Part shown: piece after piece, positions 1 to 64,000 of the stretch | Layout of the letters: each line of letters opens with the position of its first letter | Numbering within the stretch: position 1 is the first letter of the stretch | DNA from: Leisingera thetidis | Lineage (GTDB): Bacteria > Pseudomonadota > Alphaproteobacteria > Rhodobacterales > Rhodobacteraceae | Direction of reading: 5' to 3' | NCBI RefSeq assembly: GCF_025857195.1 | Contig: NZ_CP109787.1 | Coordinates: 1,119,501 to 1,183,500, forward strand | DNA: 64,000 nt | Program-made: the position numbers and the translations under genes | The notes under the pieces: generated by a model | Databases searched by the model: none | What the model was told of the DNA's origin: nothing | What the model saw: the letters and a program-made list of their open reading frames with translations, nothing else

Positions 1-115
1 TGGTCATTGGCGCCGAGCACTGCCGCCGGCAGCTTTCGCAATGGCAATTGACGGTGGATAGGACCGGCAGGTCCACCTCAAAGGTGACCGATCCGCACAG
101 GCAGCGTCCTTGCAT
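1..115 (-). CDS. GFA-family (glutathione-dependent formaldehyde-activating enzyme-like) protein, N-terminal fragment
   Basis: The minus strand reads from an ATG at 113-115 off the left edge of the window: 38 codons are visible. The peptide begins MQGRCLCGSVTFEV and then has NCHCESCRRQ, the CxCG and CHCxxCR zinc-binding signatures of the GFA/Mss4-like fold. A GGGAGG ribosome-binding site lies at 120-126 (minus strand), correctly spaced. GFA proteins bind zinc through these cysteines; most members have no proven substrate, so the enzyme name is only a family label. The gene is cut by the window edge, and the rest cannot be judged. Confidence 0.75.
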   Translation of the reverse strand, partial: MQGRCLCGSVTFEVDLPVLSTVNCHCESCRRQCSAPMT

Positions 116-212
116 GGTGTCCTCCCGATGCTGGCCGGTCCAGCTTCGGTCCGCACCGGAGGCAAGTCTTGGACAAATGCGAAGCGGGACAGCCTGCCAG
201 CGGCACGCGCTG

Positions 213-692
213 CTAGGTCTGGGGCAATTCCATCCGCAGGATGTGCTGCGGGCCGGCGGTGCCGTGGGGATAGATGCCGCCGGTATCGGCAAAGCCGCCC
301 CTGCGGTAGCAGCGGATGGCGCCGAAGTTCTGCATGTTGACGGTAAGAACCACCGCACGCCGTTCCGGATATTGGGCAGCAAGGTAGGTATTCAGCGCCG
401 CCACGGCCGCAGTGGCATAGCCTTTGCCCTGATCGTCGCGGTGGATCATGAAGGCGCGCAGGCCCAGCTCGTCCGGGGCTGCAAAGCCGTAACTCTCATG
501 ATACAGCCGGTCGATCTTGAAGAACCCGACAACGCGGGCCCCGTCGAGGACGGCATGGAAATCCACGCCGTCCTCGTTTTCTTCAAATGCCTGCGCCACA
601 GTGCCGGAGTAGCGGGTCTGGTCCGGTTCCACCTGGATATGGGCAACCAGATCAAATTCGCTGCGCGCGACCGGGCGCAGGGTGACAGGCAT
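213..692 (-). CDS. GNAT family N-acetyltransferase
   Basis: A 159-residue protein with the GNAT fold signature: the acetyl-CoA pyrophosphate loop is visible as DDQGKGYATAAV near residues 87-98, followed by the NxxAIRCYRRGGF segment typical of motif B. It should transfer an acetyl group from acetyl-CoA to an amine; the substrate cannot be read from sequence. Its start codon shares one base with the stop codon of the upstream peptidase gene (TGATG at 690-694), so the two are probably cotranscribed and translationally coupled. It might modify peptides or amino acids released by that peptidase, but this is only a context inference. Confidence 0.85.
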   Translation of the reverse strand: MPVTLRPVARSEFDLVAHIQVEPDQTRYSGTVAQAFEENEDGVDFHAVLDGARVVGFFKIDRLYHESYGFAAPDELGLRAFMIHRDDQGKGYATAAVAALNTYLAAQYPERRAVVLTVNMQNFGAIRCYRRGGFADTGGIYPHGTAGPQHILRMELPQT

Positions 693-2512
693 CAGCTTTC
701 CATGGCCTCCAGTTCGTCAATGAAGCCGGAGATCATGCTGAGCCCCTTGTCCCAGAACTTGGGGTCGGTGGCATCAAGCCCGAAGGGCGCCAGCAGCTCC
801 TTGTGGTGCTTGGAGCCGCCCGCTTTCAGCATCTCGAAATACTTGTCCTCAAACCCCTCGGCGCCGCTCGCGTAGACCGAGTAGAGCGCGTTCACCAGCC
901 CGTCGCCGAAGGCATAGGCGTAAACGTAGAAGGGCGAATGCACGAAATGGGGGATATAGGCCCAGAAGGTTTCGTAGCCGTCCATGTAGTCGAACACCGG
1001 GCCAAGCGATTCCGCCTGCACCGACATCCAGATGGCGTTGATGTCATCCGGGGTCAGCTCGCCCTCGGTGCGGGCGGCGTGCAGTTTGCATTCAAAGTCG
1101 TAGAAGGCGATCTGGCGCACCACCGTGTTGATCATGTCCTCGACCTTGCCCGCCAGCAGCACCTTGCGCTGCTGCTGGGTTTCGGCCTTGTCCAGCATCT
1201 TGCGGAAGGTGAGCATCTCGCCGAACACGCTCGCGGTCTCCGCCAGCGTCAGCGGGGTGGAGGAGAGCATCTCGCCCTGTTCCGCCGCCAGCACCTGATG
1301 GACGCCGTGGCCCAGCTCATGCGCCAGGGTCATCACGTCGCGCGGTTTGCCCAGGTAGTTGAGCATCACGTAGGGATGCACGTTGGTGACGGTCGGATGC
1401 GCAAAGGCACCCGGCGCCTTGCCGGGTTTCACGCCGGCGTCGATCCAGCCGTCCGAGAAGAACGGGGCCGCGATCTCGCCCATGCGGGGATCAAAGGCGT
1501 TGTAGGCGTCCATGACGGTCTTTTCCGCCTGCTCCCAGCTGATGGTGCGGGAGTCTTCCAGCGGCAGCGGCGCGTTGCGGTCCCAGACCTGCATCACATC
1601 GAGGCCCAGCCATTTGCGCTTCAGCTCATAGTACCGGTGGCTGAGCTTGGGGTAGGCGGCGACCACTGCCTCGCGCAGCGCTTCGACCACCTCGGGCTCC
1701 ACATCGTTGGACAGGTGGCGGCCGGTCTGGGCGCTGGGCATGCCGCGCCAGCGGTCGATGATTTCCTTTTCCTTGGCCTGGGTGTTGTGGACGCGGGCAA
1801 AGGTCTTGATGTTTTCCCCGAACACCCGCGCCAGCTCGCGGGCCGCGGCTTCGCGCTTGGAGCGGTCCTGTTCGGTCAGCAGGTTGAGGGTGCCCTCGAT
1901 GCCCATTTCCTCCCCATCGACGGTGAAGGCGAGGCCTGCGATGGTCTCATCGAACAGCTTTTCCCAGGCGTCGCCGACGATGCCGAGGTCATGCATGAAC
2001 TTCTCCAGCTCATCCGACAGCTGGTAAGGCTTCATCGCGCGGATGCGGCGGAACACGCTGGCGTAGCGGGCGAGGTCCGCATTGGCGGCCAGATGCGCCT
2101 GCATCGCGTCGTCTTCGATGCGGTTCAGCTCCAGCGTGAAGAACACCAGCGGGGTGGTGGCCACGGTCACCTTTTCCTGGCAATCCGACAGGAACGCGGC
2201 GCGGTCCGCGTCGGTGGTCTTCTGGTAATAGCGCAGGCCCGCGAAGGACATGATGCGGCCGGCGATATTGTTGATCTTCTCGTTGCGCTGCACGCATTCC
2301 AGCAGCCCGTCTGCGTCCAGACCCGCCAGCTTGCCCTCGTAATCGGCGGCAAAGGCGGCGCATTCCTGTTCCAGCCAGTCCAGATCGCGGGCCAGTTCGG
2401 GCGCGTCCTCGGAGGCGTAGAGGTCGCTGAGGTCCCATTCCGGCAGATTGCCGAGGCCGCCGGAACCGGCAGAGGCGTTTGCGTCGCGAACGGGGAAGGG
2501 AAGCTGGAACAT
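692..2512 (-). CDS. pepF: oligoendopeptidase F (M3B family zinc metallopeptidase)
   Basis: A cytosolic zinc peptidase of about 606 residues, the usual size for the PepF/M3B family, which hydrolyses short peptides. The gluzincin motif HELGHGVHQ is present about two thirds along (near nucleotide 1310), with the downstream ETASVFGEM segment supplying the third zinc ligand Glu. The N-terminal part is the helical oligopeptidase domain. I chose the ATG at 2512 because AGGAG lies five bases upstream; an in-frame ATG at 2527 would add five residues. No signal peptide is seen. A GNAT gene follows with a one-base overlap. Confidence 0.93.
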   Translation of the reverse strand: MFQLPFPVRDANASAGSGGLGNLPEWDLSDLYASEDAPELARDLDWLEQECAAFAADYEGKLAGLDADGLLECVQRNEKINNIAGRIMSFAGLRYYQKTTDADRAAFLSDCQEKVTVATTPLVFFTLELNRIEDDAMQAHLAANADLARYASVFRRIRAMKPYQLSDELEKFMHDLGIVGDAWEKLFDETIAGLAFTVDGEEMGIEGTLNLLTEQDRSKREAAARELARVFGENIKTFARVHNTQAKEKEIIDRWRGMPSAQTGRHLSNDVEPEVVEALREAVVAAYPKLSHRYYELKRKWLGLDVMQVWDRNAPLPLEDSRTISWEQAEKTVMDAYNAFDPRMGEIAAPFFSDGWIDAGVKPGKAPGAFAHPTVTNVHPYVMLNYLGKPRDVMTLAHELGHGVHQVLAAEQGEMLSSTPLTLAETASVFGEMLTFRKMLDKAETQQQRKVLLAGKVEDMINTVVRQIAFYDFECKLHAARTEGELTPDDINAIWMSVQAESLGPVFDYMDGYETFWAYIPHFVHSPFYVYAYAFGDGLVNALYSVYASGAEGFEDKYFEMLKAGGSKHHKELLAPFGLDATDPKFWDKGLSMISGFIDELEAMES

Positions 2513-2660
2513 GAGGGCTCCTGTCATGAGAAATGCTTTGACCCAACATCTAAGCGGCGGTTTGCGGGATCACAAGCGGCGGGGTGCGGAACCCGGGGAG
2601 AATGGCACATACAGGTAAGGATCGTGTGAACGGGCCGGGCGCCGCACCGGCAACGGGGCG

Positions 2661-3623
2661 TCAGCCGCCGTATTGCTCAAACAGGCGGCACATGCGGGAA
2701 AACACACGGGCCCGGATGTCCGGGGCTTCCATCATCACCTCATGCCGGGCGCCCTTGATCAGATCCAGCTCGCCGCCGGGCCAGTGGTCCATCCGGTCGC
2801 GGATCGCTTGCGGGTTGACGATCTGCTCCTCCGAGCCGAGGAAGGTGATGCAGGGCAGAGCAGGCGAGGGCTGCCGGGCCAGCCAGGCGCATTCCTGCAG
2901 GCTGACCCGCAGCCATTGGATGGTGGGGCCGCCGAGCGCCAGATCCGGCTGCACCGCCAGCTGGGTGTGCATCATCCGGTACATCTCCGGATCGGTGGTC
3001 AGCGTATTGCCCTCGAACGGGGTGATTTGGACGTATTGCTCCAGCGCGGTGGTCGGCAGCAGCCGTTCGTCCAGGCGCAGATAGGGCGCGATGCCGCCGA
3101 GGACGCGGACAAAGGGGCGCAGCAGCGGCGGGATCTGGATGCCCCACATCGGGCCGGTGAAGCAGCAGGATTTGACGTCCAGCCCCTGCATCAGCGCTCT
3201 GAGCCCGATGGCGCCGCCCATGGAATGGCCGACCAGGTGCCAGGGGCGGGGCAGGTCCAGCTGCGCGGCCAGCCCGGTCAGCGCTTGCACATCGGTCTGA
3301 AAATCGGTGAACTGGCCCACGTGGCCCAGCCGCCGCTCCGCCAGCATCCGGCCGGACAGCCCCTGGCCGCGCCAGTCCACGGTAAGGGTGGCAAGGCCGC
3401 GGGCGGCAAACTCTGCCGCGGCCATCCCGTATTTCTCGATATATTCGGTGCGCCCGGGAAACAGCAGAACCGTGCCCCTGGCCGCCCCTTCCGGCCGCCA
3501 GTGGCCTGCACGGATGCGCACGCCGTCAGCGGTCTGCACCCAATGGGCCGCACCATCCGCGGGCCCCTGCGCGATCTCCGCGAACAGGGGCGCGGGCTGC
3601 AGCTCCACCGGGGCGCCGTCCAT
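2661..3623 (-). CDS. alpha/beta hydrolase, lysophospholipase (PldB-like)
   Basis: A 320-residue serine hydrolase with the nucleophile elbow LVGHSMGG in the middle, an oxyanion-type RGxG segment (DWRGQGLSGR) before it, and a C-terminal GARHEVMME containing the candidate catalytic histidine. Overall layout matches the Hydrolase_4/monoacylglycerol lipase-lysophospholipase group, called PldB in many alphaproteobacteria. It likely removes acyl chains from lysophospholipids or monoglycerides. Its ATG overlaps the stop codon of the upstream SCP2 gene by one base, so the lipid-binding protein and lipase form a two-gene operon. Exact substrate is not evident. Confidence 0.85.
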   Translation of the reverse strand: MDGAPVELQPAPLFAEIAQGPADGAAHWVQTADGVRIRAGHWRPEGAARGTVLLFPGRTEYIEKYGMAAAEFAARGLATLTVDWRGQGLSGRMLAERRLGHVGQFTDFQTDVQALTGLAAQLDLPRPWHLVGHSMGGAIGLRALMQGLDVKSCCFTGPMWGIQIPPLLRPFVRVLGGIAPYLRLDERLLPTTALEQYVQITPFEGNTLTTDPEMYRMMHTQLAVQPDLALGGPTIQWLRVSLQECAWLARQPSPALPCITFLGSEEQIVNPQAIRDRMDHWPGGELDLIKGARHEVMMEAPDIRARVFSRMCRLFEQYGG

Positions 3624-3913
3624 CAGGCCAGCGCCGAGGCCAGCTTCATCGCGGTGCCCATGTCGCCGTCGATGGTCAGCTTGCCGGACATGAACGCGGC
3701 GGTCGGGTTCAGCTCGCCCTCGAGGATCGCCTGGAAGGTATCGGCATCCGCCGTCATGGTCACATCCGCCTCTTCGTCGCCGGCACGGGCGCCGGCACTG
3801 TCCAGCATGATGGCGCCCAGGCCCTCGATCTGGAATTTGGCGGTGGCGTCGAATTCGCCCGCCTCCAGTTTGCCGTTCAGGGCCTCTGCCGCCTGTTCTA
3901 GGGTAACGCTCAT
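3623..3913 (-). CDS. SCP2 sterol-binding domain protein
   Basis: A small acidic protein of 96 residues that is essentially a single SCP2 lipid-carrier domain: a beta-rich half (FDATAKFQIEGLGAIMLD, ADVTMTADADTF) followed by the conserved stretch LNPTAAFMSGKLTIDGDMGTAM near the C-terminus. Such domains bind fatty acyl or sterol-like ligands in the cytosol. I chose the ATG at 3913 rather than a longer frame because GAGGACC lies just upstream and the domain starts there. It is coupled to the lipase gene that follows, which suggests ligand delivery or lipid turnover, an inference from context. Confidence 0.88.
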   Translation of the reverse strand: MSVTLEQAAEALNGKLEAGEFDATAKFQIEGLGAIMLDSAGARAGDEEADVTMTADADTFQAILEGELNPTAAFMSGKLTIDGDMGTAMKLASALA

Positions 3914-4014
3914 ATCGGTCCTCAATCTGTTTGGCACGCTCTTAGCACAAACCTGTGAAGCATGTGCATCCAATACTGGAATTTGCGGCGCGCGGGATTA
4001 CACTGGGAGGCATC

Positions 4015-4581
4015 ATGCTGGCAAATCTTCCAAAGCTCAAAGCTATCGTGGCGGCAACGGCGGTCACAGTCACGGTTTCCCTGCCTGCGCAGGTTTCCGC
4101 GCAGGCGCTGTCCGCGGAGACCCTGCTGCAGGACCTGGCGTTGGCCGAAGTTTCCGAGGCTGCGGCGATTGACCGCGAGCTGCAGGCGCTCTGGGCGAAG
4201 AGCGGCTCGCCGTCGATGGATCTGCTGTTGCGCCGCGGCACCGACGCGATGGAGCGCGGCGAATTGCAGCAGGCGGCGGAGCATCTGACGGCGCTGACAG
4301 ATCATGCGCCGGAGTTCGCCCGCGGCTGGTACGAACGCGCGCGGGTGTATTTCGCGCTGGGGCTTTATGGCCCCTCGGTCGCTGACCTGGAGCGCGCACT
4401 GGCCCTGAACCCCAGGGATTACAACGCCATCTATGCGCTGGGCGCGCTGTTCGAACAGTTCCGCGAGCCTGAACGCGCCTATCAGGCCTACCTGCGGGCC
4501 AAGGCTATACATCCGCACCACGAGGAAGTAAGCAGCGCCCTCGAACGTCTGAAGCCCTCCGTCGAGGGCAGGGAACTCTAA
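4015..4581 (+). CDS. exported TPR-repeat protein
   Basis: A 188-residue protein with an N-terminal signal peptide: positively charged start, hydrophobic IVAATAVTVTVSLPA and a likely cleavage after VSAQA. The mature part carries about three tetratricopeptide repeats (GTDAMERGELQQAAEHLTAL; YERARVYFALGLYGPSVADL; NYNAIYALGALFEQ-type helices), so it is probably a periplasmic protein-interaction scaffold. The start at 4015 is supported by GGGAGG at 4006-4010; the open frame extends further upstream without a signal-like start. Partner unknown. It precedes the helicase gene on the same strand by 27 bp and may be cotranscribed with it. Confidence 0.8.
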   Translation: MLANLPKLKAIVAATAVTVTVSLPAQVSAQALSAETLLQDLALAEVSEAAAIDRELQALWAKSGSPSMDLLLRRGTDAMERGELQQAAEHLTALTDHAPEFARGWYERARVYFALGLYGPSVADLERALALNPRDYNAIYALGALFEQFREPERAYQAYLRAKAIHPHHEEVSSALERLKPSVEGREL

Positions 4582-4608
4582 GCCCTCTCGGGGGCGGGGG
4601 CTGAAGCA

Positions 4609-7563
4609 ATGGCAAGCGCACCGCGGATCGTGGCCGTCCTGGGCCCGACCAATACCGGCAAAACCCATTACGCCATCGAACGCATGCTGGGCTACCGCAC
4701 CGGGGTGATGGGCTTTCCGCTGCGCCTCTTGGCGCGCGAGGTCTATGACAAGATCGTGGCCGCCCGCGGCCCCTCGGTGGTGGCGCTGGTCACCGGCGAG
4801 GAGCGCATCGTGCCGCCGCGGGCGCAATACTGGATCTGCACGGTCGAGGCGATGCCCGAGGGCATGGGCTGCGACTTCCTGGCCATCGACGAGATCCAGC
4901 TGTGCGCGGACCCGGAGCGCGGCCATGTCTTCACCGACCGGCTGCTGCGCGCCCGCGGCACCCATGAAACGCTGTTCCTGGGCGCCGACACCATGCGCGG
5001 GCCGATTGCGGCGCTGGTGCCCGGCGTCGAATTCACCCGCCGCGAGCGGATGTCCGATCTGGTCTATGCAGGTTCGAAAAAGATAAGCCGGATGCCGCCG
5101 CGCACCGCCATCGTCGGGTTTTCGGTTGATAATGTCTATGCGATCGCCGAGCTGATCCGCCGCCAGAAGGGCGGCGCGGCGGTGGTGATGGGGGCGCTGT
5201 CCCCGCGCACCCGCAACGCGCAGGTGGCGCTTTATCAGAATGGCGAGGTCGATTATCTGGTTGCCACCGACGCCATCGGCATGGGGCTCAATCTCGATAT
5301 CGACCATGTGGCGTTCTCCTCCACCGCCAAATTCGACGGCCGCCGGATGCGCGAACTGGCCCCCAATGAGCTGGCGCAGATCGCAGGCCGCGCAGGGCGA
5401 GGCATGAGTCACGGCACCTTCGGCGTCACCGGCGATGCCCGGCCGCTGGACGAGGGCACCGCGCAGGCGATCATGAACCACCAGTTCACGCCGCTGAAGA
5501 AACTCAACTGGCGCTCTGCGGATCTGCAGTTCGGCACCGTCGAGGCGCTGATCCACTCGCTCGAATCAAGCCCCTCGGACGAGAACCTGATCAAGGCGCG
5601 GGAGGCCGACGACCTGGGCGCGCTGAAGATGCTGTCGCGCGAATCCGCCATCATCGCCCGCACCACCAGCGCGCAATCGGTGAAACTCTTGTGGGACGTC
5701 TGCCGGATTCCCGATTTCCGCGGCATCAGCCATGCGGAACATTCCTCGCTTCTGGGCGTTATATTCGAGCATTTGCACGGCGGCGGGGTGGTGCCCGACG
5801 ACTGGATGGCTCGCCAGATCAAGCGGATTGACCGCACCGATGGAAACATCGACACATTGTCCAAACGTCTGGCCTTTATCCGGACGTGGACATATGTCGC
5901 GCAGCGGAATGGATGGCTGCGTGACGAAAGCCATTGGCGCGGGGAGACGCGCGCTGTAGAAGACAGGTTGTCAGACGCGCTGCACGAGCGCTTGACTCAG
6001 AGATTTGTGGACCGGCGCACATCCGTGCTTCTGCGCCGGCTCAAACAGAAGGAGGCCCTTTTGGCCGAAGTGAATGACAAGGGTGAAGTGACGGTTGAAG
6101 GCGAATTCGTCGGCCGTCTGGAGGGGTTCCGGTTCAGCCCGGACAAAGGTGCGCAGGGTGCCGAGGCCAAGGCCTTGAAAGCGGCCTCGCTGCAGGCTTT
6201 GGCGCCGCACTTCCATCTGCGTGCGGACCGGTTCTACAACGCGCCCGATACCGAGATCGATTTTACCGAACAGGGCGGCCTGATGTGGGGCGGCGATGCG
6301 GTGGGCAAGCTGGTCGCAGGCGCCGACGCCCTGAGCCCGCAGATCGAGGTGTTCGTCGATGACACCGCCGGGCCGGATGTCGCCCAGAAGGTGGAGCGCC
6401 GCCTGCTGCATTTCATCACCCGCAAGATCAACGCGCTGTTCGAGCCGCTGCTGGCCTTGCAGAAGGACGAAGAGCTGACCGGCCTGGCCCGCGGCTTTGC
6501 CTTCCGGATGGTCGAGAACCTCGGCGTGCTGCCCCGTGCAGGCGTTGCGCAGGAGGTCAAGGAGCTGGACCAGGACGCCCGCAGCGCGCTGCGCAAGCAT
6601 GGCATCCGGTTCGGCCAGTTCACCATTTTCATGCCGCTGCTGCTGAAGCCCGCGCCGACCCGTCTGCGCCTGGTGCTGTGGTCGCTGGCGGGCGGCCTGC
6701 AGGACTTCCCCGAGGCCCCGCCGCCGGGGCTGGTCACCGTTCCGTCCATCAAGGACGCGCCCCAGGGCTATGACACCATGTCCGGCTACCGTGCTGCCGG
6801 CGAGCGGATGATCCGCATCGACATGCTGGAGCGCCTGGCCGACATGCTGCGCGCCGAAGACAGCCGCAGCGGCTTTGAGGCCAAGGCCGACATGCTGTCG
6901 ATCACCGGCATGACGCTGGAGCAGTTCGCCGACCTGATGCAGGGCCTGGGCTACAAGGCCGAGAAGGGCGAGCGCGAGAAGGTGAAGCCGGTGGATGCCG
7001 TTGTTGCGGAAACCGGAATTCCGGCGGAAGGCCTGCCGGTGATGGATGCCGCTGCCGAGGCGGAGAACACCCCTGCCGCCGCGCCGGCGGAGGCCGGTGA
7101 ACCTGCCCCCGCCGATGTGCCCGCAGGCACCGAAGCGATCGAGGATGCAGGCGTTGCCCCCATCGCCGAGGAACCGGCCGAGCCGGTGGCGGAGACGCCG
7201 GTTGCGGAGACCGCCGCGGAGGAAACCCCGGTCGGTCAAGCGGCCGATGCCGCGGTGGACGCGCCGGAGATGGAGGTGTTCTACACCTTCACCTGGGGCG
7301 GCAACCGGGGCGGCCGCCAGGGCGGCCAGCGCCAGCAGGACCGCCGTCCGCAGAGCGACGGCAAGCCTGGCGGCAAGGGCAAGCCGCGCGGCGCCAAGGG
7401 CGGCGACCGCGAGGGCGGCCGCGGCAAGCCGGGCCGCAAGGGCGGTCCGCGCCAGGATCAGGGCTCCAAGACCTATTCCGCGCGCCCGCCCAGGAAGGAA
7501 AAGCAGATCGACCCGGACAACCCCTTTGCCGCTGCGCTGATGGGGCTGAAACAGGGCGACTGA
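4609..7563 (+). CDS. SUV3-like superfamily 2 RNA helicase with long disordered C-terminal tail
   Basis: A 984-residue protein. Residues 12-19 are Walker A (GPTNTGKT), DEIQ at 94-97 is motif II, and QIAGRAGRG near residues 258-266 is motif VI, a set characteristic of the mitochondrial SUV3 RNA helicase family and its alphaproteobacterial relatives. After the helicase core come a helical SUV3-type C-terminal region, an acidic Ala/Pro/Glu-rich low-complexity stretch (about residues 795-885), then a very basic Gly/Arg/Lys tail (about 894-965) like an RGG RNA-binding region. Likely role: ATP-driven RNA unwinding in RNA turnover or ribosome maturation. The next gene is also RNA-binding. Confidence 0.9.
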   Translation: MASAPRIVAVLGPTNTGKTHYAIERMLGYRTGVMGFPLRLLAREVYDKIVAARGPSVVALVTGEERIVPPRAQYWICTVEAMPEGMGCDFLAIDEIQLCADPERGHVFTDRLLRARGTHETLFLGADTMRGPIAALVPGVEFTRRERMSDLVYAGSKKISRMPPRTAIVGFSVDNVYAIAELIRRQKGGAAVVMGALSPRTRNAQVALYQNGEVDYLVATDAIGMGLNLDIDHVAFSSTAKFDGRRMRELAPNELAQIAGRAGRGMSHGTFGVTGDARPLDEGTAQAIMNHQFTPLKKLNWRSADLQFGTVEALIHSLESSPSDENLIKAREADDLGALKMLSRESAIIARTTSAQSVKLLWDVCRIPDFRGISHAEHSSLLGVIFEHLHGGGVVPDDWMARQIKRIDRTDGNIDTLSKRLAFIRTWTYVAQRNGWLRDESHWRGETRAVEDRLSDALHERLTQRFVDRRTSVLLRRLKQKEALLAEVNDKGEVTVEGEFVGRLEGFRFSPDKGAQGAEAKALKAASLQALAPHFHLRADRFYNAPDTEIDFTEQGGLMWGGDAVGKLVAGADALSPQIEVFVDDTAGPDVAQKVERRLLHFITRKINALFEPLLALQKDEELTGLARGFAFRMVENLGVLPRAGVAQEVKELDQDARSALRKHGIRFGQFTIFMPLLLKPAPTRLRLVLWSLAGGLQDFPEAPPPGLVTVPSIKDAPQGYDTMSGYRAAGERMIRIDMLERLADMLRAEDSRSGFEAKADMLSITGMTLEQFADLMQGLGYKAEKGEREKVKPVDAVVAETGIPAEGLPVMDAAAEAENTPAAAPAEAGEPAPADVPAGTEAIEDAGVAPIAEEPAEPVAETPVAETAAEETPVGQAADAAVDAPEMEVFYTFTWGGNRGGRQGGQRQQDRRPQSDGKPGGKGKPRGAKGGDREGGRGKPGRKGGPRQDQGSKTYSARPPRKEKQIDPDNPFAAALMGLKQGD

Positions 7564-7570
7564 CCCGGCC

Positions 7571-7945
7571 ATGACCGGCGGCGCGCCCAAGATCCGCATC
7601 GACAAGTGGCTGTGGCATGCGCGGTTCTTCAAGACCCGCAGCCTGGCCGCCAAGCAGGTCGGTGCGGGCCATGTGCGCGTCAACGGCGCCAAGGCCTTGA
7701 AACCGGCCCAGAACGTCGCCCCCGGTGACGTTCTGACCTTTGCCCAGGGCAAGCTGATCCGCGTGGTGCGGGTGGAAGCCATCGGCGAACGCCGCGGCCC
7801 GGCGCCGGAAGCGCAGGGCCTGTATTTCGACATGACGGAAAAGCAGGAAAAAATTCCGGCCAATCCCAGGTTCGAAGGAAAAGGCCGCCCGGACAAAAAA
7901 GCCCGCAGGGCGCTTGATCTTACTCGCAAGCAGGATACCCTTTGA
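7571..7945 (+). CDS. S4-domain RNA-binding protein (Hsp15/HslR-like)
   Basis: A 124-residue basic protein whose N-terminal half is an S4 RNA-binding domain: RIDKWLWHARFFKTRSLAAKQV and GHVRVNGAKALKPAQNVAPGDVL are the two conserved blocks. The C-terminal part is lysine/arginine rich and probably disordered. In Escherichia coli the related Hsp15 binds stalled 50S subunits carrying peptidyl-tRNA. The gene begins 7 bp after the helicase stop, so the two are very likely one transcript and may act in the same RNA or ribosome rescue process. The latter is inference. Confidence 0.88.
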   Translation: MTGGAPKIRIDKWLWHARFFKTRSLAAKQVGAGHVRVNGAKALKPAQNVAPGDVLTFAQGKLIRVVRVEAIGERRGPAPEAQGLYFDMTEKQEKIPANPRFEGKGRPDKKARRALDLTRKQDTL

Positions 7946-8007
7946 CGGCTTGAAGCCGTCGCCGGTCTGGATTAGCTAGGCGCAAACGGATAACAGGACT
8001 CGGTACT

Positions 8008-8346
8008 ATGACCTATGTCGTGACGGAAAACTGCATCGCCTGCAAATACACCGACTGTGTCGAAGTGTGCCCGGTGGACTGCTTCTACGAGGGCGAGAAC
8101 ACCCTGGTGATCCACCCCGACGAATGCATCGACTGCGGTGTCTGCGAGCCGGAATGCCCGGCTGATGCAATCCGCCCGGATACCGAGCCGGATATGGACA
8201 AATGGGTTGAATTCAACCGCAAGTATGCCGAGCTGTGGCCGGTGATCGTTTCCAAGAAGGATCCGATGCCAGGCTACGAGGAGCGCGACGGCGAAGAAGG
8301 CAAGATGGAGAAGTACTTCTCCGAGGCGCCTGGCGAAGGCGGCTGA
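8008..8346 (+). CDS. fdxA: seven-iron ferredoxin FdxA
   Basis: A 112-residue ferredoxin starting [17 protein letters not shown]. The first cluster region has the CxxC...CxxxCP spacing changed in the manner of 7Fe ferredoxins (3Fe-4S), and the second, [12 protein letters not shown], binds a 4Fe-4S cluster. Length and the acidic C-terminal extension match the alphaproteobacterial FdxA family, soluble electron carriers in the cytosol. A purine-rich ribosome-binding site (ACAGGA) precedes the ATG. A strong terminator lies downstream at 8427-8452, separating it from carD. Confidence 0.95.
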
Positions 8347-8426
8347 TTCCCTGCCTCACGGGGTGATGCCGCAATTGTGCGGAAAACCGCCGCATTGCAT
8401 TTGGTTTTTACGAACCCTTGCCAGCA

Positions 8427-8452
8427 GGCCGCCTTTCGGGCGGCCCTTTTTT
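8427..8452 (+). terminator. Rho-independent terminator of fdxA
   Basis: A perfect seven-base-pair stem (GGCCGCC at 8427-8433 with GGCGGCC at 8439-8445), five-base loop and a T-run at 8447-8452. It closes the fdxA transcript. The remainder of the gap 8453-8646 holds no gene; it should contain the carD promoter and a leader, but I see no motif strong enough to mark. Confidence 0.85.
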
Positions 8453-8646
8453 ATGATATACTTAAGGCACAAATGACATAAACAATCGGAGTCCGCCCCC
8501 GGCGCACGCCTGAAGCGGTGCGCAGATTGGGCGGTATTTCTGCGGAGAAAATGTCCCGGGGGCTGGTCAAGGTGAACTGACCGGAACCGGGTCTTTTGTT
8601 CGCCAAAACGCCGGAGCCGCCCGGCTGTGAGTGAGGAAAAACCTGT

Positions 8647-9156
8647 ATGACCAAGTCGAAGAAGCTCGAATTCCGCCCCAATGATTATGTGGTCTACCCG
8701 GCGCATGGCGTTGGTCAGATCCTCTCGATCGAGGAGCAGGAAGTGGCCGGCTTTGCGCTGGAGCTTTTCGTGATCACCTTTGAAAAGGACAAGATGACCC
8801 TGCGGGTGCCGACCAACAAGGCAACCGAAGTGGGGATGCGCTCGCTGAGCTCTCCGGATGTGATTGCCCAGGCGATGAAAACGCTCAAGGGCAAGGCCAA
8901 GGTCAAGCGCGCGATGTGGTCGCGCCGCGCCCAGGAGTATGAGCAGAAGATCAACTCCGGCGACCTGATCTCGATCGCGGAGGTGGTCCGCGACCTGCAC
9001 CGCACCGATGACCAGCGCGAGCAGAGCTACTCCGAGCGCCAGCTTTATGAAGCCGCGCTCGAGCGCCTGACCCGCGAAGTGGCGGCCGTTTCCGGCAATG
9101 ACGAGATTGCCGCCGCCAAGCAGGTGGACGAGGTGCTGACCTCCCGCGCTGCCTGA
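8647..9156 (+). CDS. carD: CarD/CdnL family RNA polymerase-binding transcription regulator
   Basis: A 169-residue protein. Residues about 10-65 form the CarD_CdnL_TRCF RNA polymerase-interacting domain (FRPNDYVVYPAHGVGQI, then FVITFEKDKMTLRVPTNK); the rest is the helical DNA-contacting domain (RAMWSRRAQEYEQKINSGD). CarD in Rhodobacter sphaeroides activates many promoters that lack a full -10 element by stabilising open complexes. GTGAGGAAAAACCTGT precedes the ATG. The gene stands alone between terminators. The fdxA-carD order is common in this family of bacteria. Confidence 0.95.
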   Translation: MTKSKKLEFRPNDYVVYPAHGVGQILSIEEQEVAGFALELFVITFEKDKMTLRVPTNKATEVGMRSLSSPDVIAQAMKTLKGKAKVKRAMWSRRAQEYEQKINSGDLISIAEVVRDLHRTDDQREQSYSERQLYEAALERLTREVAAVSGNDEIAAAKQVDEVLTSRAA

Positions 9157-9179
9157 TCTGCGCGATCACGGAAGCAAAG

Positions 9180-9209
9180 GGCCGTGCCTGCGAGGGCGCG
9201 GCCTTTTTT
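9180..9209 (+). terminator. Rho-independent terminator of carD
   Basis: GGCCGTGCC (9180-9188) pairs with GGCGCGGCC (9195-9203) allowing one G-T pair, followed by six T at 9204-9209. It sits 23 bp after the carD stop codon. Confidence 0.85.
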
Positions 9210-9226
9210 ATGTCGCCGGGGCCGGA

Positions 9227-9985
9227 TCAGCCGTAGATGGCGAGCAGCGCGAGCAGGCCGGCGATTTCGGCAATTTGCTGCGAGGCGCCGAGAATGTCGC
9301 CGGTCTGGCCGCCGATTTTGGCCTTGGCCAGCGCGCCCATGCCCAGGGCGGCCGCGCCCATGGACAGGGTGATGCCAATGGCCGCGGCGCCGATCAGCGG
9401 CAGCGACAGCACTATCGCCAGCAGCACTGCCAGCAGGCAGGGCAGGGCACGGGGGCGTCCCACGGTTTGCGACAGCCCCGCGGCGCGGGCATTGGGCAGC
9501 GCCGCCATCAGCGTCGGCATCACGGCGCGGCTCGTCATCGCCAGCGGCAACAGCACCCAGGGGCCGGCGGTCTGGATCAGCACCGACAAAGCGCTCCAGC
9601 GCAGGCCCAGCCCCAGGATCAGGGCAATCACCCCATAGGCGCCAATGCGGCTGTCCTGCATGATCTCCAGCCGCCGTTCCCGGGTGAAGCCGCCCCACAG
9701 GCCGTCAGCGGTATCGGCCAGCCCGTCCTCGTGCATCGCCCCGGTCAGCATCACCTGCACTGCCAGGGCCAGGCCCGCAGCCACCACGGCGGGCAGCGCC
9801 GCCGTCAATGCCAGGGATGCAACCAGCACCGCAGGCAGCGCAACCGCCAGCCCGGCGAGCGGGAATGCCCAGACTGCCCTGGCGTGGCGCTGAAAGGCCC
9901 CGGGCGGCAGATGCGGCAGCGGCAGACGGGTCAGCAGCACCAGCGCCAGCAGGATGTCTTTTGCCTGGATGTCGTTTTTTCGCAT
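9227..9985 (-). CDS. cobS: adenosylcobinamide-GDP ribazoletransferase (cobalamin synthase)
   Basis: A 252-residue multi-pass inner-membrane protein matching CobS: it joins adenosylcobinamide-GDP with alpha-ribazole (phosphate) in the last steps of coenzyme B12 assembly. The family signature [19 protein letters not shown] is visible near residues 88-106, with the acidic residues expected to bind magnesium; at least six hydrophobic segments follow. It is divergently oriented from cobT, whose product makes the ribazole substrate, with only about 100 bp between the starts. No cobalamin riboswitch fits in that space. Confidence 0.95.
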
Positions 9986-10085
9986 TCGGGGGCCTATTGC
10001 GGTGCTTGCGGCGGGACTGCCAGCAGGTAAACAGGATGGTACCGCTTTATCCGCGCCACCCGCTCAGATGCAACGAGGCTTTCAC

Positions 10086-11102
10086 ATGCTGCCACAGCTT
10101 TCTTCCCTTGATGATTTCCGCGCCGCACTGGCAGTCGCGCCCGCTCAGGACCAGGCTGCACTGGACGGTGCCGCAGCCCGCAATGGCCAGCTGACCAAGC
10201 CGCCTGGCGCGCTGGGGCGGCTGGAGGATCTGGCCATCTGGTACGGCGGCTGGCGCGGCAGCGACCGGCCTGAAATCACCGCGCCGCAGGTGATTGTCTT
10301 TGCCGGCAATCACGGGGTGACGGCGCGCGGGGTCTCGGCTTTCCCGCCGGAAGTCACCGCCCAGATGGTGATCAATTTCGAGCACGGCGGTGCTGCAATC
10401 AACCAGCTGGCCAGGCTGGCCGGCGCCCGCATGGATGTGCATGCGCTGGAACTGGACCGTCCGACCGCCGATTTCACGCAGGATGCGGCAATGAGCCAGG
10501 CAGATCTACTGGCTGCGCTGAAAACCGGCTGGGACGCGGTGGATCCGTCAGCGGACCTGCTGGTGGTGGGGGAAATGGGCATCGGCAACACCACCCCTGC
10601 AGCGGCCCTGGCCTGCGTGCTGTTCGGCGGCGAGGCCGCGGAGTGGACCGGGCGGGGCACCGGCGTCGATGATGCCGGGCTTGCCGGCAAGACCCGCGTC
10701 GTGGCGCAGGGCGTTGCCCGGCACAGGGCCGCAATCAAGGACGGGCTGGACGCGCTGGCCTGCCTGGGCGGGCGCGAGATCGCGGCCATGGCCGGGGCCA
10801 TTGCCGCAGCCCGGATGCTGCGGATCCCGGTGATCCTGGATGGCTTCATCTGCTGTGCCGCTGCGGCCTGCCTGGCGCAGACCGCGGACGGTGCGTTGGA
10901 CCACGCGGTGGCAGGCCATCAGAGCGCCGAAGGCGCGCACCCGGAACTGCTGGCGAAACTGGGCAAGCAGCCGTTGCTGGCGCTGGGCCTGCGGCTGGGC
11001 GAGGCCTCTGGCGCGGCGCTGGCGATTCAGGTTCTGAAAGGCGCCATCGCCTGCCACAGCGGCATGGCCACCTTTGCCGAGGCGGGCGTCACGGACAGCT
11101 GA
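10086..11102 (+). CDS. cobT: nicotinate-nucleotide--dimethylbenzimidazole phosphoribosyltransferase
   Basis: A 338-residue enzyme that activates dimethylbenzimidazole as alpha-ribazole-5'-phosphate for cobalamin assembly. Conserved blocks are visible: [16 protein letters not shown] (phosphate and base binding), [14 protein letters not shown], and [14 protein letters not shown] near the C-terminus containing the catalytic glutamate. The ATG at 10086 has GAGG eight bases upstream; the frame is open further 5' but the protein then aligns poorly with usual starts. It diverges from cobS. Downstream, the Kef-type gene converges on it. Confidence 0.95.
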
Positions 11103-11159
11103 TCAGGCACCGGGCGTGATTGCGCGGGAGGAACAGCCCCGGGCGCGTGCGGGGAGGGG

Positions 11160-13049
11160 TCATTCGGCCGCTTCCGAGGACTTCTTCCGCTTGCGTTCCG
11201 CCATCTCGAAGATCGCGCTTTCGATGGCCTTCTCCAGCTCGCGCGCGCGCTCGATATAGGCCGGGTTCTGGCTCGCCGGGGTGCCGGGGATCCAGTGCTC
11301 GGCGAGGTCCCGCAGATTTGCCCGGTCGTGGTTGTAGAAGGTCTGCGCCGCCTGCGCCGCCTCGTATTCGCTGAGGCCGACGTTCTCGAGCACATAGCGC
11401 CCGGCGCGGATCGAACTGTCGAACAGTTCGCGGACGATGTCATCGGCGCCGGCCTGGTACAGCTCATAGACATGGTTGCGGTCCTTGGCGCGGGCAATGA
11501 TGTGCAGATCCGGATAGGCGCGGCGCACATAGGTCACCATCTGGACCACCCGTTCCGGATCATCCAGCGCCACCACGAACACCTTGGCCTTGGCGATGCC
11601 CGCCGCCTTCAGCAGTTCGGGCCGGGTCGGATCGCCAAGGAAGCTCTTCACACCGAAGCGGCGCATCAGCTGCACCGCTTCCATGTCATGATCCAGCACC
11701 ACGGTCTTGAATCCGCTGGCCTGCACCAGCCGGTTGACGATCTGGCCGAAGCGGCCGATGCCCGCAATGATCACCGGGCCTTCCTCGTCGATCACGTCCG
11801 GCTCGTGTTCCTGCCGGGCTTCGCCCATGCGTTTGGACAGCAGGTCGTAGATGATGAACAGCAGCGGCGTGATCAGCATCGACAGCGCGATCACCAGCAG
11901 CAGCTTTTCGGACAGCGCGGCCGGCACCACGTTGAGCTGGGTCGAAAAGGCCAGCAGCACAAAGCCGAATTCCCCGGCCTGGGCCAGGCTGAGGGTGAAC
12001 AGCCACAGGCCGCGGCGGCGCAGCCCAAAGGCGCGGCCGACCGCAAACAGCACCGCGCCCTTGGCAACGATCACCAGCAGCGCCAGGCCGATCAGGTCGC
12101 CGGGGTCGGCCAGGAACAGCTGGTAGTCGATGCCGGCGCCGACGGTGATGAAGAACAGCCCCAGCAGCAGCCCCTTGAAGGGGTTGAGGTCGCTTTCCAG
12201 CTCGTGGCGGAATTCCGAGTTGGCCAGAACCACCCCTGCAAGGAAGGCGCCAAGGGCCGGCGACAGGCCGACCAGGGTCATCAGGAAGGAGATGCCGACC
12301 ACGATCATCAGCGCCACCGCGGTGTACATCTCGCGCAGCTTGGAGGCATAGATGAAGCGGAACAGCGGCCGGGTGAAGTAGATCCCCGCCAGGATGATAA
12401 AGGCAATTGCCGCCAGGGTCACCAGCGCCACCGCCCAGCCGGGCAGCCCGTCGACCAGCGACAAAGAGCCGTGGCCGCCGCCGTGCCCGACCCCTTCGCG
12501 GCTGATCGAGCCATCGGCGGCAAACTGCGGGATTGCATAGGTGCCAAGCAGCGGCAGGAACGCCAGGATCGGGATCACCGCAATGTCCTGTGTCAGCAGC
12601 ACCGAGAAGGCGGATCTGCCGCCGCCGGTCTGCATCAGCCCTTTTTCCGACAGGGTTTGCAAAACAATTGCGGTGGATGACAGCGACAGCGCCAGCCCGA
12701 CCGCCAGGCTGACATGCCAGGGCTGGCCCATCGCCGCGGCGGCGCCCATCAGGACCATGGTCGAGGCCGCCACCTGCATGCCGCCAAGTCCGATCAGCTT
12801 GTCCCGCATCGCCCAGAGCGCGCGCGGCTCCAGCTCCAGCCCGATCAGGAACAGCATCATCACCACCCCGAACTCGGCAAAGTGGCGCAAATCCTCGGTT
12901 TCAGTGCCGGTCAGCCCCAGCACCGGGCCGATGGCGATGCCCGCCGCCAGATAGCCCAGCACCGACCCCAGTCCCAATCGGGCGGCCAGCGGCACGGCGA
13001 TCACGGCGGCTGCCAGATAGACGGTTGCTTGGTAAAAAAACTCTTCCAT
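11160..13049 (-). CDS. Kef-type monovalent cation:proton antiporter (CPA2 family)
   Basis: About 629 residues. The N-terminal ~385 residues form a CPA2 exchanger domain of roughly 12 membrane segments with GVVLANSEFRHELE and the intramembrane aspartate region; residues about 420-545 form an RCK/TrkA-N domain with the nucleotide-binding loop GIGRFGQIVNRL; a basic coiled tail ends the protein. The arrangement is that of KefB/KefC-type potassium efflux systems that protect against electrophiles, though no KefF/KefG partner is adjacent. I chose the ATG at 13049, where the hydrophobic region starts; its ribosome-binding site is weak. Confidence 0.88.
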   Translation of the reverse strand: MEEFFYQATVYLAAAVIAVPLAARLGLGSVLGYLAAGIAIGPVLGLTGTETEDLRHFAEFGVVMMLFLIGLELEPRALWAMRDKLIGLGGMQVAASTMVLMGAAAAMGQPWHVSLAVGLALSLSSTAIVLQTLSEKGLMQTGGGRSAFSVLLTQDIAVIPILAFLPLLGTYAIPQFAADGSISREGVGHGGGHGSLSLVDGLPGWAVALVTLAAIAFIILAGIYFTRPLFRFIYASKLREMYTAVALMIVVGISFLMTLVGLSPALGAFLAGVVLANSEFRHELESDLNPFKGLLLGLFFITVGAGIDYQLFLADPGDLIGLALLVIVAKGAVLFAVGRAFGLRRRGLWLFTLSLAQAGEFGFVLLAFSTQLNVVPAALSEKLLLVIALSMLITPLLFIIYDLLSKRMGEARQEHEPDVIDEEGPVIIAGIGRFGQIVNRLVQASGFKTVVLDHDMEAVQLMRRFGVKSFLGDPTRPELLKAAGIAKAKVFVVALDDPERVVQMVTYVRRAYPDLHIIARAKDRNHVYELYQAGADDIVRELFDSSIRAGRYVLENVGLSEYEAAQAAQTFYNHDRANLRDLAEHWIPGTPASQNPAYIERARELEKAIESAIFEMAERKRKKSSEAAE

Positions 13050-13183
13050 GAAAAAGGTATCGCAATCCTGCCGGTGCCTTGGCAATGGCTTTGCCGGCAG
13101 CCGGAGGGCTGCAATGGCAATTCCGCGCCTGCCGGGGCAGGCGCGGACGATTCATGGCCCGGACAATCCCGGTTTCAGGATGG

Positions 13184-14416
13184 TTACTGCTCCAGCAGGC
13201 GGATTTCCTCGCTGAGCTTGCCGATCCGGTCGAGCCGCCGCGAGATCCGCTCCTGGAAGCCGCCCAGCTGGTCGATGATATCGGCCAGGGTTTCACCGGA
13301 ATCAGTCAGCCGGGCGCTTTCGATCTTGAGCAGCACCCGGGTGGAGCTGAGGCCCAGAAAATGCCGGTGCATGATCTGGCAGGCGCTGGTGATGCGCGCC
13401 GCTTCCTCATCCACTTCCTTCATGCCCTCCTGCGAGCGCTCGACCTGCTCTTTCACAAGGTCGCCGAGGATCGTGCGCTCTGCCTCCATGTCGACATTGC
13501 CGAGGTCGCGGCGTTCCTTCTGCAGCTGGTTGTCGCATTCGATCAGGATCCGCGCCATGCCCTCGACAAAAAGGCTGTCATTCACCGAGGATTTGATCTT
13601 GGCGAAGTTGCTGTTCTTCCCCATCACATGCGCGGCGAACCAGTCCGACATCTCGCGCGACATCGATCCGTAGTTCTGCGACAGCACGGTGACCGGCCCG
13701 CCCGACGGTTCAATCCGCGAGGCCAGCACCCGAAGATTGTGCGGGATCGTGTGCATCGCGTCGAAATCGGTGATCAGGCCTTCGGTCTCCTCCACCAGGG
13801 TTTCGGCGTTGCGCAGCATGCCCGTCAGCTCCTGGATGCGGGTATGGGGCGGGTTGCCAAGACCCTGGTCGCGGGCAATCAGTTCCTGGCTCAGAGCGTG
13901 GGCCGCAAACTGATGGTAGTCCTCGTAGCCCTGGCTGCTGAGCCAGTCGAGCAGGTATTGCGCGCTGTCCTCGGGGGTGACGCCTTCGTCCTTTTCCCGC
14001 TTGAGCATTTTTGCATACAGGCCGCGCACCTCGCCAAACAGGGGGCTGCTGGGCTTGATCCGGGCGGACAGAAAGCCGTCGCGGCAGGGCACAATCACGG
14101 CGAACACCCAGTAGTACAGCCCGTCCTTGGACTTGTTCTTGACATAGGCCCCCATGGCCTCGCCCTGCTGGATGGTGTCCCAGAACAGCGAAAACACCCC
14201 CTTGGGCATGTCCGGATGGCGGACCACCTTGTGCGGGGCCCCGATCAGCTCCTCCCAGGGGTAGGCCCCCACCCGGCGGAACACGTAGTTGCCGGCCTGG
14301 ATCACACCGCGGCTGTCTGTCCTGGAAAAGAACACCTCATTCAGACCAAACGGAGCTTCGCCGCTGGTTGGGCGCGTTTCGACACGGCGGTCAACAAAAG
14401 ACACGGCACATTCCAC
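13184..14416 (-). CDS. Aer-like PAS-domain protein without membrane segment
   Basis: A 410-residue soluble protein. Residues about 20-125 are a PAS domain of the aerotaxis-receptor type: FSRTDSRGVIQAGNYVF, then LIGAPHKVVRHPDMPKGVF, which is the FAD-binding Aer signature. The remainder is largely helical and coiled coil (EETEGLITDFDAM, LVKEQVERSQEGMKEVDEE), but I see no HAMP, no transmembrane segment and no methyl-accepting hairpin tip. It may sense redox state or oxygen and signal through helix bundling. The only in-frame starts near the PAS domain are GTG codons (14416 or 14404) with no clear ribosome-binding site, so the N-terminus is uncertain. Confidence 0.8.
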   Translation of the reverse strand: MECAVSFVDRRVETRPTSGEAPFGLNEVFFSRTDSRGVIQAGNYVFRRVGAYPWEELIGAPHKVVRHPDMPKGVFSLFWDTIQQGEAMGAYVKNKSKDGLYYWVFAVIVPCRDGFLSARIKPSSPLFGEVRGLYAKMLKREKDEGVTPEDSAQYLLDWLSSQGYEDYHQFAAHALSQELIARDQGLGNPPHTRIQELTGMLRNAETLVEETEGLITDFDAMHTIPHNLRVLASRIEPSGGPVTVLSQNYGSMSREMSDWFAAHVMGKNSNFAKIKSSVNDSLFVEGMARILIECDNQLQKERRDLGNVDMEAERTILGDLVKEQVERSQEGMKEVDEEAARITSACQIMHRHFLGLSSTRVLLKIESARLTDSGETLADIIDQLGGFQERISRRLDRIGKLSEEIRLLEQ

Positions 14417-14470
14417 TTTCGGTTACGGAATTCGGTGCGGTCTGTTTACGCGGAATTCCTTCCCGCTTGG

Positions 14471-14926
14471 TTAAGTCGGCAGGGGCGCATCGCGTTTTAA
14501 TTGTGCCATTACGATCTGGCTTTGAACCCTGGAAACAGCGGGATGCGGCAGCAGGATGCCGTGGATCAGCGTATTCAGCGCTTCCAGATTGGCGCAGTAG
14601 ACGCGCAGCAGGTAGTCGGCCTCGCCGGTCATTGTCCAGGCCGAGGTGATTTCCGGCTGGCTGGCCACAAGACGGGCAAATCCTTTGGATTGCTCCGGGC
14701 CGTGGCTGCCCAGATGCACCTGCACGAACCCCTGCACTGCCAGCCCCAGCTTGGCCGGGTCCAGCCGGGCCGCATAGCCCTGGATGTAGCCCTCGGCCTC
14801 CAGCCGCTGCCGCCGCCGCCCGGCCTGGCTGGGCGACAGGTTCAGAAGCTCGCCAAGGTCCTGCGCCGTGAGGTGGGCATTTTTCTGAAGCGCTGCGAGG
14901 AGTTTTGTATCGGCGGGGTCGAGCAT
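14471..14926 (-). CDS. Lrp/AsnC family transcriptional regulator
   Basis: A 151-residue regulator with the typical two parts: an N-terminal winged HTH (MLDPADTKLLAALQKNAHLT, then LLNLSPSQAGRRRQRLEAEGYI) and a C-terminal RAM effector-binding domain (VQVHLGSHGPEQ, WTMTGEADYLLRVYCANLEAL). The ATG at 14926 has GGAG nine bases upstream. It is divergent from hppD with 151 bp between the starts, which holds a perfect inverted repeat of the sort Lrp proteins bind. Such Lrp genes next to hppD are likely local regulators of aromatic amino acid breakdown. Confidence 0.92.
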   Translation of the reverse strand: MLDPADTKLLAALQKNAHLTAQDLGELLNLSPSQAGRRRQRLEAEGYIQGYAARLDPAKLGLAVQGFVQVHLGSHGPEQSKGFARLVASQPEITSAWTMTGEADYLLRVYCANLEALNTLIHGILLPHPAVSRVQSQIVMAQLKRDAPLPT

Positions 14927-14951
14927 GCGTGAATTCTCCAATATGCGCTGA

Positions 14952-14976
14952 AAATGCGCGCAAACTACGCGCATTT
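14952..14976. promoter_or_regulatory. inverted repeat, candidate Lrp-type operator
   Basis: AAATGCGCG at 14952-14960 and CGCGCATTT at 14968-14976 form a perfect nine-base inverted repeat with a seven-base spacer, located between the divergent lrp-like gene and hppD. A further ATGCGC lies at 14943-14948. The position, about 25-45 bp upstream of the regulator start codon, fits autoregulation together with control of hppD. Confidence 0.6.
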
Positions 14977-15077
14977 CAAGCTTGCGGTGCGAAACTATGC
15001 GGGAAACCTGTATCGGATATGCGGTATTCTTGATGCAAGAATTCATCCTGTCCCGCATGATCCAAAGGAGACGCGCA

Positions 15078-16178
15078 ATGGGCCCGTTCCCGCATGATGC
15101 CCCGAAATCCGAAATTTCGCCTGAAAACCCGGCTGGCACCGATGGTTTTGAGTTTGTTGAATTTGCCAGCCCCGAGCCGGAGGAGCTGCGGAAGCTGTTC
15201 GCCAGGATGGGCTATGAGCTGGTGGGCCGCCACAAGAACAAGCCCGGCATCGAATTGTGGCAGCAGGGCGACATCACCTACATCCTGAACGCCCAGGGCG
15301 GCAGCTTTGCCGAGAAGTTCGTCGAACAGCACGGGCCCTGCGCGCCATCGATGGGCTGGCGCGTGGCGGATGCGCAAAAGGCGTTCGATCATGCCGTTGC
15401 CAAAGGCGCCGAGCCTTATGAGGGAGCGGACAAGACCATGGACGTGCCTGCGATCAAGGGCATCGGCGGCTCGCTGATCTACTTCATCGACCAGTATCAC
15501 GACACGTCACCGTACAACGCAGAGTTCGAGTGGCTGAAGCAGTCCAAGCCGCGCGGGGTGGGGTTCTATTACCTCGACCACCTGACCCATAACGTGTTCA
15601 AGGGGAATATGGACAAGTGGTTCAGGTTCTACGGCGACCTGTTCAACTTCAAGGAGATCCGTTTCTTCGACATCGAGGGCAAATACACCGGCCTTCTCAG
15701 CCGCGCGCTCACCTCGCCCTGCGGCCGGATCCGGATCCCGATCAACGAGGACCGCGGCGAGACCGGGCAGATCGTGTCCTACCTGAAGAAATACAAGGGG
15801 GAGGGAATCCAGCACATCGCCGTCGGCACCGGCAACATCTATGACGCCACCGACGAGATCTCCGCGCGCGGCATCCAGTTCATGCCAGCGCCGCCTGCGG
15901 CTTATTACGATCTCAGCCATGAGCGTGTTGCAGGCCATGATGAGCCGCTGCAGCGGATGCGCAAACACGGCATTCTGATTGACGGCGAAGGCGTGGTGGA
16001 TGGCGGCGAGACCAAGATCCTGCTGCAGATCTTCTCGAAAACCGTGATCGGGCCGATCTTCTTCGAGTTCATCCAGCGCAAGGGCGACGACGGCTTTGGC
16101 GAGGGCAACTTCAAGGCGCTGTTTGAATCGATCGAGCGCGAGCAGATCGAAAGCGGAGAGATCCAGGCCGCGGAATAA
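15078..16178 (+). CDS. hppD: 4-hydroxyphenylpyruvate dioxygenase
   Basis: A 366-residue non-heme iron(II) dioxygenase that converts 4-hydroxyphenylpyruvate to homogentisate in tyrosine catabolism. The three iron ligands are visible: His168 (YYLDHLTHN), His246 (IQHIAVG) and Glu330 (IFFEFIQRKG). Two vicinal-oxygen-chelate domains span about 23-145 and 160-335. The start at 15078 follows AAAGGAG at 15064-15070; the open frame continues upstream but lacks a comparable site. No homogentisate pathway partners are adjacent in the window. Expression probably depends on the divergent Lrp regulator. A terminator follows. Confidence 0.96.
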   Translation: MGPFPHDAPKSEISPENPAGTDGFEFVEFASPEPEELRKLFARMGYELVGRHKNKPGIELWQQGDITYILNAQGGSFAEKFVEQHGPCAPSMGWRVADAQKAFDHAVAKGAEPYEGADKTMDVPAIKGIGGSLIYFIDQYHDTSPYNAEFEWLKQSKPRGVGFYYLDHLTHNVFKGNMDKWFRFYGDLFNFKEIRFFDIEGKYTGLLSRALTSPCGRIRIPINEDRGETGQIVSYLKKYKGEGIQHIAVGTGNIYDATDEISARGIQFMPAPPAAYYDLSHERVAGHDEPLQRMRKHGILIDGEGVVDGGETKILLQIFSKTVIGPIFFEFIQRKGDDGFGEGNFKALFESIEREQIESGEIQAAE

Positions 16179-16200
16179 GCGGCAAAGGGAACTGGATTGA

Positions 16201-16230
16201 GCCGGGTCTGCGATGCAGGCCCGGCTTTTT
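16201..16230 (+). terminator. Rho-independent terminator of hppD
   Basis: An eleven-base-pair stem (16201-16211 with 16215-16225, one G-T pair), three-base loop and five T. It begins 23 bp after the hppD stop. The rest of the gap to 16484 shows no gene; only a short tandem of the nine-mer AAGGCGGAG at 16406-16423 stands out. Confidence 0.85.
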
Positions 16231-16484
16231 CGCGGGCGGCGAAGGGCCGCCGCCATTTGCCCTGCCAGCCAAAGCTGCCAGCGGTGAGCCGCGGGCTTGA
16301 CTATGCTCGCTCTGGCGCGCGCGGCAGGGTGCCCCGGCAAGAGGCCCTCCGGCGGAAAATCACGGTGAAATCAACGCGTCAGTGATCCGCCGGACTGCGG
16401 GCGGGAAGGCGGAGAAGGCGGAGAAGGCGGGTCGCCATGTCCGGACCAAAAGGCGCATGACAGACTGGCCAGGCGTGCGGGCGC

Positions 16485-19031
16485 TTAGCCGTTCGGCATC
16501 GTCAGGGTGCGGTTGCGGCCGCCTTTCTGGTATTGCAGCTGGCTTTCGCCGATGGCGATCACCCGGCCCCCGTCAACACGGTCGCCGACCTGCACCTTCT
16601 TGTAGCGGCCCGAGGGCAGGCGGACCAGGGCGCGGCGGTCGGACGCGGTGCCGTAGACGCCGATCAGATTCAGCTTGCGCAGATTGATGGCGTTGCCGAC
16701 GGTGGCGCGGCGGGCAACCGACGCGCTGGTCGGAATGCTCGGCGCCGCCGCGGCAGCGGCGGCAGGCACGGCAGCGGCGGTCTGGACCTGGTTCTGTGTA
16801 TTGCGCCGGGCCCGGTCGACCAGATTGGCGAAATTGGCCGGTCGGCCGCGGGGTACGACCGACGCTGCGATGGCCTGGGCGGTGGCCGGCAGCTGCTCTT
16901 CTTCTGCCGGCTTCAGGCTGGCCGGCCGCTGGCGCGGGCGCAGCGAAGCCAGTTCCGCACGGCTGAGGCCGCCCAGCTGCGCCCGTTCGACCTGTTCTTC
17001 CAGATCCGAAGGCCGTGCCATGGGCCGTTTGCGTGACAGTACCTGGTTGCGCGCGACCGTCTCGGCCAGGGCTTCGGCGGCGGGGTCGCTGCGCTCCGGC
17101 GCGCGCGGCGGCGCTGCGTCAGGGCGCCCGAGATAGACCACGATGCCATCAGGGTTGACCGTGCCCTCGGGGCTGGCCTTCACCAGTCCGCGGCTGTCCA
17201 GAGCAAACGCCGAACCGGCTGCGGCCGGGGAGGCAATGGCGCCCGGCTCCTGATCCGGCAGGAAGCTCTCCGGCTGCGGCAGTGCCACGGCATCGGCAGC
17301 AATCTCCGTGCGGTCGACCGAAGCGGTGTAAAGCCCGTCCAGGTCCGGCGCGGAGGGGAGCGCCCCGAGGTCCGGTGCCACCGGCCAGATCCCGGTCGCG
17401 GCATAACGCGCGGCCTGGGCCAATTCATCCACCGGCCCGGTGCCGGCAGCATCTGCAGGGCTGGATGCCGATGAGGCCTCGTCTTCACCGCCGGACTGCA
17501 GAGCGCCGCCATCGGGAAAGGCGGTGTCCGTGCCGTCTTCCGGCAGTTCCACGCCATCGGCCGTTGCTTCATCTTCGGCCGAGGGGTCCTGGCCGGACGC
17601 GTCGGCCCAAGTGTCCTGCAGGCCGGGATCCGGCTGGTCCGCCAGCACGCTCACCTGCGGGGCAATGGCGGATTGCCCGCCGCCCGCAGCAGGGTCCTGC
17701 ACGGCCCGGGGTGTTTCCTGCGGGCCGGCGCTCCCGTCCGTCTGCTCTTCGCCCGGGCCCGCAGCGGGAGCGGCGGCCGGGTGCTGCTCATTTGCCGGCG
17801 GCGCGGTAAAGAAGCTGTCTTCGCCAAACAAAGCCCAGACCGCAACCGAGGCCATCATCAGCAGCAGAAGCACCGTCAGGATCACCCCGAGGTAGCGGGG
17901 TTTGCCCCTTGATGCAGCTTTGCCAGCCGCGGGTGTTTCCGGCCGGGCGGCTGCAGCGCGGGGGGCCTCGCGCAGTGCAGCCGGAGCCGGAGGGATCGCC
18001 GGGCCGGGCGCCGGCGGCTTGGCCGTCCCCTGCGCAAGCGCGGCTGTTGCTGCGCCCAGCGGTTTCGCCGCCGCAGGCGGTGCGGGAACCGGTTTCGCGG
18101 CCAGCGCGGCATTAGGTGCGGACACAGGCGGAACGGCCTTGTTCGCTGCCGGACCCGCGTCGCTTCTGCGGCTGGCGAAACCAGCGGCCTGCTGAACCGG
18201 CTTGCCGTCCGTCTTGGCCGGCGGCGGCGCAGGCGGAAATTCTGCCGGCGTCGGAGCCTGTGCCGCTTTCTCGGGCGTCCTTCGGCCGGAAACGCCGGGC
18301 TGGTCGGGCAGCTCGGCATCCAGGGCCGGGGCTGTGCCTTCAGTTTCCGGCTTTGCCGTGTCTGCAGGCAGCGCGGAGGGCTGCGGCGGCTGTGCCTGCG
18401 CGGCGGTGCCTTCGGCGGGCCTGGCGACCTGATCCTCGGCGCTGTTATCCGCGGCAGGGTCCGGCAGCGCCGCCGGTCCAATAACCGAAACCGCGGTTTT
18501 GTCGGGCTCTACCTCTGTGCCGCGGATCGCCCGCGTGGTGCCAAAGAAAGGCTCGCCCCGAAATCCGCTGGTCTCAGGTGCCGCAACAAAGCTTACCGGG
18601 CCGAAACCATGCTCTACGGCAAAAGTTTCCGCCTCATCCAGCGTTTCCAGCGCAACGGCGGCTATATGGGTCAGGCCGCCTTCGGTGGAAATGTCAAACG
18701 CCAGCTCCGCCACCGGATAGGGCGTGGCGCCTTCCAGCGCCCGCCGGGCGGCAACAATCCGCTCCTCCGCGGGCAGATCGCCGGTCTCAGCTGTCAGATA
18801 GCGGATCTGGTCGTTGGGCAGGACCAGCTTGCTGAACACATTGTCCGGTTCAAGCCGCTGCGCATCCTCGCGCATCGCGGCCAGCGCGGCGGGCAGATCC
18901 TCGGCGTCAAACGGCGTGCGGGCCACGCTTCTCCAGCCGTCATCGGCACGGTGGAGAAGTTCAACGCCATCTGCGGAAAGCGAAAGAGCAAAAGCCGGTT
19001 TCATGCTTTGGGTCAAACCATCCAAATCCAT
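16485..19031 (-). CDS. large single-pass membrane protein of unknown function
   Basis: About 848 residues, not confidently assigned. The first ~150 residues (FALSLSADGVELLHRADDGW; VLPNDQIRYLTAETG; IVAARRALEGATPYPV) look like an actin-like/GspL- or PilM-type cytoplasmic domain. A long Ala/Pro-rich linker leads to one membrane helix (GVILTVLLLLMMASVAVWAL), then an acidic disordered region and a C-terminal globular part, LVRLPSGRYKKVQVGDRVDGG..., resembling the periplasmic PilP/GspC homology domain. That mix suggests a fused assembly or envelope-scaffold protein. Start choice (19031 versus 19004) is uncertain; both ATGs lack a strong ribosome-binding site. Confidence 0.75.
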   Translation of the reverse strand: MDLDGLTQSMKPAFALSLSADGVELLHRADDGWRSVARTPFDAEDLPAALAAMREDAQRLEPDNVFSKLVLPNDQIRYLTAETGDLPAEERIVAARRALEGATPYPVAELAFDISTEGGLTHIAAVALETLDEAETFAVEHGFGPVSFVAAPETSGFRGEPFFGTTRAIRGTEVEPDKTAVSVIGPAALPDPAADNSAEDQVARPAEGTAAQAQPPQPSALPADTAKPETEGTAPALDAELPDQPGVSGRRTPEKAAQAPTPAEFPPAPPPAKTDGKPVQQAAGFASRRSDAGPAANKAVPPVSAPNAALAAKPVPAPPAAAKPLGAATAALAQGTAKPPAPGPAIPPAPAALREAPRAAAARPETPAAGKAASRGKPRYLGVILTVLLLLMMASVAVWALFGEDSFFTAPPANEQHPAAAPAAGPGEEQTDGSAGPQETPRAVQDPAAGGGQSAIAPQVSVLADQPDPGLQDTWADASGQDPSAEDEATADGVELPEDGTDTAFPDGGALQSGGEDEASSASSPADAAGTGPVDELAQAARYAATGIWPVAPDLGALPSAPDLDGLYTASVDRTEIAADAVALPQPESFLPDQEPGAIASPAAAGSAFALDSRGLVKASPEGTVNPDGIVVYLGRPDAAPPRAPERSDPAAEALAETVARNQVLSRKRPMARPSDLEEQVERAQLGGLSRAELASLRPRQRPASLKPAEEEQLPATAQAIAASVVPRGRPANFANLVDRARRNTQNQVQTAAAVPAAAAAAAPSIPTSASVARRATVGNAINLRKLNLIGVYGTASDRRALVRLPSGRYKKVQVGDRVDGGRVIAIGESQLQYQKGGRNRTLTMPNG

Positions 19032-19180
19032 ACTGCCCGGGGCAGCCTGGCGCGCCCGGTGTTTTGCCGCGGACCTTAAAGCAGGAGTCTGCCGAGTTAA
19101 AGGAAAAGACGTCTGCGGGGGCTTGCGGGCGGCAGTTTGCCATCCCCATCTAAGGGGCATTGCAAAAGGAGCTTTTGAAA

Positions 19181-19900
19181 ATGAAGGCAAGGAAACTTCT
19201 GGCGGCAGCCTTGATGTTGTCGATGAGCGCCGGCGCCCTGTCAGCGGGAGAGGCCGCGGCCTTGCGTCAGATCACCGTCAACGGGGAAAGCACCCTGCAG
19301 GTGGCGCCCGAACTGGCGACCATCACGTTGGGCGTGACCGAGGAGGCCGAGCAAGCTGCCGCGGCGATGAGCGCTGTTTCGGAGGCGATGAACGCGGTGA
19401 TTGCGCGGCTGAAAGAGGCCGGTATTGCCGCAGAGGACATGCAGACCAGCCAGATCTCAATGCATCCGGTGTGGTCGCAGGACCGGTCCGGCAGCAATGG
19501 CGGGCGGCGTGAGATCACCGGCTTCCAGGGCTCGAACACGCTGATGGTGCGGGTCCGCGACCTGGCGCAGCTGGGGCCGGTGCTGGACGGGGTGCTGACG
19601 GCCGGCGCCAACCAGTTCCAGGGGCTGAGCTTCGGCGTCTCCGACCCGGCGGCGATGCAGGACCAGATCCGCGGCGAGGCGGTCAAGGATGCCATCCGCA
19701 AGGCTGAGCAACTGGCCGAAGCAGCGGGCATGGAACTGGGACCGGTGCGCTCGATCAGCGAGCACGGCGGCGGCGGCCCGCGCCCGATGATGGCGATGGA
19801 GATGGCCCGCAGCGACGCGATGCCGGTCGAGGCAGGAGAGCTGACCTTCACCCATTCCGTCTCAGTCGTCTTCGACATGGCGGTGCCGGGGTCCGAATAA
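19181..19900 (+). CDS. SIMPL domain (DUF541) periplasmic protein
   Basis: A 239-residue exported protein. The signal peptide is KARKLLAAALMLSMSAGALSA. The mature region begins ITVNGESTLQVAPELATITLGV, the hallmark of SIMPL/DUF541 proteins, and contains FQGSNTLMVRVRDLAQLGPVLD and GLSFGVSDPAAMQDQIRGEAV in the expected order. Members include YggE, linked to oxidative stress tolerance, but the biochemical role is unsettled. AAAGGAG lies nine bases before the ATG. The gene diverges from the large membrane protein and is followed by a perfect terminator. Confidence 0.9.
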   Translation: MKARKLLAAALMLSMSAGALSAGEAAALRQITVNGESTLQVAPELATITLGVTEEAEQAAAAMSAVSEAMNAVIARLKEAGIAAEDMQTSQISMHPVWSQDRSGSNGGRREITGFQGSNTLMVRVRDLAQLGPVLDGVLTAGANQFQGLSFGVSDPAAMQDQIRGEAVKDAIRKAEQLAEAAGMELGPVRSISEHGGGGPRPMMAMEMARSDAMPVEAGELTFTHSVSVVFDMAVPGSE

Positions 19901-19912
19901 GCCGGAAACAGC

Positions 19913-19943
19913 GAAGGCCGGGCAGGGTGCCCGGCCTTCTTTT
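19913..19943. terminator. bidirectional terminator between SIMPL gene and metY
   Basis: A perfect twelve-base-pair stem: 19913-19924 pairs with 19928-19939 around a GGG loop, with T-rich sequence on the plus side. It sits between convergent genes and can serve both. Confidence 0.88.
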
Positions 19944-19964
19944 CTGCGCAGTTGCGGCGGCGCG

Positions 19965-21257
19965 TCAGCTGCAGGCCTTGGCCAGCGCCTGATCCAGATC
20001 GCGGATCAGGTCGTCCGGATCTTCGATGCCGATGGACACCCGCACCACGTTGGGGCTGGCACCGGCCGCTTTCTGCTGTTCCGGCGACAGCTGGCGGTGC
20101 GTGGTCGAGGCCGAATGGATGATCAGCGAGCGGGTGTCGCCCAAATTGGCGACATGGCTGAAGATCTCCAGTGAATCCACCAGCTTGATGCAGGCCTCAT
20201 ACCCGCCCTTGACGGCAAAGGTGAACAGGCCGCCGGTGCCCTTGGGGTAACAGGTCTTGGCGCGCTCGTGATAGGGAGACGACGGCAGGCCCGCATAGGT
20301 CACGTAGTCGACGCGCGCGTCCTGTTCGAGCCAGGCGGCGATCTTCTCGGCGTTCTCGCAGTGCTTCTGCATCCGCAAGCTCAGGGTTTCGACGCCCATC
20401 AGCGTGTAATGCGCTGCCTGCGGGTTCATCGTCATGCCGAGATCGCGCAGCCCGATGGCGATGCCGTGGAAGGTGAAGGCCAGCGGCCCGAAGGTCTCGT
20501 GGAACTTCAGCCCGTGATAGGCGGTTTCGGGTTCGGACAGCGACGGGAACTTGTCGTTGGCGGACCAGTCGAACTTGCCCGAATCAACGATGCAGCCGCC
20601 GGTCACGGTGCCGTTGCCGGTCAGGTATTTGGTGGTCGAATGCACCACCAGCGTGGCGCCATGCTCGATCGGACGGCACAGATAGGGCGTGGCCGAGGTG
20701 TTGTCGACAATCAGCGGGACGCCGGCCGCATCGGTGATATCCGCCAGCGACCGGATGTCGGTCACATAGCCGCCGGGGTTGGCGATGGATTCACAGAACA
20801 CCGCGCGGGTGTTGTCATCGATCGCCGCCTTCACCGCCTCCAGATCGTCGGTGTCGACGAATTTGGCCGACCAGCCGAAGCGCTTGATGGTCTGGCTGAA
20901 CTGGGTGACGGTGCCGCCGTAAAGCCGGGTCGAGGCCACCACGTTGCAGCCCGGCCCCATCAGCGGGAACAGAGCCATGATCTGCGCCGCGTGGCCCGAC
21001 GAGCAGCAGACCGCGCCGACGCCGCCCTCCAGCGTTGCCAGCCGCTCCTGCAGCACTGCGACGGTGGGATTGGTCAGGCGGGAATAGATGAATCCGACTT
21101 CCTGCAGGTTGAACAGCGCCGCGGCATGCTCTGCATCGCGGAACACATAGGCCGTGCTCTGGTATATCGGCGTCTGCCGTGCGCCGGTGGCCGGGTCCGG
21201 CTTGGCGCCGGCATGGATCTGCAAGGTGTCAAAACCGTAGGACGGTGCGTCGGTCAT
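19965..21257 (-). CDS. metY: O-acetylhomoserine aminocarboxypropyltransferase (sulfhydrylase)
   Basis: A 430-residue PLP enzyme of the Cys/Met metabolism family that makes homocysteine from O-acetylhomoserine and sulfide. Lys210 in VVHSTTKYLTGNG is the PLP lysine; PIYQSTAYVF, YSRLTNPT and DNTSATPYLCRP are family blocks. Length and the opening MTDAPSYGFDTLQIHAGA fit MetY rather than cystathionine synthase. GGGAGA is eight bases upstream of the ATG at 21257. I looked for a SAM riboswitch in the leader and could not identify one. The gene stands alone. Confidence 0.93.
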   Translation of the reverse strand: MTDAPSYGFDTLQIHAGAKPDPATGARQTPIYQSTAYVFRDAEHAAALFNLQEVGFIYSRLTNPTVAVLQERLATLEGGVGAVCCSSGHAAQIMALFPLMGPGCNVVASTRLYGGTVTQFSQTIKRFGWSAKFVDTDDLEAVKAAIDDNTRAVFCESIANPGGYVTDIRSLADITDAAGVPLIVDNTSATPYLCRPIEHGATLVVHSTTKYLTGNGTVTGGCIVDSGKFDWSANDKFPSLSEPETAYHGLKFHETFGPLAFTFHGIAIGLRDLGMTMNPQAAHYTLMGVETLSLRMQKHCENAEKIAAWLEQDARVDYVTYAGLPSSPYHERAKTCYPKGTGGLFTFAVKGGYEACIKLVDSLEIFSHVANLGDTRSLIIHSASTTHRQLSPEQQKAAGASPNVVRVSIGIEDPDDLIRDLDQALAKACS

Positions 21258-21771
21258 GAGAATGTCTCCCTGAAAGGCCTTTTCGTTTCGCGCGCACCAC
21301 AGCATGGCTGCGCACAGAAGGCAATTGCGGGAATGCCGCGGCGGAAATCTCCCGCCCGCCGCCAGGCTGCGGGCTGTGATAGAGCGCCTTGCCGGACCAA
21401 GCAGGCGCGGCACCGCCCGGGTGTGCCGCAGATCGGCGCGGCGCCGTCTCCCATGGTGAAAAATATCCTGCAGATGGCGGTCGAGCTCACCCGGCAACAG
21501 GCAATGTCTTGAGCGATGGGCAAAGCCGGATCGGTCCCGGCTGACAGCACGGTGTCGGTCCTGTCCAGGTCATGACCATTTTCCAGCGCAAGAACCTGGT
21601 CCCGCCGGACGGCAAGCCTGCCACCTGGTGAGAATAGCGGGATGCCGTGCCCCGCACCGGCCGTTCTGCGGCAAGTCAGGCGGGTACTGATACCCGCAAG
21701 TGGGGCCTGTAGTGGGGCTGGCAAATGGCAGTCCCGGCTAGCATCCAGTTACATCATGATTTTTTAGAAAG
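21258..21771. other. gene-free host sequence between metY and the integrated element
   Basis: About 510 bp hold the metY promoter and leader (minus strand) and then GC-rich sequence up to the element boundary at 21772. Frames here look non-coding. No riboswitch, terminator or repeat was recognised. Confidence 0.5.
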
Positions 21772-21817
21772 ATGGTGCCCCCACACGGACTCGAACCGCG
21801 GACCTACTGATTACAAA
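21772..21817. repeat. attL: duplicated 3' part of tRNA-Thr
   Basis: These 46 bp are identical to 29543-29588. They comprise the CCA end, acceptor 3' strand, T-arm, variable loop and anticodon-stem 3' side of tRNA-Thr read on the minus strand, and stop just past the anticodon. The sequence then diverges, so no complete tRNA is encoded here; this is the attachment-site scar. Confidence 0.93.
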
Positions 21818-21946
21818 AATTCCTCAGGGCATTTCTCCGGATTTCGCCAAACTTCGCTGACCACCCATAAAAGACTGTTATTGCTTGATTATTATTGACG
21901 GTCGCTACGCTCTCCTCTCATTTTCAACGCCATATTCCGAAGCACA

Positions 21947-21968
21947 CTGCTTCCTATATGCTTCCGGA
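21947..21968 (+). repeat. subterminal 22-bp direct repeat, left copy
   Basis: This 22-mer is repeated exactly at 29457-29478 in the same orientation. It contains two TGCTTCC half-sites separated by TATA, that is, repeated with an 11-bp period. It lies 129 bp inside attL and just before the integrase start. The shape and position suggest an integrase arm-type or excisionase binding site. Confidence 0.7.
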
Positions 21969-22005
21969 TTTTAAAATCGAACGTTGCGAGAGTGAAGAAA
22001 CTGAG

Positions 22006-23193
22006 ATGACAAAACTTACAAAACGGATCGTGGACGGGCTTGCCCCAGAGGCGAAGGAACGGATCATTTGGGACCAGGAATTGCCCGGATTTGGCATCCG
22101 CATCTATCCTACTGGCCGCAAGGTCTACCTCGTGCAATACCGCAGCAGTGGCAGGACGCGGCGCAAGAACCTTGGACAGCACGGAGTCTTGACGGCAGAC
22201 GAAGCACGCAAAGAGGCCAAGCTTGTACAAGCCGACGTCGCGCGGGGCGGCGACCCCTCTGCGGAGCGTAAGGCAAAGCTGCGCAGCCTGACAGTGGCCG
22301 CACTGGCGGAACGGTTCCTAGCGGAGCACGTTGCACTGCATTGCAAGCCTTCCACGCATTACGATTATTCCAATACCGTTCGAGGCACGATCAACCCTGC
22401 CCTGGGGCCGATTAAAATCACCGAAATCACCCGCGCCGACATTGCCAACTTCCACCACCAGAAACGGGATACTCCATATCAGGCAAATCGTGCTGTCGCC
22501 CTGCTGTCCAAGATGTTCAATGTGGCCGAGGACTGGGGCCTGCGTCCGCAGGGCTCGAACCCAGCCACTCGGATCAAGAAGTATCGCGAAGTTGAAAAGA
22601 AGCGCTACCTGAACGACGCCGAACAGGCACAGCTTGGGGAAACCTTGTTTGAGGGCCTCGATTCAGGTGAGCTTTCAGAATACGTTGTCGCCGCCATTTA
22701 CCTGCTGATGCTCACAGGATGCCGTCTCAAAGAAATTCAAGCGCTGCAGTGGGATTTTGTCACCTCGACGCATTTAGAGCTTCCAGACAGCAAAACAGGC
22801 AGACGGCGCATTCCTCTACCCAGAGAGGCACAGACAGTCCTGGACGCCTTGCCCCGCCGTGAGGGAAACCCTTACGTCATTCTGGGGGACAGTCCCGAAG
22901 GCCACTACAACGATTTGCAAAAGCCGTGGCGCAAGATCAGAGCCAAGGCCGGTCTGCACGACGTGCGATTGCACGATCTGCGGCATACCTATGCTTCGGT
23001 TGCTGTCACAAATGGGATTGACCCATTCATGCTCAAAGAAATCATGGGACACAAAAACCTGTCCACAACACTGCGGTACGCGCATCTCGCAGACGACGCA
23101 GTTCAACGAGCTGCCGGGTCGATTGCATCGCGTCTGGCTAGCGCCATGCAGAGGAGCGAAGGTCGTCCGCATGGGTTGCGTGCCGTGGGATAA
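22006..23193 (+). CDS. int: tyrosine recombinase / phage-type integrase
   Basis: A 395-residue site-specific recombinase with the N-terminal DUF4102 arm-binding domain (KLTKRIVDGLAPEAKERIIW, then GFGIRIYPTGRK) and a C-terminal catalytic domain. Catalytic residues are all visible: Arg240 (LTGCRLKEI), His323 and Arg326 (HDLRHT), His349 (GHKNLS) and Tyr358 (LRYAHL). Such P4-type integrases insert at tRNA 3' ends, which agrees with the adjacent attL and the tRNA-Thr target. I chose ATG 22006, since the known domain starts there; its ribosome-binding site is weak. It is transcribed inward from the left end of the element. Confidence 0.95.
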   Translation: MTKLTKRIVDGLAPEAKERIIWDQELPGFGIRIYPTGRKVYLVQYRSSGRTRRKNLGQHGVLTADEARKEAKLVQADVARGGDPSAERKAKLRSLTVAALAERFLAEHVALHCKPSTHYDYSNTVRGTINPALGPIKITEITRADIANFHHQKRDTPYQANRAVALLSKMFNVAEDWGLRPQGSNPATRIKKYREVEKKRYLNDAEQAQLGETLFEGLDSGELSEYVVAAIYLLMLTGCRLKEIQALQWDFVTSTHLELPDSKTGRRRIPLPREAQTVLDALPRREGNPYVILGDSPEGHYNDLQKPWRKIRAKAGLHDVRLHDLRHTYASVAVTNGIDPFMLKEIMGHKNLSTTLRYAHLADDAVQRAAGSIASRLASAMQRSEGRPHGLRAVG

Positions 23194-23237
23194 AGCCGCA
23201 TCAAAGCCCAAACTGAATTCACACAGAACTGCAAAAT

Positions 23238-24074
23238 ATGCGTCATAACCTTCCAAAGCTCCGTTTTCATAGGGACCAGTTCATTACCCTAAACGAAGGG
23301 TTCGACCGGGCCGGGCGTTTCACCTTTCCGCTCGAATGGACAGGTCAAGAAGCGTTTGCGTGGCCTGAAGCCGCGCCTGAATTATTCAGGAATGAGCGTG
23401 AAGAGTTAGAGAATGAGTTCCAGAGGTTGAACAAGAGGGCAACTGATCTGCATCTGATGGATACTTTCGGTATGGACGCTGATCAGCAGGAACAGGTTCA
23501 ACAAGCTGCAGAAGATGCTTCTGCTCAGCGAGAACAGGCGCGAAACAAGCTCAGCCAATTTGGAAGAGCATATGACTCTCGTTTTATAGATGCCGAGGCG
23601 TACGCTAGACGTACCGAAGTTGAGGGTCTGCTCTGCCGGGCGATGGAGAAACGGGAGCTTCTACTCCATTTTGGAACGGGTACCGGCATAAGGCTGGGCG
23701 ACTGGCAGGCTGACAACCGCTATTTCGAGATGAGTTTCGGGTTCAGCTATGTCATTGCACCCAAGAGCTACGGTGGCCGCCGCCGTTTCCCTGCCTATTT
23801 TAAGCTCCGCGATTTTAATGCATGGGCAGAGCCCAAAGAGGCTGAGCTCACTCCCTACGAAGCTGCCCCGATTGAAGAGCGAATGATCGAATGGTTCCTG
23901 AAGTACCGAGCGGTTTGCTTAGCTGAAGGCCGCAAAGTGCGGCAGGAAGACGTCAGGGCCGAGTGTGAAGAACACTTTGGGCGCAAGGATCTCGGACGCA
24001 AGTTTGAAGCGGTTTGGAAGCTGCTGGCGGTGGACGAAATCCGTAAGGTTGGGCGCACAAAAAAATCCGCCTAG
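23238..24074 (+). CDS. hypothetical protein of the integrative element
   Basis: A 278-residue protein that I do not recognise. The first 60 residues are mixed; residues about 52-110 (NEREELENEFQRLNKRATDL, then QQEQVQQAAEDASAQREQA) are strongly charged and probably coiled coil; the last 70 (IEERMIEWFLKYRAVCLAEG, RAECEEHFGRKDLGRKFEAV) are helical and basic and could be a winged-helix-like DNA-binding domain. It starts 44 bp after the integrase stop on the same strand. No signal peptide or membrane segment. A regulatory or replication accessory role is possible but unproven. Confidence 0.7.
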   Translation: MRHNLPKLRFHRDQFITLNEGFDRAGRFTFPLEWTGQEAFAWPEAAPELFRNEREELENEFQRLNKRATDLHLMDTFGMDADQQEQVQQAAEDASAQREQARNKLSQFGRAYDSRFIDAEAYARRTEVEGLLCRAMEKRELLLHFGTGTGIRLGDWQADNRYFEMSFGFSYVIAPKSYGGRRRFPAYFKLRDFNAWAEPKEAELTPYEAAPIEERMIEWFLKYRAVCLAEGRKVRQEDVRAECEEHFGRKDLGRKFEAVWKLLAVDEIRKVGRTKKSA

Positions 24075-24255
24075 CATTTCCTTGCGCTAGCACACAGGAA
24101 CTTTTTGCAAGCCAGCTAAATAACTGAAATATATAAGTAAAAAAATACTGCCCGGCATTTCCCGCCCAAGAAAAAAGGCCCGGCGTCTATTTCGGCCTTC
24201 TGCGCCCATCTACCTTGTCCTCACAAACACTGCATCTGCAATCTGAGGCCACCAA

Positions 24256-24480
24256 ATGATCAACAATCGCTTGAACGGGCACGATCCCGACACCCTAGTA
24301 GACGAGCGCGAAGCCGCATCGTTCCTGTGCTATTCCGTGCGCGCTCTTCAGAACTGGCGGCATCGTGGCGGCGGCCCGCGCTTCGTCAAAGTATCCTCGC
24401 GCTCTGTCCGTTACCGGCGCGCTGACCTTTTGGACTGGATTGCTGAGCGAACAGTCTCCCACACGTCGCAACCCATCTGA
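24256..24480 (+). CDS. AlpA/excisionase-like helix-turn-helix protein
   Basis: A 74-residue protein consisting of one MerR-like winged HTH of the HTH_17 group: VDEREAASFLCYSVRALQNW, then RHRGGGPRFVKV and VRYRRADLLDWI. Proteins of this size and form act as excisionases or as activators of integrase/replication genes (AlpA of cryptic prophage P4-like elements). Its place between the integrase block and the replication block fits a lifestyle switch. About 180 bp of AT-rich sequence lie upstream and may carry its promoter; two hairpins lie downstream. Confidence 0.85.
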   Translation: MINNRLNGHDPDTLVDEREAASFLCYSVRALQNWRHRGGGPRFVKVSSRSVRYRRADLLDWIAERTVSHTSQPI

Positions 24481-24492
24481 CAATCAGTTTTG

Positions 24493-24521
24493 CCCTTGAA
24501 GGGTTGGTAGCACTTCAAGGG
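24493..24521 (+). terminator. hairpin after the HTH gene
   Basis: CCCTTGAAG (24493-24501) and CTTCAAGGG (24513-24521) are perfect inverted repeats with an 11-base loop, followed by ATTTTGG. It may be a weak terminator or attenuator just after the AlpA-like gene. Confidence 0.4.
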
Positions 24522-24545
24522 ATTTTGGGGCCGGACGGCTCTTGC

Positions 24546-24585
24546 AGGGCGCGGGGTAAACGCACCTCGCGCCCTCTCTTTGTCT
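24546..24585 (+). terminator. strong hairpin between HTH gene and replication block
   Basis: A twelve-base-pair stem (24546-24557 with 24564-24575, one G-T pair) with a six-base loop, followed by a pyrimidine/T-rich run CTCTTTGTCT. It probably terminates the HTH transcript or regulates read-through into the replication genes. Confidence 0.5.
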
Positions 24586-24618
24586 GCTGCCAGGAACCAT
24601 CATCAAAAGGAAAACAAC

Positions 24619-24840
24619 ATGGCAAACCAGCCTATCCACAAAATCAGACTCGGGCTGATCACAGCCGCCATCTGGGACAATGACGGGTTCTATTCCGTCG
24701 ATGTTACGCGGGCCTACAGGACCAGTGACGGCAACTGGCAGAGCTCTACCAGCTTCTCCCACGCGGACTTGCTCAACGTTGCCAAATGCGCTGAGCGCGC
24801 AGAAATCTGGATCGGGAGGCAGGTCAATGCTGCGAAATGA
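24619..24840 (+). CDS. small hypothetical protein upstream of rep
   Basis: A 73-residue protein (MANQPIHKIRLGLITAAIWD...) with no motif I can name. The pattern IRLGLITAAIWDNDGFYSVDVTR alternates hydrophobic residues like a small beta-sheet domain, followed by one helix (SHADLLNVAKCAERAEIWIG). AAAAGG lies before the ATG at 24619. Its end overlaps the likely start of the replication initiator by 14 bp, so the two are probably translationally coupled and the small protein may serve in replication. Confidence 0.75.
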   Translation: MANQPIHKIRLGLITAAIWDNDGFYSVDVTRAYRTSDGNWQSSTSFSHADLLNVAKCAERAEIWIGRQVNAAK

Positions 24841-26122
24841 CATCGATGCCGGGCATTCTGCCCGGCCCCAAAACCTTAGCTACCCCGCCGGAGGCGCAAC
24901 TGGCACCCAGTACGGGCAAAGGGGGGTGATTGTAGCACCCCCCTCCAGAAATACAGATCAATCAAAACCTGCCGACATGACCATTCTCCACTGTGGCTTT
25001 GACACGCTGACGCTGGCGGTTCAGGCCAACATTCCCCCAGTTTTGTTTGACCATCTGGACGCTGAAAGGGAACGTGCGGAACAGGAACGCCAGGACGTGC
25101 TTGTCGAGTACAACGGCATCCACTTGCACCTTAAGTCACACGGCGGGCATGGCTACCGCTTTATTGCCAGCGGCGGCCCGCACGGGGCCACGTGGTTCTT
25201 CAAGAAACCGAACCCAAAAGACGCCTGGGGCATCCGCGTCAACTTCGGCTCCACCTTCCTTGCATTGAATGGATTGGGCGCCGCCAAAGCCCACCTGGAG
25301 ATGGTGACAGCAGCCTTGGGCATCCGCTATGGCGCGGACGACATCAGCATTTCCAGGGCTGATTTCTGCGTGGATGTTCTGGCTCCGCATTTCGAACTGA
25401 ACCCGGAGCAATTCGTCATGCACTCAAGCGCTGGCCGCAGGGACTTTGTGAAAGAAACGGACAAAGCCGTGCACGGCCGTTCAGGCCGCACAACCTCCGT
25501 AACGGTCGGCAGTTCCCGCAACCGGCAGGTCATTGTCTATGACAAGCGGGCCGAAATCATCCACTCAGGCAAAGCGCATTGGTGGGAGATCTGGAACATG
25601 GAACTGCGCCGCAATGGATTGAGCGAGGTTGATCCGAAATGCGCTGACAGCAGCAGGGTTTGGCGTGTCGAATTCCGCGCAGGCAAGGACCTATTGAAAG
25701 ACCGCTGGAACATCCGCACCTGGGCGCAGTTCTTTGACCGCTTCGGCGACCTTTGCCGGGAAACAGGTGAAGTTGTCCGCTACACGGAGCCTAATGCAAC
25801 GGATTGCAACCGCGCGAGATGGCCAAACCATCTCATTTGGGAACTTGCCTGTTCAGAAATGAATGGCGACCTGATGGAGATGCGCAGCGGTTGTGACCCA
25901 AACCCGCTCAAAGAGGTGCATAAGGAACAGCAGATATCCATGATCTTGCGGAATGTTCTCGGATGCACGGTCACATTGGCCGCACTGCGCGGCGTCCAGT
26001 ACTCGGAGCTGCCCGGATTCTTCCAGACAACGGCAGACGAACTGACCCACAAGTCACGTCTGTACCCGGAAAAGGTCGCGAAACAACTGGAAGATGCCAG
26101 GAACCGCTATGTTTTTATCTGA
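24827..26122 (+). CDS. replication initiation protein (Rep_trans-like)
   Basis: About 431 residues from ATG 24827, chosen because GGGAGG lies seven bases upstream; an internal ATG at 24977 would give 381 residues. The body shows the pattern of rolling-circle Rep_trans/phage replication factors: SRADFCVDVL (near nt 25350), SSRNRQVIVYDKRAEI (near 25510-25560, containing the candidate catalytic tyrosine YDK) and VWRVEFRAGKDLL (near 25660). It should nick or open an element origin. The stop codon merges with the first unit of an iteron-like array, the arrangement seen in satellite elements where the origin lies just downstream of rep. Family assignment is from motif pattern only. Confidence 0.7.
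   Translation: MLRNDIDAGHSARPQNLSYPAGGATGTQYGQRGVIVAPPSRNTDQSKPADMTILHCGFDTLTLAVQANIPPVLFDHLDAERERAEQERQDVLVEYNGIHLHLKSHGGHGYRFIASGGPHGATWFFKKPNPKDAWGIRVNFGSTFLALNGLGAAKAHLEMVTAALGIRYGADDISISRADFCVDVLAPHFELNPEQFVMHSSAGRRDFVKETDKAVHGRSGRTTSVTVGSSRNRQVIVYDKRAEIIHSGKAHWWEIWNMELRRNGLSEVDPKCADSSRVWRVEFRAGKDLLKDRWNIRTWAQFFDRFGDLCRETGEVVRYTEPNATDCNRARWPNHLIWELACSEMNGDLMEMRSGCDPNPLKEVHKEQQISMILRNVLGCTVTLAALRGVQYSELPGFFQTTADELTHKSRLYPEKVAKQLEDARNRYVFI
24921..24943 (+). other. perfect G-run/C-run hairpin in the rep leader
   Basis: GGGGGGTG (24921-24928) and CACCCCCC (24936-24943) form an eight-base-pair stem with loop ATTGTAG. It falls inside the N-terminal extension of the rep frame, upstream of the alternative start at 24977. 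It might be an RNA regulatory hairpin controlling rep translation, or a nick-site hairpin of a rolling-circle origin. Confidence 0.45.
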
Positions 26123-26251
26123 AATGCACGGAAGTTCACGGTTTTTGTCGCACTTTACAGCCTGAAATGTACGGAAATGTCAGGAAATGCAGGTGCTCGG
26201 AAGTGCTAGAAAATGATAGAAAATGATAGAAAATGCTGGAATGTGACAGGA
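26121..26251 (+). repeat. iteron-like array, candidate replication origin
   Basis: Degenerate copies of a GGAAATGnnA unit recur with close to 10-bp phase: GAAATG/GAAGTG/GAAAATG-type cores begin at 26121, 26131, 26164, 26174, 26184, 26200, 26209, 26219, 26229 and 26239. The GAAAATGATA unit is exactly tandem at 26209-26228. The array begins at the rep stop codon. Helically phased repeats next to an initiator gene are the hallmark of Rep-binding iterons. Confidence 0.65.
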
Positions 26252-26319
26252 TCTGCATGCTTCTGGATGGTCCCGCTTCGTCCAGCAACGCACTTATAGA
26301 CCAAGTAAACCAAGCTTGA

Positions 26320-26349
26320 AGCGCTGCCATACGGCGGCGCTTTCTTTGT
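26320..26349 (+). terminator. Rho-independent terminator after the rep/iteron region
   Basis: AGCGCTGCC (26320-26328) pairs with GGCGGCGCT (26333-26341), one G-T pair, loop ATAC, then TTCTTTGTT. It would end transcription coming from rep before the oppositely oriented cargo genes. The following 26350-26586 show no convincing gene or motif. Confidence 0.7.
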
Positions 26350-26586
26350 TCCCCCAGAAGGCCCGCACGTTGCCCTGGCCATCAAGAGCCCTTTGCAGAC
26401 ATTAGTCACCTTGTTTAAGCTTGCATGTGCAGTACGTCCCGAACTGCCTAAACCCTGCGGTCAGCGTGTTGTCCTGGGAAATCCGTTGCACTGGGAGTTC
26501 GCGGATCGCCCGATCAACATATGGAGATTCGCAAGAAGCTCCTCCGAGCCTATAGACAAAGTTGAGAATGCGGAGCAGAGGCCGGT

Positions 26587-27504
26587 TCAACCAAGCAGAA
26601 TGACTCTAGGACAATCCAAAATATCCAACACGTCCCCCATACTGCCATCGCCTTCTTTCGAAGGAAAAATCAACGCTACTTTGGCCCGTGTCAAATCCCT
26701 TACGCGAGAAAAACTCCCTTCAAAGCCTAGAGATTTTGCTCTCTCATTGCCAAACTTTTCCAACTGCATAATCAATTGACTAGAATTCATCTCCTCCACA
26801 TCCACTAAGACCGAAGTCGCATGTGGTGTCTTTTCTGCCATAAACTTATCGTCAATCTGACAGACATTGTATAAGAAAACTGTCTCAAGCCGAGCCGATC
26901 TCATGCAGCGTGTGAGCTCATCTACATTTGTAGTCGGAGTTTCTGTGCCTGCTTTTCTGCACTGCTCTCTCAAAATTTCGGACCTGCGCTCCGCATCGAA
27001 AACCAGAGGTAGAACCTGTGAATGATCGGGAACTTTTTTTCTATCGGCGGTGTACCCCGGGCAAACCTCCTCACATTGCTTCTTGAGCTTGGAACGATGT
27101 TGCGAGCTACTATAGTCCACGAAGTGTAGGACCAACCACAGCTCAAAGCACGGATCACTGGCCGCTATTCGCACATTATTCTTTGAAGCCAGTTCGATGG
27201 CGGAATGATAATGTTCATGATCATCACGATCAAATACCGCCCATACTTGATCTTGGTCACCAAATTCATCCCTATACTCTTCCGTCGAGATTTCTTGCTC
27301 TTTGGCAATCGACCGCCTTACCAGAGCACTCGGATCTGCGCCACCTTCTCCGAAAATTACTTCAATTGACGCTCGGCAATAGGAAACATTGTATGCCTCT
27401 ATATACTCAGGTTCGGTGTTCACTCCTTCGCAGAAAATGTAAAACTTCTTTCTCCGCTCGCGCGACCCAGGAGAGCGTCGAGCCATTCTATTCGATCTAT
27501 TCAT
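26587..27504 (-). CDS. rloB: RloB-family TOPRIM-like protein (AbiL-type defence component)
   Basis: A 305-residue protein. FYIFCEGVNTEPEYIEAY (Glu26) and VWAVFDRDDHEHYH (Asp92, Asp94) supply the E...DxD acidic set of a TOPRIM fold, and SDPCFELWLVLHF (116-128) is the RloB family signature. RloB-like proteins (AbiLii) pair with an ABC/AAA ATPase in abortive-infection systems; the TOPRIM part is expected to be a nuclease effector held inactive until phage infection. It starts 17 bp after the ATPase stop, same strand, so one operon. The DNA is clearly poorer in GC than the host genes and uses A/T-ending codons freely, pointing to separate acquisition. Target is unknown. Confidence 0.88.
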   Translation of the reverse strand: MNRSNRMARRSPGSRERRKKFYIFCEGVNTEPEYIEAYNVSYCRASIEVIFGEGGADPSALVRRSIAKEQEISTEEYRDEFGDQDQVWAVFDRDDHEHYHSAIELASKNNVRIAASDPCFELWLVLHFVDYSSSQHRSKLKKQCEEVCPGYTADRKKVPDHSQVLPLVFDAERRSEILREQCRKAGTETPTTNVDELTRCMRSARLETVFLYNVCQIDDKFMAEKTPHATSVLVDVEEMNSSQLIMQLEKFGNERAKSLGFEGSFSRVRDLTRAKVALIFPSKEGDGSMGDVLDILDCPRVILLG

Positions 27505-27521
27505 TTGACTATACCTGCTTC

Positions 27522-28826
27522 CTAGATCTCACTAGCAGGGTCATCTTTTAAGAAGTGCCTGTAACTGAATTTCGCTGGAACAGCACCATAACGACCATCC
27601 AGGTACTGTTTCTCAAGAATTTCGTCTCGACGTACAGAGAATTCCGACAATGGAAAATATTCTGAGGCACCTCCATGAGATTTTTCTACGAACCAAATTT
27701 CGTCTCGCCGCAAGTGATCGGTGCTGAGAATATTAGTGTCGTGAGTTGTTGAAATCAATTGTGCGTTTTTTTTGTTGATTTTTCTATTCGTAAATAGCTC
27801 AATAATCGATCTCACCGCAAAGGTATGCAAGCTAGCGTCCAACTCGTCGATAAACGCTACACGCCCTTCGTCAAGAGTCTTGAAGATGTGGTTCAATAAC
27901 TCGAGCAACCTTCTAGTACCCAAGCTCTCCTGATCAATATTAAAGTAGATCGCTTCACCGTTGTCGCTTCTATGTTCTAGCTGAAGACTCACTTCCTTCA
28001 TGTCCGTAGGAAATATGTCCTCTTCGGGCAATTCTTCTTCATCATCTGAATGCTTTTGCATTACTCGCACAATATCATTCAAAATAGTGCGCTTCTTAGG
28101 TGTAAGGTCCGCTCGCCTTGTTTTGTATCCAATAATACCTGTGCCAATTAAGTTGAGAAACTTAATTGCGCGCTCGTCCACCTCCCCCTGTTCAAGAGAG
28201 GAAGTGACAAATTTATCGGCGAACGAGAGCTGTGTTGAAAGGTAGGATGACGAAAAAAATTGGGCGGCACCTGCTAATTCATCATGATTGTGCTGTGCAG
28301 CCACTGTAAGAAACAGCGCATCAGGCCTTGTAAGTTCAGAAATTGTCTTTTTTGCCCCTTTAAATGTAGCGCCAAAATCTATTTCATCTCCACTTCTGGA
28401 GAAGAGTTTCCTGCGGCGACCTTCTGGAAAGGCGTCAAGGTATTCTGAATGAATTCTTTCCGCATCATGTGAAAATCCATAGTCATATCGTGTCCCATTG
28501 AGGGTGAATGAGACGTCAAAGGTTGTAGGACAATCACTCCACCCCCCTCCCAGCAAAAATGGTTGATGCGGAATCTTTGCGTTCAATTTCCTTGGGCTAT
28601 GTGATGTGAGTATCAAACTACGCATACGCTCGAATGCAGAGATCAAATTTGATTTCCCAGATGCATTGGGGCCATAGATTATGGCGCAGGGCAGCACACC
28701 TTCGGTCACCGATGGGATACTGACATCGAACGGTTCATGGCTCCCGGCGAGCTTTGTCGCCACCATTGAAAGAGTCTGTTGATCACCAATCGACATGAAG
28801 TTGGTTACACTGAAGCTAAGAAGCAT
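27522..28826 (-). CDS. AAA15/ABC-type ATPase, partner of RloB (AbiL/PARIS-like)
   Basis: A 434-residue ATPase. Walker A GPNASGKS at 52-59 follows the SMC/OLD-like opening MLLSFSVTNFMSIGDQQTLSM; the ABC signature SLGTRR is at 301-306, Walker B VAFIDE at 323-328, D-loop LDASLH after it, and the switch histidine in STTHDTNIL (His362). The C-terminal KQYLDGRYGAVP is typical of AAA15 (AAA_21) proteins. Such ATPases act as sensors and cages for a TOPRIM effector. ATG 28826 has GAAGG upstream; a GTG at 28853 would add nine residues. First gene of the two-gene cargo operon. Confidence 0.9.
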   Translation of the reverse strand: MLLSFSVTNFMSIGDQQTLSMVATKLAGSHEPFDVSIPSVTEGVLPCAIIYGPNASGKSNLISAFERMRSLILTSHSPRKLNAKIPHQPFLLGGGWSDCPTTFDVSFTLNGTRYDYGFSHDAERIHSEYLDAFPEGRRRKLFSRSGDEIDFGATFKGAKKTISELTRPDALFLTVAAQHNHDELAGAAQFFSSSYLSTQLSFADKFVTSSLEQGEVDERAIKFLNLIGTGIIGYKTRRADLTPKKRTILNDIVRVMQKHSDDEEELPEEDIFPTDMKEVSLQLEHRSDNGEAIYFNIDQESLGTRRLLELLNHIFKTLDEGRVAFIDELDASLHTFAVRSIIELFTNRKINKKNAQLISTTHDTNILSTDHLRRDEIWFVEKSHGGASEYFPLSEFSVRRDEILEKQYLDGRYGAVPAKFSYRHFLKDDPASEI

Positions 28827-29542
28827 CGTCCGGCCTTCACCTTTGTTCCACACCGCATTAGAACGCGATTTTTGTGGAAATTCCGTAAATTTGCTGACGA
28901 AACAGCTAATTTCTCACTGTTCGGATGTCAACTTGATCGTGTGGACTGGCGGCTCGCCACGCTACGGTGAACGAAGAATGCCGTGCACAGGCTAGTTCTT
29001 TCACTCGGCCCCAAGCTGGCTGCGAAGCATTGCGATGAAGTACACGACTACTTTGGTCGATAGCCGAGCTCCAGCATCGCAAAGTTGACCGCAGAAGCCC
29101 CGCCGGTCCGAGCGATAGGGTCAATGCTAACGCCTTGCGTAGGTTCTTGTTCGCCTGGCACAGCTGGCAGTTCTCAACTTCCAGCGCATTCATCTCGTCG
29201 GCGACGTTAATTGGATTTTCTTCCGGCATGGCGGTGCAGCGAACTTCTGGTTTCCGTCCGGTGAGAGCCATGGAGGCCGCAAACTGCTGGGCATTTGCTA
29301 CTGCAGCGAATGTCCGGAAGGTCCCGTTTGGGCTCCGCTTTCAAACCTTGCCTTTCACACAGACCAAGAGCCTCACAGCGCCTGACCCACAGCATTCGTT
29401 TGTGAAAAAGTTTTCTGTAGCGATGCAGAGATGACACGCCAGAAATCTGCTTGCCGCTGCTTCCTATATGCTTCCGGACTTGAAAGCTGTGCACATCGCG
29501 CGAATGAGTAAGCCCTGCAAGTGTTTGATTTATATTGGAAAA
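28827..29542. other. right-end gene-free segment of the element
   Basis: About 700 bp between the ATPase start and attR. It must hold the cargo-operon promoter near 28830-28950. Open frames of 60-120 codons exist on both strands (for example minus 28906-29271, with a short coiled-coil-like stretch), but none has a good start, family motif or steady codon bias; they may be remnants. The 22-bp subterminal repeat is at 29457-29478. Confidence 0.5.
29457..29478 (+). repeat. subterminal 22-bp direct repeat, right copy
   Basis: Exact copy of 21947-21968, same orientation, ending 64 bp before attR. Flanking bases differ between the copies, so this is a discrete conserved site rather than part of a longer duplication. 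Confidence 0.7.
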
Positions 29543-29588
29543 ATGGTGCCCCCACACGGACTCGAACCGCGGACCTACTGATTACAAA
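29543..29588. repeat. attR: right copy of the 46-bp att repeat, within tRNA-Thr
   Basis: Identical to 21772-21817 and forming the 3' 45 nt of the intact tRNA-Thr gene plus one base beyond its CCA. Integration therefore left a functional tRNA on this side. Confidence 0.93.
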
Positions 29589-29619
29589 TCAGTTGCTCTA
29601 CCAGCTGAGCTATAGGGGC
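29544..29619 (-). tRNA. tRNA-Thr (anticodon TGT)
   Basis: Read on the minus strand, the gene starts GCCCCTATAGCTCAG, has the D-arm, anticodon loop TTTGTAA (anticodon TGT), the T-arm CGCGGTTCGAGTCCGTG and ends with an encoded CCA. The acceptor stem GCCCCTA pairs fully with TGGGGGC (one G-T pair). It decodes ACA/ACG-type threonine codons. The 3' half is the integration target of the adjacent element. Confidence 0.96.
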
Positions 29620-29976
29620 ACTCATTAAGCACCGATTTCCGGGGCCGGACGCAGCGGCTGAGACAAGTCCCGGCAGGGTCCGGAGAGGAAAATGCATCCA
29701 GCCGGGCCTGTGCCGGGACACGTACTAAAGTCCGCAATGACCGTCAAGCCGGCATGGACCCATCATCCGGCACCAAATGCAGCAGGGGCGGTGCCTGTGC
29801 CGAACCGGACTGGCGTTTTCCGCACTGCCGGCAACCGCGCCTGCAGCCAGCCGGGGCAGAACGGCAGGCCCGGTTGCGCAGCGGCAGATCCTTCCCGCCG
29901 CATGCGCAATATTTGACCTCATAGCCGGGCCGCAGTACTTGTGGAGCGGAACACGCCCGCAAACACAGGTCAGGTC
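29620..29976. other. gene-free segment with the tRNA-Thr promoter
   Basis: About 357 bp containing the tRNA-Thr promoter (minus strand) and the leader of the next plus-strand gene. A minus-strand frame at 29744-29962 encodes a cysteine-rich peptide (YCACGGKD..., CRRGCRQCGK) but has only a TTG start, so it is not annotated as a gene. Confidence 0.45.
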
Positions 29977-30852
29977 ATGCAGGTCATCATCCACTGCGGG
30001 GCGCATGCCACTGAGGAAGACCTGCTGCTGAAGGCGCTGCTGAAAAATGCCGGTGCCTTGTCCGGACAGGGGACCGCTGTCCCGGGGCCGGGAAAATACC
30101 GCACGCTGCTGCGGGAATGCATGGAGGCGATGAAGAATGGCGCTGCCGCCGAGGACGCGCCGGACGTGCTGTGGGATGCGATCCTGGATGACGGCCAGGC
30201 GGGGCGGGTGATTCTCTCCAATCCGCATTTCTTCGGTTCGCCGCGGCTGTCGTTGGCCGGCTGCAGCCTGTACCCGGAAGCCGAGCAGCGGCTGCAGGCG
30301 CTGCAGCAGCTGTTTGCCAATGATCAGCTCGAGATTTTCATGGCGCTGCGCAACCCCGCCACCTTCCTGCCGGCGCTGTTTGCCAATTCCAGCCGCGCCA
30401 CCGTGCGCAAAATCCTGCGCGATTGCGATCCGGTGCAGGTGCGCTGGTCCGGGCTGGTTGAACGGATCCGGCAGGCTGTGCCCGAAATGCCTGTCACGGT
30501 CTGGTGCTACGAGGACCTGCCCATGATCTGGGGGCAGGTGTTGCGGGATCTGGGCGGGATGGAGATGACCGCGCCGGTCAAGGGCGGGCTGGACCTGCTG
30601 GAGGCCCTGATGCAGCCTGCCGGGATGGCGCGCCTGCGCTCGTATCTTGCGGCGCATCCGGAGATGCCGGAGATCCACAGGCGCCGGGTCTATGCCGCGT
30701 TCCTCGAAAAATTCGCGCGCCTGGACGCGCTGGAGGAGGAGCTGGATCTGCCCGGCTGGACCGGGGCGCTGGTGGAGGAGATGAGCGAGATCTACGAGGA
30801 AGATCTCTATACTGTCCAGCGGATGCCCGGCGTTGCGCTGATCGCGCCTTAG
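29977..30852 (+). CDS. conserved hypothetical protein, sulfotransferase-like layout
   Basis: A 291-residue cytosolic protein. The opening MQVIIHCGAHATEEDLLLKA, the strand-loop ILSNPHFFGSP, then MALRNPATFLPALFANS and VTVWCYEDLP recall the fold order of sulfotransferase-type P-loop proteins (phosphosulfate loop, then RNP-like and YEDL segments), but the canonical 5'-loop is not intact. I do not assign a reaction. ATG 29977 has AGG upstream; an upstream GTG at 29941 is in frame. The next plus-strand gene is also an unknown with transferase-like features. Confidence 0.7.
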   Translation: MQVIIHCGAHATEEDLLLKALLKNAGALSGQGTAVPGPGKYRTLLRECMEAMKNGAAAEDAPDVLWDAILDDGQAGRVILSNPHFFGSPRLSLAGCSLYPEAEQRLQALQQLFANDQLEIFMALRNPATFLPALFANSSRATVRKILRDCDPVQVRWSGLVERIRQAVPEMPVTVWCYEDLPMIWGQVLRDLGGMEMTAPVKGGLDLLEALMQPAGMARLRSYLAAHPEMPEIHRRRVYAAFLEKFARLDALEEELDLPGWTGALVEEMSEIYEEDLYTVQRMPGVALIAP

Positions 30853-30916
30853 GGCAGGCAGCCCTCCTTTCCTGCCACCGGCAGCCCCTGACGGGCGGGC
30901 AGGCCCGGGCGCGGGC

Positions 30917-31453
30917 CTATTGCAAGGGCTGGCCGTTGCGGCCGAATGCCAGGCTTTCGGTGCTGAGGTCGTCATAGGTGAGCTCCACCGCGACCTGCCG
31001 GATCGAGCCCAGCGGATAGCTGCGGTAGGGCAGGCCGTCTTCCTCCTTGATCATGTTGGGAAAGCCCTCCTCCAGGTGGCAGTCCGGCAGCGGCCAGATT
31101 TCCGGCGCATTGCCGTTCACCCCCAGCTTGACCTGTGCCAGCCCGCAGCGCCAGGACCACAGATGGGTCACGTACAGCAGATCCTGGCCATTGAACTCGC
31201 GCACATGGATCCAGTTGGCCCGGGTCGCCGCCAGGATCGGCTTGACTTCCACCGCGGTGGTAAAAAGGCCTGCCGGCTGCTGCGGCTCTGCCGTCAGCGT
31301 TCCGGCCAGCGGGGGTTCGGCCAATGCGGATCCGGCCAGTGCGGATCCGGCCGGGGCGGGTGCGGCAGCTGCCGCGGTGTCCGGCGCATTGGCCGCCGGG
31401 CCGGGCTGCGCTGCGGCGGCAAGAACGGCCAGAATCACGTCAATCATCTTCAT
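30917..31453 (-). CDS. hypothetical exported or membrane-anchored protein
   Basis: A 178-residue protein of unknown role. It begins MKMIDVILAVLAAAAQ, a short hydrophobic segment that may be a signal or anchor, followed by an Ala/Pro linker with small tandem repeats (AGSALAGSALAEPPLAG). The last ~110 residues form a compact domain with two cysteines (SWRCGLAQVKLGV, LPDCHLEEGF) that could form a disulfide in the periplasm. GGGGAGAT precedes ATG 31453. It lies convergent with the previous gene. Confidence 0.7.
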   Translation of the reverse strand: MKMIDVILAVLAAAAQPGPAANAPDTAAAAAPAPAGSALAGSALAEPPLAGTLTAEPQQPAGLFTTAVEVKPILAATRANWIHVREFNGQDLLYVTHLWSWRCGLAQVKLGVNGNAPEIWPLPDCHLEEGFPNMIKEEDGLPYRSYPLGSIRQVAVELTYDDLSTESLAFGRNGQPLQ

Positions 31454-31591
31454 ATCTCCCCGGTTCGCGCCCCGTGTATCACGGATCCGCATGAATTCGC
31501 CTGCAGGCCGGTTGCGCGGCCTCCTGCAGGCCTGTAGCTACTCTATCAGGCAGATCTATCCGCCCGGAAGAGACGGAAAACGGGGAAAACC

Positions 31592-32581
31592 ATGGCAAAT
31601 GCCCCCTTCAACGTGATGATCGTCGGCCAGGCGGGCCGGCTGCAGTATGAAGCCGTGCTGTTTGCCGCCTCGCTGCGCCATTGCTCGCCCGGGTTTGCCG
31701 GACGGCTGTTTGTGGCGGTGCCGCAGCCCGGGCCGCTGTGGCAGAAGGACCCCGGCATCCGCAACCAGGAGGTGCTGCAGGCACTGGCGGATCTGGGCGC
31801 GGAAACTCTGCCGTTTGAGAGCAAGGTCTTTGGCGCTGCCTATCCCTATGGCAACAAGATCGAAGCGCTGCAGGCCCTGCCCAAGGGCGAGCCGTTTGTG
31901 TTCTTCGACACCGATACGCTGATCACCGGCGAGCTGGAGGATGTGCCGTTTGATTTCTCCCGCCCCTCGGCCTCCCTGCGGGTGGAGGGCAGCTGGCCCA
32001 AGCCGACGCTATACGGGCCGGGCTACAGCGGGATCTGGCAGTCGCTGTACAGCCGCTTCGGCCTCGATTTCCTGTCCAGCTTGGACCTCAGCCAGCCGGA
32101 TGAGCATTGGAAGCGGTACCTGTATTTCAATGCCGGCTTCTTTTACGGCGCCTGCCCGCGGGCTTTTGGCAAGCGGTTCCTGGTCTATGCGCAATCGGTC
32201 AGGAACGATCCGCCGCCGGAGCTGGTCTGCCAGTCGCTGGATCCCTGGCTGGACCAGATCGTGCTGCCGCTGGTGATCCATTCCTTCGGCGGCGGCCGGG
32301 ATGCGCTGCCGCCTGGGTATCTGGACGGGGAGACCAGCTGCCACTACCGGCTGTTCCCGCTGCTCTATGCGCGCGAAAGCGACCGGGTGGTGGATCGGCT
32401 GCACGAAGTGGCCGCGCCGAACCGGATCAAAAAGGTGCTGAAGGCCTATGAGCCGGCAAAGCGCATGGTCTATCAGGGCCGCGGCGAGAAGGTGCGGGCG
32501 CTGTTCGACCGCGGAAACCTGCCCCGGCGCGAGCAGGCGATCCGCAACAGGATCAAATCCGAAGGCTTCTGGATGCGCTGA
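31592..32581 (+). CDS. putative glycosyltransferase-like protein (GT-A-type DxD)
   Basis: A 329-residue protein. FVFFDTDTLITGEL near residues 106-119 contains a DxD motif in the position expected for a GT-A nucleotide-sugar transferase, preceded by a nucleotide-binding-like N-terminus (NVMIVGQAGRLQYEAVLFAASL) and a GNKIEAL segment like those of GT8-like enzymes. YFNAGFFYG further on is also typical of such transferases. No membrane helix. Donor and acceptor cannot be read. Neighbours are unknown proteins, so a surface-glycan role is only a guess. Confidence 0.65.
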   Translation: MANAPFNVMIVGQAGRLQYEAVLFAASLRHCSPGFAGRLFVAVPQPGPLWQKDPGIRNQEVLQALADLGAETLPFESKVFGAAYPYGNKIEALQALPKGEPFVFFDTDTLITGELEDVPFDFSRPSASLRVEGSWPKPTLYGPGYSGIWQSLYSRFGLDFLSSLDLSQPDEHWKRYLYFNAGFFYGACPRAFGKRFLVYAQSVRNDPPPELVCQSLDPWLDQIVLPLVIHSFGGGRDALPPGYLDGETSCHYRLFPLLYARESDRVVDRLHEVAAPNRIKKVLKAYEPAKRMVYQGRGEKVRALFDRGNLPRREQAIRNRIKSEGFWMR

Positions 32582-32593
32582 CGCCGTCCGCTC

Positions 32594-33952
32594 TCAGGCC
32601 CGGACCGCACGCTCGATGCTGCGTGCGAATTGCAGGAGCCGCGCATCCGAGCCCTTGGGGCCGGTGATATGCAGCCCTGCCGGCATCCCGTCCGAGGAAT
32701 GGCCGAACGGGATCGAGACCGAGGGCAGTTCCATTGGCGGCGTCAGCGTCACCGTGCGCCAGTCTTCGGTGATCTCTGCGTCGCGCAGATCGGCCGAGAA
32801 GGGCAGCCCGGTGGCTGTGGGCCATAGTGCAAAGTCATAACGCTCGAAAAAGGCGGCAACATCCGTCCAGACCCGGGCGCGGGTCTTCTGATAGGCGATC
32901 AGCTCCGCCAGGCTGCGCCCTTCCGCCTGGGCGCAGGCGGTGCGGAAGCTTTCGCCTGCCAGCGCCATGTCCGGCTCCAGCGCCGCCCGGATCTGCAGCG
33001 CGCATTGGCCGCGGATGATGGCGCCATGCGCCAGCAGCGGCGTCAGGGCCGGGGCGTCCTCCGCCACCTGCCAGCCCAGCTCCCGGCACAGCAGCTCAAC
33101 CGGTGCAATCGCCGCCTGCACCGACGGGTCCACGCCGGCGCCGAAGGGGGACAGCGACAGGGACACCCGGCCGGACCCCGGCGCAGGGGCCTGCTCAAGG
33201 CCGGCAAGGTTTGGCAGCTCCTGCCAGAAGCCCAGCGGCTGGCTGGCGGCATTGCCCTGCATCACCTCCAGCATCAGCACCAGATCGCGCACTGTCCGCG
33301 CCATTGGCCCCGGCACCGACAGCCCGTCAAACGGCGCCGGATTCGGCGCATAGGGGATCAGGCCGGAGGTCGGCCGGCAGCCGACGACACCGCACCAGGC
33401 GGCGGGCGTGCGGGTGCTGCCGCCAAGATCGGAGCCGTCGGCCAGCGCCACCATGCCCGCCGCCAGCGCTGCGGCCGCACCGCCGGAACTGCCGGCCACG
33501 CTTTTCTCCGGGTTCAGCGGGTTGCGGGTGGTGCCGGAAACCAGGTTGCTGGTCTGGCCGGAAAGTGTGAATTCCGGCGTGCTGCTCTTGCCGGTGATCA
33601 CCGCGCCGGCCGTCCGTAGCCGCGCCACATGCAGCGCGTCAAAATCCGGCACGTGTTTTTCAAAGCTTCGGGATCCCCAGGTGGTGCGCAGGCCCTTGGT
33701 CTCGAAGCAGTCCTTGATGGCCAGCGGCAGCCCGTGCAGCGGGCCGGCAAAGCGGCCTTCTGCCGCCATTGCATCCAGTTCCGCCGCCCGCGCCTCTGCC
33801 GCCTGCCAATCCAGGGTGACAAACGCGTTGACGGTGCCTTCCCGCGCCTCGGTCTGCGCCTTGTGCGCCGCCAGCACTTCGCGGGCGCTCAGGCTGCGGG
33901 CGCGCAGCAGGGCGGCCATATCCTCGGCGGTGAGCGCGGTGATGTCAGTCAT
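32594..33952 (-). CDS. amidase (amidase signature family)
   Basis: A 452-residue Ser-Ser-Lys amidase. The lysine is in LPLAIKDCF, the serines in the glycine/serine-rich stretch VAGSSGGAAAALAAGM followed by DGSDLGGSTRTPAAWCG. These are the catalytic triad regions of GatA-like amidases, but there is no gatB/gatC context, so it is probably a catabolic amidase acting on an unknown carboxamide. ATG 33952 was chosen from the family start MTDITALTAEDMAALLRAR; GGGAG lies upstream. It faces the preceding plus-strand gene tail to tail. Confidence 0.9.
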   Translation of the reverse strand: MTDITALTAEDMAALLRARSLSAREVLAAHKAQTEAREGTVNAFVTLDWQAAEARAAELDAMAAEGRFAGPLHGLPLAIKDCFETKGLRTTWGSRSFEKHVPDFDALHVARLRTAGAVITGKSSTPEFTLSGQTSNLVSGTTRNPLNPEKSVAGSSGGAAAALAAGMVALADGSDLGGSTRTPAAWCGVVGCRPTSGLIPYAPNPAPFDGLSVPGPMARTVRDLVLMLEVMQGNAASQPLGFWQELPNLAGLEQAPAPGSGRVSLSLSPFGAGVDPSVQAAIAPVELLCRELGWQVAEDAPALTPLLAHGAIIRGQCALQIRAALEPDMALAGESFRTACAQAEGRSLAELIAYQKTRARVWTDVAAFFERYDFALWPTATGLPFSADLRDAEITEDWRTVTLTPPMELPSVSIPFGHSSDGMPAGLHITGPKGSDARLLQFARSIERAVRA

Positions 33953-34066
33953 GCGGCAGGTCTCCCGGACATTGGCGTGAGCGGCTGCCGTGAAACTAGG
34001 GAGGCGCGGTGGCGGGCTCCGTTCTGAAACCGGCCTCAAAACTGTCCGTCAGCGACCTCGCGCGAC

Positions 34067-34771
34067 TCAGCGGCGCAGCCAGCGGTGCACGGACGCCTTG
34101 CCCCTGCGGCAGGCTTCCTCCAGCCCGGCCCCCTGCGCCAGAAAACAGGCGATGGCGGTGGCCAGGCTGCAGCCGGTGCCGCGTTTCGAAACCGCCAGTC
34201 GCGGTGCCGCAAAAGGGAGAACTGCACCATCCGCCGTGAACAGCAGATCAATGCTCTCGGCACCTGTGCCGTGGCCGCCCTTGACCAGCACCGCCTGCAC
34301 GCCCTGCGCCAGCAGTGCGGCGGCCTGCGCTTCGGTGCCGCCCCGCACTCCGGACAGCGTCTCCAGCTCCGCCAGGTTCGGGGTGGCCAGCAGCGCCCGC
34401 CGCAGCAAGGCGTCAAAACCCTCTGCCTCCATCAGCGTGCCGCCGGAACTCGCCTTCAGCACCGGGTCCAGCACGATCGGCAGATCTTCAGGCAGCGCGG
34501 CGGCTACCGCTTCGGCCACTGCAGCAGAGCCGAGCATCCCGATCTTCGCGGCGCCGGGGGCGGGCGGTGCCGCCAAGGCGGCGCGCGCCTGCTGTGCAAC
34601 GGCCCGAGGCTGGCAAGGATAAACGGCCAGCACAGCGGCATCGGTCTGCACCGTCACTGCAGTGACAACCGGGCGGGCCGTCACACCCAGCTTTGCCGCC
34701 ATCGCGGTATCGCGCGTAATCCCCGCGCCGCCGCTGCTATCGGTGCCGCCAATCGCCAGGACCGCAGTCAT
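34067..34771 (-). CDS. thiD: hydroxymethylpyrimidine/phosphomethylpyrimidine kinase
   Basis: A 234-residue ribokinase-fold kinase that phosphorylates HMP and HMP-P to the pyrophosphate for thiamin synthesis. TAVLAIGGTDSSGGAGI at the N-terminus, VLDPVLKASSGG in the middle and KRGTGCSLATAIACFLAQG near the end are the substrate, magnesium and anion-hole motifs. It is the last gene of the thi operon and overlaps thiF by 4 bp (34768-34771). Confidence 0.93.
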   Translation of the reverse strand: MTAVLAIGGTDSSGGAGITRDTAMAAKLGVTARPVVTAVTVQTDAAVLAVYPCQPRAVAQQARAALAAPPAPGAAKIGMLGSAAVAEAVAAALPEDLPIVLDPVLKASSGGTLMEAEGFDALLRRALLATPNLAELETLSGVRGGTEAQAAALLAQGVQAVLVKGGHGTGAESIDLLFTADGAVLPFAAPRLAVSKRGTGCSLATAIACFLAQGAGLEEACRRGKASVHRWLRR

Positions 34772-35736
34772 GCGCCGCCCCCGGCGGCCAGCAGCGCAAG
34801 GTTGCCATAGCCCGCCTGCTGCAGATCGCGGGCCGCCGCCCAGGCGCGCAGCCCGGTACGGCAGCACAGCACAATCCGGCCACTGTGCGGCAGCCCCGCC
34901 GCCGCCAGATCCGCCCGCGCAATCCGCCGCGCATTGGGGGTGGGCAAACGGGGGGCTTCGGCGGCATCGCGCAGCTCGATCACCGTGTCCCGGTCTGAAA
35001 GATGAGCAGCTGCAACAAAGGGCAGGGCGTCTTCGGGCTCTTCCGCATCATCAAAACGGAAGCTGCTGGCCTGCAGTTGGTCCAGCCGGAAAACAAACAG
35101 CTGCCCCCGCGGCGACGGCTGATGATTCAGCAGCGCCTTCAAGGCCAGCTGCGCCTGCAAGGCACCGATCAGGCCCACGGCCGGCCCCATCACGCCGGCA
35201 GTGGCGCAGGTCGCGGCTTGCGCGGGCAGGTCCGGGAACACCGCGCGCAGCGAAGGCCCGCCGCCGCAGAACCCCCCGGCATAGCCCGATTGCCCCAGCG
35301 CCGAAGCCGAGATCAGGGTTTTGCCCTGCCGCAGGCATTCGTCCGACAGGGTATAGGACACCGCAAAACTGTCCGCCGCATCCACCACCAGATCGGCCCT
35401 GGCCACCATCTCGACCGCATTGGCGGCATCCAGACGGCGCACCATTGCAGTAACCTGCAGGTCCGGATTTGCCGCCAGCAGGTGCCGCCGGGCGCTCTCC
35501 GCCTTGGGCAGGCCAATATCTTCCATGGCGTAAAGCACCTGCCGGTGCAGGTTGCTCTCCTCCACCCTGTCAGCATCCATCACGGTGATCCGGCCCACGC
35601 CGGCGCCGCCCAGATACTGCAGCACCGGGCAGCCCAATCCCCCGGCGCCGACCACCAGCACATGCGACCGGGCCAGCCTTGCCTGCCCTTCGGCGCCGAC
35701 TTCCGGCAGGATCGTCTGGCGGGCGTAGCGGCTCAT
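34768..35736 (-). CDS. thiF: ThiF/MoeB-type adenylyltransferase with C-terminal rhodanese-like domain
   Basis: A 322-residue enzyme that adenylates the C-terminal glycine of ThiS. ATP loop GAGGLGCPVLQYL at 30-42, then DADRVEESNLHRQVLY and VDAADSFAVSY follow the E1 family order. The zinc-binding cysteines of classical ThiF are largely missing. After about residue 235 a rhodanese-like domain follows with the cysteine loop LCCRTGLRAW near the end, so sulfur transfer may be built into the same chain. The start at 35736 overlaps the thiE stop (35733-35736). Confidence 0.9.
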   Translation of the reverse strand: MSRYARQTILPEVGAEGQARLARSHVLVVGAGGLGCPVLQYLGGAGVGRITVMDADRVEESNLHRQVLYAMEDIGLPKAESARRHLLAANPDLQVTAMVRRLDAANAVEMVARADLVVDAADSFAVSYTLSDECLRQGKTLISASALGQSGYAGGFCGGGPSLRAVFPDLPAQAATCATAGVMGPAVGLIGALQAQLALKALLNHQPSPRGQLFVFRLDQLQASSFRFDDAEEPEDALPFVAAAHLSDRDTVIELRDAAEAPRLPTPNARRIARADLAAAGLPHSGRIVLCCRTGLRAWAAARDLQQAGYGNLALLAAGGGA

Positions 35737-36329
35737 GTCCGGCAGGCCTCCACCCATTCGCGGGTGCGGGCCTCGGGGTCGTCCGCCAGCTGGATGTCTG
35801 TCACCACCGCCGCACTGTCGGCGCCCGCGGCAAAGACACCGGGCAGCCGCTCCGGTGTCAGCCCGCCGATGGCCACCAGCGGCGTGTCGCCGGCCATCTG
35901 CTTCCAGCGGCTGACCCGCTCCAGCCCCTGCGGCCCCCATTTCATCTTCTTCAGAAGCGTCGGGTAGACCGGCCCCAGAGCCACGTATTCCGGCCCGAAG
36001 GACAGCGCGCGCTCCAGCTCGCTTTCGTCATGGGTCGACAGGCCGAACCGCACCCCCTTGCGGCGCAGGGCGGCAAAATCCGCGGTGTCCATGTCCTCTT
36101 GCCCGAGGTGGACAAAATTGCAGTTCAGATCCAGCGCCGCCTGCCAGTGGTCGTTCACCACCAGCTGCGCATCATGCACAGCGCAGAAATCGCGGGCACG
36201 GGCAATCTGCCGCCGCATCTCGGTTACAGACTCATCCTTGATGCGCAGCTGCACCAGCTTGACCCCATGCGGCACCAGCAGCTCCAGCCGGCCGACATGA
36301 CCGGTGATCAGGTAGAAACGTTCCATCAT
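35733..36329 (-). CDS. thiE: thiamin phosphate synthase
   Basis: A 198-residue TIM-barrel enzyme that couples HMP-PP with the thiazole phosphate. [11 protein letters not shown] (pyrophosphate loop), [32 protein letters not shown] and [10 protein letters not shown] appear in the usual order. It overlaps thiG upstream and thiF downstream by 4 bp each, so translation is coupled along the operon. Confidence 0.93.
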
Positions 36330-37093
36330 GCAAGCTCCGCCAATCCCAGCACCGGGGTCGAGGGCACCGCCATGTCGCGCGGCTCCATCGGATCGGCCTC
36401 AAAGCCCTGGCGTCCGGCCTCGACGGCGGCCGCCATCGCGCGGGCCATCCCCACGGGGTCGCCTGCCTTGGCCACGGCGGTATTCAGCAGCACCGCGTCC
36501 ATCCCCAACTCCATCGCCTGCGCCGCATCCGAGGGCCGCCCGATGCCGGCATCGACGATCAGCGGCACCCCGGGGAAATGCGCACGCATTGCCCGCAGCG
36601 CATCCGGGTTGCGCAAGCCCTGGCCCGAGCCGATCGGCGCCCCCCAGGGCATCAGCAGCTCGCAGCCCGCCTCCAGCAGCTTGCCGCCCACAACCAGATC
36701 ATCGGTGGTGTAGGGGAAGACCTGGAAGCCTTCATCGCTCAGGATCCGCGCCGCTTCCACCAGCCCGAACACATCCGGCTGCAGAGTGTCGGCATGGCCG
36801 ATCACCTCCAGTTTGATCCAGGGCGTATCAAACAGCTCGCGCGCCATATGGGCGGTGGTCACCGCCTCCTGCACCGAATGGCAGCCGGCCGTATTGGGCA
36901 GGATCCGGCAGCCGCTCTGCCGCAGCCCGTCCCAGAAGCCGGCACCGGAGCCATCGGCGGTCTCGCGGCGCAGGGACACGGTGAGAATCCCGGTGCCGCT
37001 GGATTTCACAGCTTCCGCCAAAATGGCAGGCGACGGATACTGCGCGGTGCCCAGCAGCAGCCGCGAGGCGATCTCTGTTCCGTAGAATTGCAT
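36326..37093 (-). CDS. thiG: thiazole synthase
   Basis: A 255-residue (beta/alpha)8 enzyme that builds the thiazole ring from 1-deoxyxylulose 5-phosphate, dehydroglycine and ThiS thiocarboxylate. The active-site lysine is in [28 protein letters not shown] and [15 protein letters not shown] bind substrate phosphate. The start [20 protein letters not shown] at 37093 is one base after the thiS stop. Confidence 0.95.
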
Positions 37094-37260
37094 CTCAGCC
37101 TCCCTGCATCGGCGCCAGCACTTCCAGCCGGTCGCCCTCGGCCAGCGGGGTTTCGGCCCGTTTGCCGCGCGCCACGAATGCGCCATTCACGGCGGTGGCG
37201 ACGGCGGGGCTGGCGAACCCCAGTTCGATCAAGGCGGCATCCAACGTATTGCTGGTGATC

Positions 37261-40154
<2,894 letters not shown>

Positions 40155-40194
40155 TCAAACGGTTGCCCCCAAGGGGAGCAATGGACGCTCCTAG

Positions 40195-40306
40195 CTTCCT
40201 ACGCCAGTGTCAACTGGGTCAGGTTCAAAGGGTCGCGCCGCCGGTACGGGTTGCCCCGCACCTGAACGCCTCTCAGTCCCTTGGGCGGGACTCCCCTGCG
40301 TAGCCA
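40195..40306 (-). promoter_or_regulatory. TPP riboswitch (THI element)
   Basis: On the minus strand the conserved aptamer elements appear in order: AGGGGAGTCCC, then ACTGAGAGGCG (pyrimidine-sensing arm), then GAACCTGACCCAGTTGACAC and GGCGTAGGAAGC (pyrophosphate arm and P1). The aptamer precedes thiC, which agrees with feedback repression by thiamin pyrophosphate. An inverted repeat TGCTCCCC/GGGGGCA at about 40163-40181 may be part of the expression platform. Confidence 0.95.
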
Positions 40307-40308
40307 TA

Positions 40309-40338
40309 GGGCTAGGGGAGGCGCAGGGGGTGCGTCAA
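40309..40338 (-). promoter_or_regulatory. candidate thi operon promoter
   Basis: A minus-strand TTGACG (-35, 40333-40338) is followed 17-18 bp later by a weak -10 (CTAGCC or TAGCCC near 40309-40315), which would put the transcript start just at the aptamer 5' end. A poor -10 is common in CarD-dependent bacteria. Confidence 0.4.
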
Positions 40339-40456
40339 CCGGAATCTTTGTAGATTATTTTTTGGCGTTAAGATCAGTTTGATACTGGCCTTATCGGCGG
40401 CATTTCCGCGCAAATCGCTGCATTGCAGCTTTGGTGCTTGATCGGGGGCGGGTGAA

Positions 40457-40466
40457 TTATCTATAA
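40457..40466. promoter_or_regulatory. BioR operator upstream of bioB
   Basis: TTATCTATAA matches the known alphaproteobacterial BioR (GntR-family) operator TTATMKATAA exactly. It lies 55 bp before the bioB start, in the divergent gap between the thi and bio operons. No bioR gene is seen in the window. Confidence 0.85.
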
Positions 40467-40520
40467 AATCGGCAACGCCATCCGCGCATGGCCGACAGGT
40501 ATACGAGAACAGGAGACAGC

Positions 40521-41498
40521 ATGCTGGACGCTGCACCCATCCGCACCGACTGGACCCGCGAGGAAGCGGAAGAGATTTACAACAAGCCTTTCATGGACTT
40601 GCTGTTTCAGGCGCACTCTGTGCACCGGCAGTATTTCGATCCCAACCAGGTGCAGAAATCCAAGCTCCTCAGCATCAAGACCGGCGGCTGCGCCGAAGAC
40701 TGCGCCTATTGCTCTCAGTCGGCGCGCAACGGCGCGCAGCTGTCGGCCTCCAAGCTGATCGAGGTGCAGCGGGTGATCGCCGAGGCAAAGAAAGCCAAGG
40801 AAGGCGGCGCCACCCGCTACTGCATGGGCGCCGCCTGGCGCTCGCCCAAGGACCGCGACATGGCGGCGCTGGAGGCGATGGTGCAGGGGGTCAAGGATCT
40901 GGGCATGGAAACCTGCATGACGCTCGGCATGCTGGACGAGGAACAGGTGTTCCGCCTGCGCGATGCCGGCCTCGACTACTACAACCACAACATCGACACG
41001 TCCGAGCGCTACTACTCCGAGATCATCACTACCCGCACCTTCGCGGATCGGATCGACACCCTGAACCGGGTGCGCGAGGCAGGCATCAAGGTCTGCTCCG
41101 GCGGCATCGTCGGCATGGGTGAGAAACAGCTGGACCGCATCGATATGATGCTGGCGCTTGCCACGCTGGAGGCGCATCCGGATTCGGTGCCGGTCAACAT
41201 GCTGATCCCGATCGCCGACACGCCGCTCGCCAATGTCGAAAAACTGGATCCGATCGAATTCGTCCGTTCCGTGGCTCTGGCCCGCATCCTGATGCCGAAG
41301 TCCCATGTGCGCCTGTCCGCTGGCCGCACTGACATGTCGGACGAGATGCAGGCGATGTGCTTCTTTGCCGGTGCCAACTCGATCTTTGTCGGCGACACCC
41401 TGCTGACCGCGGACAACCCGGAAGAGGACAAGGACCAGCAGCTGTTCGACCGTCTGGGCATCACCGCGATGGCCGTGGGCTGCGACGGCAGCCGCTGA
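40521..41498 (+). CDS. bioB: biotin synthase
   Basis: A 325-residue radical-SAM enzyme that inserts sulfur into dethiobiotin. Cys57, Cys61 and Cys64 ([13 protein letters not shown]) bind the 4Fe-4S cluster; [15 protein letters not shown] and [10 protein letters not shown] are further family blocks. ATG 40521 follows AGGAGA. First gene of the operon, one base overlap with bioF. Confidence 0.97.
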
Positions 41499-42637
41499 TG
41501 GCGGGCGCCTTCCCCAGGCATGAAATATCGCTGGAAGCGCTGCGCAGCCGCGGGCGCTACCGGCAGCTGATGCCGCGGGACGGGCATGACTTTGCCTCCA
41601 ACGACTATCTGGGGCTGGCGGGCAGCGATGTGCTGCGCGCCGCTGCCGCGGACGCGCTTGCGCGCGGCGTGCCGGTGGGCGCGGGCGGCTCGCGCCTCTT
41701 GCGCGGCAATGACGCGGAACACCAGCGGCTGGAGGCCGAGGCGGCGGCGTTCTTCGGCACCGAAGCGGCTCTGTTCATGGGCGGCGGCTTCAACGCCAAT
41801 CAGGCGATCTTCTCCGCCCTGCCGCAGCAGGGGGATCTGGTGCTTTATGACGCGCTGATCCACGCCAGCACCCATGACGGGATGCGGCTGGGCCGGGCTG
41901 ACACCCGCAGCTTTGCCCATGGTGACGCGAAGGATGCGGCGCGGGTGCTGCAGGGCTGGCGCACGTCCGGCGGCACGGGGCAGGTCTGGATCGCGGTAGA
42001 GGCGGTCTATTCGATGGACGGCGATCTGGCGCCATTGGCGCCGCTGATGGCGCTGGCCGATGCGGAGGGCGCCGTGCTGGTGGTGGACGAGGCGCATTCC
42101 TCAGGCGTGTTCGGCGATCTGGGCCGGGGGCTGGCGCACGGGATCGCGCACCGCCCCAACGTATTGTCCCTGCACACCTGCGGCAAGGCGCTGGGCGTTT
42201 CCGGCGCGCTGATCTGCGGCCAGCGGGTGCTGATCGAAACGCTGATCAACAAGGCGCGCGGGTTTATCTTTGCGACCGCTCCGTCGCCGCTGAATGCGGC
42301 GCTGGTGAGGGCGGCGCTGCGCGAGCTGCAGGACAATCCGGCCCGGCGCGAACAGGCGTGGGAGGGGATCAGCCACGCACAAGCCGAGGCCGGGCGCCTG
42401 TGCGGGCTGGACGGCTTTCACAGCCAGATCCTGCCGGTGGTGATCGGCGATGACAAGCGCACGATGGCGCTGGCCTCCCGGATGCAGGGCCACGGCTATG
42501 ACATCCGCGGCATCCGCCCGCCGACGGTGCCGCGCGGCACCTCGCGGCTGCGGCTGTCTGTTACTTTGAATACAGGGCTGGAGGTCATCACCGCGATGTT
42601 CACCGACCTCGCCCGGGAAATGGAGGCAAGGACATGA
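41498..42637 (+). CDS. bioF: 8-amino-7-oxononanoate synthase
   Basis: A 379-residue alpha-oxoamine synthase that condenses pimeloyl-ACP/CoA with L-alanine. FASNDYLGLAG near the N-terminus, VVDEAHSSGVFG (PLP-binding Asp/His) and LHTCGKALGVSGA (PLP lysine) are visible. The ATG at 41498 shares one base with the bioB stop and the long open frame upstream is not used. It overlaps bioD by 4 bp. Confidence 0.95.
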   Translation: MAGAFPRHEISLEALRSRGRYRQLMPRDGHDFASNDYLGLAGSDVLRAAAADALARGVPVGAGGSRLLRGNDAEHQRLEAEAAAFFGTEAALFMGGGFNANQAIFSALPQQGDLVLYDALIHASTHDGMRLGRADTRSFAHGDAKDAARVLQGWRTSGGTGQVWIAVEAVYSMDGDLAPLAPLMALADAEGAVLVVDEAHSSGVFGDLGRGLAHGIAHRPNVLSLHTCGKALGVSGALICGQRVLIETLINKARGFIFATAPSPLNAALVRAALRELQDNPARREQAWEGISHAQAEAGRLCGLDGFHSQILPVVIGDDKRTMALASRMQGHGYDIRGIRPPTVPRGTSRLRLSVTLNTGLEVITAMFTDLAREMEART

Positions 42638-43311
42638 GCGCGCTGATCGTGACCGGGACCGATACAGGCATCGGCAAGACCATCTTCTCCGCAGGACTGG
42701 TGCAGGCGCTGGACGCGACCTACTGGAAGCCGGTGCAATCGGGGCTGGAGGAGGAGACCGACAGCCAGATCGTCTCGCGCCTGTCCGGCCGCCCGGCGCT
42801 GCCCGAAGGGTACTTGCTGAAACTGCCCGCCTCGCCGCATCTGTCGGCCGAGGCCGAAGGGGTGGAGATCGACCCGGAGACGCTGGAGCTGCCGCAAGTG
42901 GAGGGCGTGCTGGTGGCCGAGGGCGCCGGCGGCCTGATGGTGCCCCTGAACCGCAGGGAACTGTATCTGGATCTCTTTGCCCGCTGGGACAAGCCGGTGA
43001 TCCTGTGCGCGCGCACCCAGCTGGGAACGATCAATCACACACTCCTGTCGCTGAAGGCGCTGCGCGATGCGGGCTGCGCGGTGGTCGGCGTGGTCTTCAT
43101 CGGCAACCCGGAGCCGGAGGTGGAGGAGACCATCTGCCAGTTCGCCCATGTGGCGCATCTGGGGCGGCTGCCGTATATCGAAGCGCTGCGGATCGCGTCC
43201 GGCTCCGGCAGCGACAGCGGCACTCCGCAGCCGCGCAGGGAATCGGAAGCCCTGGCCGAGGCCTTTGCCGAAAACATCCATCTCGACCTGATCCGGGAGG
43301 CGCTGGCATGA
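42634..43311 (+). CDS. bioD: dethiobiotin synthetase
   Basis: A 225-residue ATP-dependent carboxylase. P-loop GTDTGIGKT at residues 8-16; YWKPVQSGLEEETD binds the diaminopelargonate, and VAEGAGGLMVPLNR carries the second nucleotide/metal loop. It starts inside the bioF stop (ATGA) and ends inside the bioA start. GGAGG lies before the ATG. Confidence 0.95.
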   Translation: MSALIVTGTDTGIGKTIFSAGLVQALDATYWKPVQSGLEEETDSQIVSRLSGRPALPEGYLLKLPASPHLSAEAEGVEIDPETLELPQVEGVLVAEGAGGLMVPLNRRELYLDLFARWDKPVILCARTQLGTINHTLLSLKALRDAGCAVVGVVFIGNPEPEVEETICQFAHVAHLGRLPYIEALRIASGSGSDSGTPQPRRESEALAEAFAENIHLDLIREALA

Positions 43312-44606
43312 GCGCATCCGGCCTCACCCAGCTGGAGTTCGACCAGCAGCACCTCTGGCACCCTTACACCAATGTGGCCAAGCCCGGCCCGACCTTTGTG
43401 GTGAAGGAGAGCGAGGGCGTGCATATCACGCTGGACGACGGCACAAGGCTGATCGACGCCATGTCGTCGTGGTGGTGCATGATGCACGGCCACAGGAACC
43501 CGGCGATCACCAAGGCGATTCATGACCAGCTAGACACCCTTCCGCATGTGATGTTCGGCGGGCTGACCCATGATCCGGCCATCGACCTGGGCCGCAAGCT
43601 GCTGGAGATCACGCCGGACAGCCTGCGCCGCATCTTCTACTGCGACTCGGGATCGGTCTCGGTCGAGGTGGCGATGAAAATGGCGGTGCAGTACCAGCAT
43701 GCCATCGGCCAGCCGCAGCGGCAGCAGTTCGCCACCATCCGCTCCGGCTATCACGGCGACACCTGGAAGGCGATGAGCGTCTGCGACCCCGACACCGGCA
43801 TGCACCACCTGTTCCAGGGCGCGCTGAGCGTGCAGCATTTCGTGTCCCGCCCGCCGGTCCGCATCCACGAGGGCTGGGTGGACGATCCGGCCCGGAACGG
43901 GCTGGGCGAGTTGCGCCGGGTGCTGGAAGCCAACGCGCAGAAGATCGCCGCCTTCATCCTGGAGCCCGTCGTGCAGGGCACCGGCGGCATGTATTTCTAC
44001 CACCCTGAATACCTCAATCAGGCCCGCGCCCTGTGCGACGAGCTGGGCATCCTGCTGATCTTTGACGAGATCGCCACCGGCTTCGGCCGCACGGGGGAGC
44101 TGTTCGCCACCGGGTTCTGCAGCGTCGAGCCGGATATCATCTGTCTCGGCAAGGGGCTGACCGGCGGCCATATCTCATTCGCCTGCACCATGACCAATGA
44201 CCGCGTGGCGGAGGGCATCGGCGGCGGCAATCCCGGCCTGTTCATGCACGGCCCGACCTACATGGGCAACCCGCTGGCCTGCGCCGCGGCCAAGGCCTCG
44301 CTGGATCTGCTGACCGGGCAGGACTGGCGCGGCACGGTGGCGGCGATCGGGGAGCAGATGGCGGCGGAGCTGGCCCCGGCACGCGATCTGCCCAATGTCC
44401 GGGATGTGCGGGTTCTGGGCGCCATCGGGGTGATCGAGATGAAGCACCGGGTCTCGGCCGATGAGGCGCATGCCCGCGCGCATGAGATGGGCGTGTTCCT
44501 GCGCCCCTTCGGCTGCAACATCTACACGATGCCGCCGTTCATCACCTCGCCGGATCAGCTGAGCGAAATCACCGCAGGCATGCTGCGGCTGGCGCGGGAG
44601 CTGTAA
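43308..44606 (+). CDS. bioA: adenosylmethionine-8-amino-7-oxononanoate aminotransferase
   Basis: A 432-residue class III aminotransferase that uses S-adenosylmethionine as amino donor. The substrate motif SSWWCMMHGHRNP near residue 45-57 distinguishes it from other class III enzymes; FDEIATGFGRTG and CLGKGLTGGHIS contain the PLP Asp and Lys. Start ATG 43308 overlaps the bioD stop by 4 bp. Confidence 0.96.
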   Translation: MSASGLTQLEFDQQHLWHPYTNVAKPGPTFVVKESEGVHITLDDGTRLIDAMSSWWCMMHGHRNPAITKAIHDQLDTLPHVMFGGLTHDPAIDLGRKLLEITPDSLRRIFYCDSGSVSVEVAMKMAVQYQHAIGQPQRQQFATIRSGYHGDTWKAMSVCDPDTGMHHLFQGALSVQHFVSRPPVRIHEGWVDDPARNGLGELRRVLEANAQKIAAFILEPVVQGTGGMYFYHPEYLNQARALCDELGILLIFDEIATGFGRTGELFATGFCSVEPDIICLGKGLTGGHISFACTMTNDRVAEGIGGGNPGLFMHGPTYMGNPLACAAAKASLDLLTGQDWRGTVAAIGEQMAAELAPARDLPNVRDVRVLGAIGVIEMKHRVSADEAHARAHEMGVFLRPFGCNIYTMPPFITSPDQLSEITAGMLRLAREL

Positions 44607-44608
44607 GA

Positions 44609-45223
44609 ATGGACTTCCGCTGGCTCAAACAGGACAGCGCATCCGAGGCCATCGTGGTCTTCGGGGGCTGGGCCGTGGGGCCGGAGGTGTTCCGGCACCT
44701 GGCCGGGCCGCAGGACGTGCTGTTTGCCGGCGATTACACCGGTTTGAACGCCGAACTGCCGGATCTGTCCGGCTATGAGCGCGTGCGCTTGCTGGCCTGG
44801 TCCTTTGGCGTGGCGGCCTATGCCCACTGGCAGCAGGGGCGCCCTGATCCGTTCCAGCGCAAGGCGGCGGTGAATGGCAGCCTGCAGCCGGTGAACCGCG
44901 GCGCGGGCATCCCGCCTGCGGTCTTCCGCCGGACAATGGAAACACTGAGCCCGGACGCATTCCAGCAGTTTCTGGCCCGTGTCTTCGGCGCTCCGCAGGA
45001 AACGGAGATGCTGGATGTGGAGGCGCGCCGGACCGAGCTGCTGGCGGTGGAGCAGCGCGGGGACGCGCCGCGGATGCGGTTCGACCGGGTCTGGATCAGC
45101 TCCGGCGACAAGATCTTTCCGCCGGCAAACCTGACCCGTGCCTGGGCGGGGCAGAATGTCTCTTATATCGAGGCGCCGCATGCGCCGTTTGACCGGTTCG
45201 CGGATTGGGAGGCACTGTTCTGA
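44609..45223 (+). CDS. bioG: pimeloyl-ACP methyl ester carboxylesterase BioG
   Basis: A 204-residue DUF452 alpha/beta hydrolase that frees pimeloyl-ACP from its methyl ester, closing the BioC pathway. The nucleophile Ser65 is in LLAWSFGVAA; SSGDKIFPP and EAPHAPFDRF hold the acid and histidine. The gene is 2 bp after bioA and overlaps bioC by one base. It replaces the BioH of E. coli. Confidence 0.9.
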   Translation: MDFRWLKQDSASEAIVVFGGWAVGPEVFRHLAGPQDVLFAGDYTGLNAELPDLSGYERVRLLAWSFGVAAYAHWQQGRPDPFQRKAAVNGSLQPVNRGAGIPPAVFRRTMETLSPDAFQQFLARVFGAPQETEMLDVEARRTELLAVEQRGDAPRMRFDRVWISSGDKIFPPANLTRAWAGQNVSYIEAPHAPFDRFADWEALF

Positions 45224-46026
45224 TGAAAGACATGGCGTTTCCGCACATTCGGCCTCACCCGGACCAGGGCCGCATCCGCCAGAGTTTCCGCCGCGGGCTG
45301 GACAGCTATCACCGCAGCGCTTCGGTGCAGGCGGATATTGCGGCACGGCTGGCCGGGATGCTGCAGGCGCAGGGGGCCCCCCGGCAGATCGGAGCGGCAC
45401 TGGAATTCGGCTGCGGCACCGGCCATCTGACCCGGCAGCTGCTGCAGCGGTTTGAGACAGGCAGCCTGATCCTGAATGACCTGGTGCCGGAGGCGGCATG
45501 CGCATTGCGGGCCCTGGACGGCACGGTGCCCGCGCAGGCCCGGTTTGAACCCGGCCCGATCGAAACCCTGCCGCTGCCGCAGGATCTGGATCTGATCGCC
45601 TCGGCCTCGACCGTTCAATGGATCCCGGACCTGCCGGCGCTGACCGCGCGGCTGGCAGCGCGGCTGAAACCCGGCGGCTGGCTGGCACTTTCGGGCTTTG
45701 GCCGCGGCCAGTTCCGCGAGCTGGCGGCGCTGGGCTCGGCGGCGGCGGCGCCGAGCTACCTGGATGCCGCCGAGTGGCGGGCGGTGCTGCCGGAGAGCAT
45801 GGAGATCCTTGCCATCGAACAGCGCCCGGCGGTGCTGGAATTCGGCACCGCGCTGGAGCTGCTGAAGCATCTGCGCCAGACCGGCGTGAACGGCCATGCC
45901 CAGCACAGCTGGAGCCGCAGGCGGCTGCGGGACTTCGAAGCGGCCTACCGGGCGCAGTTCGGCCGCGACGGGCGGCTGCCGCTGACCTATGACCCCGTGC
46001 TGCTGGCGGCGCGCAAGACCGGCTGA
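45223..46026 (+). CDS. bioC: malonyl-ACP O-methyltransferase BioC
   Basis: A 267-residue SAM-dependent methyltransferase that methylates malonyl-ACP so that fatty acid synthesis can make pimeloyl-ACP. SAM motif I ALEFGCGTGHLT is at residues 59-70, and LIASASTVQWIPDLPALTAR follows in the BioC-specific manner. ATG 45223 shares a base with the bioG stop. Last gene of the operon; I did not find a strong terminator after it. Confidence 0.92.
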   Translation: MKDMAFPHIRPHPDQGRIRQSFRRGLDSYHRSASVQADIAARLAGMLQAQGAPRQIGAALEFGCGTGHLTRQLLQRFETGSLILNDLVPEAACALRALDGTVPAQARFEPGPIETLPLPQDLDLIASASTVQWIPDLPALTARLAARLKPGGWLALSGFGRGQFRELAALGSAAAAPSYLDAAEWRAVLPESMEILAIEQRPAVLEFGTALELLKHLRQTGVNGHAQHSWSRRRLRDFEAAYRAQFGRDGRLPLTYDPVLLAARKTG

Positions 46027-46209
46027 CGGGCAGGGCGGCACGGCCGCCGGGAATGCCGCTCTTGCGGAAAGTTTTAGGTTTTTTCCGGGCTGCCGGACGG
46101 GCTGTTTCCGCCCTGTGTTAATCTTTTTCAAGGTCCCCCTGCTATGCCGGAGCCAGGGCTGTGCCAGTGCGCAGCATCTGGGAAGACTGGCAGTACGGGA
46201 GTGACGCCA

Positions 46210-47178
46210 ATGACAATCAAAGCGTTTGCGGCAGCGCTGGCGGCGCTGGCGGTTTCGGGGGCCGTAGAAGCCGCCGACATGGGGGATGTGGAGACGCCGA
46301 TCCGGCTCTCGCTGGAGAACTGGACCGGCCAGCATCTGTCGACCTATATCGCCGGCGGCATGCTGGAGCATGCGGGCTACAAGGTCGAATATGTGGAAGG
46401 GGATCAGGCCGCCATTTATGAGGAGATCGGCAGGGGCGAAACCCATGCCATGATGGAGGTCTGGACCACCAGCAGCCCGGAGGACTACTACGCCGCCCGC
46501 GACGGCGGACGTGTGGAGGAGCTGGGCGATATGGGGCTGGATGCGCGGAATGGGGTGGTTTACCCGCCCTATGTGGCGCAGATGTGCCCGGGCCTGCCCA
46601 ATTGGGAGGCGCTGCGCGACTGTGCCGGCATCTTCTCGGCGGACGGCAAGGGCAAGCGGGGCGTCTATCTGGCCTACCCGGAGTCCTGGGGCGCGCCCGG
46701 GGCGGACCGGATCCGGGCGCTGGACCTGCCGTTTGACGTGGTCGCCGCCGAGTCCGAGGCCGCGATGATCGAGGAATTCCAGAACGCCTACCGGGAAAAG
46801 CGCCCGGTGATTGCCACCTTCTGGGCGCCGCATTGGGCGATGTCCTCCTATGCGCTGCAATTCGTGCGCCTGCCCAAGCCGGAGCCGGCCTGCTACACCG
46901 ACCCGTCCTGGGGCCCGAACCCCAAGGCCACCGGCGATTGCGACTTTTACCGCGGCGGCGTGGTCAAGGCGAGCTGGACCGGCTTCAAGGACCGCTGGCC
47001 CGCGGCCTATGAGATCCTGAAAAACTATCAGCTGAGCATCTGGGACCAGCAGCCGCTGATCGGGCTGGTCGATGTCCGCGGCGAAACCCCGCAGGGGGCT
47101 GCCCGCGGCTGGCTGGCGGTGAACCGGGCCAAGTGGATGCCGGTTGTCGAGGAGGCCACCGGCAAGGGCCGCTCCTGA
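46210..47178 (+). CDS. ABC transporter substrate-binding protein, glycine betaine/choline type (paralogue 1)
   Basis: A 322-residue periplasmic protein of the OpuAC family. A signal peptide (KAFAAALAALAVSGAVEAAD) leads to a ligand domain with the aromatic-rich segments SLENWTGQHLSTYIAGGML and TFWAPHWAMSSYALQFV, which usually form the cage for a quaternary ammonium group. GGGAG precedes ATG 46210. It has its own terminator and is followed by a close paralogue; the two share many identical blocks. Ligand could be glycine betaine, choline or a related osmolyte. Confidence 0.88.
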   Translation: MTIKAFAAALAALAVSGAVEAADMGDVETPIRLSLENWTGQHLSTYIAGGMLEHAGYKVEYVEGDQAAIYEEIGRGETHAMMEVWTTSSPEDYYAARDGGRVEELGDMGLDARNGVVYPPYVAQMCPGLPNWEALRDCAGIFSADGKGKRGVYLAYPESWGAPGADRIRALDLPFDVVAAESEAAMIEEFQNAYREKRPVIATFWAPHWAMSSYALQFVRLPKPEPACYTDPSWGPNPKATGDCDFYRGGVVKASWTGFKDRWPAAYEILKNYQLSIWDQQPLIGLVDVRGETPQGAARGWLAVNRAKWMPVVEEATGKGRS

Positions 47179-47205
47179 TCCGGCACAGGCATGAGAATTC
47201 GATTG

Positions 47206-47237
47206 CAGCGCTTCCGCCGGGCGGGGGCGCTGTTTTT
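47206..47237 (+). terminator. terminator after binding protein 1
   Basis: CAGCGC...GCGCTG forms a GC-rich stem of about eleven pairs (47206-47232) followed by TTTTTG. The remaining gap to 47564 has no gene; two short inverted repeats, TTGTC/GACAA at 47317-47332 and TTGAA/TTCAA at 47337-47353, may belong to a promoter-operator for the next operon. Confidence 0.75.
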
Positions 47238-47564
47238 GTTCTGCGGCATCCGGCTTGCAGCCGGGTGCGGCGCCGCGGTAAGGCGGCGGGGCTGGCGGGC
47301 CGGGTGATTCCGGAACTTGTCTGTTTGGACAAAAACTTGAACCGTCAATTCAAATAATTCGCGTTTTGCGCCGCATTCTCTCGACAAAGCGTCGCAATAT
47401 GTTCCAATACTTGCATTATCCCCGGCCACACTTGGGCCATCGGCACCTGCTGACAACAACAAGACCGGCCTTGAGGCCAGACAGGTGCCATGAACCGCCG
47501 GGTTCCAAAAGACGCGCCAAGCCGGACAATGGGCGGCGCCAGAACAATGACAGGGAGTAGAAGG

Positions 47565-48530
47565 ATGAACTTCAAGGGATATGCGCTGGCGCTGGGCGCC
47601 GCATCGATGACGGTTGCCGCGGGCATTGCCTCGGCGGCTGAGCTGGGCGACACCGGCACGCCGATCAAGCTGGCGGTGAACGAATGGACCGGCCAGCATG
47701 TCACCACCCATATTGCCGGCGGGATGCTGAAGGCCGCGGGCTATGAGGTGGAGTACGTCTCGGCCGGGATGATGAACCAGTTCCAGGCCATTGCGGACGG
47801 CGACATCCACGCAACGCTGGAAATCTGGTCGTCGAACGTCTCGGATGAATACGCCAAGAAAATCGACGAAGGCACCGTGGTCGAACTGGGCGATCTGGAG
47901 CTGAATGCGCGCGAAGGCATCGCCTATCCGGCGCATGTGGCCGAAATCTGCCCCGGCCTGCCGGCCTGGGAGGCGCTGAAGGACTGCGCGATGCAGTTTG
48001 CCACCGCGGAAACCCTGCCCGAAGGCCGCCTGGTGGATTACCCTGCCGACTGGGGCACGCCGGGTGCGGACCGGATGACCGGGCTGGGGCTGCCGTTCAA
48101 GGCGGTGCCTGCGGGCTCCGAAGCAGCCTTGATCGTCGAGCTGCGCGCCGCCACCGAGCGCAAGACGCCGCTCTTGATCACCTTCTGGCAGCCGCATTGG
48201 GCGATGTCGGCCTATGACGTGAAATTCGTCGACCTGCCGCCGGGCGAGGACGCCTGCTTCTCCGACCCGGCCTGGGGCCCGAACCCGGATGCGGTGAACG
48301 ACTGCGACTTCTCGCCGTCGCGCATCTTCAAGGCGGCCTGGTCCGGCATGGAGGAAACCTGGCCTGCGGCCTATGAGATCCTGTCGAACTATACCCTGGC
48401 GGTTGAGGACCAGCAGCCGATGATGGGCGCGGTCGACGTGGACGGCGGCAAGGTCGAAGAGGTGGTCGCCGAATGGATGGCCGCTAATGAGGGCAAGTGG
48501 CGCCCGGTTGTCGACGCCGCCACCAAGTGA
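47565..48530 (+). CDS. ABC transporter substrate-binding protein, glycine betaine/choline type (paralogue 2)
   Basis: A 321-residue OpuAC-type periplasmic binding protein with a clear signal peptide (YALALGAASMTVAAGIASAA). It parallels the previous gene block by block: VNEWTGQHVTTHIAGGML, TFWQPHWAMSAYDVKFVD and DPAWGPNPDAVNDCDF. The cysteine pair around CPGLP and DCAM is conserved in both. AGGGAG and AAGG precede ATG 47565. It is directly followed by the ATPase and permease genes, so this copy is the one most surely cotranscribed with them. Confidence 0.9.
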   Translation: MNFKGYALALGAASMTVAAGIASAAELGDTGTPIKLAVNEWTGQHVTTHIAGGMLKAAGYEVEYVSAGMMNQFQAIADGDIHATLEIWSSNVSDEYAKKIDEGTVVELGDLELNAREGIAYPAHVAEICPGLPAWEALKDCAMQFATAETLPEGRLVDYPADWGTPGADRMTGLGLPFKAVPAGSEAALIVELRAATERKTPLLITFWQPHWAMSAYDVKFVDLPPGEDACFSDPAWGPNPDAVNDCDFSPSRIFKAAWSGMEETWPAAYEILSNYTLAVEDQQPMMGAVDVDGGKVEEVVAEWMAANEGKWRPVVDAATK

Positions 48531-48555
48531 GCCAACCCCGGTGAGTGGCTCTGAG

Positions 48556-49593
48556 ATGCCAGCCATCACCTGCCGGAATGTCTGGCAGGTGTTTGGCAAC
48601 AGTGCAGACAGCGCCTTGAAAGAGGCGCTGCCGCGGCACGAAACTTCCGAAGCGGCAGCACAGGAACTGCGCGGCAAGGGGCTGGTCCCGGCGGTGCAGG
48701 ACGTCTCGTTCGATGTGAAGGAGGGCGAGCTGTTTGTGATCATGGGGCTGTCCGGCTCCGGCAAGTCCACTCTGATCCGCTGCATTTCGCATCTGCTGCA
48801 CGCAACCGGCGGCGAGATCCGCATCGATGGCGAAAACATCGTCGCGGCCAGCCCCAGGCGGCTGATCGAGCTCAGGCGCAAGAAGCTGGGCATGGTGTTC
48901 CAGCACTTCGGCCTGTTCCCGCATATGACGGTGGCGGAAAACGTCGCCTATCCCTTGCGGGTGCAGGGGGTGAAGAAGAAACAGCGGCTGGCCAAGGCGC
49001 AGGAGGTGATCGAACTGGTCGGTCTCGACGGGCGCGAGGGCCATTACCCGCGCGAGCTGTCCGGCGGCCAGCGCCAGCGCGTCGGCATTGCCCGCTCGCT
49101 GGTGGCGGATTGCTCGGTCTGGTTCCTGGATGAACCGTTCTCGGCGCTGGACCCGCTGATCCGGCGCCAGTTGCAGGACGAATTCCTCGAGATCCAGGCC
49201 AAGCTGAAGACCACCATCGTTTTCATCACCCATGACATCAACGAGGCGCTCAAGCTGGCCGACCGCATCGCCATCATGCGCGACGGCAGGATTGTGCAGA
49301 TCGGCACGCCGGCGGACATCGTGCTGCGCCCGGCCGACGATTACGTGCGCGAGTTCTCCAAGGACGTGGCCAAGGGCCGCCACGCCTGCGTCGCCTCGGT
49401 GATGCAGACGGGCGAGGGGCTGGTCTATGGCGCCGACGATCCCGGACTGCGCCAGGACATGACACTGGATGCCGCCCTGGCGCGCTGCATGGAGCTTTAT
49501 GAGCCGGTGCCGGTGCGCACGCCCGAGGGCAAGCTCGTTGGCGTCGTGAACCCGGCCGACCTGGCGGCGGCGCTGCAGGTGGAGCAGGCGTGA
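48556..49593 (+). CDS. ABC transporter ATP-binding protein, ProV/OpuAA type
   Basis: A 345-residue ATPase of the quaternary-amine importer class. Walker A GLSGSGKST, Q-loop VFQHFGLFPHMT, signature LSGGQRQRVGIARSL, Walker B SVWFLDEPFSALD and the H-loop FITHD are intact. The N-terminal ~55 residues form the ProV-type extension. The C-terminal region has only one CBS-like half (VPVRTPEGKLVGVVNPADL). Start choice ATG 48556 versus GTG 48541 is uncertain. It overlaps the permease gene by one base. Confidence 0.92.
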   Translation: MPAITCRNVWQVFGNSADSALKEALPRHETSEAAAQELRGKGLVPAVQDVSFDVKEGELFVIMGLSGSGKSTLIRCISHLLHATGGEIRIDGENIVAASPRRLIELRRKKLGMVFQHFGLFPHMTVAENVAYPLRVQGVKKKQRLAKAQEVIELVGLDGREGHYPRELSGGQRQRVGIARSLVADCSVWFLDEPFSALDPLIRRQLQDEFLEIQAKLKTTIVFITHDINEALKLADRIAIMRDGRIVQIGTPADIVLRPADDYVREFSKDVAKGRHACVASVMQTGEGLVYGADDPGLRQDMTLDAALARCMELYEPVPVRTPEGKLVGVVNPADLAAALQVEQA

Positions 49594-51629
49594 TGGCTGG
49601 TCTGTCCAAAGGGTCCGTCGCGGCGCTGCTGGCGGCGGCGGTCGGAGCCTTGTGCCTGCTGCTGGAAAGCAGCCTGCCCTGGCTGGTGAAATTCCCCGCC
49701 GCCTGGGTGCTGCCCGCAACCGATTGGGCGGGGGCCGGGATGGAGTGGTTCCTGGCGCTGATCAAACCCACCGCGCGCGGCTTCTCGGCGCTGATGTTCT
49801 ACCCGATGGAAGCGGCGAACTTCGTGCTGAGCCACACGCCCTGGCCGCTGGTCATCTGCGCCGCCACGGCGCTGGCCTGGACCCTGGGCGGGGTGCGGAT
49901 GGCGCTGATGGCGGTCATCGGGCTGGGCTTTGTTCTGGCGTCGGGGTATTGGCCCGAAAGCATGAACACGCTGGCATTGGTGGCCGTCTCGGTACCGCTG
50001 GCGCTGGTCATCGGCGGCGGTATCGGCATCCTCGCCAACGAATACCCCCGCATCCGCCAGCCGGTGCAGGCGGTACTGGACATCATGCAGACAGTGCCGA
50101 CCTTTGCGTATCTGACGCCGCTGCTGGTGCTGTTCGGCTTTGGCCCCGTGGTGGGTCTGATTGCCTCCGCCATCTATGCCGCGCCGCCGATGGCCCGCAA
50201 CGTGCTGCTGGGGCTGGAACGGGTGGAGCCCGAGATCAAGGAAGCCGCCATCATGGCCGGGGGAACCCGTCTGCAGCAGCTGTTTCAATGCGAGATCCCC
50301 TCGGCCGGGCAGCAGATCATGGTGGGGGTGAACCAATGCCTGATGGCGGCGCTGTCGATGGTGATCATCGCGGCGGTGATCGGCGGCTTTGACGACATCG
50401 GCTGGGAAGTCCTTCTGACCATGCGCAAGGCGCAGTTCGGCCAAAGCCTGCTGGCCGGCCTGGTGATCGTGATCTTTGCCATCCTGATCGACCGGATGAG
50501 CGGCACCCTGACCGAGGACCGGCGCGAAAAGCACGATGCGCGCGTCGCCTGGGCCATTCTCGCCCTTGGTGCGGCGGTGAGTGCTGCGTTCTGGAGCAGC
50601 CTTCAGCAGCCCGGTGCCCATGCGCTGTTCAACCCGCTGGCGGACAGTGTCGACCGGGGGCTGTCGGCCTTCACCACGGCCAATGCCGGCGCGCTGACGG
50701 CGCTCAAGAACAATGTGATGTTCTATGTGCTGCTGCCGGTCCGCATCGGGCTGGACCAGGCGGTGCTGCCGTTCACCTGGGGCTTTGCCTGGACCCCGGC
50801 GATGAGCCTCGGCCTGTTTGCGGCGGGCGCTGCGGCGGGCATGGTCCTGGCGCTGCGCGGCCAGCTGGCGCCGGGTGTGATGCTGCTGATTGCGGCGGGC
50901 ATGCTGGAAACCGGCATCTCGCAGCTGCCCTGGCCGTTTGTGCTGGTGGGGGCAGGCGCGCTGGCCTGGGTCGCGGGCGGGCGCGGGCTGGCGATCCTGA
51001 CAGTGGTCCTGCTGGGCACCATCCTGCTGTCGGGCCTGTGGGAGCGGGCGCTGCTGTCGCTGTACCTCTCCGGTGCCGCGGTCTTTGCCTGCGCCATGAT
51101 GGGCGGTGCCATCGGCCTGGCCTCTGCGGTGTCGCCGGGTGTGTGGCGCCTGGTGCGCCCGATCTGCGACATGCTGCAGACGATCCCGCTGTTCGTCTTT
51201 CTGATCCCGGTGCTGATGGTGTTCCAGATCGGCGAGTTCTCGGCGTTTCTGGCGATCATCGCCTATGCCATCGTGCCGATGATCCGCTACACCCGGCACG
51301 GGCTGGTCTCGACCCCGGACGAGATGGTCGAGGCGGCGACGGCCTCGGGCGCGACCCGCTGGCAGATGCTCAAGGACATCCGTGCGCCTTATGCGGCGCC
51401 GTCGATCCTCTTGGGGCTCAACCAGACCATCCTCTATGCCTTTGCGATGCTGGTGATTGCGGCGCTGATCGGCACCACCGGTCTGGGCCAGTCGATCTAT
51501 CTGGCGCTGGGGCAGGCGGATGTGGGGCTGGGCATCTCTGCCGGGGCGGCAATGGCGATCCTGGCCCTGATTGCCGACCGCATGGTGCAGGGCTTTGCCG
51601 AGGAGCGGCGCAAGGCGCTGGGCCTTTGA
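49593..51629 (+). CDS. double-length ABC permease, ProW/OpuAB type (two fused membrane domains)
   Basis: A 678-residue membrane protein containing two binding-protein-dependent permease domains, each with the coupling EAA loop: KEAAIMAGGTRLQQLFQCEI in the first half (near residue 210) and VEAATASGATRWQMLKDIRA in the second (near residue 580). ALIGTTGLGQSIYLALGQAD ends the second domain. One chain thus may supply both membrane halves of the importer. The ATG shares one base with the ATPase stop. A terminator follows at 51651. Confidence 0.92.
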   Translation: MAGLSKGSVAALLAAAVGALCLLLESSLPWLVKFPAAWVLPATDWAGAGMEWFLALIKPTARGFSALMFYPMEAANFVLSHTPWPLVICAATALAWTLGGVRMALMAVIGLGFVLASGYWPESMNTLALVAVSVPLALVIGGGIGILANEYPRIRQPVQAVLDIMQTVPTFAYLTPLLVLFGFGPVVGLIASAIYAAPPMARNVLLGLERVEPEIKEAAIMAGGTRLQQLFQCEIPSAGQQIMVGVNQCLMAALSMVIIAAVIGGFDDIGWEVLLTMRKAQFGQSLLAGLVIVIFAILIDRMSGTLTEDRREKHDARVAWAILALGAAVSAAFWSSLQQPGAHALFNPLADSVDRGLSAFTTANAGALTALKNNVMFYVLLPVRIGLDQAVLPFTWGFAWTPAMSLGLFAAGAAAGMVLALRGQLAPGVMLLIAAGMLETGISQLPWPFVLVGAGALAWVAGGRGLAILTVVLLGTILLSGLWERALLSLYLSGAAVFACAMMGGAIGLASAVSPGVWRLVRPICDMLQTIPLFVFLIPVLMVFQIGEFSAFLAIIAYAIVPMIRYTRHGLVSTPDEMVEAATASGATRWQMLKDIRAPYAAPSILLGLNQTILYAFAMLVIAALIGTTGLGQSIYLALGQADVGLGISAGAAMAILALIADRMVQGFAEERRKALGL

Positions 51630-51650
51630 CCTCCGCTGCATCCGATGAAA

Positions 51651-51675
51651 AGGGCGCCCCAGCGGCGCCCTTTTT
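51651..51675 (+). terminator. terminator of the betaine-type importer operon
   Basis: AGGGCGCC (51651-51658) and GGCGCCCT (51664-51671) form a perfect eight-pair stem followed by a T-run. Confidence 0.88.
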
Positions 51676-51750
51676 GATCTGGGGCAACGTTTTACAGTGC
51701 CGTGGCGCCTATAGCTGCAAAACAGACTGATCTATAACAGGAGTGACACG

Positions 51751-52413
51751 ATGGGCTGGCTTGAATTCACCGCAGCGCTGATGCTGTTCCTGGCGAGCCA
51801 TGCCATCCCGGTGCGCCCGCCGGTGCGGCCCTGGCTGGTCGCCCGCCTGGGGCTGCGGGGCTATGTCATCGCCTACAGCCTGCTGTCGCTGATGATCCTG
51901 GCCTGGCTGGTGGCGGCGGCGGCGCGGGCGCCTTATGTCGGCGTGCTGCCCTCTTGGGAGGGGTTCCGCTGGGCGCCGCTCCTGGTGATGCCCTTGGCCT
52001 GCCTGCTGGCGGTCGCGGGGATGATGCGGCAGAACCCGTTCAGCTTTGGCGGGCTGGGCCTGCGCGCCTTTGATCCGGATGATCCCGGTATCCTGGCGGT
52101 CAGCCGCCATCCGCTGCTGGCGGCCATGGCGCTGTGGGGCGGGGCGCATCTGCTGGCCAATGGCGACCTCGCCCATGTGATCCTGTTCGGGCTGTTTGCG
52201 GGCTTTGCCTGGATGGGCATGGCGCTGATCGACCGCCGCACGCAGCGCCGGATGGGGCCGGGCGAATGGACCCGCCTCAGCCGCAATACCGCGCGGCTGA
52301 ACCTGCTGCGGCTGCGGCCTTCGGCACCCGAAACAGGGATAGCGGCGGCGGTGTTCCTGGCGCTTCTGATCCTGCATGCGCCGGTCATCGGCTACCATCC
52401 GCTGCCCTGGTAG
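51751..52413 (+). CDS. NnrU-like multi-pass membrane protein
   Basis: A 220-residue inner-membrane protein with about six hydrophobic segments, the NnrU family layout (FTAALMLFLASHAIPVRPPV at the start; AVSRHPLLAAMALWGGAHLL in the middle, the conserved RHP block). NnrU-like proteins are related to isoprenylcysteine methyltransferases and were first noted near nitrite/nitric oxide reductase genes, but no denitrification gene is here. ACAGGAG precedes the ATG. Function is open. Confidence 0.85.
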   Translation: MGWLEFTAALMLFLASHAIPVRPPVRPWLVARLGLRGYVIAYSLLSLMILAWLVAAAARAPYVGVLPSWEGFRWAPLLVMPLACLLAVAGMMRQNPFSFGGLGLRAFDPDDPGILAVSRHPLLAAMALWGGAHLLANGDLAHVILFGLFAGFAWMGMALIDRRTQRRMGPGEWTRLSRNTARLNLLRLRPSAPETGIAAAVFLALLILHAPVIGYHPLPW

Positions 52414-52475
52414 GGCTTGACCCCGGACGCTGCATGACCCTCTATGAAATGAGACGAGACTGGAGAGACCGACCG

Positions 52476-52994
52476 ATGCACCTGGCCTATGTGATGACCG
52501 AAGAACGCGGTGCCACCGACCGCCTGCTGAGCGAGCTGGCAGACAGACTGCAGGCCAGGGGCATCCGCCTGGCAGGCATCGTGCAAACCAATGTGGAATG
52601 CTATGACAAGGGGCTTTGCGACATGGATGTGCGGGTGCTGCCGGACGGCGAAACCATCCGCATTTCGCAATCCCTTGGCGCGGGCGCGCGCGGCTGCCGC
52701 CTCAACCCCGAGGCGCTGGAACGGGCGGTCGGGCAGGTCTCGGCCGCGCTGCAATCGGCGCAGAAGCCGCAGCTGCTGATCGTCAACAAATTCGGCAAGC
52801 ACGAGGCCGACGGGCGCGGCATGCGCCCCATCATCGGCGAGGCGCTGGCGCAAGGCATTCCGGTGATTTCCGGCGTCAACAAGCTGAATGTGGAACCGTT
52901 CCAGGCCTTTGCCGATGGCATGGCCGTGGCCGCCGGACCGGACCTTGACGGGCTGGTTGCCTGGGCGGAACAGGCCGTGGCCGAGACCGCCTGA
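52476..52994 (+). CDS. DUF2478 family protein
   Basis: A 172-residue soluble protein of the DUF2478 family, often next to molybdate transport or molybdoenzyme genes. Features: LAYVMTEERGATDRLL at the start with a nucleotide-loop-like shape, CDMDVRVLPDGETIRISQSL, GAGARGCRLNPEALERAV and LIVNKFGKHEADGRGMRPII. The NKFGKxE segment resembles a P-loop NTPase base-recognition loop. ATG 52476 follows GGAGAG. Its role is not established. Confidence 0.8.
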   Translation: MHLAYVMTEERGATDRLLSELADRLQARGIRLAGIVQTNVECYDKGLCDMDVRVLPDGETIRISQSLGAGARGCRLNPEALERAVGQVSAALQSAQKPQLLIVNKFGKHEADGRGMRPIIGEALAQGIPVISGVNKLNVEPFQAFADGMAVAAGPDLDGLVAWAEQAVAETA

Positions 52995-53026
52995 CCCGCG
53001 GATTGTCTACTGAAATCAATAAATAG

Positions 53027-53052
53027 GCCCGCGTTCTTCACGCGGGCTTTTT
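53027..53052 (+). terminator. terminator after the DUF2478 gene
   Basis: GCCCGCGT (53027-53034) and ACGCGGGC (53040-53047) pair perfectly around a five-base loop and are followed by five T. Confidence 0.88.
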
Positions 53053-53126
53053 GCGGCGCCGGGCAGCGCGCGGCCTGTCCGGCCTGCTGCTGGACCACCA
53101 TCAACTGTTCTGAAAAAGAGAGAAGA

Positions 53127-53210
53127 TGGTGGGCGACCCTGGAATCGAACCAGGCGTGCGTCTCCGCGAGGGAGTTACAGTCCCCTGCCACACCTTGCGG
53201 CCTGTCGCCC
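53127..53210 (-). tRNA. tRNA-Tyr (anticodon GTA)
   Basis: The minus strand gives a class II tRNA with long variable arm: acceptor GGGCGAC pairs with GTCGCCC, anticodon loop CTGTAAC holds GTA, T-arm GGTTCGATTCC is intact, and CCA is encoded at the 3' end (53127-53129). No integration scar is seen at this tRNA. Confidence 0.96.
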
Positions 53211-53330
53211 ACTGTCAGGTGAGTGTTGCACCTGACGTGGAGGCGTGATTACTAGCAGGCCAAACGGGCGTCAACAGGAAAATAGCAAGTTTTCCGCAGC
53301 GCCCGGAAATTCTTTCTGCCGGAGAGCACA

Positions 53331-54107
53331 ATGACCAAGAAACCCAAATGGGTCGTCGCAAAGGAACAGTCCAAAAAGGCCGCCGCGGCGGAAACCGTGT
53401 GGCTGTTCGGGCTGCACGCGGTGCGCGATGCGCTGATGAATCCCCAGCGCGAAAAGCTGCGCCTGATGGTCACCATGAACGCCGAAGCCAAGCTGGCAGA
53501 CGCCATCGGCGCCTCCGGCGTCGAGGCCGAGGTGATCGATCCGCGCAAGTTCAACCCGCCGATCGATCCGCAGTCGGTGCATCAGGGCGCAGTGCTGGAA
53601 GTGAAGCCCTTGAACTGGGGCGGGCTGGCTGAAAACTGCATCGGCCGCGAGGCGCCGCGGGTGCTGCTGCTGGACCGGGTGACCGATCCGCACAACGTCG
53701 GCGCCATCCTGCGTTCGGCCGAGGTTCTGGGCGCCAGCGCGGTGATCGGCACCCGCCACCATTCGGCGCCCGAGACCGGGGCGCTGGCCAAGACCGCCAG
53801 CGGCGCGCTGGAGCGCCAGCCCTATCTGCGGATGCGCAACCTCTCCGACACCATCACCGAGCTGCAGGGCATGGGGTTCATCGTGCTGGGCCTCGACGGC
53901 GAGGCCGAACAGACCGTCGAGTCGGCGCTGGAGGGCAAGAAGCATCTGCCGGTGGCGCTGGTGCTGGGCGCGGAAGGCCCGGGGCTGCGCCAGAAGACCA
54001 AGGAAACCGTCGACCAGCTGGTCAGGATCGATGCCGCGGGCGGTTTCGGCTCGCTCAATGTTTCCAACGCGGCGGCGATTGCGCTTTATGCTTCGATTGC
54101 ACGCTAG
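53331..54107 (+). CDS. rlmB: 23S rRNA 2'-O-methyltransferase RlmB (TrmH/SpoU family)
   Basis: A 258-residue knot-fold methyltransferase that 2'-O-methylates a guanosine of 23S rRNA. The three SpoU motifs are LLLDRVTDPHNVGAILRSA (motif 1), VALVLGAEGPGLR (motif 2) and FGSLNVSNAAAIALY (motif 3). An N-terminal substrate-binding region (VWLFGLHAVRDALMNP) agrees with RlmB rather than TrmL. CCGGAGAG precedes the ATG. Confidence 0.93.
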   Translation: MTKKPKWVVAKEQSKKAAAAETVWLFGLHAVRDALMNPQREKLRLMVTMNAEAKLADAIGASGVEAEVIDPRKFNPPIDPQSVHQGAVLEVKPLNWGGLAENCIGREAPRVLLLDRVTDPHNVGAILRSAEVLGASAVIGTRHHSAPETGALAKTASGALERQPYLRMRNLSDTITELQGMGFIVLGLDGEAEQTVESALEGKKHLPVALVLGAEGPGLRQKTKETVDQLVRIDAAGGFGSLNVSNAAAIALYASIAR

Positions 54108-54218
54108 GCGGGTTCAGCCCGTCACGGGCTGATCACATCTGCGTATGCTGTCTTTGCAACGGCAGGGTGGTGCGGCACAGTCTCTGAGCTGCTGTAAGAA
54201 ACGTGATTGGAGAACAAT

Positions 54219-54677
54219 GTGGTCCTGCGCCTGGCCCGCCTGGTCCTGATGACTGCTGCGGTGATGTGCCTGTCGCTGCCGGGTTTGGCGCGGGCGGATG
54301 CGGCCATGGTCTCGGCGCGCGGCGGCGTCGCCATCGGCGGTTATGACCCGGTGGCGTTCTTTGAGCACGGCGCGGCAGAGCCCGGGCGGCGCGGCAACGC
54401 GGTGATGTGGAAGGGGGCCGTGTGGCGCTTTGCCTCGGCCCGCAACCAGGCCCGCTTCGAGGCCAACCCCCGCGCCTATGCTCCGGCCTTTGGCGGCTAC
54501 TGCGCCTATGCGATGTCGCAAGGCAGGCTGCTGGACGGCAATCCGCAGCTTTGGGCGATTGTGGACGGCGAGCTGTTTCTGCTCAACAATCCCGAGGCGC
54601 GTGGCATATGGTCGGCCAGCCGCGGCGAGATGATCGCCCGGGCGCGGCAGTACTGGCCGGTGATTCTCAGGAAATAG
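54219..54677 (+). CDS. exported YHS-domain protein
   Basis: A 152-residue protein with a signal peptide (LARLVLMTAAVMCLSLPGLARA) and a YHS-like domain: AIGGYDPVAFFEHG, VWRFASARNQARFEANP and YAPAFGGYCAYAMSQG. YHS domains are thought to bind metals, though here the His is partly replaced. I favour a GTG start at 54219, since GGAG lies six bases upstream and no in-frame ATG precedes the signal. Confidence 0.85.
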   Translation: MVLRLARLVLMTAAVMCLSLPGLARADAAMVSARGGVAIGGYDPVAFFEHGAAEPGRRGNAVMWKGAVWRFASARNQARFEANPRAYAPAFGGYCAYAMSQGRLLDGNPQLWAIVDGELFLLNNPEARGIWSASRGEMIARARQYWPVILRK

Positions 54678-54744
54678 CGCGTCACCTCACAATTTCGAGA
54701 GGGGGGCTTTTATTTTTCTGACTGTGGCCCATATTCAATACAGA

Positions 54745-54774
54745 CTGCGGAGTGGAACCACCGCAGATCTTTTT
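54745..54774 (+). terminator. first hairpin with T-run after the YHS gene
   Basis: CTGCGG (54745-54750) pairs with CCGCAG (54761-54766), with further GTGG/CCAC pairing and a small bulge, then ATCTTTTT. It may end the YHS transcript or form part of a small RNA. Confidence 0.55.
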
Positions 54775-54797
54775 CACTGTCCCTCGTTCCATACTTG

Positions 54798-54824
54798 GCG
54801 CCCGGCTTGCCCGGGCGCTTTTTT
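54798..54824 (+). terminator. second terminator in the YHS/CoA-binding gap
   Basis: GCGCCCGG (54798-54805) pairs with CCGGGCGC (54811-54818), followed by six T. Strong intrinsic terminator, only 60 bp before the next start codon and 24 bp after the first hairpin T-run. Confidence 0.85.
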
Positions 54825-54883
54825 GTATCGGCGGCGGCGAATGCATCTTTGCGCCGCCGCATGGCAAGGCTAGGGTGCACGCC

Positions 54884-55354
54884 ATGACAGACTGCAGCGA
54901 CGCGCATTTGAAGAAGATCCTGAAGCGTGCCAAAGTGGTGGCCGTGGTGGGCGTATCGATGAACCCGGTGCGCCCCAGCTACTATGTGGCCCGCTATCTG
55001 GGACTCAAGGGGTACCGGGTCATTCCGGTGAACCCCGGCCATGCCGGCAGGATGCTGTTTGGCGAAACCGTGCGGGCCGGCCTGTCGGACATTGATCTGC
55101 CAGTGGACATGGTCGACATCTTCCGCCGGTCCGAGGCGGTGCCGCCGATTGTGGACGAGGCACTGGAAGTGTTTCCCGCACTGCAGACCATATGGATGCA
55201 GATCGGTGTGGAGCATGCCGAAGCGGCTGCCAGGGCTGAGGCGCGCGGCGTCACGGTGATCCAGAACCGCTGTCCCAAGATCGAATACCAGCGCCTGTTC
55301 GGCGAGCTGCGCATGGGCGGATTCGCCACCGGGATCATTTCCTCGAAACTTTGA
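54884..55354 (+). CDS. CoA-binding domain protein (YccU-like)
   Basis: A 156-residue protein with a single Rossmann CoA-binding domain: KVVAVVGVSMNPVRPSYYVARYL is the nucleotide loop; VIPVNPGHAG, VDIFRRSEAVPPIVDEAL and IWMQIGVEHAEAAARAEARG follow in family order, ending VIQNRCPKIEY. It resembles the small YccU group of succinyl-CoA ligase-like domains; ligand and role are not proven. ATG 54884 starts the domain directly. Confidence 0.88.
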   Translation: MTDCSDAHLKKILKRAKVVAVVGVSMNPVRPSYYVARYLGLKGYRVIPVNPGHAGRMLFGETVRAGLSDIDLPVDMVDIFRRSEAVPPIVDEALEVFPALQTIWMQIGVEHAEAAARAEARGVTVIQNRCPKIEYQRLFGELRMGGFATGIISSKL

Positions 55355-55594
55355 GCGTGCGGCGGGGCAGGGGGCTCCCGCCCGTTCCTGCCGTCCTGCC
55401 GGACGGCCTGCACGGTTGGGCCCGGCGCCGCTGCGCGGCGCGAAGTGGAAAATTGCTGAGATGCCCTTGAGGGGCAGAGCTGCCCTCAAGGGCTTTGCCG
55501 ATTGTGCTCTTCTTCTGCGCGTCAAGGGCAAGCCGCGCTGGCGCGCGGAGGCTGCGCCTCCCTTGACCCGCGGCCAGACCGGGCGGACCTGGGA

Positions 55595-55912
55595 TCAGCC
55601 CTTGGGGCGGCCGGCCTTCTCGGCGATGCCGCTGAGGCCCTGGCGCTCTGCCAGCACCTTCAGAACATCGTCCAGCGCCACGTCCCGGGCGGCCAGCATC
55701 ACCAGGAAATGATAGAGCACATCGGCGCCTTCCGAGGCCAGCTTGCCGCCGTCGCCCTTCACCGCTTCGATGATCGCCTCGATGGCTTCCTCGCCGAATT
55801 TCTCGGCGCATTTCTCCGGCCCCTTGGCCAGCAGCTTGGCGGTCCAGCTGGTGTCCGGATCGGCGCCCTTGCGGGACAGGATGGTGGCTTCGAGATCGTG
55901 CAGCAGACTCAT
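55595..55912 (-). CDS. hisE: phosphoribosyl-ATP pyrophosphatase
   Basis: A 105-residue MazG-like all-alpha pyrophosphatase for the second step of histidine synthesis. [18 protein letters not shown] is the acidic metal-binding helix pair, and [18 protein letters not shown] the second. ATG 55912 with GGGG upstream. It lies 11 bp after hisF on the same strand. Confidence 0.95.
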
Positions 55913-55923
55913 CGCATGCCCCT

Positions 55924-56685
55924 TCAGTTCAGCCGCATCGGGATGCCGGCCGCGGCCATGTGTTCCTTGGCTTCCTGGATGGTGTATTCCCCGAAGTGGA
56001 AGATCGAGGCCGCCAGCACCGCGCTGGCGCCGCCCTTGGTCACGCCTTCCACCAGATGGTCCAGATTGCCAACGCCGCCCGACGCAATCACCGGCACGTC
56101 CACCGCATCCGAGATCGCCCGTGTCAGCGGCAGGTTGAAGCCCGCCTTGGTGCCGTCCCGGTCCATCGAGGTCAGCAGGATCTCCCCCGCGCCCTTGGCC
56201 ACGACGGTACGGGCAAATTCCACCGCGTCGATGCCTGTCGGCTTGCGGCCGCCGTGGGTGAAGATCTCCCAGCGGCCCGGCTCCACCGTCTTGGCATCGA
56301 TGGCGCAGACGATGCACTGGCTGCCGAACTGATCGGCGGCCTCGGCGATCACATCCGGGTTGGCCACGGCGGCCGAGTTGAACGACACCTTGTCGGCGCC
56401 CGCCAGCAGCAATGCGCGCACGTCGTCCCTGGTCCTGACCCCGCCGCCCACGGTCAGCGGCACAAAGCACTGCTCGGCGGTGCGGCGCACCACGTCGAAC
56501 ATGGTGCCGCGGTTTTCATGGGTCGCATGAATGTCCAGAAAGCAGATCTCATCGGCGCCCGCCGCATCATAGGCCTTGGCCGATTCCACCGGGTCGCCCG
56601 CATCGCGCAGGCCGACAAAGTTGACGCCCTTGACCACGCGCCCGTCGGCGACGTCGAGACAGGGAATGATACGGGTCTTCAGCAT
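55924..56685 (-). CDS. hisF: imidazole glycerol phosphate synthase, cyclase subunit
   Basis: A 253-residue TIM barrel. [23 protein letters not shown] carries the catalytic Asp near residue 11; [15 protein letters not shown] carries the second Asp; [20 protein letters not shown] the phosphate loop. It works with HisH, which is encoded about 5 kb away at 61146-61784 rather than adjacent. Confidence 0.96.
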
Positions 56686-56826
56686 GATGCCGTGCCTTTC
56701 AAGCTGCTTGGCCCCGTGGGTACGCAATGCCCGCGGTAAGCGCAACAGATATGGCGGAAGATGCGCGTTTTGGTCCGGGCGTACAGTAGCTTTATCCTTT
56801 GCACGAAGACATGCTCGCAACCGCCG

Positions 56827-57159
56827 TTAATCCGGGTGCTGTGATCCCCTGTGTTTACGAATGGCCAGGAATAAAGCCAGCCCCAGGAAGCCCAGCGTGA
56901 CAAAGGGCAGTAGAAGCATGTTCAGGATGAAAGGCCAGGCCAGAAAATTGCCGACGGGTTCCAAAACTTCAGGGCTGCAGTTCGACCAGCCAACCTTTAT
57001 GTGGTTGCCGCCGCACCCCTTGATAACCGCCTTGTTGACCAGCACCAGAAGCCCCATCAGTAGCGGAGCAAGGGCGATAGTTTTGGCTTTTCTTGGTGCT
57101 GCAAAAAAGACTGCAGCGGCCGCAGAAAAGGGAAGTGTTGTGAAAAGGAAATCCAACAA
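56827..57159 (-). CDS. small membrane protein, unknown
   Basis: About 110 residues with three or four hydrophobic segments (DFLFTTLPFSAAAAVFFA; IALAPLLMGLLVLVNKAV; FILNMLLLPFVTLGFLGLAL). Two cysteines (KGCGGNH, NCSPEV) lie in the loop between them. No ATG precedes the first helix; TTG codons at 57154-57159 are the best starts, so the N-terminus is uncertain. Not recognised as any family. Confidence 0.5.
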   Translation of the reverse strand: MLDFLFTTLPFSAAAAVFFAAPRKAKTIALAPLLMGLLVLVNKAVIKGCGGNHIKVGWSNCSPEVLEPVGNFLAWPFILNMLLLPFVTLGFLGLALFLAIRKHRGSQHPD

Positions 57160-57304
57160 GTGTCGAACCGAAACCTCAACTGTGTGCCTGGGCCTATTAT
57201 GAAGCAGGCGGATAAAGAGTAAATGTGTGCCGGAAACGTGATTTGATCGTGGTGCTCTGCTAGCTTGAGATCGCCGTATAGTCTGACAGTTTGGAGTTGA
57301 TGTT

Positions 57305-57751
57305 ATGACCAAGACCTTTGTCCTTGCCGGAGCCATCGCCCTCGCCTCCGCATTGCCCGCCGCCGCCGGGCTGGTGACAGTGCCAAGCCAGAAACCCGTT
57401 GGCGAAACCATGGATGCGCTGGAGGCCGCGGTTGAGGGCGCAGGGGCCACCGTCTTTGCCCGCGTCGACCATGCTGCGGGTGCGCAGAAGGCGGAGATGG
57501 AACTGAACGACGCGCAGCTGCTGATCTTCGGGAACCCCAAGCTGGGCACCCCGGCGATGCAGGCCGACATGCGGGCAGGCCTGTTTCTGCCGCTCAAGGT
57601 GCTGGCCTACGAGGACGCGGACGGCCAGGTCTGGCTGAGTTACGAAGACCCGGCAGAAATGCTCTCCGGTCTCGATATCCCCGCCGATGCAGGCTTCATC
57701 GCCAAGATGCAGGGCGCCCTGGGCAAGCTGACGGCAGCAGCGGCGCAATAA
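57305..57751 (+). CDS. exported DUF302 protein
   Basis: A 148-residue protein with signal peptide (FVLAGAIALASALPAAAG) and a DUF302 domain: VGETMDALEAAVEGAGATVFARVDH, LLIFGNPKLGTPAMQAD and LPLKVLAYEDADGQVWLSY are the conserved blocks. A GGAG lies about ten bases upstream of the ATG. Function of the family is not settled. Confidence 0.88.
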   Translation: MTKTFVLAGAIALASALPAAAGLVTVPSQKPVGETMDALEAAVEGAGATVFARVDHAAGAQKAEMELNDAQLLIFGNPKLGTPAMQADMRAGLFLPLKVLAYEDADGQVWLSYEDPAEMLSGLDIPADAGFIAKMQGALGKLTAAAAQ

Positions 57752-57782
57752 CTCCGGACACCGGCGGGCCTTCCCCCGTGCC

Positions 57783-58073
57783 TTATCGGCGGGGGCGGGA
57801 GCGGCGGCGGTCAATCGCCACGGCAATCGCCCATAGAAACCCGGCCCCAAGGGAGACCGGGCCGAAGATCAGCGGCCCCCAGGCGGCAAAGACCCCCATG
57901 GTGTAGGCAGTGTCGCCCAGATCCCGGCCCAGCACCACGCAGGGGTTGGAGAAACCCTCGTGGATTGTGCAATCAAACCCGACCCCCAGCAGCATCACAA
58001 AGGCAATGCACAGCAGCCACAGGGCAATGGGCCCTAACGCCAGAATGGCAAGGATGCGGCGGATCAGACGCAT
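57783..58073 (-). CDS. small membrane protein, unknown
   Basis: A 96-residue protein with two hydrophobic segments (LAILALGPIALWLLCIAFVM; FAAWGPLIFGPVSLGAGFLW) and two cysteines (DCTIHEGFSNPC) in the loop between, possibly oxidised in the periplasm. GGGAGG precedes ATG 58073. It is 26 bp downstream of hisA and probably its cotranscribed neighbour. No family recognised. Confidence 0.7.
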   Translation of the reverse strand: MRLIRRILAILALGPIALWLLCIAFVMLLGVGFDCTIHEGFSNPCVVLGRDLGDTAYTMGVFAAWGPLIFGPVSLGAGFLWAIAVAIDRRRSRPRR

Positions 58074-58098
58074 ACGGCCTCCCTTCGCGCAGGCGGCG

Positions 58099-58821
58099 TC
58101 AGGCTTTCAGAACCGCCAGCGCCTCTTGGAGGTCAATTGCCCCGTCATACAGCGCGCGGCCCGAAATGGCCCCGTTCAGCGGCGCGCCGCAGGATTTCAG
58201 CGCCCTGAGGTCGTCGAGCGAGGATACGCCGCCCGACGCAATCACCGGGATGCTGACCGCATTGGCCAGAGCGGCGGTGGCCTCCACATTCGGCCCCTTC
58301 ATCGCGCCGTCGCGCAGGATGTCGGTGTAGATGATGGCGGCAACGCCTGCGTCCTCAAACGACTTCGCCAGATCGGTGACCATCACGTCGGTCTCCTCGG
58401 CCCAGCCCTTGGTGGCCACCTTGCCGTTGCGGGCGTCGATGCCGACCGCGACCTTGCCGGGGAATTCGCGCGCCGCTTCGCGCACCAGGTCCGGCTTTTC
58501 AACGGCCACGGTGCCCAGGATCACCCGCGCCAGGCCCTTGCCGATCCAGCGCTCGATGGTGGCCATGTCGCGGATGCCGCCGCCCAGCTGCGCGGGCACC
58601 TTGGTCTGCTTCAGGATCTCCTCCACCGGCGCGGCATTCACCGGTTCACCGGCAAAGGCGCCGTTCAGATCCACCAGATGCAGCCACTCGCAGCCCGCCG
58701 CAACAAACTCCAGCGCCTGCGCGGCGGGGTTGTCGTTGAACACGGTGGTCTTGTCCATCTCGCCATGCAGCAGGCGCACGGCCTGGCCGTCTTTGAGGTC
58801 AATCGCGGGGTAGAGGATCAT
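58099..58821 (-). CDS. hisA: phosphoribosylformimino-5-aminoimidazole carboxamide ribotide isomerase
   Basis: A 240-residue TIM barrel isomerase of histidine synthesis. [20 protein letters not shown] holds the catalytic Asp; [17 protein letters not shown] the second; [15 protein letters not shown] and [12 protein letters not shown] bind phosphates. It lies between hisF and hisH but separated from each by other genes. Confidence 0.96.
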
Positions 58822-58955
58822 CCGGGCGGTCCTTCGTGAAATCAAGCTGGCGGTGTTTTGCACAAGCCCGGCCTGAATTGCAACGCGACCCGAAGTCAAC
58901 CTTGCCAGAAGCGCCGGATCAGGGACAGGCTGACGCAAAACAGGGAGGAAATGGA

Positions 58956-59342
58956 ATGAAACATCTTCTTGCAAGCATGGCCGTGGCCCTCGGGCTGGCG
59001 GGCGCCGCTGCGGCGGATCCGGTGCTGGGCGTCTGGAAGACCCAGCCCGACGATGGCTCTTACGCGCATATCCAGATGGCCGCATGCGGCGCAGCTGTTT
59101 GCGGCAAGATCACCCGGACTTTCAACAGCGAGGGCGAATACCAGTCCCCCAACATCGGCAAAACGCTGGTGATCGACATGGTGCCGAACGGCGGCGGTTC
59201 TTACGAGGGCAAGGTCTGGCGGCCGTCCAATGACAAGATCTACATCGGCAAGATGGATATGGCGGGCGACTCGCTTGCCCTGCGCGGCTGTGTGGCGGGC
59301 GGGCTGATCTGCTCCAAACAGACCTGGACCCGGGTCAGGTAA
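58956..59342 (+). CDS. exported DUF2147 protein
   Basis: A 128-residue protein with a signal peptide ([18 protein letters not shown]) followed at once by the DUF2147 start [20 protein letters not shown], then [34 protein letters not shown] and [16 protein letters not shown]. Four cysteines suggest disulfides. It may be a small lipid- or ligand-binding barrel; no function is established. GGGAGG precedes ATG 58956. Confidence 0.88.
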
Positions 59343-59360
59343 GCCCCTGAAGGGCGGCCT

Positions 59361-59612
59361 CTACAGCAGCCCCAGCTGCACCGGGATCGGCGCATAGCCG
59401 CGTTTCATCTGCCGGTCCCGGAACCGCTCGAAAATCGCCAGCGCCTCTCCTTGCGCGGCAAAATAGCTGCGCTTCTGCACCCCGCCGGGCGCGTTCAGCG
59501 GCCCGGACACACGCTCGACGCACCAGTCGCCGAACAGCGTCGGCGTCAGGCTCAGCTGGCAATAGCGGTGCTTGCCTTCGGCGTGGTCGTATTTCTCGAA
59601 ACGGATGTGCAA
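59361..59612 (-). CDS. WGR-domain protein
   Basis: An 83-residue protein that is one WGR domain: HRYCQLSLTPTLFGDWCVERVSG, the tryptophan-containing core, then SYFAAQGEALAIFERFRDRQM. WGR domains occur in PARPs and in small bacterial proteins and may bind nucleic acid. The only in-frame start near the domain is TTG at 59612 without a good ribosome-binding site. Confidence 0.7.
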   Translation of the reverse strand: MHIRFEKYDHAEGKHRYCQLSLTPTLFGDWCVERVSGPLNAPGGVQKRSYFAAQGEALAIFERFRDRQMKRGYAPIPVQLGLL

Positions 59613-59719
59613 GGGGGCTGCCGCAGTGACAAAAGGTCCGCCCCGTATGCCTCGAAGCGGACCGCTTGTCTATTGTTCAAACCGGTGAATTGCACCGGCC
59701 CCTGCGGCAGCTGTTGTGC

Positions 59720-60256
59720 TTACACATCACCGGTGTATTCGCCGCGCGCCGGGTAGTTGTTGGGGATGGCAAAATCCAGCGCCGCCACCAGTTCCGCGAA
59801 ATGCGGGCGCACAAACGGCATGGTCTGGACCGAGCCGTAATACAGCGTCTGCTCCGGCGTCACCATGAACAGGCCAGGCTCGGAGAACAGCGCAGGCTCC
59901 TCGATGCCGATCGACGTCTTGCCGCGCGAGGCGGAGATGTAAAGCCCCCACTCCTTGGCCGCGGAGAGCGGCAGATCATAGCCGAACCGCAGCTCCTTGG
60001 CTTCGATCTTGTCCGCCATGGCGCGGGTGCGCTCCTCGCCGTCGGAGCTGATGGCGATGCAGTTGACCCCGCGCTCGGCAAAGGCCGCAACCTTCTTCTC
60101 GAACTCTTTCAGATAAGTGGCGCAGATCGGGCAGTGCAACCCGCGGTAAAAGCAGATGACTGTGCCGCGCTCGGCGGTTTCCGAAGACAGGTCGAACGGG
60201 CCGTGGTCCAGCGTCGGCAGAGTCAGGCCCGGGGTCTTCTGGCGGGGGATCAGCAT
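59720..60256 (-). CDS. peroxiredoxin-like (AhpC/TSA) protein
   Basis: A 178-residue thioredoxin-fold protein. FYRGLHCPICATYLKEFEKK carries the CxxC pair at the peroxidatic position; NCIAISSDGEERTRAMADKI and LFMVTPEQTLYYGSVQTMPF are typical of the AhpC/TSA group. Likely reduces peroxides or acts as a thiol oxidoreductase. ATG 60256. It is divergent from an AraC regulator 91 bp away, its likely controller. Confidence 0.85.
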   Translation of the reverse strand: MLIPRQKTPGLTLPTLDHGPFDLSSETAERGTVICFYRGLHCPICATYLKEFEKKVAAFAERGVNCIAISSDGEERTRAMADKIEAKELRFGYDLPLSAAKEWGLYISASRGKTSIGIEEPALFSEPGLFMVTPEQTLYYGSVQTMPFVRPHFAELVAALDFAIPNNYPARGEYTGDV

Positions 60257-60346
60257 GAAAACAATCCTTGTGAGTGGTGGTTGCCCATAGGTATCGCGCA
60301 GTTTAAGGTCAAATAAATCCGAAAAACCTGACAGGAACACCGGAAC

Positions 60347-61078
60347 ATGGACCGCCTGACCACATTGATGGACCGTTTCCAGCTGGCCGTGCGGGCCGCC
60401 GGGCCGGGAGAGGCCAACCTGATCGCGCTGGCGGATGCCGCGGGCGCCCCGGAACGGATCCTGTATTGCACCAGGGGCGCTCTGCCGGCGCCGGACCCCG
60501 GCGCGGTGATGTGGGCCGCGCGGGTGGACTGGTCGGGCCACGGCAACCCGTTCCTCGCTGCCCTGCCATCGCTGGTGGATTACCGCATCGCCGGCAATGC
60601 CGAGACGCAGGGGCTGGTGACACTGATGCGGCAGGAGGCCGAAGGGGGGCACTGCGGCGCGCAATCGGTGATCAACCGGCTGGGCGAAGTGCTGATGGTG
60701 CGGCTCCTGCGCAACCAAATTCAGAAAGGCGCGACCGAACCGGGGCTGCTGGCCGGGCTTGCCGATCCGCGCCTCAGCCGCGCCATCGTGGCGATGCACG
60801 ACCATCCGGGCCGGCGCTGGAGCAATGCCGATCTGGCGCAGCAGGCGGGGCTGTCGCTGTCCCGGTTCGCCGAACTCTTTGCAGCGGAGGTCGGCGAAAC
60901 CCCGATGAGCTACCTGCGCCGCTGGCGGCTGATCCTGGCGCATCAGGACCTGCGGCGCGGCGACCGGGTCGAGGCGGTGGCGCGCCGCTATGCCTACGCC
61001 GGCCCCGAAGGCTTCACCCGCGCCTTCCGCAAGGCCTATGGCGTCGCGCCGGTGTCGCTGCGCGCCGCTGCGGCCTAG
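60347..61078 (+). CDS. AraC-family transcriptional regulator
   Basis: A 243-residue regulator. The C-terminal ~100 residues hold the two AraC helix-turn-helices: WSNADLAQQAGLSLSRFAEL and DRVEAVARRYAYAGPEGFTRAF. The N-terminal part resembles the cupin_6 effector domain (ILYCTRGALPAPDPGAV; RLGEVLMVRLLRNQI). It is divergent from the peroxiredoxin-like gene and probably regulates it. AACACCGGAAC precedes the ATG. Confidence 0.9.
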   Translation: MDRLTTLMDRFQLAVRAAGPGEANLIALADAAGAPERILYCTRGALPAPDPGAVMWAARVDWSGHGNPFLAALPSLVDYRIAGNAETQGLVTLMRQEAEGGHCGAQSVINRLGEVLMVRLLRNQIQKGATEPGLLAGLADPRLSRAIVAMHDHPGRRWSNADLAQQAGLSLSRFAELFAAEVGETPMSYLRRWRLILAHQDLRRGDRVEAVARRYAYAGPEGFTRAFRKAYGVAPVSLRAAAA

Positions 61079-61145
61079 ACGCGCCAGGCTTCTTCTTTGT
61101 CCAAATACTCAAAGCCGAAGGCCACGGCGCGCCAGCGCCGTCCCT

Positions 61146-61784
61146 TTACGGTTTCCAGGTCAGGAAGTTGCCGATCATCCGCAGGCCGGTGTCCTGGCTC
61201 TTCTCCGGGTGGAACTGCATGCCGACCATGGTGTCCCGGCCGATGACGGCCGTCACGTCGCCGGCATAATCCACATGCGCCAGCCGCTCCGCCGGATTGG
61301 CGGCGCGGAAATGGTAGGAATGCACGAAATACACGTGATCGCCGCTGCTGATGCCGTCAAACACCGGATGCGCATGGTCGATCACCAGATCGTTCCAGCC
61401 CATGTGCGGCACCTTCAGCGCCGCATCCGCGGGCGTGATTTTCACCACATCGCCGCCGACCCAGCCAAGGCCGGGGGTCTCTGCGTATTCATGGCCGGTG
61501 GTGGCCATCAGCTGCATGCCGACGCAGATGCCCAGAAACGGGCGGCCCTTCTGCTCCACCGCCTCGGCCATCGCGTCATAGATGCCCTTGTGGCCGCGCA
61601 GCTCCGCCGCGCAGGCCGGGAAGGCGCCGTCGCCGGGCAGCACCAGCCGGTCGGCCCGCGCCACCACATCGGCGTCCGAGGTCACCACGACCTCGCCCGC
61701 GTCCAGCTCCCGCGCCATGCGCTGAAAGGCTTTCTCGGCAGAGTGCAGGTTGCCGGATTCATAGTCGATGATGGCGGTCAGCAT
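61146..61784 (-). CDS. hisH: imidazole glycerol phosphate synthase, glutaminase subunit
   Basis: A 212-residue class I amidotransferase giving ammonia to HisF. The nucleophile cysteine is in FLGICVGMQLM, and the His-Glu pair in GMQFHPEKSQDTG. Start MLTAIIDYESGNLHS at 61784. It lies downstream of hisB on the same strand. Confidence 0.96.
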   Translation of the reverse strand: MLTAIIDYESGNLHSAEKAFQRMARELDAGEVVVTSDADVVARADRLVLPGDGAFPACAAELRGHKGIYDAMAEAVEQKGRPFLGICVGMQLMATTGHEYAETPGLGWVGGDVVKITPADAALKVPHMGWNDLVIDHAHPVFDGISSGDHVYFVHSYHFRAANPAERLAHVDYAGDVTAVIGRDTMVGMQFHPEKSQDTGLRMIGNFLTWKP

Positions 61785-61920
61785 GGGAGACTCCTCATAA
61801 GTGCCTTCGCGGGGCCGATCATTGCCCGGCTGCAAGCCGGGCAGCGCCCGTCCGCCCCCATGGGCGGGCGCTTCGCTTCCGCCCGCGGCCGGGCGCTGCC
61901 CTCAGCGTAAAGTGCGGACC

Positions 61921-62508
61921 TCACAGCGCCCCTTTGGTCGACGGGATCGCATCCGCCTTGCGCGGGTCGGTCTCCACCGCCAGCCGCAGGGCACGGGCCA
62001 CCGCCTTGAAGGCGGCCTCGGCAATGTGGTGGCTGTTGAACCCGTGCAGCTGGTCGATGTGCAGGGTGATGCCGCCATGGGTGCTGAGCGCCTGGAAGAA
62101 CTCCCGCACCAGCTCGGTGTCGAACGCGCCGATCTTCTGGGTCGGCAGCGCCACGTTCCAGATCAGGAAGGGGCGCGCCGACAGGTCCAGCGCGCAGCGC
62201 ACCTGCGCGTCGTCCATCGGCAGGTGGCACTCGCCATAGCGGCGGATGCCGGTCTTGTCCCCCAGCGCCTGCACCAGCGCCTGACCCAGCGCGATGCCGG
62301 TGTCCTCCACCGTGTGGTGGTCGTCGATGTGGTAATCGCCCTTGGCGCGGATGGTCATGTCGATCAGCGAATGGCGCGCCAGCTGGTCCAGCATGTGGTC
62401 AAAGAAGCCGACCCCGGTCCGGTTGTCGTAAACCCCGGTGCCGTCGAGGTTGATCTCGACCGAGATATCGGTTTCCGCGGTCTGGCGGGTCACTTTGGCG
62501 GTACGCAT
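61921..62508 (-). CDS. hisB: imidazoleglycerol-phosphate dehydratase
   Basis: A 195-residue manganese enzyme. Metal-binding repeats [23 protein letters not shown] and [13 protein letters not shown] are present. I chose the ATG at 62508 ([14 protein letters not shown]), supported by AAGGA eight bases upstream and by the usual family length; an ATG at 62529 would add seven residues. Confidence 0.95.
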
Positions 62509-62684
62509 CTGCGGGCTGTCCTTCGTCATGCTGCACGGGCGCTTATAGGGCGGGCAGGGGGGCTGGCTCAAGTGCGGCATTGTGCAAGGGGGCCAATCTG
62601 TTGCAGCCCCCCCCCGCTCTCTTGCGCCGGACGGCGGCGCATGCGAGCTTGGCCCGAACCACCGAACCGTCAAAAGGGGCACCC

Positions 62685-62924
62685 ATGTCCACCTGCGTCT
62701 TTGTCCAGATCCGCTGCAAGCCCGGCACCACCTACAAGGTGGCCGAGGAAATCGCCCTGCGGGAAATCCACTCGGAACTCTATTCCACCAGCGGCAATTT
62801 CGACCTGCTGATGAAGCTTTACATCCCCACTGGCGAAGATGTCGGCAAATACATCAACGACCAGCTGCTGCAGATCGAGGGGATCGAGCGGTCCCTGACC
62901 ACGATGACCTACAAGGTGTTCTGA
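62685..62924 (+). CDS. stand-alone RAM (Lrp/AsnC effector) domain protein
   Basis: A 79-residue protein consisting only of the Lrp/AsnC ligand-binding RAM domain: [20 protein letters not shown], then [15 protein letters not shown] and [20 protein letters not shown]. There is no DNA-binding part. Such proteins can assemble as decamers and may modulate Lrp regulators or bind amino acids. AAAAGGGG precedes the ATG. Confidence 0.85.
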
Positions 62925-63250
62925 AGCCTGCACAGATTGCCCCCCGCAGCGGTCATTGCTGCGAGGGGCATCGAGGGTCCCCGGTCCCCAACGGAACTCG
63001 TGACCGGAACAGGCTCCCGGTCTGCGTTTCAGCAGGCTGAGATTCGCGGCAAAGCCGTTGCAGGTTCAAAAACCGGAACCCGGCGGCGGGATATTTTGCG
63101 GAAGAGCCGGGCAATGCCGGCGCGGCGCGTCATCGTGAAATCTCGTTCTGAAACAAACTCATTCCAGTGTAGCCGATTTCCAAGCGGATTTCAGGAAAAA
63201 CTGCACTTCCGCATCCGGCACCGGAAAATCCTGCCATTTCATCTGCATAG
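62925..63250. other. gene-free segment between the RAM protein and the aminotransferase terminator
   Basis: The gap has a GC-rich inverted repeat near 62938-62973 (TGCCCC with GGGGCA, GCAGC with GCTGC) but no T-run, and otherwise no gene or motif I can support. Confidence 0.45.
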
Positions 63251-63284
63251 CGAAAAAAACGCCCCGGCCAAGGCGGGGGCGTTT
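63251..63284 (-). terminator. terminator of the class III aminotransferase
   Basis: Read on the minus strand, AAACGCCCC (63276-63284) pairs with GGGGCGTTT (63257-63265), followed by a T-run. It sits 18 bp after the stop codon. Confidence 0.85.
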
Positions 63285-63301
63285 CACGGGCGCGGTTCGG
63301 G

Positions 63302-64000
63302 TCAGGCGGCGATCAGGCCCTTGTCCTTCAGGTCCGCATAGGTGGTGTCGACGGCCTTTTTCAGCCGTGCCAGCATGTCGTCCACTTCCGCGCGGGTGAT
63401 GATGATCGGCGGGCAGAGCGCCACTGCATTGCCGGCCACCGCCCGGATGATCAGCCCGTTCGCTTCACAGGCCTTCTGCGCGGTGGCGCCCGCGGCACCC
63501 TTGTCAAAGCTGGCGCCGGTGGTCTTGTTCGACACCAGCTCCAGCGCCGCGATCAGCCCCTTGCCGCGCACCTCGCCGACCAGCGGGTGATCGGTGAAGA
63601 TCCCGCGCAGCTGCGCCTGCATGTAGGCGCCCACGTCGGCCGCGTGCTCGAACAGATTGTCGCGCTCATAGATTTCCAGCGTCTTCAGCGCCGCGGCGCA
63701 GGCCGCCGGGTGGCCGGAATAGGTATAGCCGTGGCCGAACACGCCGACCTCGTTGGTCTGCGCGATCATCGCCTCGTACATCCAGCCGGGGATCACCGAG
63801 GCGGAGATCGGGAAATAGGCCGAGCTCAACTGCTTGGCGAAGGTCATCAGATCCGGCTTGATGCCCATGGTGGTGCAGCCGAAATCGGCGCCGGTGCGGC
63901 CGAAGCCGGTAATGACCTCATCAGCCCAGACCGGGATGCCGTGTTTGCGCAGCAGCGCCTGCAGCTTCTCATAGTAGCCTTCCGGCGGCACGATCACGCC
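63302..64000 (-). CDS. class III aminotransferase, C-terminal part (truncated by window edge)
   Basis: About 232 residues visible, continuing beyond the right edge. WADEVITGFGRTG holds the PLP-ring Asp and TFAKQLSSAYFPISA the PLP lysine; FGHGYTYSGHPAACAAAL and VGEVRGKGLIAALELV are typical of omega-aminotransferases. It moves an amino group between an amine or omega-amino acid and an alpha-keto acid; the substrate cannot be fixed. The 5' part and start are outside the window. Confidence 0.9.
   Translation of the reverse strand, partial: GVIVPPEGYYEKLQALLRKHGIPVWADEVITGFGRTGADFGCTTMGIKPDLMTFAKQLSSAYFPISASVIPGWMYEAMIAQTNEVGVFGHGYTYSGHPAACAAALKTLEIYERDNLFEHAADVGAYMQAQLRGIFTDHPLVGEVRGKGLIAALELVSNKTTGASFDKGAAGATAQKACEANGLIIRAVAGNAVALCPPIIITRAEVDDMLARLKKAVDTTYADLKDKGLIAA

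Follow-up and report, generated by a model that had tools for sequence, protein, structure and literature searches.

An AbiL-type ATPase–RloB pair with an extra C-terminal domain is probable exchangeable cargo of a small tRNA-integrating element in Leisingera thetidis

A stretch of 64,000 nucleotides of Leisingera thetidis DNA (contig NZ_CP109787.1, positions 1,119,501 to 1,183,500; hereafter the window, in whose numbering all positions below are given) carries two adjacent genes that, as judged from their sequences, are an AbiL-type system. AbiL itself is already known; what is new here is an extra domain on the RloB protein. We consider it likely that the pair functions as a two-gene abortive-infection system of the AbiL type and travels as exchangeable cargo of a small element that integrates into tRNA genes. 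Both genes lie on the reverse strand. The ATPase gene comes first and encodes a 434-residue ABC/AAA_21 protein of the AbiLi type (27522..28826), for which an ATG start was taken, the longest open start being a GTG at 28853. The second gene encodes a 305-residue RloB/AbiLii-type TOPRIM protein (26587..27504), and 17 bp separate the ATPase stop from the downstream RloB start. The original prediction, made from the letters alone, had described an ATPase with an RloB-family gene 17 bp downstream, and its coordinates, gap and motifs agree with ours.

That prediction had also read the second gene as RloB/TOPRIM, an assignment that profile searches could have overturned; when run, they placed the protein in PADLOC AbiLii and Pfam RloB. 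Among the PADLOC models, AbiLi and AbiLii were the best for the two proteins. For the ATPase, AbiLi (PDLC02335) was top of 58 PADLOC families (302 bits, E=1.1e-90), with AriA second at 112 bits and GajA at 29 bits or less. The RloB protein matched AbiLii (PDLC02337) over residues 6-216 (84.5 bits, E=3.1e-24), and the PADLOC scan returned no other family for it. In Pfam, the ATPase scored 114.2 bits against AAA_21 (cut-off 27) and the RloB protein 121.6 bits against RloB (cut-off 31.5), with nothing besides RloB at E<=0.1. On these scores the family assignment of both proteins is far above chance. The genome from which the window comes holds a single match to the RloB protein.

The motifs expected of the two families were located in both proteins. 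The ATPase contains GPNASGKS (with K58), LGTRR at 302, FIDELD at 325 and a TTHD motif with H362, the position of the last being counted by hand. In an alignment of 203 relatives, G52, G57, K58, S301, G303, D327, E328 and H334 are kept in all 203 and H362 in 200. The Walker A, signature, Walker B and H-switch elements had previously been described as intact. The RloB protein likewise has the E...DxD TOPRIM set claimed for it, with E26, E31, D92 and D94 all found. Among 123 relatives, D92 is kept in 122, E121 in 122, D94 in 119 and E31 in 111; at position 26, 80 of them have Glu and 26 have Asp. D92, D94 and E121 are also kept in P0002 and P0003, two relatives discussed below. The catalytic residues of both the ATPase and the TOPRIM protein are intact.

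Bacterial and archaeal genomes were scanned for the ATPase, and the best 80 of 306 confirmed stretches were kept as loci. Within these 80, locus titles range from Roseobacter to cyanobacteria, Micromonospora and Lachnospiraceae, and in 72 an RloB ORF, recognized with a profile built from 56 RloB proteins, lies directly downstream on the same strand. Sixty-nine of the 72 were counted by script and three (L021, L033 and L086) by hand, their RloB/ATPase overlap being above the script limit; some of the adjacent ORFs, with a length of 105-148 aa, are possibly truncated. The profile gave no RloB match in the other 8 of the 80, of which L065 and L075 have DNA that ends less than 300 bp from the ATPase match. 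Judged by this gene order, the ATPase–RloB pair is a conserved unit across phyla. The ATPase was absent from all 20 other same-genus genomes searched and present in 4 of 101 relatives and 2 of 380 genomes of the order (own included in both counts), and an RloB match occurred in 2 of 390 genomes of the order; this rarity in genus and order fits a mobile cargo that is rarely held. Named relatives of the ATPase come from Roseobacter sp. MH60115 and Celeribacter. Separately, plasmids of E. coli and Salmonella (H14-H20, 3.7-3.9 kb) carry an RloB gene, annotated in several of them beside an ATPase, and these are possibly natural minimal AbiL plasmids.

The RloB protein extends well past its family core. 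The RloB models end near residue 198 (Pfam) or 216 (PADLOC), and the roughly 100 residues beyond make up an additional domain (residues ~205-305; 26587..26892 on the reverse strand, including the stop codon), recognized from what is common to P0002 and P0003, a shuffle test and a structural model. It had been suggested that this RloB variety may differ from studied ones, and the extra domain gives that suggestion substance. Of 56 RloB matches from a database of ~5.8 billion proteins, three carry the tail, namely the window's own, P0002 and P0003. In these three, 102-105 residues follow the core, and the next largest extension among the 56 is 35. The 69 script-counted adjacent RloB ORFs of other genomes are 105-231 aa long, and adjacent ORFs with a nearly complete core have at most 18 residues after it. 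Of 71 matching plasmid records, the 20 listed do not extend past residue 198, and coverage of the query stays below 80% in all 71; the five phage-record matches end by residue 190 and the eight viral-contig loci by residue 205. When the three tails were compared, each pairwise score exceeded all 1000 shuffles, that between the window and P0003 narrowly (23.5 bits against a best shuffle of 22.7); by this test the three tails are homologous, one pair only narrowly. A sequencing or frame artefact was considered as the source of the tail and rejected, because two divergent proteins share it and the scores exceed the shuffles.

AlphaFold2 modelled the whole RloB protein at a pLDDT of 81.7 (five models, 62.0-81.7) and the tail alone at 75.7 (next best 61.3), predicting for the tail an order of strands, one 17-residue helix and strands. 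Fold searches with the tail returned no convincing relative, and a sequence search yielded no RloB relative of solved structure. The net charge is about -4 for the tail, which does not speak for simple nucleic-acid binding, and likewise about -4 for the remaining residues. A tree built from 58 ATPase rows joins the window's ATPase to P0058, P0059 and P0060 with full support, P0061 being next to this group; among ATPases whose partner is known to lack the tail, the nearest belongs to Roseobacter sp. MH60115, which has an RloB of 204 aa. From the lengths of their contigs we infer that P0058 pairs with P0002 and P0059 with P0003; these lengths are 3737 and 3753 in the first case, which are unequal, and 3622 and 3622 in the second. 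Our guess is that the tail probably adds contacts with the ATPase or the target and would thereby tune inhibition or specificity.

The gene pair resides in a 7.8-kb element integrated in tRNA-Thr, within which it is opposite in strand to the other genes. Its two ends, at a spacing of 7771 bp, are marked by direct repeats of 54 nt (96% identical) that belong to the 3' half of tRNA-Thr(TGT). The left copy, attL (21764..21817), is a partial copy of the 3' part of the tRNA gene, and attR (29535..29588) lies at the end of the element that has the intact tRNA-Thr(TGT), the integration target (29544..29619, reverse strand; ARAGORN and Rfam tRNA). The forward-strand genes begin with a tyrosine recombinase (22006..23193; Pfam Phage_integrase), whose start was chosen within a longest ORF of 21895-23193, homologues starting near residue 35-40 of that ORF. 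It is followed by a 278-aa protein of unknown function (23238..24074; in 4 of 18 related loci), an AlpA/excisionase-like HTH_17 protein (24256..24480; Pfam HTH_17, PHROG excisionase), a conserved small protein of 86 aa (24580..24840) and a conserved 381-aa backbone protein (24977..26122), the last supported by an order-wide search and an alignment. The 381-aa protein had no match in Pfam and a weak similarity to PHROG 1159; it is possibly a new replication initiator, which is a guess. None of the six other scanned ORFs of the element matched PADLOC. Just inside the element ends is a 29-nt direct repeat (21947..21975 and, at 93%, 29457..29485), and these copies are possible arm-type sites of the integrase. 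The related elements L106, L111, L112 and L123 have comparable copies close to each of their ends. Elsewhere in the window, a TPP riboswitch was detected at 40179-40307 (reverse strand, 55.7 bits).

Of the 20 other same-genus genomes searched, five (L124, L125, L126, L127 and L128) were used to compare the integration site. A single tRNA-Thr(TGT) is present in each of these loci, and the sequence to its right runs collinear with the window. L127 is a clean empty site, since a short segment from the left flank of the window adjoins its tRNA-Thr as well. In L124 and L128 a different chromosomal gene lies within ~560 bp left of the tRNA, so no element is present there, but synteny with the window is lacking on that side. 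The left sides of L125 and L126 do not match the window.

A search of 380 genomes of the order with the longer ORF 24680-26122 found the 381-aa protein in 45, the window's own genome among them. Named relatives of the protein belong to Ruegeria and Tritonibacter. It was found in 5 of 72,556 plasmid records and in 0 of 50,697 phage records, and it was not found in viral contigs with exact peptide patterns, by which close relatives alone are detectable. We compared the 18 best-scoring loci for this protein, the window's own excluded. All 18 contain the HTH, 86-aa and 381-aa genes, and 17 a similar integrase (at least 50% identity). Sixteen of the loci have a tRNA within 2.7-4.9 kb after the 381-aa gene, namely Thr(TGT) in 7, Lys(TTT) in 5, Arg(TCT) in 2 and Met(CAT) in 2. 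On the far side of the integrase, 15 of these 16 carry an exact partial tRNA copy of 25-67 nt, at a spacing of 7.0-9.0 kb. L117, which lacks both an att repeat and a PADLOC match, was kept in the count of cargo, and L107 (rearranged) and L113 (near a contig end, with no tRNA) were left out of it.

The stretch from the 381-aa gene to the tRNA is variable among the related elements. These slots contain 39 ORFs that reach 130 aa, of which 30 were scanned against PADLOC; 13 of the 16 slots gave a match at E<=1e-3 and 11 at E<=1e-20. The matches at the stricter threshold comprise type IIG restriction (twice), an Old/AriA/GajA-like protein, Dsr1, PDC-M30/M41, PDC-S06 (twice), beta, DRT, PDC-S46 and a type I methylase with its specificity subunit; the PDC models of PADLOC denote candidate systems. 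The slots of L114 and L116 gave weak matches only, and those of L117, L120 and L122 gave none in the scanned ORFs. As a control, the longest ORF on the far side of the tRNA was taken from each of these 16 loci, and 0 of 16 matched PADLOC; the comparison is not strictly balanced because the controls are one ORF per locus, maybe non-genes, and up to six ORFs were scanned per slot. The L122 slot contains a histidine-kinase-like ATPase, and a tRNA-Gly(CCC) is predicted within the cargo slot of L111 (10507-10580).

Going by its position and by the contents of its sister elements, the AbiL pair is cargo in the variable slot of an element family with a constant backbone. The proposal that the pair is the defence cargo of a mobile element is thereby strengthened, through the att duplication of tRNA-Thr, the same-genus sites and the PADLOC-rich sister slots. 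The element had also been called satellite-like; its architecture fits that description, but the link to a helper phage was not found in phage records or viral contigs. In openly licensed literature on roseobacter satellites and islands and on minimalist islands, no listed title describes these elements, which is weak evidence of absence.

In the mechanism that we favor, the ATPase complex of an uninfected cell would act as both sensor and brake, holding the TOPRIM subunit harmless. A phage cue acting on the ATPase would then release or activate the TOPRIM nuclease, which would cut RNA with the help of metal ions, most likely tRNA as does AriB of PARIS; translation would stop, cell growth would halt and the infection would be aborted. 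PMC12409363 describes an AriA hexamer that sequesters AriB, a TOPRIM tRNase, until a phage trigger frees it. Because of this analogy with PARIS we judge RNA, probably tRNA, to be a likelier target than DNA; the analogy reaches across families, as AriB is a DUF4435 protein and the effector here is RloB, and fold searches did not link RloB to AriB, OLD or GajA. PMC9122126 reports that PARIS requires both catalytic sites and that loss of either gene is non-toxic, the ariA case counting against the mechanism proposed here. PMC3985639 describes AbiL as a two-gene Abi system and F. nucleatum AbiLii as toxic in E. coli; it also reports that F. nucleatum AbiLi does not neutralize this AbiLii and that L. 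lactis AbiLii is non-toxic in E. coli, both of which count against our mechanism. In PMC10440598, a TOPRIM toxin of C. algidicarnis from a node homologous to RloB (D44) is listed as AAA-neutralized, the RNase-type labelling result belongs to a different, non-TOPRIM toxin, and AlphaFold is reported to give no convincing AAA–toxin interface, which is a further point against. That only 2 of the 380 genomes of the order have the pair, its own genome among them, also counts against it.

The closest competitor keeps the AbiL-type system and changes its target, the effector cutting DNA as GajA or OLD does. PMC10440598 calls GajA an endonuclease that acts on DNA and relates RloB to OLD_TOPRIM, and PMC12409363 summarizes OLD and Gabija activities on DNA; PARIS, however, a two-gene ATPase/TOPRIM system with a known target, cuts tRNA (PMC12409363), and we regard a DNA-cutting effector as unlikely, albeit the alternative to be taken most seriously. 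Somewhat less likely again is that the pair serves mainly as a weapon between elements, excluding competitors or the element's own helper phage, rather than in general immunity. The small integrating carrier, the restriction enzymes and other exclusion systems in the sisters' slot and the presence of RloB/ATPase pairs on small plasmids would suit such a role, but no helper or competitor was found in phage records or viral contigs, and the cargo of P4-like satellites and of PICMIs is reported to give general phage defense (PMC9122126, PMC10803314). We think it improbable that the pair is an addiction module, with the ATPase as an antitoxin that stabilizes the element and phage defense secondary or absent: the listing of an RloB-node TOPRIM toxin as AAA-neutralized (PMC10440598) and the toxicity of F. 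nucleatum AbiLii (PMC3985639) agree with it, yet F. nucleatum AbiLi failed to neutralize (PMC3985639), PARIS is described as not toxin-antitoxin (PMC9122126), and other systems replace the pair in the slot of sister elements. That the tail, which is rare and has no convincing fold match, turns RloB into something else, such as an inactive or regulatory subunit, is very improbable given that the catalytic residues of the TOPRIM core are all kept, with D92, D94 and E121 also present in P0002 and P0003.

An exchangeable abortive-infection system is thus our preferred reading of the pair. In its favor stand the profile matches of both proteins, the conserved catalytic residues, the RloB neighbor in 72 of 80 loci and the PADLOC-rich sister slots (13 of 16, controls 0 of 16), together with four published points: the AAA-neutralized RloB-node toxin, the toxic F. 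nucleatum AbiLii, the release of AriB from AriA and the need for both PARIS catalytic sites. Beyond it we propose, tentatively and with a little less than even confidence, that the RloB protein represents a new AbiL effector subtype with its own domain for targeting or for locking onto the ATPase, and that its carrier belongs to an undescribed family of small one-slot defense islands that integrate into tRNA genes; this family, probably at home in roseobacters and their kin, would exchange whole immune systems on a constant backbone and is maybe moved by helper phage. ATPase–TOPRIM pairs recur across many bacterial immune systems, and an RloB variant with an added domain may offer a handle on target choice or inhibition. 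The carrier family would be of wider import, for 13 of 16 sisters have PADLOC-matching genes in the slot, which a conserved gene and a tRNA delimit; since the slot is so rich in them, its unmatched genes (e.g. those of L120 and L122) are good candidates for new defense systems.

AbiL (AbiLi/AbiLii) is reportedly first described from Lactococcus lactis, by Deng et al. in 1999. The pair resembles it in the order of an ATPase and then an RloB/TOPRIM gene, and AbiL supplies the top PADLOC models for both proteins; it differs in that its RloB protein has 305 residues with an extra C-terminal domain and in that its carrier is a tRNA-integrating element, not a plasmid. PARIS similarly couples an ABC ATPase to a separate TOPRIM effector, and after AbiLi it is AriA that scores best on the ATPase in PADLOC. 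AriB is described in PMC9122126 as a DUF4435 protein, however, and membership of PARIS was rejected because the effector here is not AriB/DUF4435, having matched only RloB (Pfam) and AbiLii (PADLOC). Gabija (GajA) and OLD share the partnership of ATPase and TOPRIM. According to PMC10440598 GajA has both domains in one chain, whereas those of the window are in separate ORFs and GajA scores 29 bits or less on the ATPase, and membership of Gabija was likewise rejected. The nearest element that we found in print is PICMI of the Vibrionaceae, which follows the same logic (PMC10803314); in the main text of that paper the words Rhodobacter and Alphaproteobacteria do not occur. PICMI and P4-like elements resemble the window's element as small islands with an integrase, an AlpA/HTH_17 gene, a third conserved gene and one defense hotspot near the attachment gene, a layout described for PICMI in PMC10803314; the P4 hotspot is described in PMC9122126. 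PMC10803314 defines PICMI by an integrase together with an AlpA-type (HTH_17) gene, and the window's element has both. No DUF3987/DUF5906 match was obtained among its scanned ORFs in Pfam. It differs from PICMI in its seat, which is tRNA-Thr and not a position beside fis, and in its third gene, where the conserved 381-aa protein stands in place of the DUF3987/DUF5906 primase.
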